Shown here: positions 1 through 64,000 of the stretch, piece after piece
Position numbering within the stretch: position 1 is the stretch's first letter
Layout of the letters: the number at the start of each line of letters is the position of its first letter
Assembly: GCA_022822865.1 (NCBI GenBank)
Contig: JAJDYJ010000019.1
Coordinates: 1 to 64,000, forward strand
Length of the DNA: 64,000 nucleotides
Reading direction: 5' to 3'
From: Pseudomonadales bacterium
Lineage (GTDB): Bacteria; Pseudomonadota; Gammaproteobacteria; Pseudomonadales; Pseudohongiellaceae
Notes under the pieces: model-generated
What the model was told of the DNA's origin: nothing
The model's database searches: none
What the model saw: only the letters and a program-made list of their open reading frames with translations
Translations under genes and position numbers: made by a program

Positions 1-124
1 GCGGGCCGGATCGCGCCGGAAACGACGCAAACCCCCACTGGATCGAAGAAAAACCGCCTCCCGGATACCCGGTTACAACCGATCGGACGGAATCGGCAAA
101 CGAAAAAAGACCAGAAAACGGAGT

Positions 125-685
125 TTACGGACAAGAACTAGCTAAGCCATCGGGAATTTTGATGTCCTTCCTGACCGCAACGATCAGTAGGCGAGGACGG
201 GACTGGGGCAGGAAGAGTGCGGCATCCACTACCAGAGGGCCGTAACGATAGCCGCCGTCTCTCAGGGCTCGGCAAATCGCCTTGAAGTCTCTGCCGCCGT
301 GGGACGTTAGCGTTCCACACACGTTTTCCAAAACAATGACGTTGGGCGCCCGCGACTCGTCGGTTAGATCTTGCATCAGGCGCCAAAAAGCCCAAAAAGT
401 GCCGGATCGCTCGCCTTCCAGGCCTGCGCCGCTGCCTGCTAACGACAAGTCCTGGCACGGAAAGGAAGCCCACGCCAAATCGGCGAAACCCGGTAACTGA
501 TCGGCAGTTACGTCGTTGATGTCGCCACAGAGCAACTGCGCTCCACCCCAATTTCGGGTGTATGTGGCCGCCTTCTTGGCGTCTATGTCGTTGGCGAACA
601 GACAACGCCATTGATCACCGAGACCGGCCCGCACCATCCCGGCGCCGGAGAAGAATTCGTAGTAATTGCAAGTCACTTTTTCCAT
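125..685 (-). pseudogene. Truncated DNA cytosine-5 methyltransferase
   Basis: The 186-residue product is the N-terminal half of a C5-cytosine DNA methyltransferase, the protective partner in many type II restriction systems. Visible motifs are the SAM-binding motif I (FSGAGM, residues 12-17), the catalytic motif IV (FPCQ, Cys77), motif VI (ENV, 120-122) and motif VIII (QSRPR, 161-165). The reading frame stops soon after motif VIII, so the target-recognition domain and motifs IX and X are missing; complete family members usually have 300 or more residues. I translated two frames past the stop without recognising a continuation, but only 124 bases remain before the window edge. It lies just downstream of a GIY-YIG nuclease on the same strand, which suggests a former restriction-modification pair. 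It cannot methylate DNA as it stands unless a separate polypeptide supplies the missing part. Confidence 0.75.
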
Positions 686-772
686 ATGTGACTAAGTATA
701 TAGAAGCGGGGCGAAAACGAGAGATTTTTGGCGCAAAAAGTTCTGGAGCCCGGTGAGATGGGGCCCATTGAG

Positions 773-1449
773 TCAATCATCCTCGTTCCCAAGCCCGTCA
801 TCTTGTGAGTCTTCGGGATTAACGTGCTCGGCGGTCTCTTCCAGCCGCCTTCTGGCAAGCCACTCAAGACGTTGGGCCTGCGCCCACAGTGTGCGGCGAA
901 TTCCAGTTCCCACTTTGCGCTCGCTGATTACACGAGCAAGATTAGCTATGGTCCTTGCTCGACGCGCGAGGCGCAAATCCGGGTGTTCGCGGTCTCCACG
1001 CACCGAACCAGTCAGAATCTGGAGTCGGATAGACGGAGGCAGTTCGATAAGGTCCCTTTCTTCAGGCTCTTTCTCGTTTAGCACAACGTTGAACTGCGAT
1101 TTACTCAGGGCATGGCAATAAACGGTGTATTCAGCTTGATTCAATACTTCATCTCCGGGCTTGTCCCAGAATGGCCATATCTCAATTTCAGCCACCTCGA
1201 ACGGGTCGAGCACACTCATCGCAACGGCGTCGGTGCGCTGATTCGTCAAGTGTCGCCTGATTCGAGTACGAATCTTCTCCGTTGTCTGTCCGACGTAGAT
1301 TGGCTCCTTGTCGTAGTCATAAAACAAGTAAACTCCCCATTTGCAGTCACCAACTTTCCTATCGGTGTCTTCCCATTTTGCATCCAGTACGCGGGCACTC
1401 CCTCATACAGGGCTAACACGTCTGGCGGTGCGTGTAACTTCTTGGACAT
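773..1449 (-). pseudogene. GIY-YIG family nuclease broken by a frameshift
   Basis: Two overlapping reading frames together encode one GIY-YIG nuclease. The downstream frame holds the core: GVYLFYDYDKEPIYVGQ (the GVY...YVG strands), the TRIRRH helix, a Glu in NQAEY fitting the metal-binding position, and an Asn in SQFNV. The upstream frame gives a plausible N terminus (MSKKLHAPPDVLALYEG). The core frame extends upstream through VLDAKWEDTDRKVGD, which reads as genuine protein, but reaches a TGA with no good start codon. One missing base near 1390-1400 would join the parts as EGVPA-VLDAKWED. The nuclease precedes the C5 methyltransferase on the same strand, the arrangement of a restriction-modification operon (Eco29kI is a known GIY-YIG restriction enzyme). 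The break may be real or a sequencing error. Confidence 0.7.
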
Positions 1450-1545
1450 ATTGATATTTTCGATATTGGCTGAGGTGGAATGAATCTCTCTTTTTTCCGT
1501 TTCTATCTGACGCGGAAGGCTACTAGTAGTATCGGCCAAGTCAGT

Positions 1546-3522
1546 TCATTCAACACGTTCCAGGAACAGGTTGCCGAAGTCGTCGAAGCGGGCCTGCCAG
1601 GATTGGGCGATCCAGGTCGTGGAGGCGTACTCGGGTATGGTGACCGGCCCGGCGACGGTTTCTCCCTTGAGCAGCCGGCGCCGGGTTTCCGGCTCCGGTT
1701 CGCCCGCCGGCGCTTCGTTTTGGGGCGGCAGATCGAATGCCTGGCCGGAAAACCAGGCGCGCAATCGTACGTTTACCGCGTCGACAGGCGTTTCCAGCGC
1801 GTAACCGTAGCGGCGCCGATGCAGTTCGTGGAAATGCGCCAGGGTCGCATCCCAGCCGGTCCAGGGCAGGTTCAGGGTGTATGACTGTCCGGTATAACGC
1901 ATATCGACGCTGAACCGCGTTTGCAGGTTCGCGATATCGAGCCCCTCGCCCGCGAACTCGTTTTCGGCCCGGCGCGATAACTGCCCAAGTTCCCTTTCGA
2001 TCTGCGTCGTCGGATCGTCTTCCTCAGTGCGTTGCAGGGTGCGTGAGAACTGTCTTCCCTGGTCGGCGACCGCCATGCCGAGGGCGGACAGGACGCCGGC
2101 GTAAACCGGCACGACCGCCAGGCGGATGCCGAGCGCTTCGGCGAGCGCGCAGACGTGCAGGCCGCCGGCGCCGCCGAAACTGACGAGCAGGAATTCCGCC
2201 GGGTCGAAGCCGCGGTTGACCGAGATGCGGCGGATGGCTTCGACCATGTGTTCGTTGGCGATGCTGACGATGCCTTGCGCGGTGGCCTCGACGTCGAGGC
2301 CGATCGTTTCCGCGAGTCCGGCCACGGCCTCGCGGGCGAGATCGATGTCGAGTTCGAGTCCGCCGGCCAGCGGCGCGCCGGCGGGCAGTCGGCCGAGCAA
2401 CAGGTTGGCGTCGGTTACGGTCGGTCCGGTTCCGCCCTTGCCGTAGCAGACCGGTCCCGGATCCGCCCCCGCCGACTCCGGCCCGACCTGCAACATGCCG
2501 CCGCTGTCGACATAGGCGATGGAGCCGCCGCCCGCGCCGATGGTATGCATGTCCACCATGGGCACGGAGACGGGAAACTCCCCGAGCCGGCCTTCGCTCG
2601 TGATGCCGATGGGCCCGTCGAGCAAGGCGACGTCCGTGGAAGTGCCGCCCATATCGAAACTGATCAGCTTGCTTCGCCCGATCTGGCGGCCCAGATATTC
2701 CACCGCCGCCAGCCCTCCCGCGGGTCCGGAAAGCAGCAGGTTCACCGCGGAGTCGGCCGCCTTGCCGGCGCTGATGGTCTCGCCGCTCGATTGCATGACC
2801 TGCAGCGAGGAACCCGCGGGCAGATGATCCAGGCCCGCTTGCAGGCGGCGTAAATAGCCGCTCACCACCGGCCCCAGAAATGCGTTGAGCCAGGTCGCCA
2901 TGCCGCGTTCGTATTCCTTGTACTCGGGCAGCACCCGCGAAGAGCGGGAAACGAACACTCCGGGCAAGGATTCGCGCACGGCTTGCTCGATGGCTTCCTC
3001 GTGGCTCGGGTCGAGAAAGGAGAACAACAGGTTGATCGCCACCGATTCCGTTTTCAGCTTGCGCAACTCCGCGGTCAACGCAGCCAGGTCGTCCGCCGTC
3101 AGCGGGTCTATGGTTTGCCCGTCCGCGCTTACCCGGCCGCCGGTTTCGAAGCAAAGCTCTTCCTCCACCGGCGGCGGGGAGGGTTCGAATTCCAGCGCGT
3201 ACAGGTGTGGGCGGGTCTGCCGCGCCAGGGTGAGCATGTCGCCGAAACCCCGGTTGGTTACGAAAGCCGTGCGGGCGCCCTTCCGCTGCAACAGGGCATT
3301 GGTCGCGACCGTACTTCCATGCACGATCTGCAAGCGCTCGCGCGTCACGCCCATCTCAGCAAGACCTTCCAGCACCGCGAGTTCAGGCGCGCGAGGCGTC
3401 GAGGGAGTCTTGTAGACCGACAGCTCGAACTCACCGCCGGGAACAGACCTTACACAGAGAAAATCAGTGAACGTCCCGCCGACGTCGACGCCGATCCGAA
3501 GCATCGGAACTTCTTTGGTCAT
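1546..3522 (-). CDS. Hydantoinase A / 5-oxoprolinase family protein
   Basis: The product has about 658 residues. Its N terminus has the ASKHA-fold phosphate-binding motif (RIGVDVGGTFTDF), followed by HGSTVATNALL and the second nucleotide-binding segment SFDMGGTSTDVALL, then MHTIGAGGGSIA, all hallmarks of the HyuA/OplA family. These enzymes use ATP to open cyclic imides or lactams such as 5-oxoproline or hydantoins, usually with a HyuB partner; no HyuB gene is visible here. I chose the ATG at 3522 (or the one at 3504) because the longer track ORF adds an Arg/Ser-rich extension that overlaps mutM on the other strand. It is divergent from mutM and ends just before the nuclease remnant. The substrate is unknown. 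Confidence 0.85.
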   Translation of the reverse strand: MTKEVPMLRIGVDVGGTFTDFLCVRSVPGGEFELSVYKTPSTPRAPELAVLEGLAEMGVTRERLQIVHGSTVATNALLQRKGARTAFVTNRGFGDMLTLARQTRPHLYALEFEPSPPPVEEELCFETGGRVSADGQTIDPLTADDLAALTAELRKLKTESVAINLLFSFLDPSHEEAIEQAVRESLPGVFVSRSSRVLPEYKEYERGMATWLNAFLGPVVSGYLRRLQAGLDHLPAGSSLQVMQSSGETISAGKAADSAVNLLLSGPAGGLAAVEYLGRQIGRSKLISFDMGGTSTDVALLDGPIGITSEGRLGEFPVSVPMVDMHTIGAGGGSIAYVDSGGMLQVGPESAGADPGPVCYGKGGTGPTVTDANLLLGRLPAGAPLAGGLELDIDLAREAVAGLAETIGLDVEATAQGIVSIANEHMVEAIRRISVNRGFDPAEFLLVSFGGAGGLHVCALAEALGIRLAVVPVYAGVLSALGMAVADQGRQFSRTLQRTEEDDPTTQIERELGQLSRRAENEFAGEGLDIANLQTRFSVDMRYTGQSYTLNLPWTGWDATLAHFHELHRRRYGYALETPVDAVNVRLRAWFSGQAFDLPPQNEAPAGEPEPETRRRLLKGETVAGPVTIPEYASTTWIAQSWQARFDDFGNLFLERVE

Positions 3523-3607
3523 GATTGGGAACCGGCGTCCTGTACTTTGCGGCGGGGCCACATTATAACTGTGGCTCCTCGTTCGGCCATGACCGCCGGA
3601 GACCGAT

Positions 3608-5938
<2,331 letters not shown>

Positions 5939-5942
<4 letters not shown>

Positions 5943-6550
5943 TCGCGCCGCGCCAGAAAATAATGCACGTCGCCGGCGGAGCCGGTTCTGGTCATGGTCC
6001 AGTTGCCGGGCAACTGTTGCGGCCCCACTTCGGTCTCGGCTTCGAGATAGATCAGCGCGGACTGGGCGAGCAGGCCGCTGCGTTCAAGCGTTTCGCAAGC
6101 CTGGGGCAACAGGCCGCCGGCAAAAGGCGGGTCGAGAAACACGAGTTCGACGCTCGATGGCGGCTGACGGGTCTGGCGCAGCCAGTCCCAGGCCGAGGTG
6201 TGATGGATTTCCGCGTTTTCCGCCTTGAGAATCTTCGCGTTTTCCGCCAGCGCCCGGCACGCGCTCGCGTTGCGTTCGACAAGTATCACCCGCGCGGCTC
6301 CCCGGGAGAGGGCTTCGAATCCGAGAGCGCCGCTGCCTGCGAACAAATCCAGGCAGATCCTGCCCTCGACTTCGTCCCGCAGCCAGTTGAACAGGGTTTC
6401 CCGGATCCGGTTCGGCGTCGGCCGCAGACCGTCGATATCCGGAAAGTGCAGCAACCGGCGGCGCAATTCGCCGCCGATGATGCGCACGGCGGCTTTCTTC
6501 CCCGTTCGGGCGTGCTTCTTCCTGACCGATCCTTGTGAACTCGTTCCCAT
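5939..6550 (-). CDS. rsmD: 16S rRNA (guanine-966-N2)-methyltransferase
   Basis: RsmD methylates G966 of 16S rRNA in the small ribosomal subunit. The SAM-binding motif LDLFAGSGALGFEALSRGA and the catalytic LDPPF motif are visible, with the family segment RIIGGELRRR and RPTPNRIRETLFNWL near the start. I place the start at the ATG at 6550 (about 203 residues), because the track's extra N terminus overlaps the ftsY region and has no family features. It is divergent from ftsY and overlaps yheT by four bases. Confidence 0.94.
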
Positions 6551-6626
6551 AAGCCAGTGCGTTCCTCTTTGTTCGCCGGGCGGGGGTGGTGATAGCATAG
6601 CCCGCCGCCAATTTCGAGAACATTGC

Positions 6627-7607
6627 ATGCTCAAGTTCGGAAAATCTTCGCGCTCCGGAGAGGAAGAGTCCGAATCCGGCGCTGGGCGCGCCGGGCTGTT
6701 CTCCCGCCTGAAACAAGGTCTGAACAAGACCGGCTCTCGCCTGCGCGAGGGCATGGCGGCCATGGTGGCGGGTCATGGCCGGATCGACGCCGAACTGCTC
6801 GACGATATCGAAACCCGGCTGCTTTCCGCCGACGTCGGGCTCGAAGCCACCGACCGGGTGATCTCCGGCCTGCAAGGGAAACTCGACCGCCGCAGCCTCT
6901 CCGATTCCGGGGAATTCGTCGCCGCGCTCAAGGACGAACTGACGGCAATCCTGACGCCTTGCGAACAGCCTTTGCAGGTTACGTCACAGGGCAGGCCGTT
7001 TGTCGTTCTCATGGTCGGCGTCAACGGCGCCGGCAAGACCACCACCATCGGCAAACTGGCGCGCCGGCTGCGCGACGAAGGACATTCGGTGATGCTGGCG
7101 GCGGGCGACACCTTCCGCGCCGCCGCGGTCGAGCAGTTGCAGGCCTGGGGCGAACGCAACGATGTACCGGTCGTTGCACAGGCCGCCGGCGCCGACAGCG
7201 CCGCGGTGATCTTCGACGCCTGGCAATCGGCGCGGGCGAAGGAAATCGATGTGCTCATAGCCGACACGGCCGGTCGCCTGCACACCCGGGACAATCTCAT
7301 GCGCGAACTGGAAAAGATCGTGCGCGTGCTGCGCAAGCAGGACGAAGGCATACCCGACGAGATCTTGCTCGTACTCGACGCGACCACGGGCCAGAACGCG
7401 GTGAACCAGGCGGAAAGTTTCCACAAGAGCACTTCCCTGACCGGCATCGTGCTGACCAAGCTCGACGGCACCGCAAAGGGCGGCGTGGTCTTCGCCATTG
7501 CCAAACGTTTCGGCATACCACTGCGATTCATCGGCATCGGCGAACAGGCGAGCGATCTGCGGCCTTTCGCCGCGCGCGAATTCGTCGAAGCGCTGTTCAG
7601 CGATTGA
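6627..7607 (+). CDS. ftsY: Signal recognition particle receptor FtsY
   Basis: FtsY is the SRP receptor GTPase that docks ribosome-SRP complexes at the inner membrane. The product has 326 residues. It carries the N domain (RLKQGLNKTGSRL), P-loop GVNGAGKTTTIGKLA, DTFRAAAVEQL, DTAGRL and TKLDGTAKGG (G4). The acidic A domain before the N domain is short (about 30 residues) compared with the roughly 200 of E. coli FtsY. In many gammaproteobacteria ftsE and ftsX follow ftsY; here rpoH comes next after 175 bases. Confidence 0.97.
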   Translation: MLKFGKSSRSGEEESESGAGRAGLFSRLKQGLNKTGSRLREGMAAMVAGHGRIDAELLDDIETRLLSADVGLEATDRVISGLQGKLDRRSLSDSGEFVAALKDELTAILTPCEQPLQVTSQGRPFVVLMVGVNGAGKTTTIGKLARRLRDEGHSVMLAAGDTFRAAAVEQLQAWGERNDVPVVAQAAGADSAAVIFDAWQSARAKEIDVLIADTAGRLHTRDNLMRELEKIVRVLRKQDEGIPDEILLVLDATTGQNAVNQAESFHKSTSLTGIVLTKLDGTAKGGVVFAIAKRFGIPLRFIGIGEQASDLRPFAAREFVEALFSD

Positions 7608-7691
7608 GCGGCGGTAAACCCGGCCTGAAAAGGAACTTGAATTCTCCCGAATTGTCCATATACCACTAGCAGGGCAGTCGGAATACGTGAA

Positions 7692-7735
7692 AAGACTGCA
7701 AAGTCTTGACAATAAAGCGAAAAAGCCAGAAAATT
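7692..7735 (+). promoter_or_regulatory. Putative rpoH promoter with a palindrome at the -35 box
   Basis: TTGACA (7706-7711) is followed after 18 bases by AAAATT (7730-7735), a fair sigma70 arrangement about 50 bases ahead of the rpoH start. The palindrome AAGACT-GCAA-AGTCTT (7692-7707) overlaps the first two bases of the -35 box and could be an operator or a short hairpin. No heat-shock or sigma-E type promoter was obvious to me. This is based on motif reading only. Confidence 0.45.
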
Positions 7736-7782
7736 AGCGGTTGTTCGCAAAGCGGGCAAGGAAGAGAAAGGGATCAACTACA

Positions 7783-8652
7783 GTGAGCGGCAACGCCTCT
7801 ACAGCAATCCAACCAGTCTGGCCGGCCAGTCCCGGACGGGACCTGACCGCCTATATCGCGAGCGTGAACAATATCGCGGTGCTGTCTCCCGAGCAGGAAC
7901 GCGAACTCGCACGCGACTATTTCTACGATGACAACGTGGAATCCGCGCGCCAACTCGTACTCGCGCATCTGCGCTTCGTCGTGCATATCGCCAGAACCTA
8001 TTCCGGCTATGGCCTGTCCCAGGCCGACCTGATCCAGGAAGGCAACGTGGGCCTGATGAAGGCCGTGAAGCGCTTCGACCCGAATGTGGGCGTGCGCCTG
8101 GTGTCCTTCGCGGTGCATTGGATCCGCGCGGAAATGCATGAATTCATCTTGCGCAACTGGCGCATCGTCAAGATCGCCACCACCAAGGCGCAACGCAAGC
8201 TGTTCTTCAATCTGCGCTCTTCCAAGAAGCAACTCGGCTGGCTCAACAACGAGGAAGCCGAGGCGCTGGCCGAGGATCTCGGTGTCGACGCCAAGGTGGT
8301 CAGGCAGATGGAAGGCCGCATGAGCGCCTACGACAGGTCGTTCGACGCCGACCCCGAAAGTTCCGACGACAACGATTTCCGGGCGCCGGCGAACTATCTC
8401 GAAGACAAGGGCGCGGACCCCGCCATTCAACTGGAAGAATCCGAGTGGGAAGAAGTTACCGGCGCGTCGCTGCACCAGGCAATGGCGCAACTCGACGAGC
8501 GCAGCCGGGACATTCTGCAGAAGCGCTGGTTCTTCGAGGACGCCAAGGCGACCTTGCACGAACTTGCCGACGAATACGGCATTTCAGCCGAGCGGGTGCG
8601 GCAAATCGAAAAAGACGCCATGAACAAGATCAAGGCGCGAATCGCGGCCTGA
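7783..8652 (+). CDS. rpoH: RNA polymerase sigma-32 (heat-shock sigma factor)
   Basis: RpoH directs RNA polymerase to heat-shock promoters. The protein is very close to E. coli RpoH: region 2 (LRFVVHIARTYSGYGL, DLIQEGNVGLMKAVKRFDP), the RpoH box (NWRIVKIATTKAQRKLFFNL) and the region 4.2 helix (ELADEYGISAERVRQIEK). The track begins at a TTG at 7741; I prefer the GTG at 7783 (289 residues, family length 280-290), which has an AAAGGG about 10 bases upstream. The RpoH box, which in E. coli lies in the region contacted by DnaK/FtsH control, is intact. Confidence 0.95.
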   Translation: MSGNASTAIQPVWPASPGRDLTAYIASVNNIAVLSPEQERELARDYFYDDNVESARQLVLAHLRFVVHIARTYSGYGLSQADLIQEGNVGLMKAVKRFDPNVGVRLVSFAVHWIRAEMHEFILRNWRIVKIATTKAQRKLFFNLRSSKKQLGWLNNEEAEALAEDLGVDAKVVRQMEGRMSAYDRSFDADPESSDDNDFRAPANYLEDKGADPAIQLEESEWEEVTGASLHQAMAQLDERSRDILQKRWFFEDAKATLHELADEYGISAERVRQIEKDAMNKIKARIAA

Positions 8653-8656
8653 CCCC

Positions 8657-8714
8657 TTCCGCGGATTCCCGATACGCCCGATGCCGCGGAATTGCGCGGA
8701 CGAGGCATGCCTCG
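8657..8714 (+). terminator. Inverted repeats after rpoH, possible terminator
   Basis: TTCCGCGG (8657-8664) pairs with CCGCGGAA (8684-8691), and directly after comes a perfect palindrome CGAGGCATGCCTCG (8701-8714). Neither is followed by a T-run, so an intrinsic terminator is doubtful; they may terminate with help or attenuate read-through into the DUF423 gene. Confidence 0.25.
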
Positions 8715-8734
8715 CCCCTATACCGGTTTGAAAC

Positions 8735-9112
8735 ATGGGCAAAGTCTTTCTCTTACTCGCCGCCGCCAATGGATTTCTCGCTGTCGGGCTAGGCGCTTTC
8801 GGCGCCCACGGACTCAGCGCCAGGCTCACCGCGGATCTGATGGCCAATTACCAGACTGCGGTGCAATATCATTTCTATCATTCTCTCGCCTTGTTCGGCG
8901 TTGCCCTGCTGGGCCTGCAATTCCCCGCCGCGGCCCTGCCGAGGGCGAGCGGCTACCTGTTCCTCGCCGGCATCGTGCTTTTCTCCGGCAGCCTGTATCT
9001 GCTGGCGCTGACCGGCGCGCGCTGGCTCGGGGCCGTCACGCCGATCGGTGGGCTGGGATTTCTCGCGGGCTGGCTCTGTCTTTGCGTTTTCGCCGCCGGC
9101 CGGCAAATCTGA
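8735..9112 (+). CDS. DUF423 (YgdD-type) small membrane protein
   Basis: The 125-residue hydrophobic protein has about four transmembrane helices and matches the DUF423 family in its start ([18 protein letters not shown]), the central [12 protein letters not shown] and the late [10 protein letters not shown] segment. Its function is unknown. The same kind of gene sits between rpoH and thiS in related bacteria. It ends 10 bases before thiS, so it probably shares a transcript with the thiamin genes. Confidence 0.85.
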
Positions 9113-9122
9113 AAGGCCTCGC

Positions 9123-9323
9123 ATGGAACTGATCGTCAACGGGGAAACCAGAAGCCTGCCCGAGCCGCTTTCCGTGGCCGAACTTGTAAACGAACTTGGC
9201 GTTACCGGCCGCAGGATCGCATTGGAACTGAACGGCGAAATCGTACCGCGCGGCGAATTCGAGGCCACCATGCTGGCGCCGGGTGATAAACTGGAAATCG
9301 TGCAGGCGATAGGAGGGGGCTGA
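9123..9323 (+). CDS. thiS: Sulfur carrier protein ThiS
   Basis: ThiS is a ubiquitin-like 66-residue sulfur carrier that delivers sulfur as a C-terminal thiocarboxylate to ThiG. It ends in the essential Gly-Gly (QAIGGG) and starts with MELIVNGE. The ATG at 9123 gives family length; the track start at 9048 lies inside the DUF423 gene in another frame. It is followed by thiG after 10 bases. Confidence 0.95.
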
Positions 9324-9333
9324 AATCAACGTC

Positions 9334-10134
9334 ATGACCCAGGCCGCGGAAGATTCCTTGCTGATAGCGGGCGCAAGCTACCGGTCCCGGCTGATTATCG
9401 GCAGCGGAAAATACCGGGATTTCAATGAAAACCGGGACGCGCTCGAAGCCAGTGGCGCCGAGATCGTCACCGTGGCCATCCGGCGCGTCAATCTCGGCCA
9501 GAATCCGGACGAACCCAGTCTGCTCGACGTCATCTCTCCCGAAAAGTACACGATCCTCCCCAACACGGCCGGCTGCTACAACGCCGAGGAAGCGGTGCGT
9601 ACCTGCAAGATGGCGCGGGAGTTGCTCGACGGTCACAAGCTGGTCAAGCTCGAAGTTCTCGGCGACAAAAAAACGCTTTTTCCGAATGTCACCGAAACTC
9701 TGAAAGCCGCGGAAATTCTGGTCAGGGACGGCTTCGACGTGATGGTCTACACCAGCGACGACCCACTCGTGGCCAAGGAACTGGAAGAGATCGGCTGCGT
9801 TTCGGTGATGCCGCTCGGTGCGCCCATCGGTTCCGGGCTCGGCATCCGCAATCCCTACAACATTCGCATGATTCTCGAGAACGCGACCACGCCCATCATC
9901 GTCGACGCGGGAGTGGGAACCGCTTCCGATGCGAGCATTGCCATGGAACTCGGTTGCGCCGGCGTCCTCATGAACACCGCGATCGCCGAAGCGAAAAAAC
10001 CGGTGCTGATGGCCTCGGCGATGAAAAAGGCGGTGGCCGCGGGGCGCGAAGCCTTTCTCGCCGGGCGTATGCCGCGCAGGCTTTACGCCAGCGCTTCCTC
10101 GCCTGAAACCGGAACATTCTTTCCTCCTCTGTGA
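9334..10134 (+). CDS. thiG: Thiazole synthase ThiG
   Basis: ThiG makes the thiazole phosphate moiety of thiamin from deoxyxylulose phosphate, dehydroglycine and ThiS thiocarboxylate. The 266-residue TIM-barrel protein has the family segments [32 protein letters not shown] (Schiff-base Lys), [13 protein letters not shown] and [11 protein letters not shown]. Its stop overlaps the trmB start (GTGA), so the two are translationally coupled. ThiO or ThiH, which supply dehydroglycine, are not in the window. Confidence 0.97.
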
Positions 10135-10829
10135 TCGCGACAAGCGAAAGTCCGGCGCGCAGGCCGGTTCGAAGTTACGTAATCCGTTCCGGGCGCCTGA
10201 CCGGCGGGCAGCGACGCGCGATCGAACGATACTCCCCGCGTTATGTCATCGAGTTCGAGCCCGGGCTTCTCGACATGCGCCGGCTGTTTCCCCTGGCGCA
10301 GCCGTTGACGGTAGAAATCGGCTTCGGTTCCGGCGAATCGCTGTTGCAGATGGCCTGCGAACAGCCGCATGTCAATTTTCTCGGCATCGACGTTTACCGG
10401 CCCGGCATCGGCCGCCTGTTGCAGGGCATCGTCGAACACGATCTCACGAACCTGCGGCTGATCTGCCACGATGCGGTCGAAGTCTTCGCAGGCAACATGG
10501 CCGAAGAAAGCGTCGACCGGGTACTCATGCTTTTCCCCGATCCCTGGCCGCGCAAGCGCCATCACAAGCGCCGCCTGGTGCAGCCGGATTTCATGCGGCT
10601 GGTGCAGAGCCGGCTCAGGCCCGGCGGCGAAGTTCACCTGGCGACGGACTGGCCGCCGTATCTCGAACACATGCTGGAAGTCATGGAGCGGATTCCCGGC
10701 TTCAGCAATCGTTTCGGTGAAAATGCCTGCTGGGAAAATCCCGAGCGCCCGCTGACCCGTTTCGAACTCCGTGGCAGGCGGCTCGGCCACGAAGTCCGCG
10801 ACCTCCTTTACCGCAAGACCGGAACATGA
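10131..10829 (+). CDS. trmB: tRNA (guanine-46-N7)-methyltransferase
   Basis: TrmB makes m7G46 in the variable loop of tRNA. The 232-residue protein has the SAM motif [24 protein letters not shown], the signature [18 protein letters not shown] and [12 protein letters not shown] near the C terminus. It starts with GTG in a four-base GTGA overlap with thiG and ends in an ATGA overlap with cmoA, a pattern of tight translational coupling. Confidence 0.96.
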
Positions 10830-11566
10830 AAGAGCCTCCCCGCGACAGGTTGTACGCCGGCGACATGCTGCCGGGCGATTTCGTCTTCGACGAAAAAGTG
10901 GCGGCGGTGTTCGAGGACATGATTCACCGCTCGGTTCCCGGCTATACCACGATCATCGCGATGACCGCCCGTCTGGCGGAGAAGAATTTTCAGCCCGGCA
11001 GCCGCATCTACGATCTGGGCTGCAGTCTCGGCGCGGCCAGTCTCGCCGTCGCCCGGCGTATGCAAGGCCGGCCCTGCGAGATCGTCGCGGTGGACAATTC
11101 CCGCCCCATGCTCGACGGTCTCGAAAAAAAGCTCGCGGCGCTCGGCGGCGGCCCCGTGCAATGCCGGCAAGAGGACATCCGGGACTGCGCCGTCGAAATC
11201 GCCTCGGTTGTCATCCTCAATTTCACCTTGCAATTCATTCCTCCCGCGGACCGGGCGCCGCTCCTGCGGCGGATTCACGACGGCATGATGCCCGGCGGCA
11301 TTCTGATCCTGTCGGAAAAGATCGTCCTGGGCGATGCGCGCCTGAACGAGCTTTACATAGAGATGTACCACCAGTTCAAGCAGGACATGGGTTACAGCGA
11401 GATGGAAATCAGCCGCAAGCGCGCGGCGCTGGAGAAAGTGCTGTTGCCGGAAACTCTCGCGGTGCACAAGGCCCGTCTCGCCGAGGCCGGATTCGAATCC
11501 GCGGAACAATGGTTCCAGTGCTTCAATTTCGCTTCGATGGTGGCCCGCAAGCGGGACGGCCGATGA
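10826..11566 (+). CDS. cmoA: Carboxy-S-adenosyl-L-methionine synthase
   Basis: CmoA converts SAM and prephenate to carboxy-SAM, the donor used by CmoB. The 246-residue protein has the SAM motif YDLGCSLGAASLA, VDNSRPML, NFTLQFI and SEKIVLGD segments typical of CmoA. Its stop overlaps the cmoB start (ATGA at 11563-11566). The cmoA-cmoB pair is a gammaproteobacterial hallmark and here is coupled to trmB. Confidence 0.95.
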   Translation: MKEPPRDRLYAGDMLPGDFVFDEKVAAVFEDMIHRSVPGYTTIIAMTARLAEKNFQPGSRIYDLGCSLGAASLAVARRMQGRPCEIVAVDNSRPMLDGLEKKLAALGGGPVQCRQEDIRDCAVEIASVVILNFTLQFIPPADRAPLLRRIHDGMMPGGILILSEKIVLGDARLNELYIEMYHQFKQDMGYSEMEISRKRAALEKVLLPETLAVHKARLAEAGFESAEQWFQCFNFASMVARKRDGR

Positions 11567-12525
11567 AATTCGCCTCCCTGCTCGAGCAACTGGACGGCAC
11601 GACGCTGTCTTCCCTGCAAGAGTTCCTGTCCGGGGAAAGTCTGGGCCGGATCCGTCATGGCGACATCCGCCGCCGCCTCGGGCAGATCGGGCAATTGCCG
11701 CATATTCGTCCTTCCCTGACGGATTTCGACGACAGGGTACTCATCGGCGGCCCCGCCGACTGCGACGAGGCGACGCGCGCGCGACTGCGGAATCAGTTGC
11801 TGGATTTCATTCCCTGGCGCAAGGGTCCGTTCGAGATCTTGGGCATCGACCTCGACAGCGAATGGCGCGCCGACATGAAATGGGCGCGGCTCGACGGGCG
11901 AATCGCTTCCCTTGCAGGGCGCAAGGTGCTTGATGTCGGCTGCGGCAACGGCTATTACTGCTTTCGCATGTTGGGCCGGCAGGCCGCGCAGGTTATCGGC
12001 CTCGAACCGCATATCCCCTACGCCATGCAGTTCTGGGCGCTGAAATCCTTCGTGCCGGATGCGAACTGCTGGGTGCTGCCCATGGCGCTGGAAAAGTTTC
12101 CCGGACGCAGCGGCTATTTCGATACGGCTTTCTCGATGGGGGTGCTGTATCACGTGCGCTCGCCGCTCGATCATCTCGTCGCGTTGCACGACTGCCTGCG
12201 CCCCGGCGGCGAACTCGTGCTGGAAACGCTTTTCGTCGAGGGCGGCGAAGGCTACAGCCTGACGCCGAAGAATCGTTACGCGCAGATGCGCAACGTCTGG
12301 TTCATTCCGTCGATTGCAACACTGGAGCTTTGGCTGGAACGCTGCGGATTCGTCGACTGGAGACTCATCGACCGAAGCATGACCACGCCGGCGGAGCAAC
12401 GCACTACCGAATGGATGCCTTTCGAGTCACTCGTGAATTCGTTGAACAAGGAAGATTCGACCAGGACGATCGAGGGTTATCCCGCCCCGGCGCGGGTGCT
12501 GCTCACCGCCCGGCGGCCGGATTGA
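11563..12525 (+). CDS. cmoB: tRNA U34 carboxymethyltransferase
   Basis: CmoB transfers a carboxymethyl group from carboxy-SAM to 5-hydroxyuridine at tRNA position 34, giving cmo5U. The 320-residue product shows WRKGPFEILGIDLDSEWR, the SAM motif VLDVGCGNGYYCFRML, SMGVLYHVRSPLDHL and the C-terminal TIEGYPAP. The correct start is the ATG at 11563; the track ORF starting at 10771 runs out of frame through cmoA. Confidence 0.95.
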   Translation: MKFASLLEQLDGTTLSSLQEFLSGESLGRIRHGDIRRRLGQIGQLPHIRPSLTDFDDRVLIGGPADCDEATRARLRNQLLDFIPWRKGPFEILGIDLDSEWRADMKWARLDGRIASLAGRKVLDVGCGNGYYCFRMLGRQAAQVIGLEPHIPYAMQFWALKSFVPDANCWVLPMALEKFPGRSGYFDTAFSMGVLYHVRSPLDHLVALHDCLRPGGELVLETLFVEGGEGYSLTPKNRYAQMRNVWFIPSIATLELWLERCGFVDWRLIDRSMTTPAEQRTTEWMPFESLVNSLNKEDSTRTIEGYPAPARVLLTARRPD

Positions 12526-12550
12526 CGGCGCCGCGGCCAGACTGAAAGAA

Positions 12551-12706
12551 CTACTTGATCTTGGCTTCCTTGTAGATCACGTGCTTGCGCACGACCGGAT
12601 CGAACTTGCGGATTTCGATCTTGTCGGGGGTGGTGCGCTTGTTCTTGTCGGTGGTGTAGTAATGGCCGGTGCCGGCGCTGGAAACCAGCTTGATCTTCTC
12701 TCTCAT
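12551..12706 (-). CDS. rpmG: 50S ribosomal protein L33
   Basis: The 51-residue protein is full-length L33: [19 protein letters not shown], then [15 protein letters not shown] and a Lys-rich end. It lacks the paired cysteines of zinc-binding L33 forms. It follows rpmB by 10 bases and converges with cmoB. The track ORF adds a false N terminus from the rpmB region. Confidence 0.95.
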
Positions 12707-12716
12707 ACCCGTATTC

Positions 12717-12953
12717 TCAAATTTTGAAACCGCGCCCGCGAATGTCGGCCAACACCTTGTCGATGCCGTTCTTGTCGATGATGCGCATGCCCTTGGTGGA
12801 AACCCGCAACTTGACGAAGCGCTTTTCCGATTCCACCCAGAAGCGGTGGCTCTGGATGTTCGGCAGAAAGCGGCGCTTGGTCTTGTTCTGCGCGTGGGAA
12901 ACATTGTTGCCCACCAACGGCCCTTTGCCGGTAACCATGCAGATTCGCGCCAT
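12717..12953 (-). CDS. rpmB: 50S ribosomal protein L28
   Basis: The 78-residue protein is full-length L28, starting [20 protein letters not shown] and containing [14 protein letters not shown] and [14 protein letters not shown]. It is the first gene of the rpmB-rpmG operon. The ATG at 12953 is set by the family; the longer track ORF runs into the promoter region. Confidence 0.96.
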
Positions 12954-13007
12954 CGTACTGACCCCTGTAGTCGCCGGCCGGCGGCCGGCGGTTTCGAAGA
13001 GGCGCGA

Positions 13008-13036
13008 TTTATACCAGAACACCCCCCGCGGAGCAA
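13008..13036 (-). promoter_or_regulatory. Promoter of rpmB-rpmG
   Basis: On the minus strand TTGCTC (13036-13031) and TATAAA (13013-13008) are separated by 17 bases, and the -10 box has an extended TGG before it. The site lies 55 bases upstream of the L28 start, with a GC-rich palindromic stretch (CCGGCCGGCGGCCGG) in the leader. Confidence 0.6.
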
Positions 13037-13125
13037 GCCGGAGCGTGTACTTTCATACCTCGCCCAGCGATTGGCGCAAATCAACCGACTGTGGCATGAC
13101 GCTTGGCGCGAAAAGCCTGACTGAT

Positions 13126-13142
13126 GCACAATTGCATTGTGC
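13126..13142. repeat. Perfect hairpin upstream of the ankyrin gene
   Basis: GCACAAT-TGC-ATTGTGC is a perfect 7-base inverted repeat with a 3-base loop, 40 bases before the ankyrin gene start. It may be an operator or a leader hairpin. No T-run follows. Confidence 0.4.
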
Positions 13143-13181
13143 CTGGATCAGTGTCCGGCCAGGGTGAACGAGGACAATTCG

Positions 13182-14378
13182 GTGACTAAGAAAAAGGTTG
13201 TATATTCATTACTGCTGGCGGGAATTGCCGCAGCCGCATTGATTTTCGTCTATTCCAGACCGCCACTATCGACGGACGGCGGAAACACGGCAGCCATCGA
13301 ATCGCCCGACTACGACTTTTACGATTCGATAGACCTTCGAGAAGCCCCTGAACGAGATATGCAAGTGATTGCCCTGGGATGGTTTTACGCAGTCATTGGA
13401 TTTGTACTGGACCCGTTCACGGCGGACGAATACGACGGAATACTCGACAAAAGGCTGACAGAGGAAGAGTGGGAGCAACGCCGACGAGCGGAGTACAACC
13501 CCCTGGAACAGGGAGCGCGCGCGTATGAGGAGGATTGGCAAGAATTTTTCGCAGGGCTCGGCCTGACCGAGGAGGACGAATCGAGCGTACGAGACATGAT
13601 CGTGGAGCACGAGGCCCACAATCTCGGACTGATCCGCCGTTCTGGATGGGGCGAAATCAGCGGGGAAGAGCAATGGAATCAGCGACGGGATATGGGACAT
13701 TTGCGGCAACGGCTTTCAAGTGTGCTCTCACCGGAGCAGCTGACGGCTTTCTGGGACGAGCATCAGCGCCAGATGGAGACTTTCCGGCGGGAAATGGATC
13801 AGAGTCAAGAGGAACTCGAGGCCGAAGGATACGGAGACGAAACGGTTGTCGGTGCGGCCCTGTCAAATGATCTTGACGCCGTGAGAAGCCTGATCGCCGC
13901 GGGTGCGGATGTGAACGAGACAACCGCAGATGGCGGTAACAGCCCACTTACCTGGGCGGCATTCCACGACAACGCACCGATGGCGCGAGTTTTGATCGAA
14001 GCCGGCGCTGACGTGAACTGGGCTGACGAGATCAGGCAAGGAACCGCTCTGCACGAAGCTGCGTCCTACGGACATGTCGAGGTGATTCGAGTACTGGTTG
14101 AAGCCGGCGCAGATCTGGAGTACTTCCAACCCGGTTACCGATTTACCACTGCGCTGTATCATGCCTCGATGCGCGGCCACACCGATGCCGTACGCGAGTT
14201 GCTGGCGCTGGGCGCCGATGCAACGGGCAGGGCGGGCACTATAGCCCTGGACAATGCCATCGGCTTCTGGGACTTCGAGATGGAGCAAATGCTAATCGAT
14301 GCCGGAGCCGACCAGGACGATTTTCAGATTCTGATCGCGAGAGCCATGCGCGAGGCCGGCCGCATCCTGCGGAATTAG
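13182..14378 (+). CDS. Membrane-anchored ankyrin-repeat protein
   Basis: The product has about 398 residues. A basic N terminus (KKKVVYS) is followed by a hydrophobic helix (LLLAGIAAAALIFVY, residues about 10-24), so it is probably a signal anchor or signal peptide. A glutamate-rich helical region follows (about 60-220, with LSPEQLTAFWDEHQRQME), then four or five ankyrin repeats (VGAALSNDLDAVRSLIAAGA, LIEAGADVN, LHEAASYGHVEVI, LVEAGADLE, LLALGADA). Ankyrin repeats mediate protein binding; the target is unknown. I chose the GTG at 13182 because GAGGA lies seven bases upstream. It sits in an accessory patch between rpmB and radC next to toxin-antitoxin genes, converging with the HicB gene. Confidence 0.75.
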   Translation: MTKKKVVYSLLLAGIAAAALIFVYSRPPLSTDGGNTAAIESPDYDFYDSIDLREAPERDMQVIALGWFYAVIGFVLDPFTADEYDGILDKRLTEEEWEQRRRAEYNPLEQGARAYEEDWQEFFAGLGLTEEDESSVRDMIVEHEAHNLGLIRRSGWGEISGEEQWNQRRDMGHLRQRLSSVLSPEQLTAFWDEHQRQMETFRREMDQSQEELEAEGYGDETVVGAALSNDLDAVRSLIAAGADVNETTADGGNSPLTWAAFHDNAPMARVLIEAGADVNWADEIRQGTALHEAASYGHVEVIRVLVEAGADLEYFQPGYRFTTALYHASMRGHTDAVRELLALGADATGRAGTIALDNAIGFWDFEMEQMLIDAGADQDDFQILIARAMREAGRILRN

Positions 14379-14398
14379 TCCTTAACACTGAATCTCGG

Positions 14399-14611
14399 TC
14401 AGGGCGGATTGACAGGTTCGCCTTCGGGCGGTAGGAGAGGTTCACCCGCTTCCTGGGCCGTTTCTATCCACAATTTCAAGGCTTCCGTAATCTGGCCACG
14501 GGCGGACTCCGGGTCTTCGCCATGAGCCATGCATCCCGAAAGTTTCGGGACTCTGGCGATGAAGGCTTTATCCTCATCGCTCCATCGCAAATTGACTCGG
14601 TACTTAAGCAT
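14399..14611 (-). CDS. Orphan HicB-like antitoxin
   Basis: The 70-residue protein resembles HicB antitoxins of type II systems: it begins with LKYRVNLRWSDEDKAFIARV, then LSGCMAHGEDPESA and a helix GQITEALKLWIETAQEAGE, ending in a Pro-rich tail. HicB binds and blocks the RNase HicA. I see no HicA gene on either side, so it may be orphaned or act with another partner. An AAAGGA lies eight bases before the ATG. Confidence 0.65.
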   Translation of the reverse strand: MLKYRVNLRWSDEDKAFIARVPKLSGCMAHGEDPESARGQITEALKLWIETAQEAGEPLLPPEGEPVNPP

Positions 14612-14714
14612 CGCTTTTTCCTTTCACAAGACCATACTTGGAAACAATGTTCCGCACTTGTCTCACCTGAAAAGGTTTAGCTTTTCCGCCGTCTTTTTGC
14701 AAGTTTACGAGCAA
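14604..14714 (-). CDS. Possible 36-residue small protein between antitoxin genes
   Basis: Downstream of the Xre antitoxin stop, and in its frame, an open frame with a TTG start reads LLVNLQKDGGKAKPFQVRQV and continues to a Lys-rich end, overlapping the HicB start by eight bases. The composition looks protein-like and basic, but there is no strong ribosome site and I recognise no family. It may be a degraded gene end or chance. Confidence 0.2.
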   Translation of the reverse strand: MLVNLQKDGGKAKPFQVRQVRNIVSKYGLVKGKSDA

Positions 14715-14726
14715 ATTTGAAGAGGC

Positions 14727-15032
14727 TCAGGACACCCGTTCCTGAAGAGCGGGGAACTCCTGAGTTTGATTCTCGCTTTCAAGGTACTCGCTTTTCAGAA
14801 CGCACCTGTCTTCCAAGGCATGGAAAATCTTCGCTACGGTATCGAGTCGCAAATTACTGTTCTCCGAAAGCATCTGGGTTACGTTCGCCGGAGTACACCC
14901 AAGCCTTCTCGCCAATTCAGAACGGCTGACTTTCTTCTCATTCATGACTTTCTGGATGCAATACTGCGAATCCGCGACAAATTCCTCAATCGCAAAAATC
15001 AGCGATTCTTCCGCATTTTTTGGTCCAAACAT
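14727..15032 (-). CDS. Xre-family antitoxin with helix-turn-helix
   Basis: The 101-residue protein has a Cro/CI helix-turn-helix (VSRSELARRLGCTPANVTQM, about residues 35-54). The ATG at 15032 is preceded by GGAGGAAAG at ideal spacing, so the longer track start is wrong. It starts 16 bases after a RelE/HigB-like toxin gene, the toxin-first order of HigBA systems. It probably neutralises the toxin and represses the shared promoter at 15472-15501. Confidence 0.75.
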   Translation of the reverse strand: MFGPKNAEESLIFAIEEFVADSQYCIQKVMNEKKVSRSELARRLGCTPANVTQMLSENSNLRLDTVAKIFHALEDRCVLKSEYLESENQTQEFPALQERVS

Positions 15033-15048
15033 CGACTTTCCTCCACGT

Positions 15049-15387
15049 TTACCGTTGACTTGCAAGTTTTCCCAGGTTCGTCGCAGCCCGTTTGAGCTTT
15101 TCCTGGTCGGCGGCAGCTTGTTTCTTGGCAGGTTCGATCTCTGAACAGACAAACCGTCTGGTACTTGGAATCTGCCCTCCATAGACTCGGACTTGACGTG
15201 ACTTGAACGCGAATATCTGCACTTCCTTTCCATCCGCGCCGCCGGTATGAAATCTGCCTTCGGAGCGACATTGCGTTTCAATCAGATTCTGGTTCAACTC
15301 GTTTGAAAAATTTCTCATCCATCTCTCGCAACGGGCCCGATCTCTCGCATCGAGTTTGTCGTATTGCTTCTTGACTCTCGTTGTCAT
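15049..15387 (-). CDS. RelE/HigB-like toxin
   Basis: The predicted protein (about 112 residues) has the compact basic make-up of RelE-superfamily toxins: TTRVKKQYDKLDARDRARCE helix, NLIETQCRSEGRFHTGG, then beta strands VQIFAFKSRQVRVYGGQ and RRFVCSEIEPAKKQ. The track starts at a TTG at 15501, but that TTG is part of a -35 box (TTGACT), so the real start is further in; the ATG at 15387 or the GTG at 15393 are best. It lies directly upstream of the Xre antitoxin. The assignment rests on context and overall pattern, not on a diagnostic motif. Confidence 0.6.
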   Translation of the reverse strand: MTTRVKKQYDKLDARDRARCERWMRNFSNELNQNLIETQCRSEGRFHTGGADGKEVQIFAFKSRQVRVYGGQIPSTRRFVCSEIEPAKKQAAADQEKLKRAATNLGKLASQR

Positions 15388-15471
15388 GTACACATCAAGT
15401 AAAGCTCCGGAAACCACATGTACCAAATGTCCATGATCGCTTTGCCCCGATCCGGCGCCAAGTGAGGATTT

Positions 15472-15501
15472 AATATATAACTTAAAATCCTTGGTAGTCA
15501 A
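15472..15501 (-). promoter_or_regulatory. Promoter of the toxin-antitoxin operon
   Basis: TTGACT (15501-15496) and TATATT (15477-15472), separated by 18 bases in an AT-rich stretch, form a near-consensus sigma70 promoter. It lies 23 bases after the radC stop and about 85 bases before the likely toxin start. Confidence 0.65.
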
Positions 15502-15523
15502 TCGAAGGCTTCCTCGTGGGTTG

Positions 15524-16198
15524 TTACATCAGGCCGCGTTCGGCGAGGGAGACGACCTGGGAACTGCCGACGATGAGGTGGTCGAGGACGCGGACGTCGA
15601 TGGTTTCGAGGGCGACGCGCAATTTGCGCGTGATGGCGATGTCGGCCTGGCTCGGTTCGGCGATTCCCGACGGGTGGTTGTGGGCCAGGATCACCGCCGC
15701 GGCGTTATAGGCCAGGCAGCGTTCCACCACTTCCCGCGGGTAGACCGCGGCGCCGTCGATCGTGCCCTGGAACAGTTCGTCGAGCCGCAATATGTGATGC
15801 TGGTTGGTCAGGAAGATGCAACTGAAGATCTCGCTCTTGCAATAGCGGAAGCGGGCGCGCAGGTATTCCCTGGTAGCCTGGGAACTGCTCAGCACGTCGC
15901 GCTTCTGCACTTCGGCGTACAACTGGCGATGGCCGAGTTCGCGCATCGAGGCCAGGCTCGCGGCCTTGGCGGGGCCGATGCCCGGCACGCGGGATATCTG
16001 CCTGAAGTCGGTCGACAGCAAACCGGCCAGGCCATCGAAGCGGCGCAGCAGGTCTCGCGCCAGGTCGAGCGCCGATTTGCCGTTCCCGCCGCTGCCGAGC
16101 AGCAGCGCCACCAGTTCGGCGTCGCTGAGATTCTTGGCCCCCACTTCGAAGAGTTTTTCCCGCGGCCTTTCGAGCAACGGCCAGTTCTTGATCGTCAT
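15524..16198 (-). CDS. radC: RadC (DUF2466/JAB-domain) protein
   Basis: The 224-residue RadC has an N-terminal helix-hairpin-helix region (ISRVPGIGPAKAASL) and a C-terminal JAB/MPN metallo-domain with HNHPSG and a downstream Asp (SQADIAITRKL). Its exact role is unsettled. It is divergent from coaBC, as in other gammaproteobacteria. GGAGGATACG precedes the ATG. Confidence 0.94.
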   Translation of the reverse strand: MTIKNWPLLERPREKLFEVGAKNLSDAELVALLLGSGGNGKSALDLARDLLRRFDGLAGLLSTDFRQISRVPGIGPAKAASLASMRELGHRQLYAEVQKRDVLSSSQATREYLRARFRYCKSEIFSCIFLTNQHHILRLDELFQGTIDGAAVYPREVVERCLAYNAAAVILAHNHPSGIAEPSQADIAITRKLRVALETIDVRVLDHLIVGSSQVVSLAERGLM

Positions 16199-16361
16199 CG
16201 CGTATCCTCCGTTTGCGAATCAGCATAGAAGGGATTTCGCGGATGGCATTGTTTTGGGCATAAATCGTTGCGGGCAGGTTTCGGGCAAATTGCTTCCGGC
16301 GGGGCTTGCTGCTAGTCTGGCCGTCCTCTCTTTCCATGCCCCCGGGAAGCCGCGCCTGGAT

Positions 16362-17567
16362 ATGCAAACCCTGGTCAACAAGCGCATTCTGCTGGGCATT
16401 ACCGGTGGAATCGCCGCGTACAAGTGCGCCGAATTGTCCCGTTCGTTAACGCGGGCCGGGGCCGAGGTGCGCGTGGTCATGACCCGCGCGGCGCGGGAAT
16501 TCGTCACGCCGCTGACGATGCAGGCCCTGACGGGAAACCGCGTACTGACGGATCTGCTCGATTTCGAAGCCGAGGCGGCCATGGGTCATATCGAACTCGC
16601 GCGCTGGGCCGATCTTGTGCTCGTGGCGCCGGCGAGCGCGGATTTCCTCGCCCGCACCGCCCATGGCCGCGCCGACGATCTGCTTTCCACCTTGATTCTG
16701 GCGACTTCCGCTCCGATCGCCATCGCGCCGGCGATGAACCAGGGCATGTGGTCCGATCCGGGCACGCAGCGGAATCTGGACGAAGTCCGCAGCCGCGGTT
16801 ATCACGTGTTCGGGCCCGCGGAAGGCGATCAGGCCTGTGGCGACGTTGGACCGGGGCGCATGGTCGAACTAGACGATTTGCTCGCTTCCTGCGCGGAACT
16901 GTTCACCGGCGAGCCCCTGGCCGGAAGGCATCTGCTCATAACCGGCGGACCGACCCGGGAAGCGATCGATCCGGTACGCTTCCTGAGCAATCACAGCTCG
17001 GGAAAAATGGCCTATGCCCTGGCTGCCGAAGCCGTGGCCGCCGGCGCCCGCGTGACCCTGGTCAGCGGCCCCGTGGCCTTGCCCACGCCGGATCGCGTAA
17101 CCCGGATCGACGTCACCAGCGCCGAAGACATGCTGGCGGCGACCATGGAGCGCATCGCCGACGCCGACGCGTTCATCGGCGTGGCGGCGGTGGCCGACTA
17201 CCGCCCGGCGAACCGCAAGGGCGGGAAAATAAAGAAAGAAGAAGCGAGCATGAATATCGAACTCGTGCGCAATCCGGACATCATCGGCGAGGTCGCACGC
17301 CTGAATCCGCGGCCGCTGGTGGTCGGCTTCGCGGCGGAAACCGAAGACGTGGCCGTGAACGGCCGGGAAAAGCTCGAGCGCAAGGGGCTCGACCTGCTGT
17401 TCGCCAACAACGCCACGGAAACCTTCAGCAGCGATGAAGTGGCCGCAACCGCCATCAGCGCGGAAGGCGAGGTCGAAATCCCCCGCGCCCGCAAGGAAGC
17501 CGTGGCGAGAAAAATGCTCGAAATGATCGCCGAACGCTTGCCGGCGGGTGAGACCCGATCGGCATAG
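16362..17567 (+). CDS. coaBC: Bifunctional CoaBC
   Basis: CoaBC joins cysteine to 4-phosphopantothenate (CoaB) and decarboxylates the product (CoaC) in CoA synthesis. The 401-residue protein has the CoaC flavin motif GITGGIAAYK, PAMNQGMW and the catalytic-Cys segment ACGDVGPGRM, followed by CoaB motifs ITGGPTREAIDPVR, LSNHSSGKMAYALA and KGGKIKKEE. The start is the ATG at 16362. The stop codon falls inside the first stem-loop of a repeat element (17559-17675). dut, which usually follows, is absent. Confidence 0.96.
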   Translation: MQTLVNKRILLGITGGIAAYKCAELSRSLTRAGAEVRVVMTRAAREFVTPLTMQALTGNRVLTDLLDFEAEAAMGHIELARWADLVLVAPASADFLARTAHGRADDLLSTLILATSAPIAIAPAMNQGMWSDPGTQRNLDEVRSRGYHVFGPAEGDQACGDVGPGRMVELDDLLASCAELFTGEPLAGRHLLITGGPTREAIDPVRFLSNHSSGKMAYALAAEAVAAGARVTLVSGPVALPTPDRVTRIDVTSAEDMLAATMERIADADAFIGVAAVADYRPANRKGGKIKKEEASMNIELVRNPDIIGEVARLNPRPLVVGFAAETEDVAVNGREKLERKGLDLLFANNATETFSSDEVAATAISAEGEVEIPRARKEAVARKMLEMIAERLPAGETRSA

Positions 17568-17675
17568 CCGACAAGAAGCGTAGCTTCTTGAGGGTCGAAC
17601 GGCTCGACAGGATGTCGAGACTGGGGGTAATTGAAGTCGAAGAACTCGCGCCATGGATGGCATGTATGATGCCAA
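17559..17675 (+). repeat. Dispersed hairpin element, copy C (partial)
   Basis: A run of hairpins lies between coaBC and algC: TCGGC-ATA-GCCGA, CAAGAAGC-GTA-GCTTCTTG, CTCGACA-GGA-TGTCGAG and GCCA-TGGA-TGGC. The same order, with different but still complementary stems, occurs in the core of the copy at 24711-24948. Conserved words between the stems are TGAGGGTCGAACG and CTGGGGGT. It lacks the long outer arms of the other two copies. If transcribed it is the coaBC 3-prime end. Confidence 0.8.
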
Positions 17676-17741
17676 TAAAATCCCCATGGAGATTTTGCGA
17701 CTCCGCCTCGATCCGGGCGATAGCAAATTGAAAATCGCCGA

Positions 17742-19139
17742 ATGACTATGCAGTCCACCGCAAAGGCGTCAGTTCCAGCGGAAATCTTTCGCGCCTACGA
17801 TATTCGCGGCATCGCCGGAGAACAGCTCGGCCGCGATCTCGTGCGCCGCATCGGCCAGGCGATCGGCAGCGAAGCGCTCGCGCTTGGCATCGATACGCTG
17901 CTCGCGGCAAGGGACGGCCGGCTTTCTAGCCCGGAACTGTTCGACGCGCTCGGCGCCGGCATCCGCGCTTCCGGCTGCAATGTCGTCAACCTGGGCGTCG
18001 CGCCGACGCCGGTGCTGTATTTCGCCACGCACACGAGCCCTCATGACTCCGGCGTGATGATGACCGCGAGTCATAATCCATCCGATTACAACGGTCTGAA
18101 GCCGGTCTTCCGGCGCACCAGCATGGATTCCGATCAGATCCAGCAGATTCGCCGGCGTGTCGAACAGAACCAATTCTCCCAAGGCGCCGGGCTCATGAGC
18201 GATCTGCACGTATTGGACGACTACTTCTCGACCATCGCCGCCGACGTGCGCCTGCAACGTCCGCTGAAAGTCGTCATCGATTGCGCAAACGCGGTTCCGG
18301 CGGTAGTGGCGCCCGCCTTGTTCGAACGGCTCGGCTGCGAGGTCGTGGCGCTGCATTCGGAACTCGACGGCAACTTCCCCAACCATCACCCCGATCCGAC
18401 AGTGAGCGAGAATCTTGCGCAACTTTGCCGCGAAGTCGTGGCGGGCGAGGCCGATCTCGGCATTGCCTTCGACGGCGACGGCGATCGCCTCGGCATCGTT
18501 GACGAGAACGGAACCATCGTCGAAGCCGAATCGATCCTGCAATTGCTCGCGGAAGACATTCTGCCGCGCTACCCCGGCGCCAACATCGTTTACGACGTCA
18601 AATGCAGTACCCGCCTGCCGCGGCGCATCAGGGAACTGGGCGGCGAACCCTGCATGCGCCGCTCGGGGCATTCCTTCATGAAACTCGCCATGCGGGAAAC
18701 CGGCGCTCCGCTGGGCGGAGAACTGTCGGCGCATATTTTCATCAAGGACCGCTGGTTCGGGTTCGATGACGGCGTCTATGCCGCGGCCCGCATCGCCGAA
18801 CTGCTCGCGGCAAGGCCTGAACCGGCAAGCGTGGCCTTCGGCGCCAGCGTCGAAGGGTGCAGAACCGAGGAATTGCGCCTGTCCGTGCCCGAGGCGCTCA
18901 AATTCCCGCTGATGGACAGAATCATGGATCTGGCGGATTTCGACCGGGCGGAAATTATCAAAATCGACGGGCTGCGCGTAGAATACGCCGACGGCTGGGG
19001 CCTGATCCGGGCCTCGAACACCACGCCGGCCCTGCTTTGCCGCTTCGAAGCGGACTCGCGGGAAAGGCTGGATGCGATTCAGGCGGATTTCCGGGAACTG
19101 ATCCTGCGCGCCGACGATTCGCTGCAGCCGCCGTTTTGA
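17742..19139 (+). CDS. algC: Phosphomannomutase/phosphoglucomutase
   Basis: AlgC interconverts hexose 1- and 6-phosphates for exopolysaccharide, LPS and nucleotide-sugar synthesis. The 465-residue protein has the four-domain alpha-phosphohexomutase hallmarks: RAYDIRG, phosphoserine loop TASHNPSDYNG, metal loop FDGDGDRLG, sugar-binding GGELSAHIF and phosphate-binding RASNTTP. The ATG at 17742 or the one six bases later could serve. It precedes argB by 29 bases. Confidence 0.95.
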   Translation: MTMQSTAKASVPAEIFRAYDIRGIAGEQLGRDLVRRIGQAIGSEALALGIDTLLAARDGRLSSPELFDALGAGIRASGCNVVNLGVAPTPVLYFATHTSPHDSGVMMTASHNPSDYNGLKPVFRRTSMDSDQIQQIRRRVEQNQFSQGAGLMSDLHVLDDYFSTIAADVRLQRPLKVVIDCANAVPAVVAPALFERLGCEVVALHSELDGNFPNHHPDPTVSENLAQLCREVVAGEADLGIAFDGDGDRLGIVDENGTIVEAESILQLLAEDILPRYPGANIVYDVKCSTRLPRRIRELGGEPCMRRSGHSFMKLAMRETGAPLGGELSAHIFIKDRWFGFDDGVYAAARIAELLAARPEPASVAFGASVEGCRTEELRLSVPEALKFPLMDRIMDLADFDRAEIIKIDGLRVEYADGWGLIRASNTTPALLCRFEADSRERLDAIQADFRELILRADDSLQPPF

Positions 19140-19147
19140 ACAACTGA

Positions 19148-20053
<906 letters not shown>

Positions 20054-20065
20054 TTCGAACGGCGT

Positions 20066-20716
20066 TCACCCGGCGCCGTATCGCTCGCGATAGGCCCGCA
20101 CGGCGTCGAGGTGGGAATGCAATTCGCTGCCGTCGTCCGCGCCGAGGTAGTCGATCACGTCCTCGAGATTCACCACGCTGACAACCCGGGTGGAGAACTC
20201 CAGTTCGATCTCGCGGATGGCCGAAGCCGGCCCCGCGCCCCGTTCCTGCCGGTCCATTGCGATCAGTATTCCGGCGAGTTCGGCGCCCCGGCCGCGCACG
20301 ATGTCCACCGCTTCGCGCACCGCGGTGCCGGCGGTGATGACATCGTCGACGAGCAATACCCTTCCCGCGAGTTCGGCGCCGACGAGCGTGCCGCCTTCGC
20401 CATGATCCTTCGCTTCCTTGCGATTGAAGCACCAGGCCGCGTCGAGATCGTGATCCCGGTATAGCGCCATGGCGGTGGCCGCGACGAGTGGAATCCCCTT
20501 GTAGGCCGGACCGAACAACATGTCGAAGGGGAGACGGGAATGCACGATGGCCTGCGCGTAGCTGCCGGCGAGGAAAGAGAGCCGGGCGCCGGTGTTGAAC
20601 AGCCCGGCGTTGAAGAAATACGGGCTGACACGGCCGGATTTCAGCGTGAAACTGCCGAAGCGCAGAATTTCCCGGTCGATGACGAATTCGAGAAACTGGC
20701 GCTGAAAGTCCTGCAT
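20066..20716 (-). CDS. pyrE: Orotate phosphoribosyltransferase
   Basis: PyrE joins orotate to PRPP in UMP synthesis. The 216-residue protein has [29 protein letters not shown], the mobile loop [13 protein letters not shown] and the PRPP motif [13 protein letters not shown]. The start is the ATG at 20716; the long track ORF runs through rph in the wrong frame. It follows rph by 11 bases on the same strand. Confidence 0.97.
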
Positions 20717-20727
20717 GAGACGACCCG

Positions 20728-21471
20728 TTACTTCGCCAGCGCCCGCCGCTGGCATTCGATCAGACCGGCAATGCCGCTCTCCGCGAGATCCAGCATTTCG
20801 GTCAGTTGCCCCCGGCTGAATTCGCCTTTCTCGGCGGTGCCTTGCACTTCTATCAGATTCCCGTTTTCGGTCATCACGACATTGAGATCGGTTTCCGCCG
20901 TCGAATCCTCGCCGTAATCCAGGTCGAGCAAGATGGCGCCTTCGCACAGTCCGACGGAGACCGCGGCCACCATCTGCCTGAGCGGATTGCGGGCGATGAG
21001 TTTCTCCGCGAGCAGGTGATCCAGGGCGTCGGCAAGGGCTACGCAGCTTCCGGTTATCGCCGCCGTGCGCGTACCGCCGTCGGCCTGGATCACGTCGCAA
21101 TCGAGCTTGATCGTATGTTCGCCGAGGCCCGGCAGGTCGACCGCCGCGCGCAGCGCGCGGCCGATCAGGCGCTGAATCTCCAGGGTTCTGCCGCTCTGGC
21201 GCCCCCGCGCCGCTTCCCTGGCCATGCGTACGCCGGTCGCCCGCGGCAGCATGCCGTATTCGGCCGTGACCCAGCCTTGCCCCGAACCTTGCAGAAAGGA
21301 AGGCACCGAAGCATTCACGCTGGCATTGCAAAGTACCTTCGTGTCGCCGAACTCCACCAGCACCGATCCTTCCGCGTGCCGCGTGTAATGCCGGCTCAGC
21401 CTGATTTCACGCAATTGCCCGGCCGTCCTGCCCCCGGTCCTTGTTGCCTGGCTCCCCAGTGTTTCGATCAT
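20728..21471 (-). CDS. rph: Ribonuclease PH
   Basis: RNase PH is a phosphorolytic 3-prime exonuclease that trims tRNA precursors. The 247-residue protein shows [30 protein letters not shown], the segment [16 protein letters not shown] and [17 protein letters not shown]. It is full length, unlike the truncated rph of E. coli K-12. It forms a two-gene unit with pyrE and is divergent from yicC. Confidence 0.97.
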
Positions 21472-21589
21472 GGGAAATCGGCTCCCGTTCCACGATTGCG
21501 CGCATTATCCCGAAAGCGGCAGGCACAAGACAAGGCAACGCGCGGCCCGCCAGTGCGCTAGAATTGGCCTGCGCGACGAGAGGCACATT

Positions 21590-22453
21590 ATGTTGAGCAT
21601 GACGGCGTTCTGCCGCAAACAGGCCGAACTCGAACGGGGGACGCTGATCTGGGAGGTCCGTTCGGTCAATCACCGGTATCTGGAGACTTCGATTCGTCTG
21701 CCGGAAGCATTCCGCAATCTGGAGACCGCCGTTCGCAAGACCGTCCGCGGCCGAGTGAAAAGGGGCAAGGTCGATTGCACGCTGCGGTTTCGGGAGTCCG
21801 AAGCTATGCCGAACGAGTTGCATCTGAACGCCCGGCTGCTGGAAAGCCTGGCCGCGGCCAGCGAGAAGATTCACGACTCTTTCGGCGACTCGCGCCTGCC
21901 TTCGAGCCTTGATATTCTGCGCTGGCCCGGAGTCATCGAGACCGACGCGGCGGACGACGGCGACCTGGAACAGGAAGCGCTGTCGCTGTTCAACGGGGCG
22001 CTTGACGAGTTTCTCGCCGGCCGCGCACGGGAAGGCGATGAAATCGAAGCTGTCATCCGCGAGCGGGTCGGCTCGATTCGGGAGATATTGGCGGAAGTGC
22101 GCGCTTCCCTGCCGGAGATTCTCGCCGCTCAGCGCCAGACTCTGCTGGACAATATCGCCGGGTTGCAGGTCGATCTCGAACCGGGACGGGTGGAGCAGGA
22201 AGTCGCCTTGCTCGTGACCAAGGCGGATATCGCCGAAGAACTCGACCGGCTCGACGCCCATGTAAACGAGATCGAGCGGCTGATGGGCGCCGGCGATCCG
22301 GCCGGGAGGCCGCTGGATTTTCTGATGCAGGAACTGATGCGCGAAGCCAATACCATCTGTTCGAAATCCGCGGCGATCCAGACCACCCGCAATGCACTCG
22401 ATCTGAAAGTATTCATCGAACAAATCAGGGAACAGGTACAGAACATTGAATGA
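21590..22453 (+). CDS. yicC: YicC-family endoribonuclease
   Basis: The 287-residue protein has MLSMTAFCRKQAE at the start, WEVRSVNHRYLE, and the C-terminal DUF1732 segment RPLDFLMQELMREANTICSK, all YicC hallmarks. Recent work describes YicC-type proteins as endoribonucleases. The correct start is the ATG at 21590; the track ORF begins too early. Its end overlaps the next gene by eight bases. Confidence 0.93.
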   Translation: MLSMTAFCRKQAELERGTLIWEVRSVNHRYLETSIRLPEAFRNLETAVRKTVRGRVKRGKVDCTLRFRESEAMPNELHLNARLLESLAAASEKIHDSFGDSRLPSSLDILRWPGVIETDAADDGDLEQEALSLFNGALDEFLAGRAREGDEIEAVIRERVGSIREILAEVRASLPEILAAQRQTLLDNIAGLQVDLEPGRVEQEVALLVTKADIAEELDRLDAHVNEIERLMGAGDPAGRPLDFLMQELMREANTICSKSAAIQTTRNALDLKVFIEQIREQVQNIE

Positions 22454-23156
22454 CAATTCGGAACAACAGGGCGGCAACAGGGGAATTCCGGCGCTGCCTT
22501 TCGCGATCCTCGTCATCGTGGCGCTGGCCGCGCTGGGCATGGCCGTACGCTATGGCCTTTACGGCCATCTGAGTCTGGCCTATTGCGTCTTTGCCGTATT
22601 CTTTTCGACCAATCTGCTGATCTGTCTCTGGGAAGTGAGTCTCTACCTGGCGCACGACCGCATCGATCAACGGGCCGAACATTGGCAACAACTGAGCCGG
22701 GAAACCGGAGTTTCGCCCGCGATGGCTTTTCTCGGTTCGAAGGTTTCGCCCGGAAAAATCCTGTCGCCGGCCTTCTGGATCGATGTATGGGCATCCTATT
22801 GCCATTACGACGACGCCTACAAGGACCGGGGCTCCTACGCCTTCAACGTGGATGTCGCCAACGGATTCACGAGCTGGATTCCGACCCTGATCCTGTATGC
22901 CGCCTATACCGTGAACTTCCTGCCCGCCGTCGCGGTTGGAATCATCGGCGTGATGCTGTTCTGGCTTTGGGTCTACAACAGTTCGCTTTACTGGTTCAGT
23001 TTCCGCGTTGCCGGGCGTCACAAATCGCTCAGCCCGTTCGATTTGTGGGTGTATGTTTTCAGCCTGAACTTCGTCTGGATCGCAATCCCGATGTTTGGCA
23101 TATATGTCTCCGTGCGCCTGATTCTCGACGGCAACTATCAGGTGCTGGGATTCTGA
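22446..23156 (+). CDS. Unknown inner-membrane protein between yicC and htpX
   Basis: The 236-residue protein has about five transmembrane segments (around residues 17-38, 42-68, 142-160, 162-178 and 200-227) and a hydrophilic middle with QRAEHWQQLSRETGVSPAMA. It starts with TTG in an eight-base overlap with yicC and lies 26 bases upstream of htpX, so all three may share a transcript. I do not recognise the family. The aromatic-rich WVYNSSLYWFSFRVAGRHK loop is distinctive. Confidence 0.6.
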   Translation: MNDNSEQQGGNRGIPALPFAILVIVALAALGMAVRYGLYGHLSLAYCVFAVFFSTNLLICLWEVSLYLAHDRIDQRAEHWQQLSRETGVSPAMAFLGSKVSPGKILSPAFWIDVWASYCHYDDAYKDRGSYAFNVDVANGFTSWIPTLILYAAYTVNFLPAVAVGIIGVMLFWLWVYNSSLYWFSFRVAGRHKSLSPFDLWVYVFSLNFVWIAIPMFGIYVSVRLILDGNYQVLGF

Positions 23157-23182
23157 CGCCCCAGGCGAGACGGAGGTAAATC

Positions 23183-24067
23183 ATGCGTATCTTGCTGTTC
23201 CTGTTGACCAACTTCTCGATATTGCTGTTGATCAGCGTCACCTTTCGCGTGTTCGGCATCGAACAGATGCTGCTTTCGAGCGGCACGGGTCTCGATATGA
23301 ACGCATTGCTGGTGTTTTCCGCCGCGTTCGGATTCGGCGGCGCCTTCATTTCGCTGGCCCTGTCGAAGTGGATGGCCAAGCGCTCCATGCGAGTGGAAGT
23401 CGTCAAGACGCCATCGAACCAGCAGGAGCGCTGGCTGCTGCAAACCGTCGAGCGCCAGGCGCAACGCGCCGGCATCGGCATGCCGGAAGTGGGGATCTTT
23501 CCGTCCGACGTGGTAAACGCCTTCGCCACCGGAATGCGGCGCAACAACGCGCTGGTCGCGGTCAGCAGCGGCCTGCTGCGCAAGATGACCCAGGACGAGG
23601 CCGAGGCCGTACTCGCTCACGAGGTCGCCCACGTCGCCAACGGCGACATGGTTACCATGGGACTGCTGCAAGGCGTACTTAACACTTTCGTGATCTTCCT
23701 TTCGAGAGTGATCGGCCACGTCGTCGACCGGGTCGTATTCAGAAACGAACGCGGATTCGGCATCGGCTATTTCGTCGTTTCCCTCGTCGCCCAGATCGTG
23801 CTGTCGATTCTGGCGACCATCGTCGTCATGTGGTTCAGCCGCTGGCGCGAATTCCGCGCCGACGCCGGCGGCGCCAATCTGGCGGGCCGGCAGAAAATGA
23901 TCGCCGCCCTCCAGCGTCTGCAACAGAACCAGGCCGAAGACCTGCCCGGAGAACTCGCCGCTTTCGGTATCAACGGCGGCCGCCCGACCGGCCTGCGCGC
24001 GCTGTTCATGTCGCATCCGCCGCTCGAAGACAGGATAGCCGCCCTGCAGAAACCCGGGGTGCTCTGA
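23183..24067 (+). CDS. htpX: Membrane zinc metalloprotease HtpX
   Basis: HtpX is a membrane-bound M48 peptidase that degrades misfolded membrane proteins. The 294-residue protein has two N-terminal membrane helices, the zinc motif HEVAHVANGD, two further hydrophobic segments and the Glu ligand region REFRADAGGANLAG, then FMSHPPLEDRIAAL. A GGAGG lies before the ATG. It is separated from gmk by 11 bases. Confidence 0.95.
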   Translation: MRILLFLLTNFSILLLISVTFRVFGIEQMLLSSGTGLDMNALLVFSAAFGFGGAFISLALSKWMAKRSMRVEVVKTPSNQQERWLLQTVERQAQRAGIGMPEVGIFPSDVVNAFATGMRRNNALVAVSSGLLRKMTQDEAEAVLAHEVAHVANGDMVTMGLLQGVLNTFVIFLSRVIGHVVDRVVFRNERGFGIGYFVVSLVAQIVLSILATIVVMWFSRWREFRADAGGANLAGRQKMIAALQRLQQNQAEDLPGELAAFGINGGRPTGLRALFMSHPPLEDRIAALQKPGVL

Positions 24068-24078
24068 TTGGACTCGCC

Positions 24079-24687
24079 ATGACAAGCGGCGCGCTTTTCA
24101 TCGTCACCGCCCCTTCCGGGGCGGGCAAGACCAGCCTGGTCAGGGAACTCGTCAAGGACGACGATTCGCTTTGCATCTCGGTTTCCCACACGACCCGCCC
24201 GAGACGCGAGGGAGAACGCGACGGCGTCGACTATTTCTTCGTCGACCGGGAAGAGTTCGAGCGCAAGCGGGACGCGGACGCCTTCCTCGAACACGCCGAA
24301 GTCTACGGCCACTACTACGGCACCTCGCGCGAATGGGTACAACAGCACCGCGAGCAAGGCCTCGACGTAATCCTCGAAATCGACTGGCAGGGAGCCGAGC
24401 AAGTCCGCAAACTCGACCCGACCGCCTGCTCCATCTTCATCCTGCCCCCGTCGGTCGAAACCTTGCGCCAACGCCTCGAAACCCGGGCCCTCGACGACGC
24501 AAACACCATCGAACGCCGCATGCGCCAGGCCCGGCAGGAACTCGCCCAGTCAAGAAAATCGGATTACCTGGTAATCAACGAAGAATTCGAACGCGCCCTC
24601 GCCGACATCCGCGCCATAATCCGCTCCCGCCACCTGCGCCGCGAAGAACAACAATTCCGCTACGCCAACCTGATGAATTCCCTGTAG
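24079..24687 (+). CDS. gmk: Guanylate kinase
   Basis: Gmk phosphorylates GMP to GDP. The 202-residue protein has the P-loop TAPSGAGKTSLVREL, the GMP-binding SVSHTTRPRREGE and DYFFVDREEFE, and EIDWQGAEQVRK. The ATG at 24079 gives family length. rpoZ normally follows; here a hairpin element and a DUF4143 ATPase gene intervene. Confidence 0.96.
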   Translation: MTSGALFIVTAPSGAGKTSLVRELVKDDDSLCISVSHTTRPRREGERDGVDYFFVDREEFERKRDADAFLEHAEVYGHYYGTSREWVQQHREQGLDVILEIDWQGAEQVRKLDPTACSIFILPPSVETLRQRLETRALDDANTIERRMRQARQELAQSRKSDYLVINEEFERALADIRAIIRSRHLRREEQQFRYANLMNSL

Positions 24688-24710
24688 CAATCCTGATATG
24701 CACAATGTGA

Positions 24711-24948
24711 GTCGCCGTCGGGTGGCAGAGGGTTCAGCGGGCGTGCGAGACATGGGTGAGGTCCGGTCGGCGCAGCCGACAAAAAGCAAAAGCTTTTTGA
24801 GGGCCGAACGACTTGCCATGGATGGCAAGGCTGGGGGTTAGCGAAGCCACCAATGTCGCGCCAGGGATGGCATGCACAAACCAATCGAAGGCGGCCAACC
24901 CAGACGTATTTACAGCGTCCGCTGAACCCTCCGCCACCCGACGGCGAC
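24711..24948. repeat. Dispersed hairpin element, copy A (complete)
   Basis: Two 33-base outer arms (24711-24743 and 24916-24948) pair with one mismatch and one G-T wobble around a 172-base core. The core carries GTCGGC-GCA-GCCGAC, CAAAAAGC-AAAA-GCTTTTTG, CTTGCCA-TGGA-TGGCAAG and GCCA-GGGA-TGGC. Compared with copy B the arms differ at six positions, each compensated on the opposite arm. The AAAAGCTTTTTG hairpin might also terminate gmk transcription. The element ends 15 bases from the DUF4143 ATPase stop. Confidence 0.9.
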
Positions 24949-24963
24949 GGATCAAGGCAGGGT

Positions 24964-26082
24964 TCACACCAGTCCGGGCAAAAATACCCGGGCGGGCGCC
25001 ACCCGGATGCCGGAAGCGGTCTTGTAGTCCTTGCGCCCTTCGGCCGCGATCTGCCATGCCTCCGCCTCGGGGAAGCGGTTTTTCAGATACTTCAATCCTT
25101 TTGTCGGGTCGCCGTCGGAGCGCTTGCATTCCACCAGCAAGCGGGGCTTGCGGCTTTCCGTCACGACGAAATCGACTTCGCGTCCGTCCCGGTCGCGGTA
25201 GTAGCACAGTGCGAGATCCTCGCCGAAGGCGTCCTGGCGCCAGTGAACCCACTTCAACAAATGACAGGCAACGAGGTTTTCGAACCTCGCGCCGGCTTCG
25301 GGAACGACCGACCAATCGAAGTGGTAGTGTTTGGTCTCCTTTTGCACCGCGCGCGAACTTCGATAAACAAACGGCGGCAGGCGAAAGATCGCGTACAAGC
25401 GCTCGAAAGCGTCCAGCCAGGCGCTCATCGTGTGATGGCTCACCCGCAGCAGCTCGCGCAGGGAGTTGATCGACAACGGCGAACCCACTCTCTCGGGCAG
25501 CGCGATCAGCGTCGCTTCCGCCTGGCCGAGGTCGCGGATGCCTTCGAGCGACGAGGCCTCTTCCTGGATCACCCGGCTGCGGTATTGCATGGACCAGCGC
25601 CGGGCCTCCGTCTCGCTGGCGCCAAGCCAGGGTTCGGGGAATCCGCCCAGAGTCAACAGATCGTTCAACTCGCCGTTTGCGCGCATTCCGAGTTCGGCGA
25701 AGGAGAAGGGGTGCAGCCGCAGCAGATGGTAGCGGCCTTGCAGCGAATCACCGCCGAAACGGTACAGGTCGAGCCTGCCGCTGCCGGTGACCAGTATCTT
25801 CTGGCTTGGCTGGCGGGTGTCATACAGCCCCTTGAGGAAATTGCGCCAATGGCGGTACTTGTGAATCTCATCGAACAGCCACAAATTCGAATCCGGCAGA
25901 TTGCCCGCGAGAATGCGGCTGCGGTGTTCGTCGACATCCCAGTTGAGATAGCCATCCCGGCTGGCCGGCAGGCTTCGCGCCAGCGTGGTTTTGCCTACCT
26001 GCCGCGGACCGGCGACAAACACCATCTTGCGCGCCAGGTCGCTGACGACCTGCTCGGTGAGATAACGTTGAATGGTAGTCAT
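24964..26082 (-). CDS. AAA ATPase with DUF4143 domain
   Basis: The 372-residue protein has a Walker A (GPRQVGKTTLARSL), Walker B (LWLFDEIHK), a sensor-like ILVTGSGRLDLYR, a winged-helix-like middle (SPLSINSLRELLRVSHHTMS) and a C-terminal DUF4143 part with a PD-(D/E)XK-like strand pair (REVDFVV, RLLVECK). The function of this family is not settled. It interrupts the conserved gmk-rpoZ neighbourhood, which points to insertion. Its promoter places the transcription start at or next to the ATG at 26082, so the mRNA is probably leaderless; the track's earlier start would lie upstream of that. Confidence 0.85.
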   Translation of the reverse strand: MTTIQRYLTEQVVSDLARKMVFVAGPRQVGKTTLARSLPASRDGYLNWDVDEHRSRILAGNLPDSNLWLFDEIHKYRHWRNFLKGLYDTRQPSQKILVTGSGRLDLYRFGGDSLQGRYHLLRLHPFSFAELGMRANGELNDLLTLGGFPEPWLGASETEARRWSMQYRSRVIQEEASSLEGIRDLGQAEATLIALPERVGSPLSINSLRELLRVSHHTMSAWLDAFERLYAIFRLPPFVYRSSRAVQKETKHYHFDWSVVPEAGARFENLVACHLLKWVHWRQDAFGEDLALCYYRDRDGREVDFVVTESRKPRLLVECKRSDGDPTKGLKYLKNRFPEAEAWQIAAEGRKDYKTASGIRVAPARVFLPGLV

Positions 26083-26088
26083 GGCGCG

Positions 26089-26158
26089 ATAATACGGCAA
26101 TTTTGCACCTAGTTCAAAATCTGCCGAGGCAATTTTCCAATGTGGTGCAAAATTGCCG
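26089..26158 (-). promoter_or_regulatory. Promoter and palindromic operator of the DUF4143 ATPase
   Basis: On the minus strand TTGAAC (26117-26112), a 17-base spacer and TATTAT (26094-26089) form a strong promoter. A perfect 15-base inverted repeat has one arm (CGGCAATTTTGCACC, 26095-26109) inside that spacer and the other (GGTGCAAAATTGCCG, 26144-26158) upstream of the -35 box. A third partial copy, GGCAATTTT, lies at 26128-26136. Occupancy of the spacer arm would block RNA polymerase, so repression is likely. Confidence 0.65.
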
Positions 26159-26272
26159 AGTTACCTCCGAATCGCCGCCGATGCAATCAGCGGTGGAATC
26201 CAGTAGAATTTGCGGCCCGCGGAGGCGGGACTTCGTTGTACAATGTTCCGGTGAAACCGGGAGGAGCCGCAG

Positions 26273-26575
26273 ATGGCGCGAATTACCGTTGAAGACTGCC
26301 TGGACAAGGTGGACAACCGCTTCGAACTCGTCATGGTCGCGAGCAAGCGCGCCCGGCAGTTGCAGACCGAAGGCAAGGATCCGCTCGTTGCCGAAGACAA
26401 CGACAAGCCCACCGTGCTCGCCTTGCGCGAAGTGGCCCAGGGACTGGTCGGCCCCGAAATCCTTACCCAGAAGCCGGAAATGAGAATGGAGGAACTCGAG
26501 CAGGAGATGGAAATCATGCTGGAGCAGCCCGAACTGGCGGAACCGCCGGCGCCCGAGCCCGAAGCAGGGGATTGA
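26273..26575 (+). CDS. rpoZ: RNA polymerase omega subunit
   Basis: Omega assists assembly of RNA polymerase and ppGpp binding. The 100-residue protein starts [20 protein letters not shown] and contains ASKRARQLQ and [11 protein letters not shown]. Its acidic, Pro-rich tail is typical. A TACAAT (26239-26244) may be the -10 box, and GGGAGGAG precedes the ATG. spoT follows after 19 bases. Confidence 0.96.
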
Positions 26576-26594
26576 TCGGAGCGGGAGGCGCATA

Positions 26595-28763
26595 TTGACA
26601 GCCCTGCAGATTGAGAATATCGACACGCTGGCGGAGAGTCTGTCGGGCTATCTGGCAAGACAGCAGATCAACCAGGTGCGGCGCGCCTATTACTACGCCG
26701 AACAGGCCCACGAAGGCCAGACCCGCCGCACCGGCGACCCCTACATCACTCACCCCCTCCAGGTAGCCGGCATCCTGAGCAGGATGCACATGGACCATCA
26801 GTCCCTGATGGCCGCCATGTTGCACGACGTCATCGAAGACACCGGCATCACCAAGACCGCGATCAAGTCCCAGTTCGGCAATTCCGTTGCGGAAATGGTC
26901 GACGGGGTGAGCAAACTGAGCCAGATCAAGTTCCGCTCCCAGGCCGAAGCCCAGGCCGAGAACTTCCAGAAGATGGCGCTCGCGATGTCGCGCGACCTGC
27001 GCATCATCATGGTCAAGCTCGCGGATCGCCTGCACAACATGCGCACGATCAACGTGCTGCCGCCCGACAAGCGCCGCAGGATCGCGAAGGAGACGCTGGA
27101 AATCTACGCGCCGATCGCCAATCGGCTCGGCATGAACGACATGCGGATCGAGTTCGAGGAACTCGCCTTCGAAGCCATTTATCCCCTGCGCTACCGCCGC
27201 ATCGGCGCCGCGGTGCGCAAGGTGCGGGGCAACCGCAAGGAAATCGTCACCCAGATCCAGACTTCGCTCGAAGCCTGCCTCGAGCGCGAAGGGCTGCCGG
27301 GCCGGACCATCGGCCGGGAAAAGCACCTGTACAGCATCTACGACAAGATGCGCAGCAAGCGGAAATCCTTTTCCGAGATCATGGACATGTACGCCTTCCG
27401 CATCGTCGTCGACCGGGTCGACACCTGTTATCGCGTGCTCGGCGCGATTCACAGCCTGTACAAGCCCGTGCCGGGCCGATTCAAGGACTATATCGCCATT
27501 CCCAAGGCCAACGGCTACCAGTCCCTGCATACGACCCTGTTCGGCATGCACGGCCTGCCGATCGAGATCCAGATTCGCACCGAGGAAATGGAAGCCATGG
27601 CCAACAACGGCATCGCCGCCCATTGGCTGTACAAGTCCAGCGAGGACATCCCGAGCAATGCCCATATCCGCGCGCGGGAGTGGGTCAACGGCCTGCTGGA
27701 AATGCAGCAGAACGCGGGTAACTCGCTCGAATTCATCGAAAACGTCAAGATCGACCTGTTTCCCGATGAGATCTACGTTTTCACGCCGAAAGGCGAGATT
27801 TTCGAATTGCCGGCCGGCTCGACCCCCGTGGATTTCGCCTATGCTATCCATACCGACGTCGGCAGCACCTGCGTCGCCTGCCGCATCTCGCGCCGGCTCG
27901 CGCCGCTGAGCGAGCCCCTTGAAAGCGGGCAGACCGTGGAGATCATCACCGCTCCGGGCCACAAGCCGAATCCCGCCTGGCTCAGTTTCGTCGTGACCGC
28001 CAAGGCGCGCACGGGCATTCGCCATTTCCTGAAAAGTCAGCGGCGATCCGAGTCCGTCGCCCTCGGCCGCCGCCTGTTGACCAAGGCGCTGGCCAGTTTC
28101 GGCGCCAGCCTGAACTCCATATCCAAGGAAGCCGTCGCCAGGACGCTCGAACATCTGCGGCTCGATTCGCTGAACAAGCTCTTCGGCGAAGTCGGTCTCG
28201 GCAATCGCATGTCGCACACCGTGGCCCAGCGCCTGATAGCCTTGAACGAAAATCCCACCGGCGACGAAACTTTCGGCAACCTGCTCGTGCGCGGCGGCGA
28301 AAGTTCGGTAATGAACTATGCCCGTTGCTGCCATCCGATTCCCGGCGACCGCATTACCGGCCATATCAGTTCGGAACGCGGGCTCGTGATCCACACCGAC
28401 AACTGCAACAACGTCGCCGAATTGCGCAGCGATCCGGAAAAATTCGTCGAGGTGAACTGGGATCCTGAAGTCCAGGGCGAGTTTACCGTGGAGGTCAGAG
28501 TCGAACTCGAACCCCAGCGAGGCATCATTGCCACCCTGGCCACGGCCATCACCGGCGCGGAAGCGAATATCGAGAAAATCAGCACCGACGAGCGGGACGC
28601 GCACTTCAGCATCGTCAATCTGTTGATCAATGTGAAAAACCGCGTACATCTGGCCCGGGTCATGCGCAAGATCCGCATGATCAAGGCGGTGACCCGGGTT
28701 ACCAGGGTCAAGGGCCGCAAGACCCGCCGTCCATCCGGCCGCGGCGAAACCATCACTCACTAG
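26595..28763 (+). CDS. spoT: Bifunctional (p)ppGpp synthetase/hydrolase SpoT
   Basis: SpoT makes and degrades the alarmone ppGpp. The 722-residue protein has the hydrolase HD motif (LHDVIEDTG, residues 76-84), synthetase motifs (DKMRSKRKSF, YIAIPKANGYQSLHTT), a TGS domain (FELPAGSTPVDFAYAIH) and a C-terminal ACT domain. Both catalytic halves look intact. The start is TTG with GGGAGG six bases upstream, which supports it. Confidence 0.97.
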   Translation: MTALQIENIDTLAESLSGYLARQQINQVRRAYYYAEQAHEGQTRRTGDPYITHPLQVAGILSRMHMDHQSLMAAMLHDVIEDTGITKTAIKSQFGNSVAEMVDGVSKLSQIKFRSQAEAQAENFQKMALAMSRDLRIIMVKLADRLHNMRTINVLPPDKRRRIAKETLEIYAPIANRLGMNDMRIEFEELAFEAIYPLRYRRIGAAVRKVRGNRKEIVTQIQTSLEACLEREGLPGRTIGREKHLYSIYDKMRSKRKSFSEIMDMYAFRIVVDRVDTCYRVLGAIHSLYKPVPGRFKDYIAIPKANGYQSLHTTLFGMHGLPIEIQIRTEEMEAMANNGIAAHWLYKSSEDIPSNAHIRAREWVNGLLEMQQNAGNSLEFIENVKIDLFPDEIYVFTPKGEIFELPAGSTPVDFAYAIHTDVGSTCVACRISRRLAPLSEPLESGQTVEIITAPGHKPNPAWLSFVVTAKARTGIRHFLKSQRRSESVALGRRLLTKALASFGASLNSISKEAVARTLEHLRLDSLNKLFGEVGLGNRMSHTVAQRLIALNENPTGDETFGNLLVRGGESSVMNYARCCHPIPGDRITGHISSERGLVIHTDNCNNVAELRSDPEKFVEVNWDPEVQGEFTVEVRVELEPQRGIIATLATAITGAEANIEKISTDERDAHFSIVNLLINVKNRVHLARVMRKIRMIKAVTRVTRVKGRKTRRPSGRGETITH

Positions 28764-28804
28764 GCCGCGGCAATCAGGCCCGCGCACAATTCGGGAGAAT
28801 TTCC

Positions 28805-29188
28805 ATGCCCGCATCGCAAGTCATTCACACCGGGGACGCGCCACAGGCGATCGGTCCTTACTCCCAGGCCGTGCGCTCGGGCTCGCTGGTATTCCTGTCC
28901 GGTCAGATTCCGCTCAACCCGGAAACCATGCGGCTGGTCGAAGGCGGCATCGAGGAACAGACCGAGCGGGTTTTCGACAATCTGGCGGCGGTCGCCGCGG
29001 CGGCGGGGCTGAATCTCGACAATGCGATCCGCATGACGATTTATCTGACGGATCTCGGCAACTTCAAGACTGTCAACGAGATCATGGCGCGGCGTCTGAA
29101 TGCGCCTTATCCGGCCCGGGTCACCATCGGCGTCGCCGCGTTGCCCGCAAACGCGATGGTCGAGATCGACGCGATTCTGAGCGACTGA
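28805..29188 (+). CDS. ridA: Enamine/imine deaminase RidA
   Basis: RidA hydrolyses reactive enamines released by PLP enzymes such as threonine dehydratase. The 127-residue protein shows AIGPYSQAV, VFLSGQIPLNP and the C-terminal PARVTIGVAALPANAMVEID with the catalytic Arg. GGGAGAA lies before the ATG. It sits between spoT and recG. Confidence 0.96.
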   Translation: MPASQVIHTGDAPQAIGPYSQAVRSGSLVFLSGQIPLNPETMRLVEGGIEEQTERVFDNLAAVAAAAGLNLDNAIRMTIYLTDLGNFKTVNEIMARRLNAPYPARVTIGVAALPANAMVEIDAILSD

Positions 29189-29207
29189 CGCGCCCGCTTC
29201 CCGTCAC

Positions 29208-31301
<2,094 letters not shown>

Positions 31302-31304
31302 GCG

Positions 31305-32276
31305 ATGAAGCGATTACGCGGATACACCCGGGAATTCGCCGCACGTTTTCGCAAGTTATCGGCAGGATTGCCGGGCCTGGCCGGACGACTCCGGACAGTT
31401 GCCGCCGACTGCTTGGAACGAAGACCGCAACTTCGGGAAAAGGCGATCGCGTACTTCTACCTGGTGCGCCTGCATCGGCCGGTGGGAATCTATCTTCTGC
31501 TTTGGCCGACGATCAGCGCCTTATGGCTTGCCGCGGGCGGTGTCCCTTCCTTCGGCCTGCTGTTCATTTTCGTCTCGGGCACGGTCGTCATGCGCTCCGC
31601 CGGCTGTTGCATCAACGACTTCGCCGACTATCACATCGACGGCGAAGTGCTGCGCACCCGCGAACGTCCGCTGGCGACCGGGCAACTGAGCCGCCGGGAC
31701 GCCCTGTACGGATTCGCCGCGCTCTCCTTGGTTGGCCTCGTGCTGGTGCTGTTCACCAATCTGCAGACGATATTGCTGGCGGCAGCCGCCGTGCCCATCA
31801 TCGTCTCGTACCCCTTCTTCAAGCGCGTCACCCACATGCCCCAGGCGGTGCTGGGCGTCGCTTTTTCCTGGGGCATCCTGATGGCCTTCACCGCGCAGAC
31901 CGGAAGCTTGTCCGCTTCGGTCTGGCTGCTGTTTCTCGCAAACTGCCTGTGGACCATCGTCTACGATACGCAATACGCCATGGTCGACCGGGAGTACGAC
32001 CGGCGTCTCGGCACGAAATCCACGGCGATCCTGTTCGGCGACGCGGACAACATGATGATCGGCGTATTGCAGGTCATGTTCATCGCCGCGATGTGGCTGG
32101 CGGGACGGCAGTTCGACCTGGCATTGCCGTATTACCTGTCCCTGGTCGGCGCGAGCCTGTTGTTCGCCTGGCAGCAGATCCTGACCAGCGACCGTCAGCC
32201 CGAGGCCTGCTTCAGGGCCTTCGTCAACAATCAGTGGGTCGGCGCGCTTGTCTTTCTCGGAATCGTGCTTGGCTAA
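31305..32276 (+). CDS. ubiA: 4-hydroxybenzoate polyprenyltransferase
   Basis: UbiA prenylates 4-hydroxybenzoate in ubiquinone synthesis at the inner membrane. The 323-residue protein has about eight helices and both Asp-rich motifs: NDFADYHIDGEVLRT-RERPL and YDTQYAMVDREYDR. The N terminus has about 45 residues before the usual start (YLVRLHRPVGIYLL), either a real extension or a start chosen too far upstream. It begins four bases after recG and converges with the GH13 gene. Confidence 0.93.
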   Translation: MKRLRGYTREFAARFRKLSAGLPGLAGRLRTVAADCLERRPQLREKAIAYFYLVRLHRPVGIYLLLWPTISALWLAAGGVPSFGLLFIFVSGTVVMRSAGCCINDFADYHIDGEVLRTRERPLATGQLSRRDALYGFAALSLVGLVLVLFTNLQTILLAAAAVPIIVSYPFFKRVTHMPQAVLGVAFSWGILMAFTAQTGSLSASVWLLFLANCLWTIVYDTQYAMVDREYDRRLGTKSTAILFGDADNMMIGVLQVMFIAAMWLAGRQFDLALPYYLSLVGASLLFAWQQILTSDRQPEACFRAFVNNQWVGALVFLGIVLG

Positions 32277-32288
32277 GGCGAAACCGCG

Positions 32289-34151
32289 TCAGTCGATTTC
32301 CAGCACGAGCGCTGTGCGGGGCGTGAGTTCGATGGGGGAGGTCAGATCGTAAGTCTCGCCGCGAATGATGTCCGCGCCCTGTCGCGCATCGCCGAGAACT
32401 TCCTCGAATCGCGCCAGGTCGAGCGCGTAAGGGTCCGAGTTCTTGTTCAGCACGACCATGACCCGCTCTTCGCCCAAGTAGCGGAAATACACGTATACGC
32501 CTTCTCTCGGCAGGAAGTGGGTGAGACCGCCTTCATGGACGGCGGTGGCGGTCTTGCGCCAGTTGAAGAGCGTGCGGACCAGCGCTTGCGCCTGCAATTG
32601 CCGCTCGGTCAATCCCGCTCCGGATACGGCGTCCGCGGCATCGCCCGCCCAGCCGCCCGGAAGATTGCTGCGAATGACGCCGTGGTCGCCGCTGCTGGCG
32701 GTAAGTAATTCGGTGCCGTAATAGACCTGGGGCGCGCCGCGCATGGTCGCCAGATAAGTCATGGCCAATTCGAACAGGCCGTAGTCCTCGCCGAGTTGCG
32801 ACCAGATTCGCATCATGTCGTGATTGTCGCCGAAGATCACCAGGGCGTTGGGGTCCGGATACAGCACATCGTTCGCCAGCATCGAATACAGTTCGATGAA
32901 GCCGTCGGCGAAGGATTCCGGCTCGCGCAGCGCCGGGGCGAGCACCGAGTTCAGGGGAAAGTCCATGACGCTCGGCAGCCAGGAGCGATACCCGTCGTGC
33001 TTGTCCGCCCCGCCCTGCCAATACGCGACGATCAGGGGGTTTTCGGTCCATTCTTCGCCGACCACGTTGAAATCGGGAAATTCTTCCATCACCCGCCGCG
33101 TCCATTCGGCCATGAACTCGCCGCCGGAATACGGATAGGTATCCATGCGCACTCCGGCCAGGCCCAGATACTCGATCCACCAGATGGCGTTCTGAATCAG
33201 GTACTCGGCCATGAGGGGATTGTCCTGGTCCAGGTCGGGCATGTCGGGCACGAACCAGCCATCGTAAAGTTCGCGCCGGTCGATTTCGGCGCCATAGGGG
33301 TCCACGCTGAGCGTCTTGGCGTGATTGGTCTCGACATAGCCGTCCCATCGATGCACCCAGTCGTCCATGGGCGGGTCGTCCATCCACCAGTGATGCAGCC
33401 CGCTATGGTTGACGATCATGTCCATGATCAGTCCCACTCCCCTTTCGCGTCCGGCGCGGGCCAGTTCCGCGAGATCCGCGTTGCTGCCCATGCGCGGGTC
33501 GACCCGATAGAAGTCGGTGGTCGCGTAGCCGTGATAGGAAAACGCCGGCATCGCGTTTTCGAGCACGGGATTGAGCCATACGGCGGTGAATCCGAGCCCG
33601 TCAATGTAATCGAGACGATCGATGATGCCCTTGAGATCGCCGCCGTGCCGGGCTCCCGGCTGAGTACGGTCGACGATATCGCCGAGGCCGTCGATTTCGT
33701 CGTTGCCGGGGTCGCCGTTGGCGAACCGGTCCGGAGTGATCAGGTAGATCGCGTCTGCCGAGGAAAATCCGCGCGTATGTCCGGGATCGGAGTTGCGCGC
33801 GTCCAGGCGATATGGATGCGTTACTTCGCCATCGGGGCCGACGAACACGATATCGAACTCGCCGGGCTCGGTATCGGCGGCGATGCGCAAGCGCACGAAC
33901 AGGTAGTTGGGGTTTTCCGTCGCGAGCGTATCGAGCACCGTGACGCCCGGATAGTCCACCGCAGGCCGCAGTTCGCCGACGCCGTCGCCGTATACGAGCA
34001 GCCGCAGGTCGGGTTCGCTGAAGCCGGTCCACCAGTTGGGCGGTTCGACGCGCTGGATTTCCGCGGCGAAGACGGCCGAAAGCGGCATTCCCAGGCAGAC
34101 TGCCAGCGCGGCAATCAAGGGACGAAACAGCTTGACGGGCGACGCGATCAT
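32289..34151 (-). CDS. Secreted GH13 enzyme, cyclomaltodextrinase/neopullulanase-like
   Basis: The 620-residue protein has a signal peptide (ALAVCLGMPLSAVFA), an N-terminal Ig-like domain of the cyclomaltodextrinase type (RVEPPNWWTGFSEPDLRLLV), a GH13 barrel with the nucleophile region GVRMDTYPYS, the acid/base VGEEW and the third Asp in GDNHDMMR, then a C-terminal beta domain. It probably hydrolyses maltooligosaccharides or cyclodextrins in the periplasm or at the outer membrane. Its ATG overlaps the stop of the upstream serine hydrolase (ATGA), so the two are co-translated with the TonB receptor unit. Confidence 0.9.
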   Translation of the reverse strand: MIASPVKLFRPLIAALAVCLGMPLSAVFAAEIQRVEPPNWWTGFSEPDLRLLVYGDGVGELRPAVDYPGVTVLDTLATENPNYLFVRLRIAADTEPGEFDIVFVGPDGEVTHPYRLDARNSDPGHTRGFSSADAIYLITPDRFANGDPGNDEIDGLGDIVDRTQPGARHGGDLKGIIDRLDYIDGLGFTAVWLNPVLENAMPAFSYHGYATTDFYRVDPRMGSNADLAELARAGRERGVGLIMDMIVNHSGLHHWWMDDPPMDDWVHRWDGYVETNHAKTLSVDPYGAEIDRRELYDGWFVPDMPDLDQDNPLMAEYLIQNAIWWIEYLGLAGVRMDTYPYSGGEFMAEWTRRVMEEFPDFNVVGEEWTENPLIVAYWQGGADKHDGYRSWLPSVMDFPLNSVLAPALREPESFADGFIELYSMLANDVLYPDPNALVIFGDNHDMMRIWSQLGEDYGLFELAMTYLATMRGAPQVYYGTELLTASSGDHGVIRSNLPGGWAGDAADAVSGAGLTERQLQAQALVRTLFNWRKTATAVHEGGLTHFLPREGVYVYFRYLGEERVMVVLNKNSDPYALDLARFEEVLGDARQGADIIRGETYDLTSPIELTPRTALVLEID

Positions 34152-35446
34152 CGGGATTCCGCCGCCCAGAATTGCCGGTAGAGTTCGCCGCGAAACGCCT
34201 CGTCCCTGCCGTAGCCATCTTCGTTGATCCAGAAAATCTGCGACATGATTATGCCGACGAATTCCCGCTTCGGATCGACCCAGAAATGGGTTCCCTCGTA
34301 TCCGCCGCCGACCCACAAGCCCTCTTCGCCCTGTTCGCGGGTCCTGGTCGGCTCGCCGGTCACCCACAGGTTGAAGCCGTTGTGCCCTTCGGGATTGTCG
34401 AGTTGGGTATGCGGGGCGTAAATGTCCTCGACCGTCGCAGTCTCCAGCAATCTCGTTCCGTTGAGCGTTCCGTGATTGAGCAGCATTCTCAGGAAATCCG
34501 CGTAGCCGTCGGCGGTGGCCACCATGCCCTCGCCGCCGAGATAAAGTTCGTGCTCCGGGTCGTAGTCGGGCACGTCCGGCCCGAAGATATCGAGTTCGCC
34601 GGGAAACGCCGGTCGCAACGTGCCGCCCTGGCCGCTGATTCTCGGCGGCAATTCGGCGTCCGGCGGCAAATCGTATTGCAATCCTTCGATACCCAGCGGT
34701 CCGGTCAGGCGCTCTTCCACCAGTTGCTTGAGACTCAAGCCCGTTGCGCGTTCGGCCACCATTCCCAGGATCGTGGTATTGGTCCCGTAGTAATAGGTGG
34801 TTCCCGGATGCTGGATCAGCGGCAGGTCCGCGAGGCGGGCGATAAATTCGTCGGAATCCGCCGCCGTCACCACGTTGCTGTCGGCGAGCGCGGAGTCGAT
34901 GCACGGCATTCCCGTGGTGGCGTAATAGAAACCGGCTTCGTGGTTGATCAGGTGCCGCACCGTCATCACGGTGTCCGCGGGAACGAGTTCAAACGGACAG
35001 GCCGGGTCCGCTTGCCCGAAGTCGAGTTCAGCCAGACTCCTGCCATCGGAAGTGACCGCGACCTGCATGTCGGAAAGTTCCGGAATGTAGCTCGCGACCG
35101 GATCTTCCAGGCTCAGAACGCCGTCTTCCACCAGGTCGAGAACTACCGAGATGGTGACGATCTTGCTCATGGACCAGATTCGAATCCACGACTGCCCGTC
35201 GATCTGCGCGTCCGGCAGCAGGTCCCGATTCACGACACTGTGCTCGTATGCGACATTGCCGTCGCGGTCTTCTAGCCGGGCGTAGAGGAAGGGATAGTGG
35301 CCCTCTTCGACGAAGCGGTCGAGGACCGCGTCGAGGGCGTCCGGGTCGGGAACTTCGATCTGCGCCTGGGCGAAATTTACCCAGGAAATCAACACCAGGG
35401 CGGACGCCAGGGCGCCCGCCGGTGATGTCAACGCCGAGCGGATCAT
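34148..35446 (-). CDS. Secreted serine hydrolase, family VIII esterase-like
   Basis: The 432-residue protein has a signal peptide ending near AQA and the beta-lactamase/transpeptidase-like SxxK motif (SMSK, Ser92). Where class C beta-lactamases have YxN it has YGT (YYGTNTT), and near the end GGGYEGTHFWVDP replaces KTG, as in family VIII carboxylesterases. It more likely removes acyl groups from sugars or other small esters than breaks beta-lactams. It lies 15 bases after the TonB receptor gene and overlaps the GH13 gene, so a role in deacylating the imported glycan is plausible. Confidence 0.8.
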   Translation of the reverse strand: MIRSALTSPAGALASALVLISWVNFAQAQIEVPDPDALDAVLDRFVEEGHYPFLYARLEDRDGNVAYEHSVVNRDLLPDAQIDGQSWIRIWSMSKIVTISVVLDLVEDGVLSLEDPVASYIPELSDMQVAVTSDGRSLAELDFGQADPACPFELVPADTVMTVRHLINHEAGFYYATTGMPCIDSALADSNVVTAADSDEFIARLADLPLIQHPGTTYYYGTNTTILGMVAERATGLSLKQLVEERLTGPLGIEGLQYDLPPDAELPPRISGQGGTLRPAFPGELDIFGPDVPDYDPEHELYLGGEGMVATADGYADFLRMLLNHGTLNGTRLLETATVEDIYAPHTQLDNPEGHNGFNLWVTGEPTRTREQGEEGLWVGGGYEGTHFWVDPKREFVGIIMSQIFWINEDGYGRDEAFRGELYRQFWAAESR

Positions 35447-35461
35447 CGGCCGTGGCCGGCG

Positions 35462-38233
35462 TCAGAACCGGTACGACGCGCCGACGAAGTAGGTCGCGCC
35501 GTAGGACTGCCAGTCCTTGACCATCCGATGATCGTTGTTGAGGAATCCGACGAAAGGTTCGTCGGTCAGATTGGTGCCTTGCAGGTACAGCGTCAGGCCG
35601 TCCAACTGGCCGCCTTCGAAGCTGTAGCTGAGCTGGGCGTCAACCAGTTGTTCCTCGCTGATCGAGCGCAAGGTCCGGCCCGCGCCGAATCCCTGCACCT
35701 CGCCGAGGAAATCCGAGCGGTGATTGCCGCTTATCCGGGCCGAAAAACCGCCTCTTTCATAATAGAAAGTCAGGTTCATGACGGTATCGGACAGACCCGG
35801 CAAGGGCGTCGACGGGTCGCCGGTGCCGCGCTCGATTTCGCTGTCGGTCCAGGAACCGTTGAATACCGCGCCAAATCCTTCCAGGGCCGGATTCAGCGCT
35901 TCGCCGGCGACTTGCAGCGACAGTTCGTAGCCCGAGATGTTGCCGCCATCGCCGTTGGAAGGCCGGCTTACGATGCCCGTCGTCAGCGCCGGAGTGACGC
36001 CGCCGGTGGGAAATCCGGCAAAGTCAACGAGTCTGGGCTGCTCGTAGATGTAGGTTGTGAGATCCTTGTAGAAAGTCGCGAGCGCGAAGTAGCCCGTGGC
36101 GTCGGGGAAATACAATTCATAGGACAAGTCGATCGAATCCGCCATCCAGGGCCGCAGATCCGGGCTGCCGCCGCTGCCGCCCCAGGGCGCCTGGTTGATA
36201 TCCGTGGAATCGGCCAGGCTGGCGTTGAAATTTACTTCCCGGCCGGCGCGCATCTCGTCCATCCGCGCCCGGGCGAGAGTGCGCGCGATGCCCAGACGGA
36301 TGTATTGCGCGTCGGCGATCTCGAAATTCAGGTTCAGGCTCGGCAGGTATTCGGTGTAGTCGGCGCCTCCGGTGACCGTTTGCAAGGTGGTCGCTTCCGC
36401 TGCGCTCGAAGGCGGCGGCCAGCCGCCGTTGGCGGCGCTCGACCCCGACGAACTCTGGTCGGTGCGCACTGCCTGCACGCCGAAATTGCCTGTCACCGGC
36501 ACATCGCCGAGCGAGGATTCGATATTGAACTTGACGTAGGCGACGGTCACGTCTTCGTCCACCGTCCAGTCGTTGGAAAGCACGCCGCCGCCGAAGTGAT
36601 CCGCGCGGTAGTAGATTCCGCTGTCGTACAAGGCGACCGGATCGAAAGTGGCGATGGTCGCCAGGCCGAAGGGAACGGTGACCGCGCCGGTGGGCGTGAA
36701 ATCCTGCGTGAGTTCGCCGCTCGTCAGCCCGAGGAAGCCCTGGTTGCTGGCGTTTCTCGATTTGCTGCGGCTATCGAACTGCACGCCGAAATCGACGCTG
36801 CTGATTGCGCCGCCGAGATAGCGCTCGGCGCTGAGCTTGATCTGGGTCAACTCGTCTTCGATCGACGGTCGGTTGTCGTAACCCACCTGGCCGCCGGGAA
36901 TGGCGGGGTTGCCCCAACCCATCGGGCTGGTCAGCACCGTCGCGCCCGGCGAGAGGACATCGGCCGAGGACGTGAAGCGCGGCGCATGATTGCCGATGAC
37001 GAATCCGATCGTGTCCGTCGCGCCCTGGCCGCTGGGGCCGGTTCCCGTGTTGAGCGAGAGGATGACGTCCTGGCGGTCGACGGCGGAATGGCTGATGTCG
37101 GCGGTTACGTCCCAGTCGTCGTTGACATCGAACTCGAGGTTCCAGCCGGCGGCCCACAGATCCGCGTCGCGCGATTCGAGATTGTTGCTGATGACCGCCT
37201 TGGCGCTATTGAACGTGCCGCTGGTTATCAGCCCGTTGTTGACCTGTTCGTTTGCCAGATTAACCCCGGTGTTCCAGGAGAACCAGGCAGGATAGAGGGG
37301 CAACTCGTATTGCCTGGACAGCGAGGATTCCTCGAAGCTCGACCGGTAGACGTCGATCGTGGAAGTGACGCGCTCGTTGGGCTGAAATTCGAGTACGGCC
37401 ATGAAGCTGTCGCGGGTCAGCTCGCCGGACTGCGCCTTCGGATTGATGCCGGTTATCCCCTGGGCGCCGTTGTAATCGTTGTAATCCCAGATGTCGATCA
37501 CTTCGCGCTGGCTGGGAGAGCCGATATGGGAAAAGCCCAGCGCCACGCCGACGGTGCCGTCGGCGTTCTGGTCGATGTACGAGCCGGTGTAGCGCCAGCC
37601 GGCGTCGTCAAGTTCGGGATTGAGCGCGCCGTACTCGTTCATCTCGTAGCGGGCATTGACCACGACGACGCGCTCGTCGTAATCCAGCGGGCTTACGGTG
37701 CGCATGTCCACCGTGCCGGCGAGTCCCTGCCCGGTCAGCGAAGCGTCCGGCGTCTTGTAGACGACGACGCCTTGCAGCAGTTCGGAGGGGTACTGGTCGA
37801 ATTCGACGCCGCGATTGTCGCCGGCGCTGACCTGCTGGCGCCCGTTCAGCAAGGCGGTGGAGAAATCAGGCGCCAGGCCGCGGATGCTGATCACCTGCTG
37901 GCGGCCGTTGAGGCGCTGGCCGGCGAGTCCCGTCAGCCGCGTCAGGGCTTCGGCGATGCTGTTGTCGGGCAGCTTGCCGATATCCTCGGCGGATATCGCT
38001 TCCACGATCAACTCCGAATTCCGTTTCGTCGCCATGGAATTCAGCAGGCTCTGGCGGAAACCGGTAACGACGATTTGCTCGATCGTCGCGCCTTCCTGGG
38101 CCACGGCCGTCCCGGCGAGCGGAGCCAGCGCCGCGGCGACGGCCAGGGAAAGCGGCTTCAGATTCTTTGAAAAATCGCCTTTCCGGCGAAAATTTGTTCC
38201 TCGCGGCTCACTTATTGAAACGCTTCGCGTCAT
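35462..38233 (-). CDS. TonB-dependent receptor, carbohydrate type
   Basis: The 923-residue outer-membrane protein has a signal peptide (LAVAAALAPLAGTAVA), a TonB box-like IEQIVVTGFRQSL, a plug domain (LPDNSIAEALTRLTGLAGQR, VISIRGLAPDFSTALLNGR) and a 22-strand barrel ending in the aromatic FVGASYRF. The features match the receptors of Xanthomonas and Caulobacter that import oligosaccharides. AGAGGA lies before the ATG. It is the first gene of an operon with the esterase and a GH13 enzyme, with a LacI-type site about 90 bases upstream. The ligand is probably an oligosaccharide (inference). Confidence 0.92.
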   Translation of the reverse strand: MTRSVSISEPRGTNFRRKGDFSKNLKPLSLAVAAALAPLAGTAVAQEGATIEQIVVTGFRQSLLNSMATKRNSELIVEAISAEDIGKLPDNSIAEALTRLTGLAGQRLNGRQQVISIRGLAPDFSTALLNGRQQVSAGDNRGVEFDQYPSELLQGVVVYKTPDASLTGQGLAGTVDMRTVSPLDYDERVVVVNARYEMNEYGALNPELDDAGWRYTGSYIDQNADGTVGVALGFSHIGSPSQREVIDIWDYNDYNGAQGITGINPKAQSGELTRDSFMAVLEFQPNERVTSTIDVYRSSFEESSLSRQYELPLYPAWFSWNTGVNLANEQVNNGLITSGTFNSAKAVISNNLESRDADLWAAGWNLEFDVNDDWDVTADISHSAVDRQDVILSLNTGTGPSGQGATDTIGFVIGNHAPRFTSSADVLSPGATVLTSPMGWGNPAIPGGQVGYDNRPSIEDELTQIKLSAERYLGGAISSVDFGVQFDSRSKSRNASNQGFLGLTSGELTQDFTPTGAVTVPFGLATIATFDPVALYDSGIYYRADHFGGGVLSNDWTVDEDVTVAYVKFNIESSLGDVPVTGNFGVQAVRTDQSSSGSSAANGGWPPPSSAAEATTLQTVTGGADYTEYLPSLNLNFEIADAQYIRLGIARTLARARMDEMRAGREVNFNASLADSTDINQAPWGGSGGSPDLRPWMADSIDLSYELYFPDATGYFALATFYKDLTTYIYEQPRLVDFAGFPTGGVTPALTTGIVSRPSNGDGGNISGYELSLQVAGEALNPALEGFGAVFNGSWTDSEIERGTGDPSTPLPGLSDTVMNLTFYYERGGFSARISGNHRSDFLGEVQGFGAGRTLRSISEEQLVDAQLSYSFEGGQLDGLTLYLQGTNLTDEPFVGFLNNDHRMVKDWQSYGATYFVGASYRF

Positions 38234-38321
38234 GGTATTCCTCTCAGTTTCACCGATCCGGCGATGTCTGGAATTCAGCTATCCCGAACTTATAGGCTTA
38301 TGCGCCCGGTTTAGCAATAAA

Positions 38322-38337
38322 ATGCATACGTATTCAT
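38322..38337 (-). promoter_or_regulatory. LacI-type operator upstream of the TonB receptor
   Basis: ATGCATACGTATTCAT is an imperfect palindrome centred on CG, the typical form of a LacI-family operator; on the minus strand it reads ATGAATACGTATGCAT. A closely similar word, ATGAATACGATTGCAG, occurs between two divergent GH13 genes at 59617-59632. It sits between the sulfatase stop and the receptor start. Confidence 0.5.
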
Positions 38338-38348
38338 ATCGGAGCGGC

Positions 38349-40007
38349 TCAAAGCCCTCCGTCCTGCTCAGAAATCATGCGGCGAAAAAACGCCTCTTCG
38401 CCGATCGTCTCGTACGCCCGGCGCAATAGCTCGCGCCGCTCGTCGAAGCTCATTTCCTGGCCTTGCTGTTCCGGCGTCCATCGCAGCAGTCCGTCCCCGA
38501 AAACCACGCCGAAATAGGGCGCATAGCGAAATTCTTCCGCTCGGCCTAACATGCGCGGATCCTGCCGCGATTCGAGATAGGAGAACAACCGTTCGCCAAG
38601 ACGGTCCAGCAATTCCGCGTGGCTTCCGTCCGCGGCGAGATTGCGCATCTGCCAGGCGTCGGCGCGAACGTCGTACAGTTCGAACTCGCTTCTCGGCCCG
38701 AAACTCAGCGCATGCAAGGCAGGGTATTCCCCGGCGTTTTCTTCCATGAACGATTTCGCCGGGCCACCGTCCACGTCTAGCGGAATCGCGTCCGGCCTCG
38801 CGTTCCAGATCAACAGATGATCGTACGTCCTGATTGCCCGCGACGGAAAGGACATTCCGCCCGAATCCGGATAAAACCCGTGCCGCTCGCGGTACATGTA
38901 AACCGCTTCCCGCGCCGCTTGGCCGGACGTGCCGGGGATCAGCAGGGGCGCCAGGCTCTGTCCGCTCATTTCCGCTTGCGCTTCCACGCCGGCGAACTCC
39001 AGGAAAGTAGGCGCGATGTCCGTCAAACTGACCAGGTTTTCGATCCTGCGGCCGCCGGCGATGTTGTCGCCCCACCAGAACAGCAACGGCATTCTCGTGC
39101 CGTAGTCGTAAAGAGTCGCCTTGGCCCGCGGGAAGGGCATGCCGTTGTCCGAGGTGAATACGACGATGGTATCGTCCTGCAGCCCGCGCCGGTCCAGCGC
39201 TTCCATCACCCGGCCCACCTGGGCGTCGATGTATTCGATTTCGGCGTAGTATTCCGCGATGTCGTCGCGCACTTCGCCGGCGTCGGGCATGAACGGCGGC
39301 ACCGTCACCGCTGCCGAATCTATGCCGAGCGCCGCCGCCACGCCCTCGGTATAGCCGCGATGCGGCTCGAAAGTTCCCATCCAGAACGAAAACGGCCGGG
39401 TCTCATCGGCGGCGTCCAGGAATGCCTCGAAATTCGCCGCGTAGTCGATGTCCGACATCTGCAATTCTTCGAACCGGTCGCCGTAAGGCCGGCTTCGAAT
39501 CCCGTTCCAGGGCCGGCCTGCCGGATTGACGTCCCTGTCGATCAGGAATCCGGGCGCCCAGCCCTTTCCCGTAGCGCCGACCCGGTAGCCGTGTTGCGCC
39601 AGGATTTCGGTCCAGGTCGCGAACCGGGCCGGCAGATAGCCCCAGAGCGTTGCCCCCTCTTCCAGTTCGAAACCGTTCCTGCCGGTGAGGATGGACGCCC
39701 GGGAAGGAGTGCAGGAAGGCGTGCTGACAAATGCGTTTTCGAAAACGACGCCTTCACGCGCCAGCCGGTCGAGATTGGGCGTGCGCACCTCGTCACTACC
39801 ATAGGCGCCCACGTGCGCCCAGCTCAGATCGTCGGCAATGATGAACACGATGTTCGGCGCCACTGTTGTACCAGTGGCCGGTTCCTGCGCCGCCGGCAAA
39901 CATCCGCCAAGCATAAGTGCGAACAGTGCCGGCAGCAGGGCGGGCCGGAAGGGTTTTCGCTTTCCGGCCAATTTACGCAAGCATGAAAATAAATCGTTCA
40001 TAGCCAT
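38349..40007 (-). CDS. Lipoprotein sulfatase (type I, formylglycine)
   Basis: The product of about 552 residues has a lipoprotein signal with LGGC (Cys36), the metal-binding IIADDLSW and the formylglycine motif CTPSRASILTG (Cys99), followed by GTFEPHRGY and FTSDNGMPF. It hydrolyses sulfate esters after Cys is converted to formylglycine by a maturase, which is not in the window. It lies 115 bases upstream of the TonB receptor on the same strand and so may remove sulfate from the imported glycan. An alternative start is the ATG at 40001. Confidence 0.9.
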   Translation of the reverse strand: MAMNDLFSCLRKLAGKRKPFRPALLPALFALMLGGCLPAAQEPATGTTVAPNIVFIIADDLSWAHVGAYGSDEVRTPNLDRLAREGVVFENAFVSTPSCTPSRASILTGRNGFELEEGATLWGYLPARFATWTEILAQHGYRVGATGKGWAPGFLIDRDVNPAGRPWNGIRSRPYGDRFEELQMSDIDYAANFEAFLDAADETRPFSFWMGTFEPHRGYTEGVAAALGIDSAAVTVPPFMPDAGEVRDDIAEYYAEIEYIDAQVGRVMEALDRRGLQDDTIVVFTSDNGMPFPRAKATLYDYGTRMPLLFWWGDNIAGGRRIENLVSLTDIAPTFLEFAGVEAQAEMSGQSLAPLLIPGTSGQAAREAVYMYRERHGFYPDSGGMSFPSRAIRTYDHLLIWNARPDAIPLDVDGGPAKSFMEENAGEYPALHALSFGPRSEFELYDVRADAWQMRNLAADGSHAELLDRLGERLFSYLESRQDPRMLGRAEEFRYAPYFGVVFGDGLLRWTPEQQGQEMSFDERRELLRRAYETIGEEAFFRRMISEQDGGL

Positions 40008-40215
40008 TCCGAAGAATTCCTAGAGTTCGAGTTGAGGGCCACTTCCCCCATCGAAAAATGATGCTCGGCGGCGCACATGCGAAGCCGCGTCTTCACACCG
40101 TCATCGATTTTGGCCAAATCCGAGCGTTTCTTCAAAACGTTTCCTAGACTTTGTACACGAATGTTCTGTCCGGCAACGGATGGGGCGAATTTTTACTCTT
40201 TGATGGAGAGCCAGC

Positions 40216-41952
40216 ATGAGAGATTTTCCCGCCATCCGCGCCCGTATGCATGATTCGGCCCTCAAACGGGTTTCCAGAAGCTTTTCCGCCACTCTGTCGG
40301 ATATTTTCACCGAAACCCTGCAAAACGCCCGCCGCGCCGGGGCCACGGAAGTGCGCGTCACGCTGGACAGACCGGAGAGATCCGACCATTTTGGCATTGA
40401 AGTAACGGATGACGGCGAAGGCATATCCGATCCATCGGTGCTGCTTTGGTATGGTCAAAATGGCTGGGCCGACGATTTTGTGCAGCAGGAGGATGCCGCC
40501 GGGATGGGCATGCTTAGCATGGCCCGCCGGGGCTGCGTGGTGGCCTCGCGGCCCCGACCGGAAATTGGCGATCCAAGAGCTGTTTCGGGTTTTCAAGTCG
40601 TGCTTGAACCCAAGCATTTCTTGGGAGAAGCTGAAGCCAAAGTACATGCCACCGCCGAAGCTCCGCAGCCGCATGGCACGAAGGTATCGTTTTTGGTGGA
40701 AGAACAGGAAAACGCATACCAGATCCGTTCGGCGCTGGAAGCGGCAGCCCTGCATTATCCGTTGCCCGTTCGGTTTGAGTACGCGCCCCATACGCCGCAG
40801 GGAGGCGAATTGCTTCCCCAACGCGCTTTTTTGGACGGCGCTGTCTCGATCAAGCGCTGGCGCGGACTGACTTTTGGGGTGTTCAAAAACAAACTGCGTT
40901 TTGGCATGCGCGACCCGGACTTGAATTTTTTCGGCCTCAATATTGACGTAAGCCTGCCGGACGCAGACACAGTCTTTGGCGCTACTTGGCGAGTCGCGGC
41001 CGATGTTGAAAATTGCCCGGAACTCGAACTTGTGCTGCCAGCGCGCAAGGAAGCGGTGGAAACGCCATTCTTGGCGGAAATGCGGGAAGCCGCGCAGTTG
41101 GCAATCTTTCAAGCAATGGCGGGCGAACCCGAACCGAGACCTACGTTTGACACTTGGCGAAAAGCTCAAAAAGCGGGCATCAACCTGCCTCCGCCGCCGC
41201 CGGAACTCGCGTCATGGTTGCCGGATCTCGCCGATTTCAATGATTTTCGTGAAGCGCCCAAACCGAAAGCGGTGGAAGATGAAGCTTTGATTGTCGCCTG
41301 CGACCTCGAACCGCCGGAATCACAAGCGTTTTGGCGGGCGGCCCGGAAAAATGGCTTGCACGAAAGACTTTTTAGGATGGATCAGCGACTGATGGGATTT
41401 GACTGGTATGAAGCGATATCGCGCGTGACGGGTCTTTCAACCGAAATCACTGCCGAGGGGCGAACGGAGCCACTTGGCGCATTCGCAAAGCGCGGGGACA
41501 AGCCATTGCCGCAGCGGCCCGAATTGATCCGGATTAAGGCAACGATCAAATCTGCCGCCAAATCGGAAAGCAGAATCGACCTGCCCACTGACCTCGCTTT
41601 TGTCGGCGAGCCCGGGGGCTGGGTCGAGGATGCGCTGCCGTTGTTGACTTTGAATAGCGATCTGGCTCCCTGCGCCCTTGCCGATTTGATGCGCGACGCA
41701 TTCTTTTCGCCGTCGGATGACGCTGGCGCCGATTCCTGGGAAAGTCAGCGCGATAATTTCGAGCAAACCGCCTTTCATATGGCAACGCGGCTCTTGGTTT
41801 CCGATGACGCGGCGCGCAAACAGACCATCGCCGAAATCGTTTGGCGCGAACTGTCTTGGCTCATCCCCCGCGATGGCGAAGCCTGCATCACCGTGCGAGG
41901 GCGCGAAGTCGACGTTGCGCTGCGCGATCTGGAGACCCAAGCCAGGACTTAA
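40216..41952 (+). CDS. GHKL-type ATPase (HSP90/MORC-like N terminus) of unknown function
   Basis: The 578-residue protein has a GHKL ATP-binding fold at the N terminus: N box TETLQNARRAGA (residues 32-43), G1 box DDGEGI (65-70) and G2 box AAGMGML (94-100). The remaining part of about 450 residues includes a Pro-rich hinge (LPPPPPELASWLPDL) and no domain I recognise. Its GC content is visibly lower than that of its neighbours (28 of 60 bases G or C in one line I counted), and it lies next to an EcoRV-like restriction system in the same island. A role in defence or mobile-element biology is possible but unproven. GGAG precedes the ATG. Confidence 0.7.
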   Translation: MRDFPAIRARMHDSALKRVSRSFSATLSDIFTETLQNARRAGATEVRVTLDRPERSDHFGIEVTDDGEGISDPSVLLWYGQNGWADDFVQQEDAAGMGMLSMARRGCVVASRPRPEIGDPRAVSGFQVVLEPKHFLGEAEAKVHATAEAPQPHGTKVSFLVEEQENAYQIRSALEAAALHYPLPVRFEYAPHTPQGGELLPQRAFLDGAVSIKRWRGLTFGVFKNKLRFGMRDPDLNFFGLNIDVSLPDADTVFGATWRVAADVENCPELELVLPARKEAVETPFLAEMREAAQLAIFQAMAGEPEPRPTFDTWRKAQKAGINLPPPPPELASWLPDLADFNDFREAPKPKAVEDEALIVACDLEPPESQAFWRAARKNGLHERLFRMDQRLMGFDWYEAISRVTGLSTEITAEGRTEPLGAFAKRGDKPLPQRPELIRIKATIKSAAKSESRIDLPTDLAFVGEPGGWVEDALPLLTLNSDLAPCALADLMRDAFFSPSDDAGADSWESQRDNFEQTAFHMATRLLVSDDAARKQTIAEIVWRELSWLIPRDGEACITVRGREVDVALRDLETQART

Positions 41953-42037
41953 CTCCACCGCTCACAGCGCCTTATCAAAATCAGCGTGCTTACACATGAG
42001 GAGGCATTTCGTATGAGTCTGCCAATAGACGAACTTT

Positions 42038-42724
42038 CTATTTTCGTTCTCTACGCAATGCGCCTTTCTCGCGCCAGTACGCCTCAAATTCTGATTGGGA
42101 CGAGAACGCGCCGTTACCTGCCGCGAAGTCCTCCAGCCTCCCGCGCAAGCTGCCAATGTTCGCGGTATTGCCGCTGCCGGGATGCCTGCCTGCAATTCGC
42201 CACTTTTCCTGCACGAATACCTCGACATCATCGAAGGGCAGAACTATGTTTTGCAGTTCGTCAAACGAGTAAATCGACGCATCCGCCGCCCGCTTCCCCT
42301 CAACGCGGTTGTATACGAACCCGATGATCCAATGTTCCTTGTACTCGCTGTAGGGAAAGACGATGTTCTTTGATTGGGTTTCGGGATTCAGAAAACTCGT
42401 GTAGCTGCCAAGCGTGTAGGAGAACGTCGCATTTTCCGAGCGCCGGTAGGTGGTTTTCACGTCTATGGCGATTTTTGCCGGGTCGTCTTCACCGCGCATC
42501 AAGGTGAAATCGGGGTAGAAATTCTGTTGCTTCGGTTCGAGCAGGATCAAGTCGTTTCGGGCCGCGTATGCGGCAATTACCTGACGCGCAACAATCTCGA
42601 ATATCGCGCCGATGACCTTTGTATCCGATCCCAGCGGATAGACCCGGCCCCGCCGGTCCACCAAGCCGCAGATGCTGTATCCGTTCTGGATGGAAGCGAG
42701 CTTGTCGAGAATGAAATCCCTCAT
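42038..42724 (-). CDS. EcoRV-like type II restriction endonuclease
   Basis: The 228-residue protein aligns with EcoRV over nearly its whole length. The catalytic residues are in place (YPDF, Asp72; AIDVKTTY, Asp88 and Lys90). The Q-loop EPKQQNFYPDF and the recognition loop GSGNTANIGS (residues 183-192) match EcoRV except for one Thr to Ala change, so cleavage at GATATC is a reasonable prediction. Other shared words are YPLGSDTKV, TLGSYTSF and HWIIGFVY. It lacks about 17 C-terminal residues of EcoRV (245 in EcoRV). The ATG overlaps the methyltransferase stop (ATGA). Confidence 0.92.
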   Translation of the reverse strand: MRDFILDKLASIQNGYSICGLVDRRGRVYPLGSDTKVIGAIFEIVARQVIAAYAARNDLILLEPKQQNFYPDFTLMRGEDDPAKIAIDVKTTYRRSENATFSYTLGSYTSFLNPETQSKNIVFPYSEYKEHWIIGFVYNRVEGKRAADASIYSFDELQNIVLPFDDVEVFVQEKWRIAGRHPGSGNTANIGSLRGRLEDFAAGNGAFSSQSEFEAYWREKGALRRERK

Positions 42725-43560
42725 CCGACGACAAGCGCTTCCGTCATCTTGTTGCGTAGGTCTTCGGTCGAGCCGAGATGGTAGAAATGGTCGTGCGTCC
42801 TGATGTCGTAGCCATCGAATGCGGCATAAAGATTGCTGTTGCGCCGATACTTGTTTTCCGCCCACATAGAGTAAAGGAACGGGCAGGGAAGCGCTTTCAG
42901 GGTTCGTTCAAGATCGCTCGAATCCGCGTCCGTCCATTTGTTGAAATAGTCGGTGAACCGGCCCGCGTATGGCGGATCGGCGTAAACGATATCATCGGCC
43001 GAGGCGGAAGCCAGGGTGGTTCGCCAGTCCGCGCAGACGAATTCCCAATCCTTGCCGGCCATTGCTTGGGCGGCCCATAGAATCTGATTGCAGATTCGCG
43101 TGATATAGGCTTGCCGAAATCTTTCCGGCTTGCGGCAAAAAGGCGTGTTGAAACCGCCCTTGCCGTTGAAGCGCATCAAGCCATTGAAACAGGCACGATT
43201 GAGAAACAGGAAATCAAGCGGGTCATGACATTCGTTGAACCGGGCGCGGACTCGGTAGTAATGCTCCGCACCGTCAAGCCGGAGCAGTTCGGCTTCCCTG
43301 TCCAGGTATGCTTTCGTTTTCTCCGCGGTGAGCAGGCCGCGCTGAATGTCGGAATATAGCCTGATGACGTGTTCGTTCGTATCGCCCGCGAGCGCCCGTT
43401 GCGGGGCCACGTTGAACAGAACCACACCGGAGCCGAGAAACGGTTCGACCCATTTTCCCCTACCCGGCCACGATGACGCGCTATCCCGGATCAACGGAAT
43501 CAGTTTCGTCTTGATGCCTTGCGTTTTGATGGGTGGGGCTTTTGGTCTACGCTCATCCAT
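42721..43560 (-). CDS. EcoRV-like adenine-N6 DNA methyltransferase
   Basis: The 279-residue protein is a D12-class (Dam-type) adenine methyltransferase with the SAM motif EPFLGSGVVLFNV and the catalytic DPPYAGRF (residues 195-198). FLNRACFNGLMRFNGKGGFN is a typical Dam/M.EcoRV segment. It probably protects the adenine in the site cut by the downstream nuclease. Methyltransferase first and a four-base overlap would let protection precede cleavage. No controller (C) protein gene fits in the 106 bases upstream. Confidence 0.92.
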   Translation of the reverse strand: MDERRPKAPPIKTQGIKTKLIPLIRDSASSWPGRGKWVEPFLGSGVVLFNVAPQRALAGDTNEHVIRLYSDIQRGLLTAEKTKAYLDREAELLRLDGAEHYYRVRARFNECHDPLDFLFLNRACFNGLMRFNGKGGFNTPFCRKPERFRQAYITRICNQILWAAQAMAGKDWEFVCADWRTTLASASADDIVYADPPYAGRFTDYFNKWTDADSSDLERTLKALPCPFLYSMWAENKYRRNSNLYAAFDGYDIRTHDHFYHLGSTEDLRNKMTEALVVG

Positions 43561-43666
43561 TGCGTTTTAGGGTCTTAACTGCTCGTTCATGGGCGGGAGC
43601 GTATCAGGGAATCACAAGACAGGCCAACTTCGCTTCCCTGCCCGCGCCGATTTAAGCAAGCATGGA

Positions 43667-45388
43667 TCAGATTCTCTCGTAGCCTTCATAGCGCACCCAA
43701 TCGAAGTCGGCGTATTCGTCCGATGCGTTGCCGTTGCCGGAACTGTAGACGCCCAGGTAAGCGCCGGTGTAGCCGCGGCTTATCAGCCTCGCGGCGTCGG
43801 TTTCGGCGAATACGGTGAAGCTGTCGCCCTGGTCGAGGGAATACTCGTAGCGGTACTGGTGGTCACGCGATACGACCCGCAGCACGATTTCGCCGGAGTA
43901 ATCGCCAAGCGCCCGCCGTTCGATCGTGACCGGCGCCCGGTCTCTTTCCGCCAGCGTCAGTTGCAAGATGTTTTCCCCGCCGCTTCTCGCCACCGTGAAG
44001 TTCAGAAAGTTATTGTCTTTCTGAAACAGGCTGACTCCGGCCTCGACGTTTTCCTGTTCCGGTTCGAACTCCATCCTGACGCTGTACCGGAAATCGCTTT
44101 CCTGCTGCCGCACTCCCATCAGCGCGGCGCGCCCGCGCTCGGTGATCACGTTTTCATGGGCGTAAAGCCGCAGATATCCCTCCCGGCTGTCCAGGGAATA
44201 GATGCCGGGCAGCGGCACTCTCCTGAAATTCCATTGCAGACCCAGGCTTTCGCTGTCGAAATCGTCGATGAAGGTATCGTTCCGGTATTGCGGAGCGTCT
44301 TCGAAAGGCAGCGGCGTGGATCTTTCGACTCTGCCCGTGGCCGGCGCAACGACAGGCCATTCGTATCTGGGGTCCTTCCACTCGAACGGCTCCCGTTCCC
44401 ATTCGACCGGCACCAGATGCGATTCGCGCCCCATATTGGAATCGCCCTGCTCGTCGTTGCGCTTGCCGAGCGCCACCATGTACCAGCGCCCGTCCGCCAA
44501 TTCCACCATGTCCGCGTGGCCGGTGCTATGCACCCAGTTGCTGTAGGACAGATTGCGCGAGGTGAGAATCGGGTTCCTGTCGTTGGATATGTAGGGGCCG
44601 GTGATTTCGTCGCTGACCGCAATCATCACCGCGTGGTTGTAACTCGTGCCGCCCTCTGCAATGAGCAGGTAATACCTGCCGTCGCGCTTGTAGATATGCG
44701 GACCTTCCGCCCAGGTGCCGTCGCAGGCGCCGCGCCAGAGGAAGTGCCGGTCGCCGGTGAGCCGCCAGTTTTCGAGATCGAGTTCCTGCAGCCAGATCTC
44801 GCCCTGGCCGGGAAATTCCGGATCCGCGGGGCCGTGATTGCCGACGTACCAGGCTTTCCCGTCGTCGTCGAAGAAGATATCGGGATCGATGCCCGGGGCG
44901 CCTTCGATCACGTGGGGCTCGGACCACGGCCCGGCCACGTCTTCCGCGGTAACGATGAAGTTGACCATTTCCGTCGGCCGACCGCCGCCGGGGTTGTAGA
45001 CATTGGTGGTGATGATATAGAACAGGCCGTCGTGCCAGCGTATGGACGGCGCGTGTATGCCGCCGTCGGACTGGACATCCACGAGATTGACCGCGTCGCG
45101 ATAGAGTTCGGGATCGTGGATGCCGTATCCGGCCAGCGTCCAGTTGACCAGGTCCTTGCTGTGATGGATGGGCAGGCCGGGAAAATACTCGAACGTGGAG
45201 TTGACGATATAGAAGTCGTCGCCGACCCGGACGATGGAAGGGTCGGGATAGCCGCCGCGCAATATCGGATTCCTGAAGGCGTCCGATTGCGCGGATGCTT
45301 CCAGCGCGAAAATCGCGATACAGAGGAATCCGGCCAGAAAGCGCAGTTTTCGCGCGCCGGACTTCGCACAAGCTGAAATTCGAATCAT
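43667..45388 (-). CDS. Secreted GH43 glycosidase (xylosidase/arabinosidase-like)
   Basis: The 573-residue protein has a signal peptide (CIAIFALEASAQ), a five-bladed propeller starting NPILRGGYPDPSIVRVGDDFY (catalytic Asp) with DPDIFFDDDG and the acid GTWAEGPHIY, and a C-terminal concanavalin-like domain (from about residue 375, with DTFIDDF and FLNFTVARSGG). It likely removes xylose, arabinose or similar side groups. The start at 45388 is fixed by GGAGGAGAACAATG. It lies 44 bases after the halogenase gene on the same strand. Confidence 0.9.
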   Translation of the reverse strand: MIRISACAKSGARKLRFLAGFLCIAIFALEASAQSDAFRNPILRGGYPDPSIVRVGDDFYIVNSTFEYFPGLPIHHSKDLVNWTLAGYGIHDPELYRDAVNLVDVQSDGGIHAPSIRWHDGLFYIITTNVYNPGGGRPTEMVNFIVTAEDVAGPWSEPHVIEGAPGIDPDIFFDDDGKAWYVGNHGPADPEFPGQGEIWLQELDLENWRLTGDRHFLWRGACDGTWAEGPHIYKRDGRYYLLIAEGGTSYNHAVMIAVSDEITGPYISNDRNPILTSRNLSYSNWVHSTGHADMVELADGRWYMVALGKRNDEQGDSNMGRESHLVPVEWEREPFEWKDPRYEWPVVAPATGRVERSTPLPFEDAPQYRNDTFIDDFDSESLGLQWNFRRVPLPGIYSLDSREGYLRLYAHENVITERGRAALMGVRQQESDFRYSVRMEFEPEQENVEAGVSLFQKDNNFLNFTVARSGGENILQLTLAERDRAPVTIERRALGDYSGEIVLRVVSRDHQYRYEYSLDQGDSFTVFAETDAARLISRGYTGAYLGVYSSGNGNASDEYADFDWVRYEGYERI

Positions 45389-45432
45389 TGTTCTCCTCCC
45401 GCCCCCGACTTTCTTGCCGGGCTCACGATCGA

Positions 45433-46950
45433 TCAGGGCGACGGCGCGGCGCAATGCTGGTTGATGAATTCCTCATGCGTCGGGAATTGCCGCACCGCGC
45501 CCTGAATAATGGTTTTCAGGTTGTTCAGATAATCCCGCAACTGTTGCGATGATATGCCGTCCACTATCGAATGGTAACTCCGCGGCGCCATATTCTGGCC
45601 GAGCATCACCTGCAGCCATGCCGACTCCGTGAACAGTTCTCCCAATTCGCGATACACCGCGCCGCCGGCCTCGAACAACTCCATCCGATGCTTGAGCCCT
45701 TCCGGCGGGGTCGAATTCCGGCAATCGCGCCAGAAGGGCAGATCGTCTTTCCCGTTCAATATGTAATGCAGCACCAGGAAGTCGCGGATGCGGTCGAAAT
45801 CCCACAGGCTGCGGCGGTTGAACTCGTCGATGTTCGCCTGTTCGAAGCGACGGTCCGGAAACAGCCGCATGAGCCAGCTTACGCCGGTTTGAATGAGATG
45901 GATACTGGTCGACTCAAGCGGTTCCATGAAACCGCCGGCCAGTCCCAGGGCGACGCAGTTCCGGCTCCAGAACTGCTTGCGCCTGCCGGTGGTGAATTTC
46001 AGCAGCCGGGGTTCGTCCAGCGCGGCGCCGTCGAGATTGTCGAGCAGGGCGGAAACCGCTTCGTCGTCGCTCATGTAGCGGCTGCAATAGACATGGCCGT
46101 TGCCGATGCGATGCTGCAGGGGAATCCGCCATTGCCAGCCGGCTTCTCGGGCGGTCGCACAGGTATAGGAACCGAGAGGGTCCACCCGCTCGCTCGGCAC
46201 GGCAACCGCCCGGTCGCATGGCAGCCAGTGCGACCAGTCTTCGTAGTCCACGCCGAGCGCCTGTCCGATCAGCAGTCCGCGGAAACCGGTGCAATCGACG
46301 AAAAACTCGCCGGCCACGCGCTGGCCGTCTTCCAGCGCCAGCGCTTCGATGAATCCGCTGTCCGCGTTCCGCTCCACATGCGCGATCTTGCCTTCGATGC
46401 GGGTCACGCCCAGCCGTTCGCTGAATTCCCTGAGATAGAGCGCGTACAGCGCCGCGTCGAAATGGTAGGCATGGATGATGCCTTGCAGCGGACTTCCGGG
46501 CAGCTTGTCGACCTGACTGAAACGATTCGCCAGGGCGGCGGTCTCGTTGACCGAATAGTCCCAGAACCTGCCGGCGTGGCCTTCGCGGACGGCTCGCAGC
46601 CAATACTGGTGAAAATTGCCCTGGCCCAGATTGCGCCCGATCTCGCCGAAAGCGTGCATGTAACAATCGCCGGCGCGGCCCCAGTCGCGGAACTGAATGC
46701 CCAGCTTGAAGGTGCCCTGGGTTCGGCGCAGGAAATCGTTTTCGTCCAGGCCGAGCACCCGATTGAATTCCCGGATGGGAGGAATCGTGGCCTCGCCCAC
46801 CCCCACCGTGCCGATCTGCTCGGATTCCACCAGGCGGATGCGGACCGTGGGCCCCATGGTCTTTGCGAGCAGCGCCGCCGCCATCCAGCCGGCCGTGCCG
46901 CCTCCGGCGATGACGACTTGCTGAACTGGCGCGTGCTCCGGAGTTTTCAC
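45433..46950 (-). CDS. Flavin-dependent (tryptophan-type) halogenase
   Basis: The 505-residue protein has the FAD-binding VVIAGGGTAGWMAAALLAK, the halogenase active-site motif GWQWRIP (WxWxIP) and the typical C-terminal LHYILNGKDDLPFWR. These enzymes use FADH2, oxygen and halide to halogenate aromatics; many copies sit beside TonB receptors in polysaccharide-degrading proteobacteria with no known substrate. It overlaps the dioxygenase gene upstream by four bases (ATGA). The conserved active-site Lys of true halogenases was not located with confidence. Confidence 0.88.
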   Translation of the reverse strand: MKTPEHAPVQQVVIAGGGTAGWMAAALLAKTMGPTVRIRLVESEQIGTVGVGEATIPPIREFNRVLGLDENDFLRRTQGTFKLGIQFRDWGRAGDCYMHAFGEIGRNLGQGNFHQYWLRAVREGHAGRFWDYSVNETAALANRFSQVDKLPGSPLQGIIHAYHFDAALYALYLREFSERLGVTRIEGKIAHVERNADSGFIEALALEDGQRVAGEFFVDCTGFRGLLIGQALGVDYEDWSHWLPCDRAVAVPSERVDPLGSYTCATAREAGWQWRIPLQHRIGNGHVYCSRYMSDDEAVSALLDNLDGAALDEPRLLKFTTGRRKQFWSRNCVALGLAGGFMEPLESTSIHLIQTGVSWLMRLFPDRRFEQANIDEFNRRSLWDFDRIRDFLVLHYILNGKDDLPFWRDCRNSTPPEGLKHRMELFEAGGAVYRELGELFTESAWLQVMLGQNMAPRSYHSIVDGISSQQLRDYLNNLKTIIQGAVRQFPTHEEFINQHCAAPSP

Positions 46951-47804
46951 GAAGAGTCGGCGGCCTGTCCCGGAGGCGCCGCGCCGCCCCAGCGTTCCGG
47001 GGTATCCGTTGCGTGATCGTAGACGTTGCGCCCTTCCTTGAGGAACGGCACGGCCAGATTGAAGCGCTCGCCCGACTGCGAGTGGCGGACAGGGGCGGGA
47101 GCGTATTGCGGCAGGTAGACGCGCCGCATGCGGTCCGTGCTGTTGGCGCCGCTGCTGTGAAGATTGTAGCTCGAGAACGCGACCACGCTGCCCGCGGGCG
47201 CCTCGATGGCGATACCCGGATCGTCGCCGGCGTAGCCGACGAGATCGTTGGTTTCCGGATCCCGGTCATGGTCGATGATCCTGTTCGCCGTTCCGCCCCG
47301 GGAATGCGGCATCAGGTACACGGTGCCGTTGGCTTCGTCGACGGCGTCTAGGGTGCACCAGCACGTGACGTATGGCCTGTGCGTGGTGCCGGAATCCATG
47401 AACTTCACGTAACCCGAATCCTGGTGCCAGGAAAAGTCCATGCCCTGTTCACTGCCCTTGACGACCCACTGTTCGTTGAACAGGTAAGCTTCGTCTCCAA
47501 GCGTGGCGCGGCAGACCTCGGCCATGAGGTCGCCGAAGATGAATTGCCACGTCCGTGAGCTGTAGCGATAGAGGTTGTTGACGAAATATCGCTTGCCGCG
47601 AAAGGACAGCGCGCCGTCCGCGACGAGACCGGCATCGAAGCGCGCATCCATGTAGCCGAGGAAGTAGGAACATTCCTCGCGCAGCATCTGCAGCATATCG
47701 CCGGCTATGACGCCTTCGAGAACCATGTAGCCCTCTTCGGCGTAGAGTCGGCGGTTTGCCGCGGAAACCTGTCCCGGGTCCGTTCCCGCATCCAGCTTCG
47801 ACAT
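46947..47804 (-). CDS. Phytanoyl-CoA dioxygenase family oxygenase 1
   Basis: The 285-residue protein belongs to the Fe(II)/2-oxoglutarate PhyH family, with the metal motif SWHQDSGY (His127 and Asp129), a downstream HSSG (distal His region) and RRVYLPQYAP (2-oxoglutarate-binding Arg). Members hydroxylate diverse small molecules, so the substrate is unknown. Its stop overlaps the halogenase start, making the two a coupled oxidative pair. It is divergent from a second PhyH gene at 47965. Confidence 0.88.
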   Translation of the reverse strand: MSKLDAGTDPGQVSAANRRLYAEEGYMVLEGVIAGDMLQMLREECSYFLGYMDARFDAGLVADGALSFRGKRYFVNNLYRYSSRTWQFIFGDLMAEVCRATLGDEAYLFNEQWVVKGSEQGMDFSWHQDSGYVKFMDSGTTHRPYVTCWCTLDAVDEANGTVYLMPHSRGGTANRIIDHDRDPETNDLVGYAGDDPGIAIEAPAGSVVAFSSYNLHSSGANSTDRMRRVYLPQYAPAPVRHSQSGERFNLAVPFLKEGRNVYDHATDTPERWGGAAPPGQAADSS

Positions 47805-47881
47805 GACTTGCGTCTTCGCGATCGGCCAATGGTTTTCCCCGTTTACCTGAAGCCCGGACGTTCGTCAACGCCGCGGCTTTT

Positions 47882-47899
47882 GCAATCGAATTCAATTGC
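47882..47899. promoter_or_regulatory. Palindrome in the divergent dioxygenase promoter region
   Basis: GCAATCGAATTCAATTGC is an 18-base imperfect palindrome (one mismatched pair) centred on GAATTC, lying between two divergent PhyH genes. It could bind a dimeric regulator controlling both directions. A GTACAAT (47933-47939) follows. Confidence 0.35.
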
Positions 47900-47964
47900 G
47901 GCAATTCTCGTTTTGAAGTAACGAACATTATGTACAATCTTTCATTTTCCGGGAGAGCAACACG

Positions 47965-48897
47965 ATGCGCGACGACCACGCGGCGCTTCCCCGGCCTGCC
48001 GGTCAGGCCGATTTCTATGCGGAGCAAGGTTACCTGATCGTCGAGGACCTCCTGAACGGCGCCGAACTTGCCGAACTGGAAGCCGATCTCGTCAAGCTTG
48101 CCCGGGGAGGGTACGACGCACCCGGCATCAAACCCGTTTCCGCCGGCGTCGGCGACGCCGAAAGCGTTACTGAAAGCGTTACTGAAACCCTGGAGCGCAT
48201 CCTCTGCATTCATATGCCCCATTTCGTTTCGCCGGTCGTTCGGCGCTTCACGGCCCATCCCGGCATCACGGAGGTGCTCGGACGAATCGTCGGCGCCCAC
48301 TTGCGGCCCGGCCACTGGAACGGCGGCGTCAAGTGCATGCAGTCGATGTTCTTCGCCAAGCCGCCCGGCAAGCCGGGCCAGGCCTGGCACCAGGACGAGT
48401 GCTTCATTCCCACCCGGGACCGCAGCCTTTGCGCCGCCTGGATCGCCATCGACGACGCGACTCTCGACAACGGCTGCCTGCGGGTGATTCCCGGCAGCCA
48501 TCTTGCCGGCACGCTGTACCCGTTCCGAGAGCACAGCCAAACCGATGAGTTCGATCCCGCCCCGGAAAGCCACGGGTTCGACGACGACAACGAAATCGCC
48601 GTCGAATTGCGCGCCGGATCGGTATTGTTCTTCAACGGCTACCTGCTGCATCGCAGCAGGAAGAATACCAGCGGCCGCTATCGGCGCGCGCTCGTGAACC
48701 ACTACATGAGCACGCAAAGCCAGTTGCACTGGCGCCTCGACGAGGAACTCGCCGATGGCAGCAGGCACGGTTCGGACAATCGCAGCGTCCACGTCGTCTG
48801 CGGCGAGGATCCCCATGCCCGGCTCGGCTACAAGACGCCGGCTAATCCGGTCTACCTGCGCGAATACGAGGAACATGGTGACGCCCCATCGTCCTGA
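47965..48897 (+). CDS. Phytanoyl-CoA dioxygenase family oxygenase 2
   Basis: The 310-residue protein has the Fe(II) motif AWHQDECF (His142, Asp144), LRVIPGSHL, and NGYLLHRSRKNTSGRYRRAL with the distal His229 and 2-oxoglutarate-binding Arg. It differs from oxygenase 1 outside the core. A 12-base tandem duplication (GAAAGCGTTACT twice) encodes ESVTESVT at residues 67-74. Its end overlaps the ABC permease gene by 23 bases, so it heads a PhyH-MalF-MalG-MalK-P450 unit. The substrate is probably a small molecule or sugar derivative taken up by that transporter (inference). Confidence 0.88.
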   Translation: MRDDHAALPRPAGQADFYAEQGYLIVEDLLNGAELAELEADLVKLARGGYDAPGIKPVSAGVGDAESVTESVTETLERILCIHMPHFVSPVVRRFTAHPGITEVLGRIVGAHLRPGHWNGGVKCMQSMFFAKPPGKPGQAWHQDECFIPTRDRSLCAAWIAIDDATLDNGCLRVIPGSHLAGTLYPFREHSQTDEFDPAPESHGFDDDNEIAVELRAGSVLFFNGYLLHRSRKNTSGRYRRALVNHYMSTQSQLHWRLDEELADGSRHGSDNRSVHVVCGEDPHARLGYKTPANPVYLREYEEHGDAPSS

Positions 48898-50377
48898 TGC
48901 CGGCTTGACCGCCTGGATATGCGCGGCGCTGTTGCTGTGCGCCGCCGGAGCCGGCGTCCCGCATGCAAAGGCACAGCAGGTCTCGGTGGACGACGCGGCG
49001 CAGGCGTACCGGCAGATTCGCATCGAGGTCGATTACGCGCCGGCGGAGACGATAGCGGGCTTCGAAATCTGGTATGCGGGCCAGGCTTTCGAAAGCACGG
49101 GCGAGGCCGAGTTGCATTCCACGATCCGCGTGGCCGACACGTCCGCCCTTGCGCGCGGACCGGAGGACGTCCTCTTCGACCGCTGCTGGAGCGACGGCTT
49201 GCCGATTCACCGGGACGCGGCGGGCAGCCCCGTTGCGGACCCGGACGCCTCGAACTGGTCCTGCGCGCTGAGCGGCATGACGCCCGGCGCCGAACAATGG
49301 ATCGCCGTGGTGCCCGTCGGCGCCGACGGCGCGCCGCTCGTGGATACGGAAAGCCTGCAACCCGTGGTTGGCCGCACGGAAGTTCCCGACGAGCGGACGC
49401 CTCCGCCGGATACGCGGCCCGTCCTGTACGCGCTCAGCCTGGTCGTGCTGTCGACCGTCGCCCTGCTGTTGTTCCTGCGCCGGCAGGACGCGCGCCAGGG
49501 CCGCTCGAAGTCCCGGCTGGCCCACGTCTACGTCGCGCCGGCCCTGATTGCGCTGGCCACGCTGACCTTCTACCCGATCCTCTATGGCATATGGCTGGCG
49601 TTCACCAACGCCGATCAGAGCCGGCTCGGCGACGAGGCCTGGATCGGACTGGCGAACTTCGCGACGGTCTTCGCCGGTCCGGGAGTCTGGCGCGTGACCT
49701 TGTTCACTTTCGTCTGGGCCGTCAGCAATGTGCTTGCCCATGTCGCCCTCGGCCTCGCGCTGGCCGTTGCGCTCGATCGCCGCGGACTGCGGGGCAGGAT
49801 GGTGTATCGCACGATCCTGCTGTTGCCGTGGGCGATTCCCGGATACATCTCGGTACTCGCCTGGAACGGGATGCTGCAACCGGACGGTCTCGTCAACGGA
49901 CTGCTCGGCACCGCCATCGATTTCTTCGATGGGGCGGGTTCGGCCCGCACCGTCGTGATCCTCGTGAACATCTGGCTGGGCGCGCCATTCATGATGATGG
50001 TCTTCAGCGGCGCGTTGCAGGCCCTGCCCTCGAGCATGTACGAAGTGGCGGAGATCGACGGCGTCAGCCGCTGGAACCAGTTTCGCCACCTGACCCTGCC
50101 GAACCTGAAGGGCACCCTGGTGCCGGTAAGCCTGCTGGGCTTCATCTGGACCTTCAACTCGTTCAATACGATCTATCTGTTGACCCGGGGCAATCCCTAC
50201 AGCGGTTTCGGCGAGCCGGGCGCGACCGACACGCTGATAACCCATGTGTTCGCCGTCGCGTTCGAGTACGGACAATACGGGGTCGCCGCCGCGTGGTCGG
50301 TGCTGATTTTCCTGGTGCTGATCGGATTTTCCTGGGCGTATCTGAAACGTACCCGCGCCATGGAGGCGGTGGCGTGA
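48875..50377 (+). CDS. MalF-type sugar ABC permease with extra periplasmic domain
   Basis: The 500-residue protein starts with a hydrophobic segment (AWICAALLLCAAGAG), then a beta-rich region of about 155 residues that looks periplasmic, then a helix (VLYALSLVVLSTVALLLFL) and a MalF-like core with the EAA loop EVAEIDGVSRWNQFRHLTLP. The start (48875) follows GAGGA and lies inside the PhyH gene. MalF of E. coli also has a large periplasmic loop, but between helices rather than as a separate N-terminal part. It overlaps the malG-like gene by four bases (GTGA). Confidence 0.9.
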   Translation: MVTPHRPDAGLTAWICAALLLCAAGAGVPHAKAQQVSVDDAAQAYRQIRIEVDYAPAETIAGFEIWYAGQAFESTGEAELHSTIRVADTSALARGPEDVLFDRCWSDGLPIHRDAAGSPVADPDASNWSCALSGMTPGAEQWIAVVPVGADGAPLVDTESLQPVVGRTEVPDERTPPPDTRPVLYALSLVVLSTVALLLFLRRQDARQGRSKSRLAHVYVAPALIALATLTFYPILYGIWLAFTNADQSRLGDEAWIGLANFATVFAGPGVWRVTLFTFVWAVSNVLAHVALGLALAVALDRRGLRGRMVYRTILLLPWAIPGYISVLAWNGMLQPDGLVNGLLGTAIDFFDGAGSARTVVILVNIWLGAPFMMMVFSGALQALPSSMYEVAEIDGVSRWNQFRHLTLPNLKGTLVPVSLLGFIWTFNSFNTIYLLTRGNPYSGFGEPGATDTLITHVFAVAFEYGQYGVAAAWSVLIFLVLIGFSWAYLKRTRAMEAVA

Positions 50378-51657
50378 ACGGGAACACGCACAATTCCACG
50401 GACGGCGGCCAGGGCTCCGCAACGCTCGCCGAGCGATGGTACGTTCCGGTCGAGATTCGCGCCTTGCGCGTGTGGCTCCCGTTCGCGGCGCTGGTCAACC
50501 TGCTCATCCTCGCGGGCGAAGCGCTACGCGGCAATGGCGCAGAGCAGTTGGGCGTTCTTGGCGCGATCGTGCTGTTGCTGATTCTGCGCGCTTCGCTACC
50601 GGACGGCCGGCAGCGGTGGCGGCGCTACGCAGGCCAGGGTCTCGCCGCCGCCATTCTCGTGCTCGGCCTGCTTTCCCTGCTGCGGCGGGACGCCACCTTC
50701 TACGATCTGTGGGCGACTTCCTGGCTCTTTGCCCCCTCGGCCCTGGCGCTTTACTGGATGTCCGCGGGGCTCAGCGGATCCTGGTGCGCAGGCGCGCAGG
50801 ACGCCGGCGCGGCGGAACTGGGACTGGCCCGAAACCGCACCCTTGCGCCCAGGTTCGAGGCATTCGCCCTGCATACCTTCCTGATACACGCGGTGGCGCT
50901 GGTCGTGGCGCCGGTGATCTGGATCGTCGATGTTTCCATTTCGCCGGGAAACATCCTCGGCGGCGCCATCTTCGACGCGTTCACGCTCGAACATTTTCGC
51001 GCCGTGCTGGGCGGCGAAGCCTTCTGGCTGTGGACCCGCAACTCGCTTGTCGTGGCGCTTGGCACGACCCTGGTCGGCCTGTTGCTCGCGATCCCCGCGG
51101 GATACGCGTTCAGCCGTTACCAGTTCGCCGGCCGCAAGGGGGCGATGTTCGTCTTCATGCTCATCCAGATGTTTCCGGGCATCATCATCCTGGTGCCGTA
51201 CTTCATGGTCATGAAGACTCTCGGCCTGCTCAATACGAGCCTCGGCCTGATCGTCGCCTATTCGGTAACGGCCCTGCCGCTCTGCGTATGGATGCTCAAG
51301 GGCTTTTTCGACGCCGTGCCGCGCGCGCTGGAAGAGGCCGCGCTGCTCGACGGATGCAACCGGGTCGAAGTGTTTTTCTTCGTGGTGCTGCCGCTGTCGC
51401 TGCCGGCGGTCGCCATTACGGCGCTGTTCTCGTTTCTTACGGCATGGAACGAGTTCCTGCTGGCGCTGGTGTTCAACACCTCCAATGACGCCTATACGCT
51501 GCCGGTGGGACTGGCGTCGATGATTCCGGCCACCGGCCAGCTCTGGGGCGACTTCGCCGCGGCCAGCATCGTCGTGAGCATCCCCGTGGTCATACTGTTC
51601 GTGCTGTTCCAGCAATCGCTGATCCAGGGGATGAGTTCCGGAGCGGTCAAAGGATAG
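50374..51657 (+). CDS. MalG-type sugar ABC permease with N-terminal extension
   Basis: The 427-residue protein has a standard MalG core (about 290 residues; EAA loop EEAALLDGCNRVEVFFFVVLP) preceded by about 135 residues with three or four additional hydrophobic helices (ALVNLLILAGEAL, VLGAIVLLLILRASL, LAAAILVLGLLSLL). Most MalG proteins have no such part. The start is GTG with GGAGG upstream. It is translationally coupled to the MalF-type gene and lies four bases before the ATPase gene. Confidence 0.9.
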   Translation: MNGNTHNSTDGGQGSATLAERWYVPVEIRALRVWLPFAALVNLLILAGEALRGNGAEQLGVLGAIVLLLILRASLPDGRQRWRRYAGQGLAAAILVLGLLSLLRRDATFYDLWATSWLFAPSALALYWMSAGLSGSWCAGAQDAGAAELGLARNRTLAPRFEAFALHTFLIHAVALVVAPVIWIVDVSISPGNILGGAIFDAFTLEHFRAVLGGEAFWLWTRNSLVVALGTTLVGLLLAIPAGYAFSRYQFAGRKGAMFVFMLIQMFPGIIILVPYFMVMKTLGLLNTSLGLIVAYSVTALPLCVWMLKGFFDAVPRALEEAALLDGCNRVEVFFFVVLPLSLPAVAITALFSFLTAWNEFLLALVFNTSNDAYTLPVGLASMIPATGQLWGDFAAASIVVSIPVVILFVLFQQSLIQGMSSGAVKG

Positions 51658-51661
51658 GTCT

Positions 51662-52747
51662 ATGTCCGACGTTGAGTTCATTGGTACGACCAAGGTCTAC
51701 GACGACGGCGCCGTGGCGCTCGACGCGCTGGATCTCACGGTTCGCGAGGGCGAGTTCCTGGTGCTGCTCGGTCCGTCCGGCTGCGGCAAGTCGACCGCGC
51801 TACGGCTGCTCGCGGGTCTCGAAGACATCACGCGCGGGGAAATCCGGATCGGCGGGTCACGAGTCAACGACCTGCCCCCCGGCGCCCGGGGGCTCGGCAT
51901 GGTGTTCCAGTCCTACGCCCTCTACCCTCATATGACCGTGCGCGCGAACCTCGCTTTCGGACTGCGCCGCGGCCGGGGCGACGCGCGGGTCGACGCCGAA
52001 GAAATTTCCGCCAGGGTCGAGGAAGCCGCCGAATTGCTCGACTTGCACAAGTGGCTCGAAAAGAAACCGCGGGAACTCTCCGGCGGCCAGCAGCAGCGGG
52101 TCGCCATCGGCCGGGCGCTGGTGCGCCGCCCGAAGGTCCTGCTCATGGACGAGCCGCTGTCCAACCTCGACGCGAAGCTGCGCAACCGCATGCGCTTCGA
52201 ACTGCGCCGCCTGCACGAAGCCCACGGCACGACCACGCTCTACGTCACCCACGACCAGGTCGAGGCGATGACCCTGGCCGACCGCGTCGCGATCCTCTCC
52301 GAAGGCAGGCTGCAGCAAAGTTCGAAGCCGCTCGAAGCCTATCACCGGCCGGCGAATTCCTTTGTCGCTTCCTTCCTCGGTACGCCGGCCATGAACCTCA
52401 TCGAGGGCGCCGCTGAGGGAGGAGTCTTCACGGCCGGCGAACTCAGCTTCGCGCTGCCCGAGCACCTGGCCGGCCGGGACGGCCCCGGCATCTTCGGTAT
52501 TCGTCCGGAGGATGTGCGCATTCTGGACAACGGGGACGGCAGCGGGAGTCCCGGCGACGTGCCTTGCCGCGTCGGCGGCGTGGAACACCTCGGCAGCGAC
52601 ACGGTGTACCACCTCGAAGCCGGCGGTAACTGGATCCGGGCGCTGCGCCGCCGGACCGCCGACCAGGCGCAGGGAACCGCCGGCGGGCAAGACCGCGAAG
52701 TCCGGGTGAGTCTGGCCGTTCCCGCGGCGCTCATTTTCGAGGAATGA
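51662..52747 (+). CDS. MalK/UgpC-type sugar ABC transporter ATPase
   Basis: The 361-residue protein has Walker A GPSGCGKSTALR, Q-loop VFQSYALYPHMT, signature LSGGQQQRVA, Walker B LLMDEPLSNLDA and the H-loop YVTHDQVEAM, followed by a C-terminal OB-like regulatory domain (FGIRPEDVRIL). This is the CUT1 family of sugar importers. It overlaps the P450 gene by four bases (ATGA). Confidence 0.94.
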   Translation: MSDVEFIGTTKVYDDGAVALDALDLTVREGEFLVLLGPSGCGKSTALRLLAGLEDITRGEIRIGGSRVNDLPPGARGLGMVFQSYALYPHMTVRANLAFGLRRGRGDARVDAEEISARVEEAAELLDLHKWLEKKPRELSGGQQQRVAIGRALVRRPKVLLMDEPLSNLDAKLRNRMRFELRRLHEAHGTTTLYVTHDQVEAMTLADRVAILSEGRLQQSSKPLEAYHRPANSFVASFLGTPAMNLIEGAAEGGVFTAGELSFALPEHLAGRDGPGIFGIRPEDVRILDNGDGSGSPGDVPCRVGGVEHLGSDTVYHLEAGGNWIRALRRRTADQAQGTAGGQDREVRVSLAVPAALIFEE

Positions 52748-53910
52748 CGCGCGTGCCGGCCGATTGGGACACGACCGACCCCTTCGCCGGAGAGCGCCGC
52801 CGCACGGGCGTGCTGGACGCAGAGTTCATGGGCGAGAAGATTCCCATGATTCTCCGCTACCGGGACGTGCTCGCCGCGGCGCAGGACTACGGCGCCTACA
52901 GTTCCGACGCGCCGTTCCGCATTCCCATTCCATCGGAAGAGCGCGTGCGCGCGGTCAGGCAGTTGCCCATCGAGACCGACCCGCCCGAGCACACCGATTA
53001 CCGGGCGATCGTGCAGCCGTTCTTCAACGTTTCCGCCCGGCCGCGCTTGACCGAAGACGTGGGTGTCCTCATCTCCGGAATGCTCGACGCGGCCGCGGCC
53101 GGCGGCGCCGTGGAGGTGGTGCGGGAATTCGCGTTGCCGCTGCAATCGCGGGCGCTCGCGCTGCTGCTGCGCATGCCGCGGGAAGCCGCGGACGAGTGGA
53201 TCGGCTGGGGTCTGCACGTCTTCGCCGGCCCCGACGGGCACAGCGAGGAAAAGGGCAACGTCCTGGACCGCTATCTGCATCGTCAGTTCGACCGGGCCGA
53301 AGCCGAAAGCGCCTCCGGCGACGATTTTTTCAGCACACTGAGCCGGGCGAAGTTTCGCGGCCGGCCGCTGACCCGCGAGGAGATGGTCGGATTCGCCAAT
53401 CTGGTTTTCGCCGGCGGCCGGGATACGGTCATCGCCGCGGTGTCGATGACGCTCGCGCACTTCGCCACGCATGCCGAAGACTTGCGCAAGTTGCAGGGCG
53501 ATCCGCTGCTGGCGCGCATGGCCGCCGAGGAAATCGTCCGCGTCGCTTCGCCACTGACCCTGATCGCCCGGGTCTGTCCGCGCGATACGGATGTCCACGG
53601 AATCGGCGTAGCGGCGGATGGCCGGGCCGCATTGTGCTGGGCCTCGGCGAATCGTGACGAAACCGTCTTCGAATCGCCCGAAAAATTCATCGTCGATCGC
53701 AAGAGCAACCCGCATCTGGCCTATGGCGCCGGGCCGCATCGATGCCTCGGCGCGACCCACGCGCGCTTGCTGCTCAGGACGCTGATCGGGTTGATCGGGA
53801 GCAAGGGCCTGAAAATGGAAGTGATTGAAAGCGAGCCCCGCTATGAAGGAGGAGACGTCTATCGGCGCCAGACGGGGTATGAGTCCCTCCACATGTCTTT
53901 CGGGTGTTGA
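52744..53910 (+). CDS. Cytochrome P450
   Basis: The 388-residue soluble P450 has the I-helix FAGGRDT, the K-helix EIVR (ExxR), the heme-binding AYGAGPHRCLG (Cys near 334) and RQLPIETDPPEHTDYR typical of bacterial class I enzymes. It needs a ferredoxin and reductase, neither of which is nearby. It overlaps the ABC ATPase gene by four bases, an unusual partner. P450s that demethylate methylated sugars are known from marine polysaccharide loci (6-O-methyl-galactose); that role here is a hypothesis. Confidence 0.93.
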   Translation: MTRVPADWDTTDPFAGERRRTGVLDAEFMGEKIPMILRYRDVLAAAQDYGAYSSDAPFRIPIPSEERVRAVRQLPIETDPPEHTDYRAIVQPFFNVSARPRLTEDVGVLISGMLDAAAAGGAVEVVREFALPLQSRALALLLRMPREAADEWIGWGLHVFAGPDGHSEEKGNVLDRYLHRQFDRAEAESASGDDFFSTLSRAKFRGRPLTREEMVGFANLVFAGGRDTVIAAVSMTLAHFATHAEDLRKLQGDPLLARMAAEEIVRVASPLTLIARVCPRDTDVHGIGVAADGRAALCWASANRDETVFESPEKFIVDRKSNPHLAYGAGPHRCLGATHARLLLRTLIGLIGSKGLKMEVIESEPRYEGGDVYRRQTGYESLHMSFGC

Positions 53911-53937
53911 CCTGGTGGGCCGTTGTGGCCTCGATAC

Positions 53938-54050
53938 GTCGCCGCTGGCTGGCAAGGGGTTTAGCGGGCGTGCGAGACAGGATGTCGAGCCCGAAGCCTA
54001 CATGGATGTATTTACGGCGTCCGCTAAACCCCTTGCCAGCCAGCGGCGAC
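53938..54050. repeat. Dispersed hairpin element, copy B (short loop)
   Basis: Outer arms of 33 bases (53938-53970 and 54018-54050) pair at 32 positions plus one G-T wobble around a 47-base loop. The loop carries GACA-GGA-TGTC (53976-53986) and TACA-TGGA-TGTA (53999-54010). It lies between the P450 gene and the binding-protein gene, in the middle of an apparent operon, and could act as terminator, mRNA stabiliser or processing site. Confidence 0.9.
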
Positions 54051-54107
54051 TCACGCAGTGCATACCCATACCTGAACGGACCGAGCGTTCTGTTAGTATG
54101 TTTTGCT

Positions 54108-55403
54108 ATGGCAGCATTCGGTGAAAGGTCTGGTCGTCGTGGGGCTGGCAGTCAGCTGGCTCTTGGGGCGTTGGTATTGCTGATTGCGGCATTGTTTGTG
54201 CCGGTCTCGGGTTTTGGGGCGGAAGCAGAAACAGAGACGGCGAGCCTGGAGGTTTGGCACACCTTCGGGGCCAACAGCGTCGATGAGCGGATTTTTCTGG
54301 ATGCAGTGGCGGCTTTTGAAGCTGCGCATCCCGAAATCGTCGTCGAGCCCGTGCGCATTCCCTACCTGCAGAATCTCCAGCAGTTCATCAATTCCTCGCA
54401 AGGCGGGGAGGCGCCGGATCTGGTGCGCCTTTCGGATACGGAACTCGGCAGGATCGGCCACATCTCGGTGGAGGGATTGCCGCTGCTCGAGGATCTGCGG
54501 CCCCATCTGACGCCGGTTCAGCGGTCGCGCTTCGAACCGCGCGCGCTGAATGCGATGCGCTACGGGACTTCCCTGTACGCAATTCCCGTAAGTCAGGGGA
54601 CGCTGGCGCTGATCTACAACAAGGCCCTGTTCGATGCCGCCGGAGTCGACTATCCGCGCGACGACTGGACCACCGACGACCTTATCGCCGCGGCAAAATC
54701 GCTGACCGGAGACGACGCCCTCGGCTTCGCGGTGCCGCTCAAGTGGTCCTACTGGTTCATCCCTTTCCTGACAGGCTTCGGCGCAACGCTGTTCGACTCC
54801 GCAGACAATCCTACGCTCGACTCGCCGGGCTCCGAGCGGGCGCTCGAATGGTTCCTGGATCTCGAGCGCGTCCATGGCGTGGCCGCATCGAGCACCGGCA
54901 TCGAGAACATGTCGACGCAATTCCAGCTATCGAGGGCCGCGATGGTGCTCGACGGTTCCTGGAACTGGAACGCCTATCTGGCGGCCGGACTCGACCTGGG
55001 CGTGGCCGTCATGCCCGTCGTGTCCGAAACAGGCCTCCGCATGGGCCCCATGTTCAGCGTATTCGGCTGGGCCGTGTCCAAACAGAGCGCAAGCAAGGTG
55101 GAAGCCGTCAAGCTCGCCCAATGGCTCTCCTCCTACGACGTACAAAAAGAATTCGCACTGGAAACCTACATGATTCCGGCGCTTGGCGCCCTCGCGACCG
55201 ACCCCGAAATCGCCGCCGACACCACACTAAACATCTACCTGCAGCAAGCCGAATTCGGCGCCGAAGTACCAACAACGCGCGCCACCTTCATGGTCTTCGA
55301 ACAACTCGAAACCGCCCTGGAACTGACCTCCTCCGGGCAAATGGACGCCCGCTCCGCCCTGCAAGCCGCCAACGAGGAAATGAACCGAATCCTGCGCCGC
55401 TAG
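54108..55403 (+). CDS. Sugar ABC transporter substrate-binding protein
   Basis: The 431-residue protein has a signal peptide (ALVLLIAALFVPVSGFGAEA) and a MalE/UgpB-like fold (LEVWHTFGANSVDERIF, YGTSLYAIPVSQGTLALIYNK, GSWNWNAYLAAGLDLGVAVM). It probably delivers an oligosaccharide to the MalFGK-type importer encoded upstream. It is separated from those genes by the P450 and the copy-B hairpin, so expression may differ. The start at 54108 is uncertain since no ribosome site is obvious. Confidence 0.9.
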   Translation: MAAFGERSGRRGAGSQLALGALVLLIAALFVPVSGFGAEAETETASLEVWHTFGANSVDERIFLDAVAAFEAAHPEIVVEPVRIPYLQNLQQFINSSQGGEAPDLVRLSDTELGRIGHISVEGLPLLEDLRPHLTPVQRSRFEPRALNAMRYGTSLYAIPVSQGTLALIYNKALFDAAGVDYPRDDWTTDDLIAAAKSLTGDDALGFAVPLKWSYWFIPFLTGFGATLFDSADNPTLDSPGSERALEWFLDLERVHGVAASSTGIENMSTQFQLSRAAMVLDGSWNWNAYLAAGLDLGVAVMPVVSETGLRMGPMFSVFGWAVSKQSASKVEAVKLAQWLSSYDVQKEFALETYMIPALGALATDPEIAADTTLNIYLQQAEFGAEVPTTRATFMVFEQLETALELTSSGQMDARSALQAANEEMNRILRR

Positions 55404-55434
55404 ACAATTGGCACTGCGTGAATCGTGAAATTTC

Positions 55435-56853
55435 TCACTCGTATATAGCGATAGCCTCCGGCATCCCCACCTCCACTTTCCAGTCCTCGATGAGACCCTG
55501 AAATTCCGCCACGAGATCCGGGTAGTCGTCCGCCAGATTGTTCTCCGCCAGACGGTCCACGGTAACGTCGTAAAGCACCTTCTCGTCAGTGTCCGCGTAC
55601 CAGAGGAATTGCCAGCGGTGCGTGCGCACCGAGTAGCCTTCCGCGCGTTCCCCCATGGGCGTGGTAAACGAACGCCGATTGTCGGTATAGCCGACGATAT
55701 GCGTCCGCTCCGGCATCGAGCGTCCCTCGATCAGGGGCAGCAGCGAGTTGCCCGGCAGACCCTCGGGAATTTCGGCTCCGGCAAGATCGAGAATCGTGGG
55801 GAAGATGTCCAGGGACGAGACCAGGCTCGAAGTGTTGAACGAGTGGCGAATTCGGCCCCGCCAATGAAACACCAGCGGCGAGCGAAAGGACATGTCGTAG
55901 AGCCCGTTCTTGCCCAGATGACCGCCGTTGCCCAGCAGCAGGTCGTCCGCGATCGTCGCGGCTTCCTCCACCTTGTATTCGACGTCCGGCTCCTGCTCCC
56001 AGCCGTTGTCGCTGATGTAGACGAACAGCGTATCGTCCATCAGACCGTGGCTTTCGATGTGGTCCATGAGCCGGCCCACGCCATCGTCCCACCAGGTCAC
56101 GTTGGAATAGTAGAGCTTGGCCGATTCCGAGATGTCCATGTCCTGGTAGTACTTGCTATAGGTGTAGGGCGCGTCGAACGGCACGTGCGGCAGCGAAGGC
56201 GCGAACCAGATGAAGAACGGCTGCTCCCGGTTGCGGTCGATGAAATCGAACACCGGCTCCATCGTCTCGCGCACCAGGTCGTTGCCGTTGGCGCCCATCA
56301 ATTCCTCGAAGAACGAGTCGCCGCCGTAGGCAGACATGTCCCAGCCTTCGCTCATGCCTTCGGTGAAATGACCGTTGCGATAGTTGTTCTCCCACCATTT
56401 GCCGCCCTGCCAGCTCACATAGCCGGCTTCGCCGAGCAGCAGCGGCAGCGTTTCGAATTCACGCATGGCCGCGGCCTTTTCGACCTGCTCCCAGAGGCCT
56501 CTCTCCCTGTCGCCAAGCGTGGCGTAGCCGGGTTCTTCGCTTCGGCGCCGCTGAACGATCTCGTTTTCGCGCTGGACGTACTGCACCGGATGCAGGCCGG
56601 TGATCAGCGTGCGCAGCGACGGGCGGCAATAGGTCGCCGTGACGTGGGCGTGGGAGAACGTCGTTCCGCCCGCGGCGAGGGCGTCCATCGCGGGCGTCAC
56701 GACATTTTCGTCGCCCATGAAGCCGAAGTAGGGGTAGCCGTGATCGTCGCCCACGAGCAACACGATGTTCGGCGGCCGCTCGGCCGCCGGGGCGCTGCCG
56801 GCAAGCAGAATCATGACGGCGGCAAACCAGTGGATCGGGCGCATGCGTTTCAT
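55435..56853 (-). CDS. Sulfatase with shifted active-site motif
   Basis: The 472-residue protein has a signal peptide, the metal site LLVGDDHGYP and a formylglycine motif reading CRPSLRTLITG (Cys76): C-x-P-S is kept, but the usual Arg at +4 is Leu and an Arg stands at +5, while TG at +9/+10 keeps the normal spacing. WFAPSLPHVPFDAP and YISDNGWE are conserved later. It may be an active variant or a related phosphoesterase. The ATG at 56853 follows GGAGGA. It lies 25 bases downstream of the large GH13 gene on the same strand. Confidence 0.85.
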   Translation of the reverse strand: MKRMRPIHWFAAVMILLAGSAPAAERPPNIVLLVGDDHGYPYFGFMGDENVVTPAMDALAAGGTTFSHAHVTATYCRPSLRTLITGLHPVQYVQRENEIVQRRRSEEPGYATLGDRERGLWEQVEKAAAMREFETLPLLLGEAGYVSWQGGKWWENNYRNGHFTEGMSEGWDMSAYGGDSFFEELMGANGNDLVRETMEPVFDFIDRNREQPFFIWFAPSLPHVPFDAPYTYSKYYQDMDISESAKLYYSNVTWWDDGVGRLMDHIESHGLMDDTLFVYISDNGWEQEPDVEYKVEEAATIADDLLLGNGGHLGKNGLYDMSFRSPLVFHWRGRIRHSFNTSSLVSSLDIFPTILDLAGAEIPEGLPGNSLLPLIEGRSMPERTHIVGYTDNRRSFTTPMGERAEGYSVRTHRWQFLWYADTDEKVLYDVTVDRLAENNLADDYPDLVAEFQGLIEDWKVEVGMPEAIAIYE

Positions 56854-56878
56854 TTGGGTCCTCCGGAATCGAGGCGGT

Positions 56879-59569
56879 TCAGTTCCGCCCCAGTTCAAGC
56901 AATACGTCGTCCATGATCTTCGGGTCGCCGGACTCGGCGCCGCTGAAAAACCATTCGCTGGGCTCGGGCCGGATGTCGGTGTAGTCGCCTTCGGCCGTCG
57001 ACTCCCACGTGGTCACGTAGACGCGGCTTCCCGTCCAGTCATCGACTCCAAGCGCGGCTCCTTCGTAAAACAGCGTGATGGTGCGGCTGTCCTGATCGGT
57101 GCTCAGCCGGGGCGAGACGCCGAGCTTGTCCCCCTGGCGGTTCGCGTCGCTGCCCGAAGCGAGATAGGTATAACTGTCCCAGCCGCGGGCGAAGTGCGCG
57201 AGGTCCCAATCCATGTTTTCCGGCGCGCTTGCGTCGAGCAAGGGCAGTTCCGTCGCGCCCTCCCGGCCGGGAAGGTCGAAGAAGATGGTCAGAAGAACAT
57301 TGTCGAAACCGTAGGGCGGCAACCAGGGCGTGGTGATCTCCGCCATGGTCACGGCGAGCTCCAGGTTGCGTCCGGCGGTTCGCGCGCTCACGGATTCGAT
57401 TTCGCGCTGACGCCCGCTCTCGGGTTGCAGCGGACTCACGTATTCTCCCGTGGGGCCGTAGGCGTCGTCCGGATCGTCCTCTATCCGGGCCGTCAACTCC
57501 GCATCCACAACCCGGGTCCGGTAGTTGACGCGCTCGGACATTTGATCGAATTCCGCCGAGTAAACCTGCAGGAAGCGGGATGCCTCACCGAGGTCGCGAA
57601 CCGGCACGTCTATCCGCCAGGCGCCCTGATCGTCCGCGGTGAATTCGGCCGCGCGGTCCAGGTTGCCGTTCGGGATCAATTGCAATGGCGCGTTGCCCTG
57701 ACTGACCGTGCCGCTGAGTTCGAAATCCCCGGTGAAAACGGCGCCTTCGATTCCCGCGGACTCGACCGTAATGTCCAGGTTCGCCGGCTGCTCTTCGAAA
57801 GTCACCGTTTCGCCGGCGGACCGCAGTACCACCGCCGCCCGCGGCGGCAGCCGCAGACTCAAGCGTCCCTCCGCGTCGGTGACAGCGGGTTGCGCCCCGG
57901 GTTCCGCAACAGGTTCGGCGAACAACTCTTCCAGGCGCTGAAACGGCGACGCGCCCACATCGAGCCGATGCGCGAACACGCTGTGATCGGCGGTGTTCAG
58001 CAAGACAATCACGCTTTCGCCCTCGTATTCGCGCCGGTAGGCCAGCACGCCCGGCCCGCTGGACTCGGACGCCAGCACTTCGAGACCGCCGCGGGTCATC
58101 ACGGGATGTTCCGCGCGCAAGGCGGTCAGCCGCTGAACGTATTGAAAGTACCCGGAATTCTCGTCGAAGGACCCCTCGGCGTTGCGAAAACCACCCGCGA
58201 ACATGGCCATGCGCGACTCCGGCAGGCCCTGTTCCGTGCCCTGGTACAGGATGGGAATTCCCGGAATCGTGAACAGCAGTGCCAGCGCCTGGCGGAAAGC
58301 CGCCGGATGCCCCGCCGCCAGGAATCGCGCCGTGTCGTGGTTGTCGATGAAGTTTGGAATCGTGAAAGGGTCCGGGTACAGCTCCATAAATCGTTCCAGC
58401 CGGTAGGCGAGGGAGGCGGATTCCACGCCCCGGGCCAGCACCCGGTTGATTTCATGGTAGAGAGGGTACCCGAGCATGGAATTCGTTCCCGGCAAGCCGT
58501 CCGTTTCCTGGTAGGCGATCACCTTGCGTTCGATGGCGTCGTCGTAAGGATCCGAGGCTCCGGTCACTTCGCCGAAGGTGAGAAAATGCGCCTTGCCGCG
58601 CTCGCGGGCATGAGCGTAGATGCCGTCGCCGTCGCGCAGGAAGCGGTTCCAGAACTCGAACGGAACCAACATGACGGTATCCATCCGGAACGCGTCCACT
58701 CCCACCTCGTCGATCCAGTACTTGTAAATCTCCTTGAACTTCGCGATTACCTCGGGGTTCTCGGTGTTGATGTCGTTGACCATGCCGAGCGAGTAGTAGT
58801 GTTCCTGGTAGGGGTCGGAAAAGTCCTGGATCGTCGGCGTCCAGTGGTAGATGTCCGCCGCGAAATGTTCGGGATTGCGCCGGTCGATCATGTTGAAAGG
58901 GTGTTGCACGGGCGTCGGCTGGTGGGAATCCGGCTCCAGCAGATAAAAGTTGCTGGCAGTGTCGTCGGGGTCGTATTCGCCTTCGAAGGCGAAGAAATTG
59001 CCGACGTGATTGGCGATGATGTCCTGGATCAGGTACATCCCCCGGCAATGCAGCTCATGGGACAGGCGCTTGTAATCGTCGAGCGTGCCGAAGTGGGGGT
59101 CGACTTCCTGAAAATGCACCGGCCAATAGCCGTGCCAGCCGGCGGCCTGATACGGCGTGCTCCACCACTGGTTGTACAGCGGCGGTGTGATCCACAATGC
59201 GGTCACGCCGAGCGTGCGGAGGTAATCGAGGCGATCGATCACGCCCTGCAAGTCGCCGCCGCTGAAGTGGCTGGGCCGGTCGGGGTCGAATTCGTCGTAG
59301 CCCTGGTCGTTATTCGCCGGATTGCCGTCGTCGAAGCGATCGATCATCAACATGTAGATGACCTGTTCGCTCCATTCGGGCGAGGCGACTTGCAGCAGCG
59401 GATCGGGACCGGCGGCGCAGGCTTCGGCGCCGGCCTGCGGCAGCGGATTCGGGGTGGTGGAAATTTCCCCTTCCGGCGCCGCCGTTCCGGCGCCGCGCCC
59501 GGTTGCCGGCTCGTCCGCGGAACACGCCGCCAGCGCGAGCAACACTGTCAGGGCTGCAATTTTGCGCAT
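56879..59569 (-). CDS. GH13 lipoprotein alpha-amylase with C-terminal beta domains
   Basis: The 896-residue protein has a lipoprotein signal (LLALAACS), a GH13 barrel (residues about 55-475; nucleophile region DAFRMDTVM, acid FGEVTG, IDNHDTARF), a beta domain to about 570, an Ig-like segment and a C-terminal glucodextranase-type domain (about 690-880). Most GH13 alpha-amylases have 450-650 residues. It probably acts on alpha-glucan at the outer membrane. It is divergent from the GH13 gene at 59696 and followed by a sulfatase gene. Confidence 0.9.
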   Translation of the reverse strand: MRKIAALTVLLALAACSADEPATGRGAGTAAPEGEISTTPNPLPQAGAEACAAGPDPLLQVASPEWSEQVIYMLMIDRFDDGNPANNDQGYDEFDPDRPSHFSGGDLQGVIDRLDYLRTLGVTALWITPPLYNQWWSTPYQAAGWHGYWPVHFQEVDPHFGTLDDYKRLSHELHCRGMYLIQDIIANHVGNFFAFEGEYDPDDTASNFYLLEPDSHQPTPVQHPFNMIDRRNPEHFAADIYHWTPTIQDFSDPYQEHYYSLGMVNDINTENPEVIAKFKEIYKYWIDEVGVDAFRMDTVMLVPFEFWNRFLRDGDGIYAHARERGKAHFLTFGEVTGASDPYDDAIERKVIAYQETDGLPGTNSMLGYPLYHEINRVLARGVESASLAYRLERFMELYPDPFTIPNFIDNHDTARFLAAGHPAAFRQALALLFTIPGIPILYQGTEQGLPESRMAMFAGGFRNAEGSFDENSGYFQYVQRLTALRAEHPVMTRGGLEVLASESSGPGVLAYRREYEGESVIVLLNTADHSVFAHRLDVGASPFQRLEELFAEPVAEPGAQPAVTDAEGRLSLRLPPRAAVVLRSAGETVTFEEQPANLDITVESAGIEGAVFTGDFELSGTVSQGNAPLQLIPNGNLDRAAEFTADDQGAWRIDVPVRDLGEASRFLQVYSAEFDQMSERVNYRTRVVDAELTARIEDDPDDAYGPTGEYVSPLQPESGRQREIESVSARTAGRNLELAVTMAEITTPWLPPYGFDNVLLTIFFDLPGREGATELPLLDASAPENMDWDLAHFARGWDSYTYLASGSDANRQGDKLGVSPRLSTDQDSRTITLFYEGAALGVDDWTGSRVYVTTWESTAEGDYTDIRPEPSEWFFSGAESGDPKIMDDVLLELGRN

Positions 59570-59616
59570 GATCGAAAGCAATAGCATATCGCCCGGATCG
59601 ATTCAAAACCCGCGTA

Positions 59617-59632
59617 ATGAATACGATTGCAG
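59617..59632 (+). promoter_or_regulatory. LacI-type operator between divergent GH13 genes
   Basis: ATGAATACGATTGCAG shares the first nine bases and most of the second half with the site upstream of the TonB receptor (ATGAATACGTATGCAT on its minus strand). It lies in the 126-base divergent promoter region of two GH13 genes, so one regulator could control both directions. Confidence 0.45.
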
Positions 59633-59695
59633 CCCGGTCGCAAGAACCGTTTTTGCCAATATACTCGGGTCGGATATACAGATGGCCCTTGAGAT

Positions 59696-61408
59696 ATGGA
59701 ATTGAAACACGCCGATAGCGGTTCCGCGCCGCGCCCCGTCGCGTCACGGTCGCCGCGGGACGGGTTCGGCGGCGCGGCCGGCGACTGGTGGCGCAACGCC
59801 GTGATCTACCAGATCTATCCGCGCAGCTTCCAGGACAGCAACGGCAGCGGCACGGGCGATCTGCGGGGCATCGCGCGCCGCATGGACTATATCGAGGCGC
59901 TCGGCGTCGACGCGATCTGGATATCTCCCTTCTACAAGTCGCCGATGAAGGATTTCGGCTATGACGTGAGCGATTACCGCGCCGTCGACCCGCTGTTCGG
60001 CAAACTCGAGGATTTCGACGCCCTGCTCGCGCAAGCGCACCGGCGCGGCATCCGCGTCATCATCGACCAGGTGCTGAGCCACACCTCCGACCGTCATCCG
60101 TGGTTCCTGGAAAGCCGGGAGAACCGTCACAACGACAAGGCCGACTGGTACGTCTGGGCCGACGCCAGGCCCGACGGCAGCCCGCCCAACAACTGGCTCT
60201 CGGTTTTCGGCGGCGTCGCCTGGCAATGGGAACCGCGCCGCGGGCAATACTATCTGCACAACTTCCTGGCGAGTCAGCCGGACCTGAATTGTCACAATCC
60301 CGCCGTGCGTCAGGCCGGGCTCGAAAACCTCGCGTTCTGGCTCAAGCGCGGCGTCGACGGCTTTCGGCTGGATGCGGTGAATTTCTGCATGCACGATCCG
60401 CAATTGCGTGACAATCCGCCCAAGTCCGAATCCCGCAACGAATTTCTCGCGGGCGGCCAGGCCGCGTCGCCCTACGCCATGCAGGCCCATGTCCATGACC
60501 ATACTCATCCGGACAACCTGCTGTACATCGAGGAGATCCGCCGGCTGCTCGACCGCTACGATGCGGTGGCCCTGGGCGAGATCGGCTCGGAACGCTCGGC
60601 GGACGTGATCGGCGAGTACACTCGCGGAGACCGGCGGCTGCACATGGCCTACAGCTTCGATCTGATGGGACCGGACGGTTCGGCCCGAACCATCAGGCAA
60701 ACGCTGGAAGGCTTGCAGAAGAAAGTCGACGGCGGATGGCACTGCTTCGCGATCGGCAACCACGACGTCGAACGCGTCGCAAGCCGCTGGACGGACAACA
60801 AACCGGACGCGCGGTCGGCGAAACTGTTTTCGATCCTGCTCGGCAGCCTGCGCGGCGCCTTGTGTATTTACCAGGGCGACGAACTCGGATTGCCGCAGGC
60901 CGAGGTGCCTTTCGAACGCCTGCAGGATCCCTACGGGATCAATTTCTGGCCGGTGTACAAGGGCCGGGACGGCTGCCGCACGCCCATGCCCTGGCAGCAG
61001 CACGCGCCATACGCGGGCTTTTCGGACGCGAGTCCCTGGCTGCCCGTGGACCGGCGTCATCTCGCGCTGGCGGCCGACACGCAGCAGGGGGACCCCGATT
61101 CCGTTTACGAATGCATCCGGGCGTTTCTGCATTTCCGCAAGAGCCAGCCGGCGCTGCTTCGAGGCGATCTCGATTTTCTGCCCGTGCGGCAAGACGTCCT
61201 GACCTTCGCTCGCTCCTCGGCCGAACAGACCCTGTTGCTCAGCTTCAATCTGAACGGCGAGGAACGCGCAATCGGGCTCGGACAACTGGATGCCCTGAAT
61301 GGCCGGCGCCTGGAGAAGCTCGACGTCGTCAGGGCGCCTCAGGGTTCGATCGCCGGCGGCGAACTCGTGTTGCCGCCGCGGTCGATGCTGATTGCCGAAG
61401 TGCGCTGA
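59696..61408 (+). CDS. GH13 alpha-glucosidase
   Basis: The 570-residue protein has no signal peptide and so is cytoplasmic. Hallmarks of the oligo-1,6-glucosidase/alpha-glucosidase group are YQIYPRSFQDSNGSGTGDL, DAIWISPFYKSPMKDFGYDV, DGFRLDAVN (nucleophile), LGEIGS (acid) and IGNHDVERV. It likely releases glucose from imported alpha-linked oligosaccharides. The LacI gene follows 75 bases downstream. Confidence 0.94.
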   Translation: MELKHADSGSAPRPVASRSPRDGFGGAAGDWWRNAVIYQIYPRSFQDSNGSGTGDLRGIARRMDYIEALGVDAIWISPFYKSPMKDFGYDVSDYRAVDPLFGKLEDFDALLAQAHRRGIRVIIDQVLSHTSDRHPWFLESRENRHNDKADWYVWADARPDGSPPNNWLSVFGGVAWQWEPRRGQYYLHNFLASQPDLNCHNPAVRQAGLENLAFWLKRGVDGFRLDAVNFCMHDPQLRDNPPKSESRNEFLAGGQAASPYAMQAHVHDHTHPDNLLYIEEIRRLLDRYDAVALGEIGSERSADVIGEYTRGDRRLHMAYSFDLMGPDGSARTIRQTLEGLQKKVDGGWHCFAIGNHDVERVASRWTDNKPDARSAKLFSILLGSLRGALCIYQGDELGLPQAEVPFERLQDPYGINFWPVYKGRDGCRTPMPWQQHAPYAGFSDASPWLPVDRRHLALAADTQQGDPDSVYECIRAFLHFRKSQPALLRGDLDFLPVRQDVLTFARSSAEQTLLLSFNLNGEERAIGLGQLDALNGRRLEKLDVVRAPQGSIAGGELVLPPRSMLIAEVR

Positions 61409-61483
61409 AACCGGGCTTTCGGGAAGTCATGTAGAATGTCCGCTTCCCTCAGCCAGTCTGAGCGTATCGGCGGAAACTCCCGA

Positions 61484-62512
61484 ATGACCCCGGAACGGAC
61501 CAAGGCAACGATCTTCGATGTCGCCCGCCGCGCGGGCGTCTCCATCAAGACCGTTTCGCGCGTGGTCAACAACGAACCCAATGTGCGCCAGCGGACCCGG
61601 GACAAGGTGCTGCGCTCGGTGCGGGAACTGCGCTATCTGCCTAATGCCGCGGCGCGAGAACTGGGCGGCAAGCGGTCGCGCGTTGTCGGGCTGATCTACG
61701 AAAACGCGCAGGAGTTCAGCTATCTGAACGACCTGTTCAACGGAGCGCTGCGCATTTGCGAACCCGCGGGCTACACCTTGCTGTTGCGCCCGCTGACCCT
61801 GCCCGATCCCGAGATAGTCGAGCACATCAGGCAATTCGCCCTGAATGCGCGAGTGGAGGGATTCGTGCTGCCCGCCCCCCTGGGCGACCTGCCGGAAGTG
61901 CCGGCCCTGCTGCGGGAAATGAAAATCCCCTTTGCGGCGATTACGCCCCGGGAACCGGCGCCGGACGAGATCAATATTCTCTGCAACGACGAAGCGGCGA
62001 GTTTCTCGCTAACTGAATTGCTTATCGATCAGGGCCACAGGGCCATCGGCTTCATCAAGGGCCATCCCGACCATGGCGCGAGCGCCAAGCGTTTCGCCGG
62101 ATACCGCCAGGCGCTGAAGAAGAACGGCCTGCCTTATTCGGCGCGCCTGGTGCGGCAGGGCTACTTCGATTTCGACTCGGGCCAGACCGCGGCGGCCAGA
62201 CTGCTCGACCTCCCGCAGCCGCCGAGCGCGATCCTCGCGAGCAACGACGACATGGCCGCCGGCGTGATCTTCGAAGCGCGGGGGCGGGGCCTGAACGTGC
62301 CTGGCGATCTTTCCATCGCGGGATTCGACGATACGCGGTTTTCCTCGCGCATCTGGCCGCCGCTGACCACGGTGCGGCAACCGATCGTCAGAATGGCCGA
62401 AACCGCGGCGGGCCTGCTGATCGACAAGCTCGACGGCAGCGACACGGCAAAGCCGGAAGCGCCGTTCGAATGCGAAGTGGTCATCAGGGAATCAACGGCG
62501 TCCCTCGCCTGA
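61484..62512 (+). CDS. LacI-family transcriptional regulator
   Basis: The protein of about 342 residues has the N-terminal DNA-binding helix-turn-helix TIFDVARRAGVSIKTVSRVV and hinge LPNAAARELGGKRS, then a periplasmic-binding-like sugar domain (GLIYENAQEFSYLNDL, ASNDDMAAGVIFEARGRGL). I chose the ATG at 61484, which places the HTH close to the N terminus; the ATG at 61436 adds 16 residues. It probably controls the adjacent GH13 and transporter genes through sites like those at 59617 and 62544. Confidence 0.92.
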   Translation: MTPERTKATIFDVARRAGVSIKTVSRVVNNEPNVRQRTRDKVLRSVRELRYLPNAAARELGGKRSRVVGLIYENAQEFSYLNDLFNGALRICEPAGYTLLLRPLTLPDPEIVEHIRQFALNARVEGFVLPAPLGDLPEVPALLREMKIPFAAITPREPAPDEINILCNDEAASFSLTELLIDQGHRAIGFIKGHPDHGASAKRFAGYRQALKKNGLPYSARLVRQGYFDFDSGQTAAARLLDLPQPPSAILASNDDMAAGVIFEARGRGLNVPGDLSIAGFDDTRFSSRIWPPLTTVRQPIVRMAETAAGLLIDKLDGSDTAKPEAPFECEVVIRESTASLA

Positions 62513-62543
62513 CACATTCTCCGGCTGTCCGGCCGACTTTCAT

Positions 62544-62557
62544 TGACAACGCTGTCA
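62544..62557 (+). promoter_or_regulatory. LacI-type operator upstream of the MFS transporter
   Basis: TGACAACGCTGTCA is an imperfect palindrome centred on CG, as in many LacI-family operators. It lies 47 bases before the MFS start and 32 bases after the LacI stop. Its sequence differs from the ATGAATACG sites, so it may bind a different regulator or be a weak variant. Confidence 0.45.
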
Positions 62558-62603
62558 GCTTGCTGGTAATAGAGGGGCCTGAGAACATTTTCGGGATTTC
62601 CAC

Positions 62604-64000
62604 ATGCCGGCAGAGCATACCCGGGCCGCGAACGCGGGCGGCGCCTATATCTGGCTGACCAGCCTGAGCGCGGCGCTGGGCGGATTCCTGATGGGCTTCG
62701 ACGCTTCGGTAATTTCCGGCGTCGTGGGATTCATCGAAGACGAGTTCCGCCTGAACGAACTTCAACTCGGCTGGGCCGTCGCTTCCCTGACCCTGACTTC
62801 GACCCTGGCCATGCTCGGCGCCGGTCCGCTCAGCAATCGCATCGGCCGCGTCGGCGTGCTGCGGGCGGCGGCGCTGCTGTTTCTGTTTTCGGCATTCGGC
62901 TGCGCCGTCGCGCCCGGCTATTCCTGGCTGGTATTGGCGCGAATGGTGGGCGGATTCGCCGTCGGAGCGGCATTGATCGTCGCGCCCATGTACATCGCCG
63001 AGGTCGCCCCGGCCGCTATCCGCGGCCGCCTCGTATCGCTGAATCAGCTCAATATCGTGATCGGGATTTCCGCCGCCTTCTTCAGCAACTATCTGCTGTT
63101 GCAATGGTCCGGAAGCGATTTTCCGCTGATCCGCCCCGAGCACCTCTGGCGCTGGATGCTGGGTGTTGAATCCTTGCCCGCCCTGCTTTATCTGATCGCG
63201 CTGCAATGGGTTCCGGAAAGTCCGCGTTGGCTGCAGTTGCGGGGCAGGGACGACGAAGCGCTCGATATTCTGGTACGCATCAACGGCGCGGACAACGGCA
63301 AGCGCGAGCATGAAGCCATCCAGGCAAGCCTGGCTGCCGAGGAGGCGGGGGCGCCGGCCGGGTTCGCGGAATTGTTGCGTCCGCATCTGCGTCTGGTGCT
63401 GCTGATCGCCCTGACCATCGGCATCGTGCAGCAGGCTACCGGCATCAACGCCGTGTTCTTCTATGCGCCGATGATTTTCGAACAAAGCGGTTTCGGCAAC
63501 GACGCCGCATTCCTGCAGGCAGTGCTCGTAGGCCTGGTCAATCTGCTGTTCACCGTCGTCGCGATTCTTTGCATCGACCGGCTCGGCAGGAAGCCGTTGC
63601 TGTTTACCGGCCTGGCCGGCATCGCCGTCTTCATGCTGCTGCTGTCCTGGACTTTCAACCAGGCCACTTACCAGTTGAGCGAGGACTCGATCGCCGCGGT
63701 TGCCGATGTGGAAATCCGGTCCGCGCTCGAGCCGCTTGGCGACCAGCGTTTCGACAGCGAGAACGAATTGCGCGAGGCGCTCGGCGATGCCGGAATCGGA
63801 GACGAAGGCGGCCTGGAATCGCAACTCGTGGCCGAAGCGATCAGCGTCGACACGACACTTGTCCTGGTCGGCATCCTCGGCTTCGTCGCCTGTTTCGCGT
63901 TTTCGACCGGTCCGATCATGTGGGTGCTGTTCGCCGAGTTGTTTCCCAACTACGTCAGGGCGGCGGCGATCTCCTTCGTCGGCCTGGTGAATTCCGGCGT
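62604..64000 (+). CDS. MFS sugar transporter, 3-prime end cut by the window
   Basis: This gene is missing from the ORF track because it runs off the window. Translation from the ATG at 62604 gives an SP-family (sugar porter) protein with helix 1 GFLMGFDASVISGVVGF, RIGRVGVLR, the loop motif PESPRWLQLRGRDDEA and QQATGINAVFFYAP. A hydrophilic loop of roughly 60 residues (about residues 360-410) separates two later helices. At least 465 residues are visible, and GPIMWVLFAELFP shows it is in helix 10-11 at the edge. It probably imports a mono- or disaccharide with protons. Confidence 0.92.
   Translation, partial: MPAEHTRAANAGGAYIWLTSLSAALGGFLMGFDASVISGVVGFIEDEFRLNELQLGWAVASLTLTSTLAMLGAGPLSNRIGRVGVLRAAALLFLFSAFGCAVAPGYSWLVLARMVGGFAVGAALIVAPMYIAEVAPAAIRGRLVSLNQLNIVIGISAAFFSNYLLLQWSGSDFPLIRPEHLWRWMLGVESLPALLYLIALQWVPESPRWLQLRGRDDEALDILVRINGADNGKREHEAIQASLAAEEAGAPAGFAELLRPHLRLVLLIALTIGIVQQATGINAVFFYAPMIFEQSGFGNDAAFLQAVLVGLVNLLFTVVAILCIDRLGRKPLLFTGLAGIAVFMLLLSWTFNQATYQLSEDSIAAVADVEIRSALEPLGDQRFDSENELREALGDAGIGDEGGLESQLVAEAISVDTTLVLVGILGFVACFAFSTGPIMWVLFAELFPNYVRAAAISFVGLVNSG

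Follow-up and report, generated by a model that had tools for sequence, protein, structure and literature searches.

The Yersinia palindromic sequence, YPAL, was reportedly described by De Gregorio et al. in 2006. The sequence of this repeat, under the names RU-2 and YPAL, is printed in Delihas 2007 (PMC2759123). YPAL is mobile, leaves target duplications of 3-26 bp near dyad symmetry, and is expressed together with upstream genes, whose mRNA stability it may affect (PMC2229807). The second system of relevance here is Csr regulation. The SELEX consensus of CsrA is RUACARGGAUGU, the loops of CsrB hairpins contain CAGGA(U/A/C)G repeats, the target of RsmE is an ANGGAN hexaloop, and two sites separated by 10-63 nt are bridged by a CsrA dimer (PMC7652899). 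No link between YPAL and CsrA was found in the literature searched.

Here we describe a family of hairpin repeats from a Pseudomonadales bacterium of the Pseudohongiellaceae (assembly GCA_022822865.1), starting from positions 1 to 64,000 of contig JAJDYJ010000019.1, a stretch of DNA referred to below as the window. The previously unrecognised part appears to be the constant GGA loops of a YPAL-class repeat; the family itself has already been named.

Anatomy of the elements in the window

Two copies, at 24711-24948 and 53938-54050, carry the near-perfect 33-bp arms described in the initial annotation, at exactly the positions claimed there. All features below are given for the forward strand. 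In the first copy, the long form, the 5' arm (24711-24743) pairs with the 3' arm (24916-24948) except for two non-Watson-Crick positions, 17 (A.C) and 31 (G.T), and its middle, about 14 bp, is hypervariable. In the second copy, the short form, the arms at 53938-53970 and 54018-54050 depart from pairing only by a G.T at position 31. The two copies differ at arm positions 8, 9, 12, 18, 19 and 25 only and the opposite arm compensates every one of these changes, just as annotated. No further inverted pair of at least 30 bp (at most 2 mismatches, at most 260 nt apart) is present in the window, and 20 shuffles of the window yielded none at the same thresholds. The folding z-scores of the two hairpins are -8.5 and -9.2; the short form, approximately 137 bp including its tails, has a fold of -84 kcal/mol (z -9.2).

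The short form consists of a left end sequence, an arm of approximately 33 bp, an apex of approximately 58 nt, the second arm and a right end sequence. The end consensus sequences are GCACAATGTGA (left) and GGATCGAAGCCAC; the left one, an unpaired tail that lies at 24700-24710 next to the long form, is kept at this end in most copies. The apex holds two small hairpins, H1 and H2, and the word TTYACRGCGTCC. H1 (GCGA-GAC-AGGAT-GTC-GAGC, 53972-53990) displays the CsrB-type repeat CAGGAUG as its loop, and below GAC-AGGAT-GTC it continues with a G.A/A.G step and then GC/GC or GU/AC pairs. H2 (TAC-ATGGAT-GTA, 53999-54010; family pattern TAC-ANGGAY-GTA) places its GGA 24 nt beyond the H1 GGA, and is followed by a conserved right apical word, TTTACGGCGTCC (54011-54022), which is common to YPAL. 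The conserved words GGGCGTGCGAGACA...GTATTTACRGCGTCC had been annotated as unpaired, yet they are partly structured, enclosing the small hairpins GAC-AGGAT-GTC and TAC-ATGGAT-GTA, both of which covary family-wide. The covariation claimed for the core stems did hold, with CTTGCCATGGATGGCAAG and CTCGACAGGATGTCGAG in the window copies and CTCGCCATGGATGGCGAG in other copies.

In the long form, a core of approximately 130 nt is inserted in the apex and breaks the loops of H1 and H2. This core insert A (24754-24882), supported by an alignment of 45 distinct cores, is a three-way junction with two GGA hairpins, and supplies its own hairpin pair: C1 (CTTGCC-ATGGAT-GGCAAG, 24812-24829) and C2 (GCC-AGGGAT-GGC, 24860-24871), with CsrA-type ANGGAN hexaloops at 24818-24823 and 24863-24868. 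The same core also stands free, without arms, at 17546-17665, where the hairpins read CTCGAC-AGGAT-GTCGAG (17603-17619) and GCC-ATGGAT-GGC (17650-17661). The 24711 copy and the 17546 copy share a 45-nt spacing of the two core GGAs. The element sites in the window lie between a guanylate kinase gene and a convergent AAA/DUF4143 gene, between P450 and solute-binding protein genes, and, for the free-standing core, between coaBC-like and phosphomannomutase genes.

Two further variations of this plan were observed. In several copies (L042, L035 and the one at 53938, whose interior is reversed relative to its end sequences) the two ends have traded places around the apex, an arrangement that a flip of the interior between the inverted arms would produce. 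A second insert, B (CAAGCGTTTATGAAGCGCAGCTTCATGCGCAGCCGGAACGACGCCAAGC...GGCTGGACCG), is found at the apex position of core insert A in Pseudohongiella-like and other Pseudomonadales metagenome-assembled genomes (L239, L240, L249, L254, L255); it turns H2 into CCTACAGGGGTGTAGG, which removes the GGA, and no GGA hairpin is obvious within it.

Relation to YPAL and other repeat families

The initial annotation gave no named family. The apex is, however, homologous to that of YPAL/RU-2, and the architecture is the same. Over H2 and the right word, the 53938 element and YPAL are identical at 27 of 27 consecutive bases, and the alignment of the apex (H1 GGA hairpin, AGCCTACATGGATGTATTTACGGCGTC) scores 40 over 56 nt. 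The H1 loop of YPAL is AAGGAT, with the same 24-nt spacing of the GGAs. Both repeats are about 150-170 bp long (YPAL approximately 168 bp), have long internal inverted arms forming one long hairpin, and are multicopy, intergenic and variable between species. Unlike in YPAL, which is known from Yersinia and Erwinia, the arms and end sequences found here are lineage-specific, the matches span approximately 57 genera of the class, and long forms exist with inserted cores that bear extra GGA hairpins.

Similarities with other families are more general. REP/REPIN-RAYT elements are also short, palindromic, intergenic, highly multicopy and close to gene 3' ends, but the stems here are much longer and near-perfect. 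Membership in REPIN/RAYT was rejected because the genome, which is 96% complete, lacks a RAYT gene (Y1_Tnp, PF01797). NEMIS/Correia and ERIC, likened here by description, are miniature hairpin repeats with a proposed role in RNA stability, whereas the window has no Rfam match at either gathering or relaxed thresholds.

Copy number and genomic placement

The word GCGGGCGTGYGAG has 103 exact matches genome-wide, versus 0 for the reversed control, and approximately 100 element copies are present in the 3.2-Mb genome. For comparison, all elements were computationally oriented by their apex, and genes were called with a codon-usage script written for this analysis. Based on these calls, the elements are mostly intergenic (5 of 133 lie inside predicted genes) and are found closer to gene 3' ends than to 5' ends (median distances 22 nt vs 95 nt). 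Relative to the genes around them they are oriented either way: in 67 of 118 cases the left-hand gene has the sense of the GGA strand. No strand or half-chromosome bias was visible in a complete chromosome (17 vs 16). Since orientation is unfixed and the interior is inverted at one orthologous site, read-through in one fixed direction is not under selection, a point against the CsrA reading given below.

Many contigs of the genome start or end in an element. Mirror-image flanks, seen on some copies at contig ends (L044, L051, L058), are in all likelihood fold-back assembly artefacts. A further repeat that is abundant (ATTCTGCGACT..GCGCAGAATGACG) is found in intergenic sites of the same kinds (right flank of L010, flanks of L317-L326), in some cases exactly where a relative is missing the hairpin.

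Distribution and covariation across genera

A covariance model, R1, was built from 75 distinct short forms and used for scanning, as the initial annotation had proposed, and covariation was confirmed across genera. At E<=1e-3, R1 matches 64 of 369 gammaproteobacterial genomes and 57 of 272 genera, about a fifth of those sampled. In a phylum-wide sample of 399 genomes, all 27 matching genomes were Gammaproteobacteria, with no match outside the class; the number of genomes from other classes among the 399 is not given. R1 matches the short form in the window at 53949-54039 with 109.8 bits. Within its own genus, the presence of the motif is patchy (6 of 37 genomes, including the source genome). 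A search of plasmid and phage collections with a 56-nt query gave no match.

Comparison of orthologous sites revealed variation in presence and form. One site carries a long form here (L004) and a short form in a relative (L265). The element is absent at the 53938 site in the genome G018, at a second site the short version looks like an apex-deleted remnant, and at a third the interior is inverted. Among ten ortholog comparisons, no clean empty site was available from which target duplications could be read. Together with the cross-genus covariation, the presence/absence at orthologous sites upholds the initial interpretation of a maintained structure, either RNA or a folded single-stranded DNA such as a transposable palindrome.

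Across the 75 short forms, 98.3% of the alignment cells are paired and 20 of the 25 pairs have changes on both sides, giving a covariation score of 0.633, compared with 0.160 for shuffled and 0.07-0.12 for slid alignments. The middle of the arm is hypervariable between copies, and almost always complementary within one copy. In the outer arms, G.U accounts for approximately 9 of approximately 1,270 cells and half-changed pairs are almost absent, a pattern suggesting that, at the DNA level, one arm serves as the template for the other. Because these near-absences fit such copying, the arm covariation alone is no proof of selection on RNA; the apical hairpins with their invariant loops are better evidence for it. 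On the GGA strand, G.U exceeds A.C in the arms by 56:13, a ratio partly biased by the model or by shared ancestry, and the excess is weak where neither can act (15:8 beyond the modelled arm and 28:17 for the variable region of the own lineage). We give this strand-specific test, although significant overall, a low weight, because its strongest part is possibly biased.

Invariant GGA loops

What the initial annotation overlooked is the invariant part of the element, the GGA loops of CsrA/RsmA type. Retrieval of the 75 elements used only the right-apex motif, a query that lacks GGA. An A(N)GGAN loop is found in H1 in 70 of the 75, on a covarying stem (GGC/GCC, GAC/GTC, CGC/GGC), and an ANGGAN loop in H2 in 74 of the 75 (stems TAC/GTA, CAC/GTG, TCC/GGA). 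The two GGAs are separated by 24 nt in 70 elements and by 23 nt in 5. Nearly all of the 45 distinct cores have ANGGAN loops in both C1 and C2, with C1 stems as different as TTGCC/GGCAA, TCGCC/GGCGA and TCGAC/GTCGA. The loop A(N)GGAN is constant, with only its N positions varying, while the arms and stems change freely.

The same picture is seen in other gammaproteobacterial genera. Although neither arms nor stems show any sequence relationship between lineages, each of the 74 aligned matches contains one or more A(N)GGAN hairpins; by a strict definition 62 contain two, with the GGAs 23 nt apart in 54 and 24 nt apart in 8. In this class set, where the model R1 favours this consensus, 133 of 133 NNGGAN hexaloops begin with A and both N positions vary. 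Because of that preference, the class-wide loop counts support the result from the own lineage but are not independent of it.

In folding, H2 is only moderately stable, with a median closing-pair probability of 0.37 in relatives and 0.22 in the class set, which weighs against the CsrA reading given below. In the window (54004-54022) and in the family, GGAYGU can alternatively pair with GCGUCC, which buries the GGA of H2 and excludes this hairpin; in the own lineage, this alternative pairing is possibly a switch. The same GGAYGU/GCGUCC hairpin, as given by RNAalifold, was also considered as a cause of the second GGA other than CsrA, and was rejected: in half of the class set GCGTCC is missing and the GGA stays.

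Candidate CsrA/RsmA sites

The loops have the form known from CsrA/RsmA targets, ANGGAN or CAGGANG closed by a short stem, and H2 with its flank (CUACAGGGAUGUA) departs from the CsrA SELEX site at the first base only. The spacing of the predicted sites, 23-24 nt between H1 and H2 and 45 nt between C1 and C2 in the window copies, falls within the 10-63 nt that a dimer bridges. We therefore infer from these sequences that the apical loops may bind CsrA. The elements resemble CsrB, CsrC and RsmX/Y/Z in carrying CAGGA(U/A/C)G or ANGGAN hairpin loops, several per molecule and at a spacing that fits the dimer. They differ from these RNAs in that there is no dedicated sRNA gene, but approximately 100 dispersed intergenic copies with typically two sites each.

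The source genome encodes a single, intact csrA. Among genomes at least 90% complete, csrA was found in 53 of 54 with elements versus 227 of 260 without (p=0.015), a test of little power because csrA is near-universal in the class. One genome of the class sample (G252; 98% complete) has 8 element matches and no csrA match was seen in it, which reflects either an assembly gap or a real exception.

Possible functions and alternative explanations

We consider it probable, judging by loop sequence and structure, that the repeat is a mobile palindrome of the YPAL class and that its RNA provides a dispersed putative CsrA/RsmA binding site, acting as a sponge or in local mRNA control. The transcript would fold into a stem of approximately 33 bp that displays two putative CsrA/RsmA hairpins (A(N)GGAN, GGAs 23-24 nt apart), with long forms presenting the hairpin pair of core insert A instead. 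When flanking genes drive the transcription of a copy, a single CsrA dimer could bridge the two loops. The many dispersed copies might jointly titrate CsrA as a distributed sponge, and/or each copy might locally alter the stability or translation of its carrier mRNA; cutting of the long stem by RNase III could release the apex. The element itself would spread through a DNA mechanism, and the fact that the two arms of a copy are nearly identical points to copying between arms during replication.

The main rival to the CsrA reading is that the loops are recognised as single-stranded DNA by a transposase. The repeat would then be a purely DNA-level mobile palindrome, REPIN- or MITE-like, with the folded strand as transposase substrate and the GGA loops as recognition bases. 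Dispersed intergenic copies, unfixed orientation, presence/absence between species, nearly always perfect arms with very few half-changed pairs, and the reported mobility of YPAL with target duplications (PMC2229807) would all fit. Nevertheless, we regard this as rather unlikely, as it needs a coincidence to explain a loop that is fixed at A and GGA, free at the N positions of CsrA sites, and recurring in the cores, and the source genome has no Y1_Tnp (RAYT) gene. The CsrA reading is preferred because the loop positions that are free and those that are fixed agree exactly with the CsrA consensus, a pattern found again in the unrelated context of the core.

Two other scenarios leave more to be explained. 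The proximity of the copies to gene 3' ends would suit an RNA-stability element without CsrA, whose stem in the 3' region protects mRNA from RNases or exposes it to them while the apex is conserved otherwise; such roles were proposed for NEMIS, ERIC and YPAL (PMC2229807). This is improbable, however, given that nearly half of the copies are antisense and that the loop bases are kept while the stems change across genera, which such a role leaves unexplained. Far less probable still is the insertion of a small apex element into a pre-existing host palindrome, with the variable arms as target sequence. Even though dyad symmetry reportedly lies within or next to YPAL targets (PMC2229807), one "short" orthologous site resembles an apex-deleted remnant, and the host palindrome was rejected as insertion target since arms without apex are essentially absent (0 in the source genome, 1 in one relative).

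Significance

The present reading would account for the conserved part of the YPAL-type repeat and would extend a Yersinia/Erwinia repeat to about a fifth of the sampled gammaproteobacterial genera. It would also join YPAL-type repeats and Csr regulation, two fields without mutual citation in the literature searched. On a practical level, the covariance model can be used for annotating many unlabelled repeats. More tentatively, the spread of the repeat may install hundreds of CsrA/RsmA sites, rewiring or buffering the Csr regulon as a distributed sponge, with YPAL doing likewise in Yersinia. Should CsrA bind the repeats, its target pool would grow or shrink with repeat copy number, which would be a new and directly testable route by which mobile DNA could adjust a global regulator.
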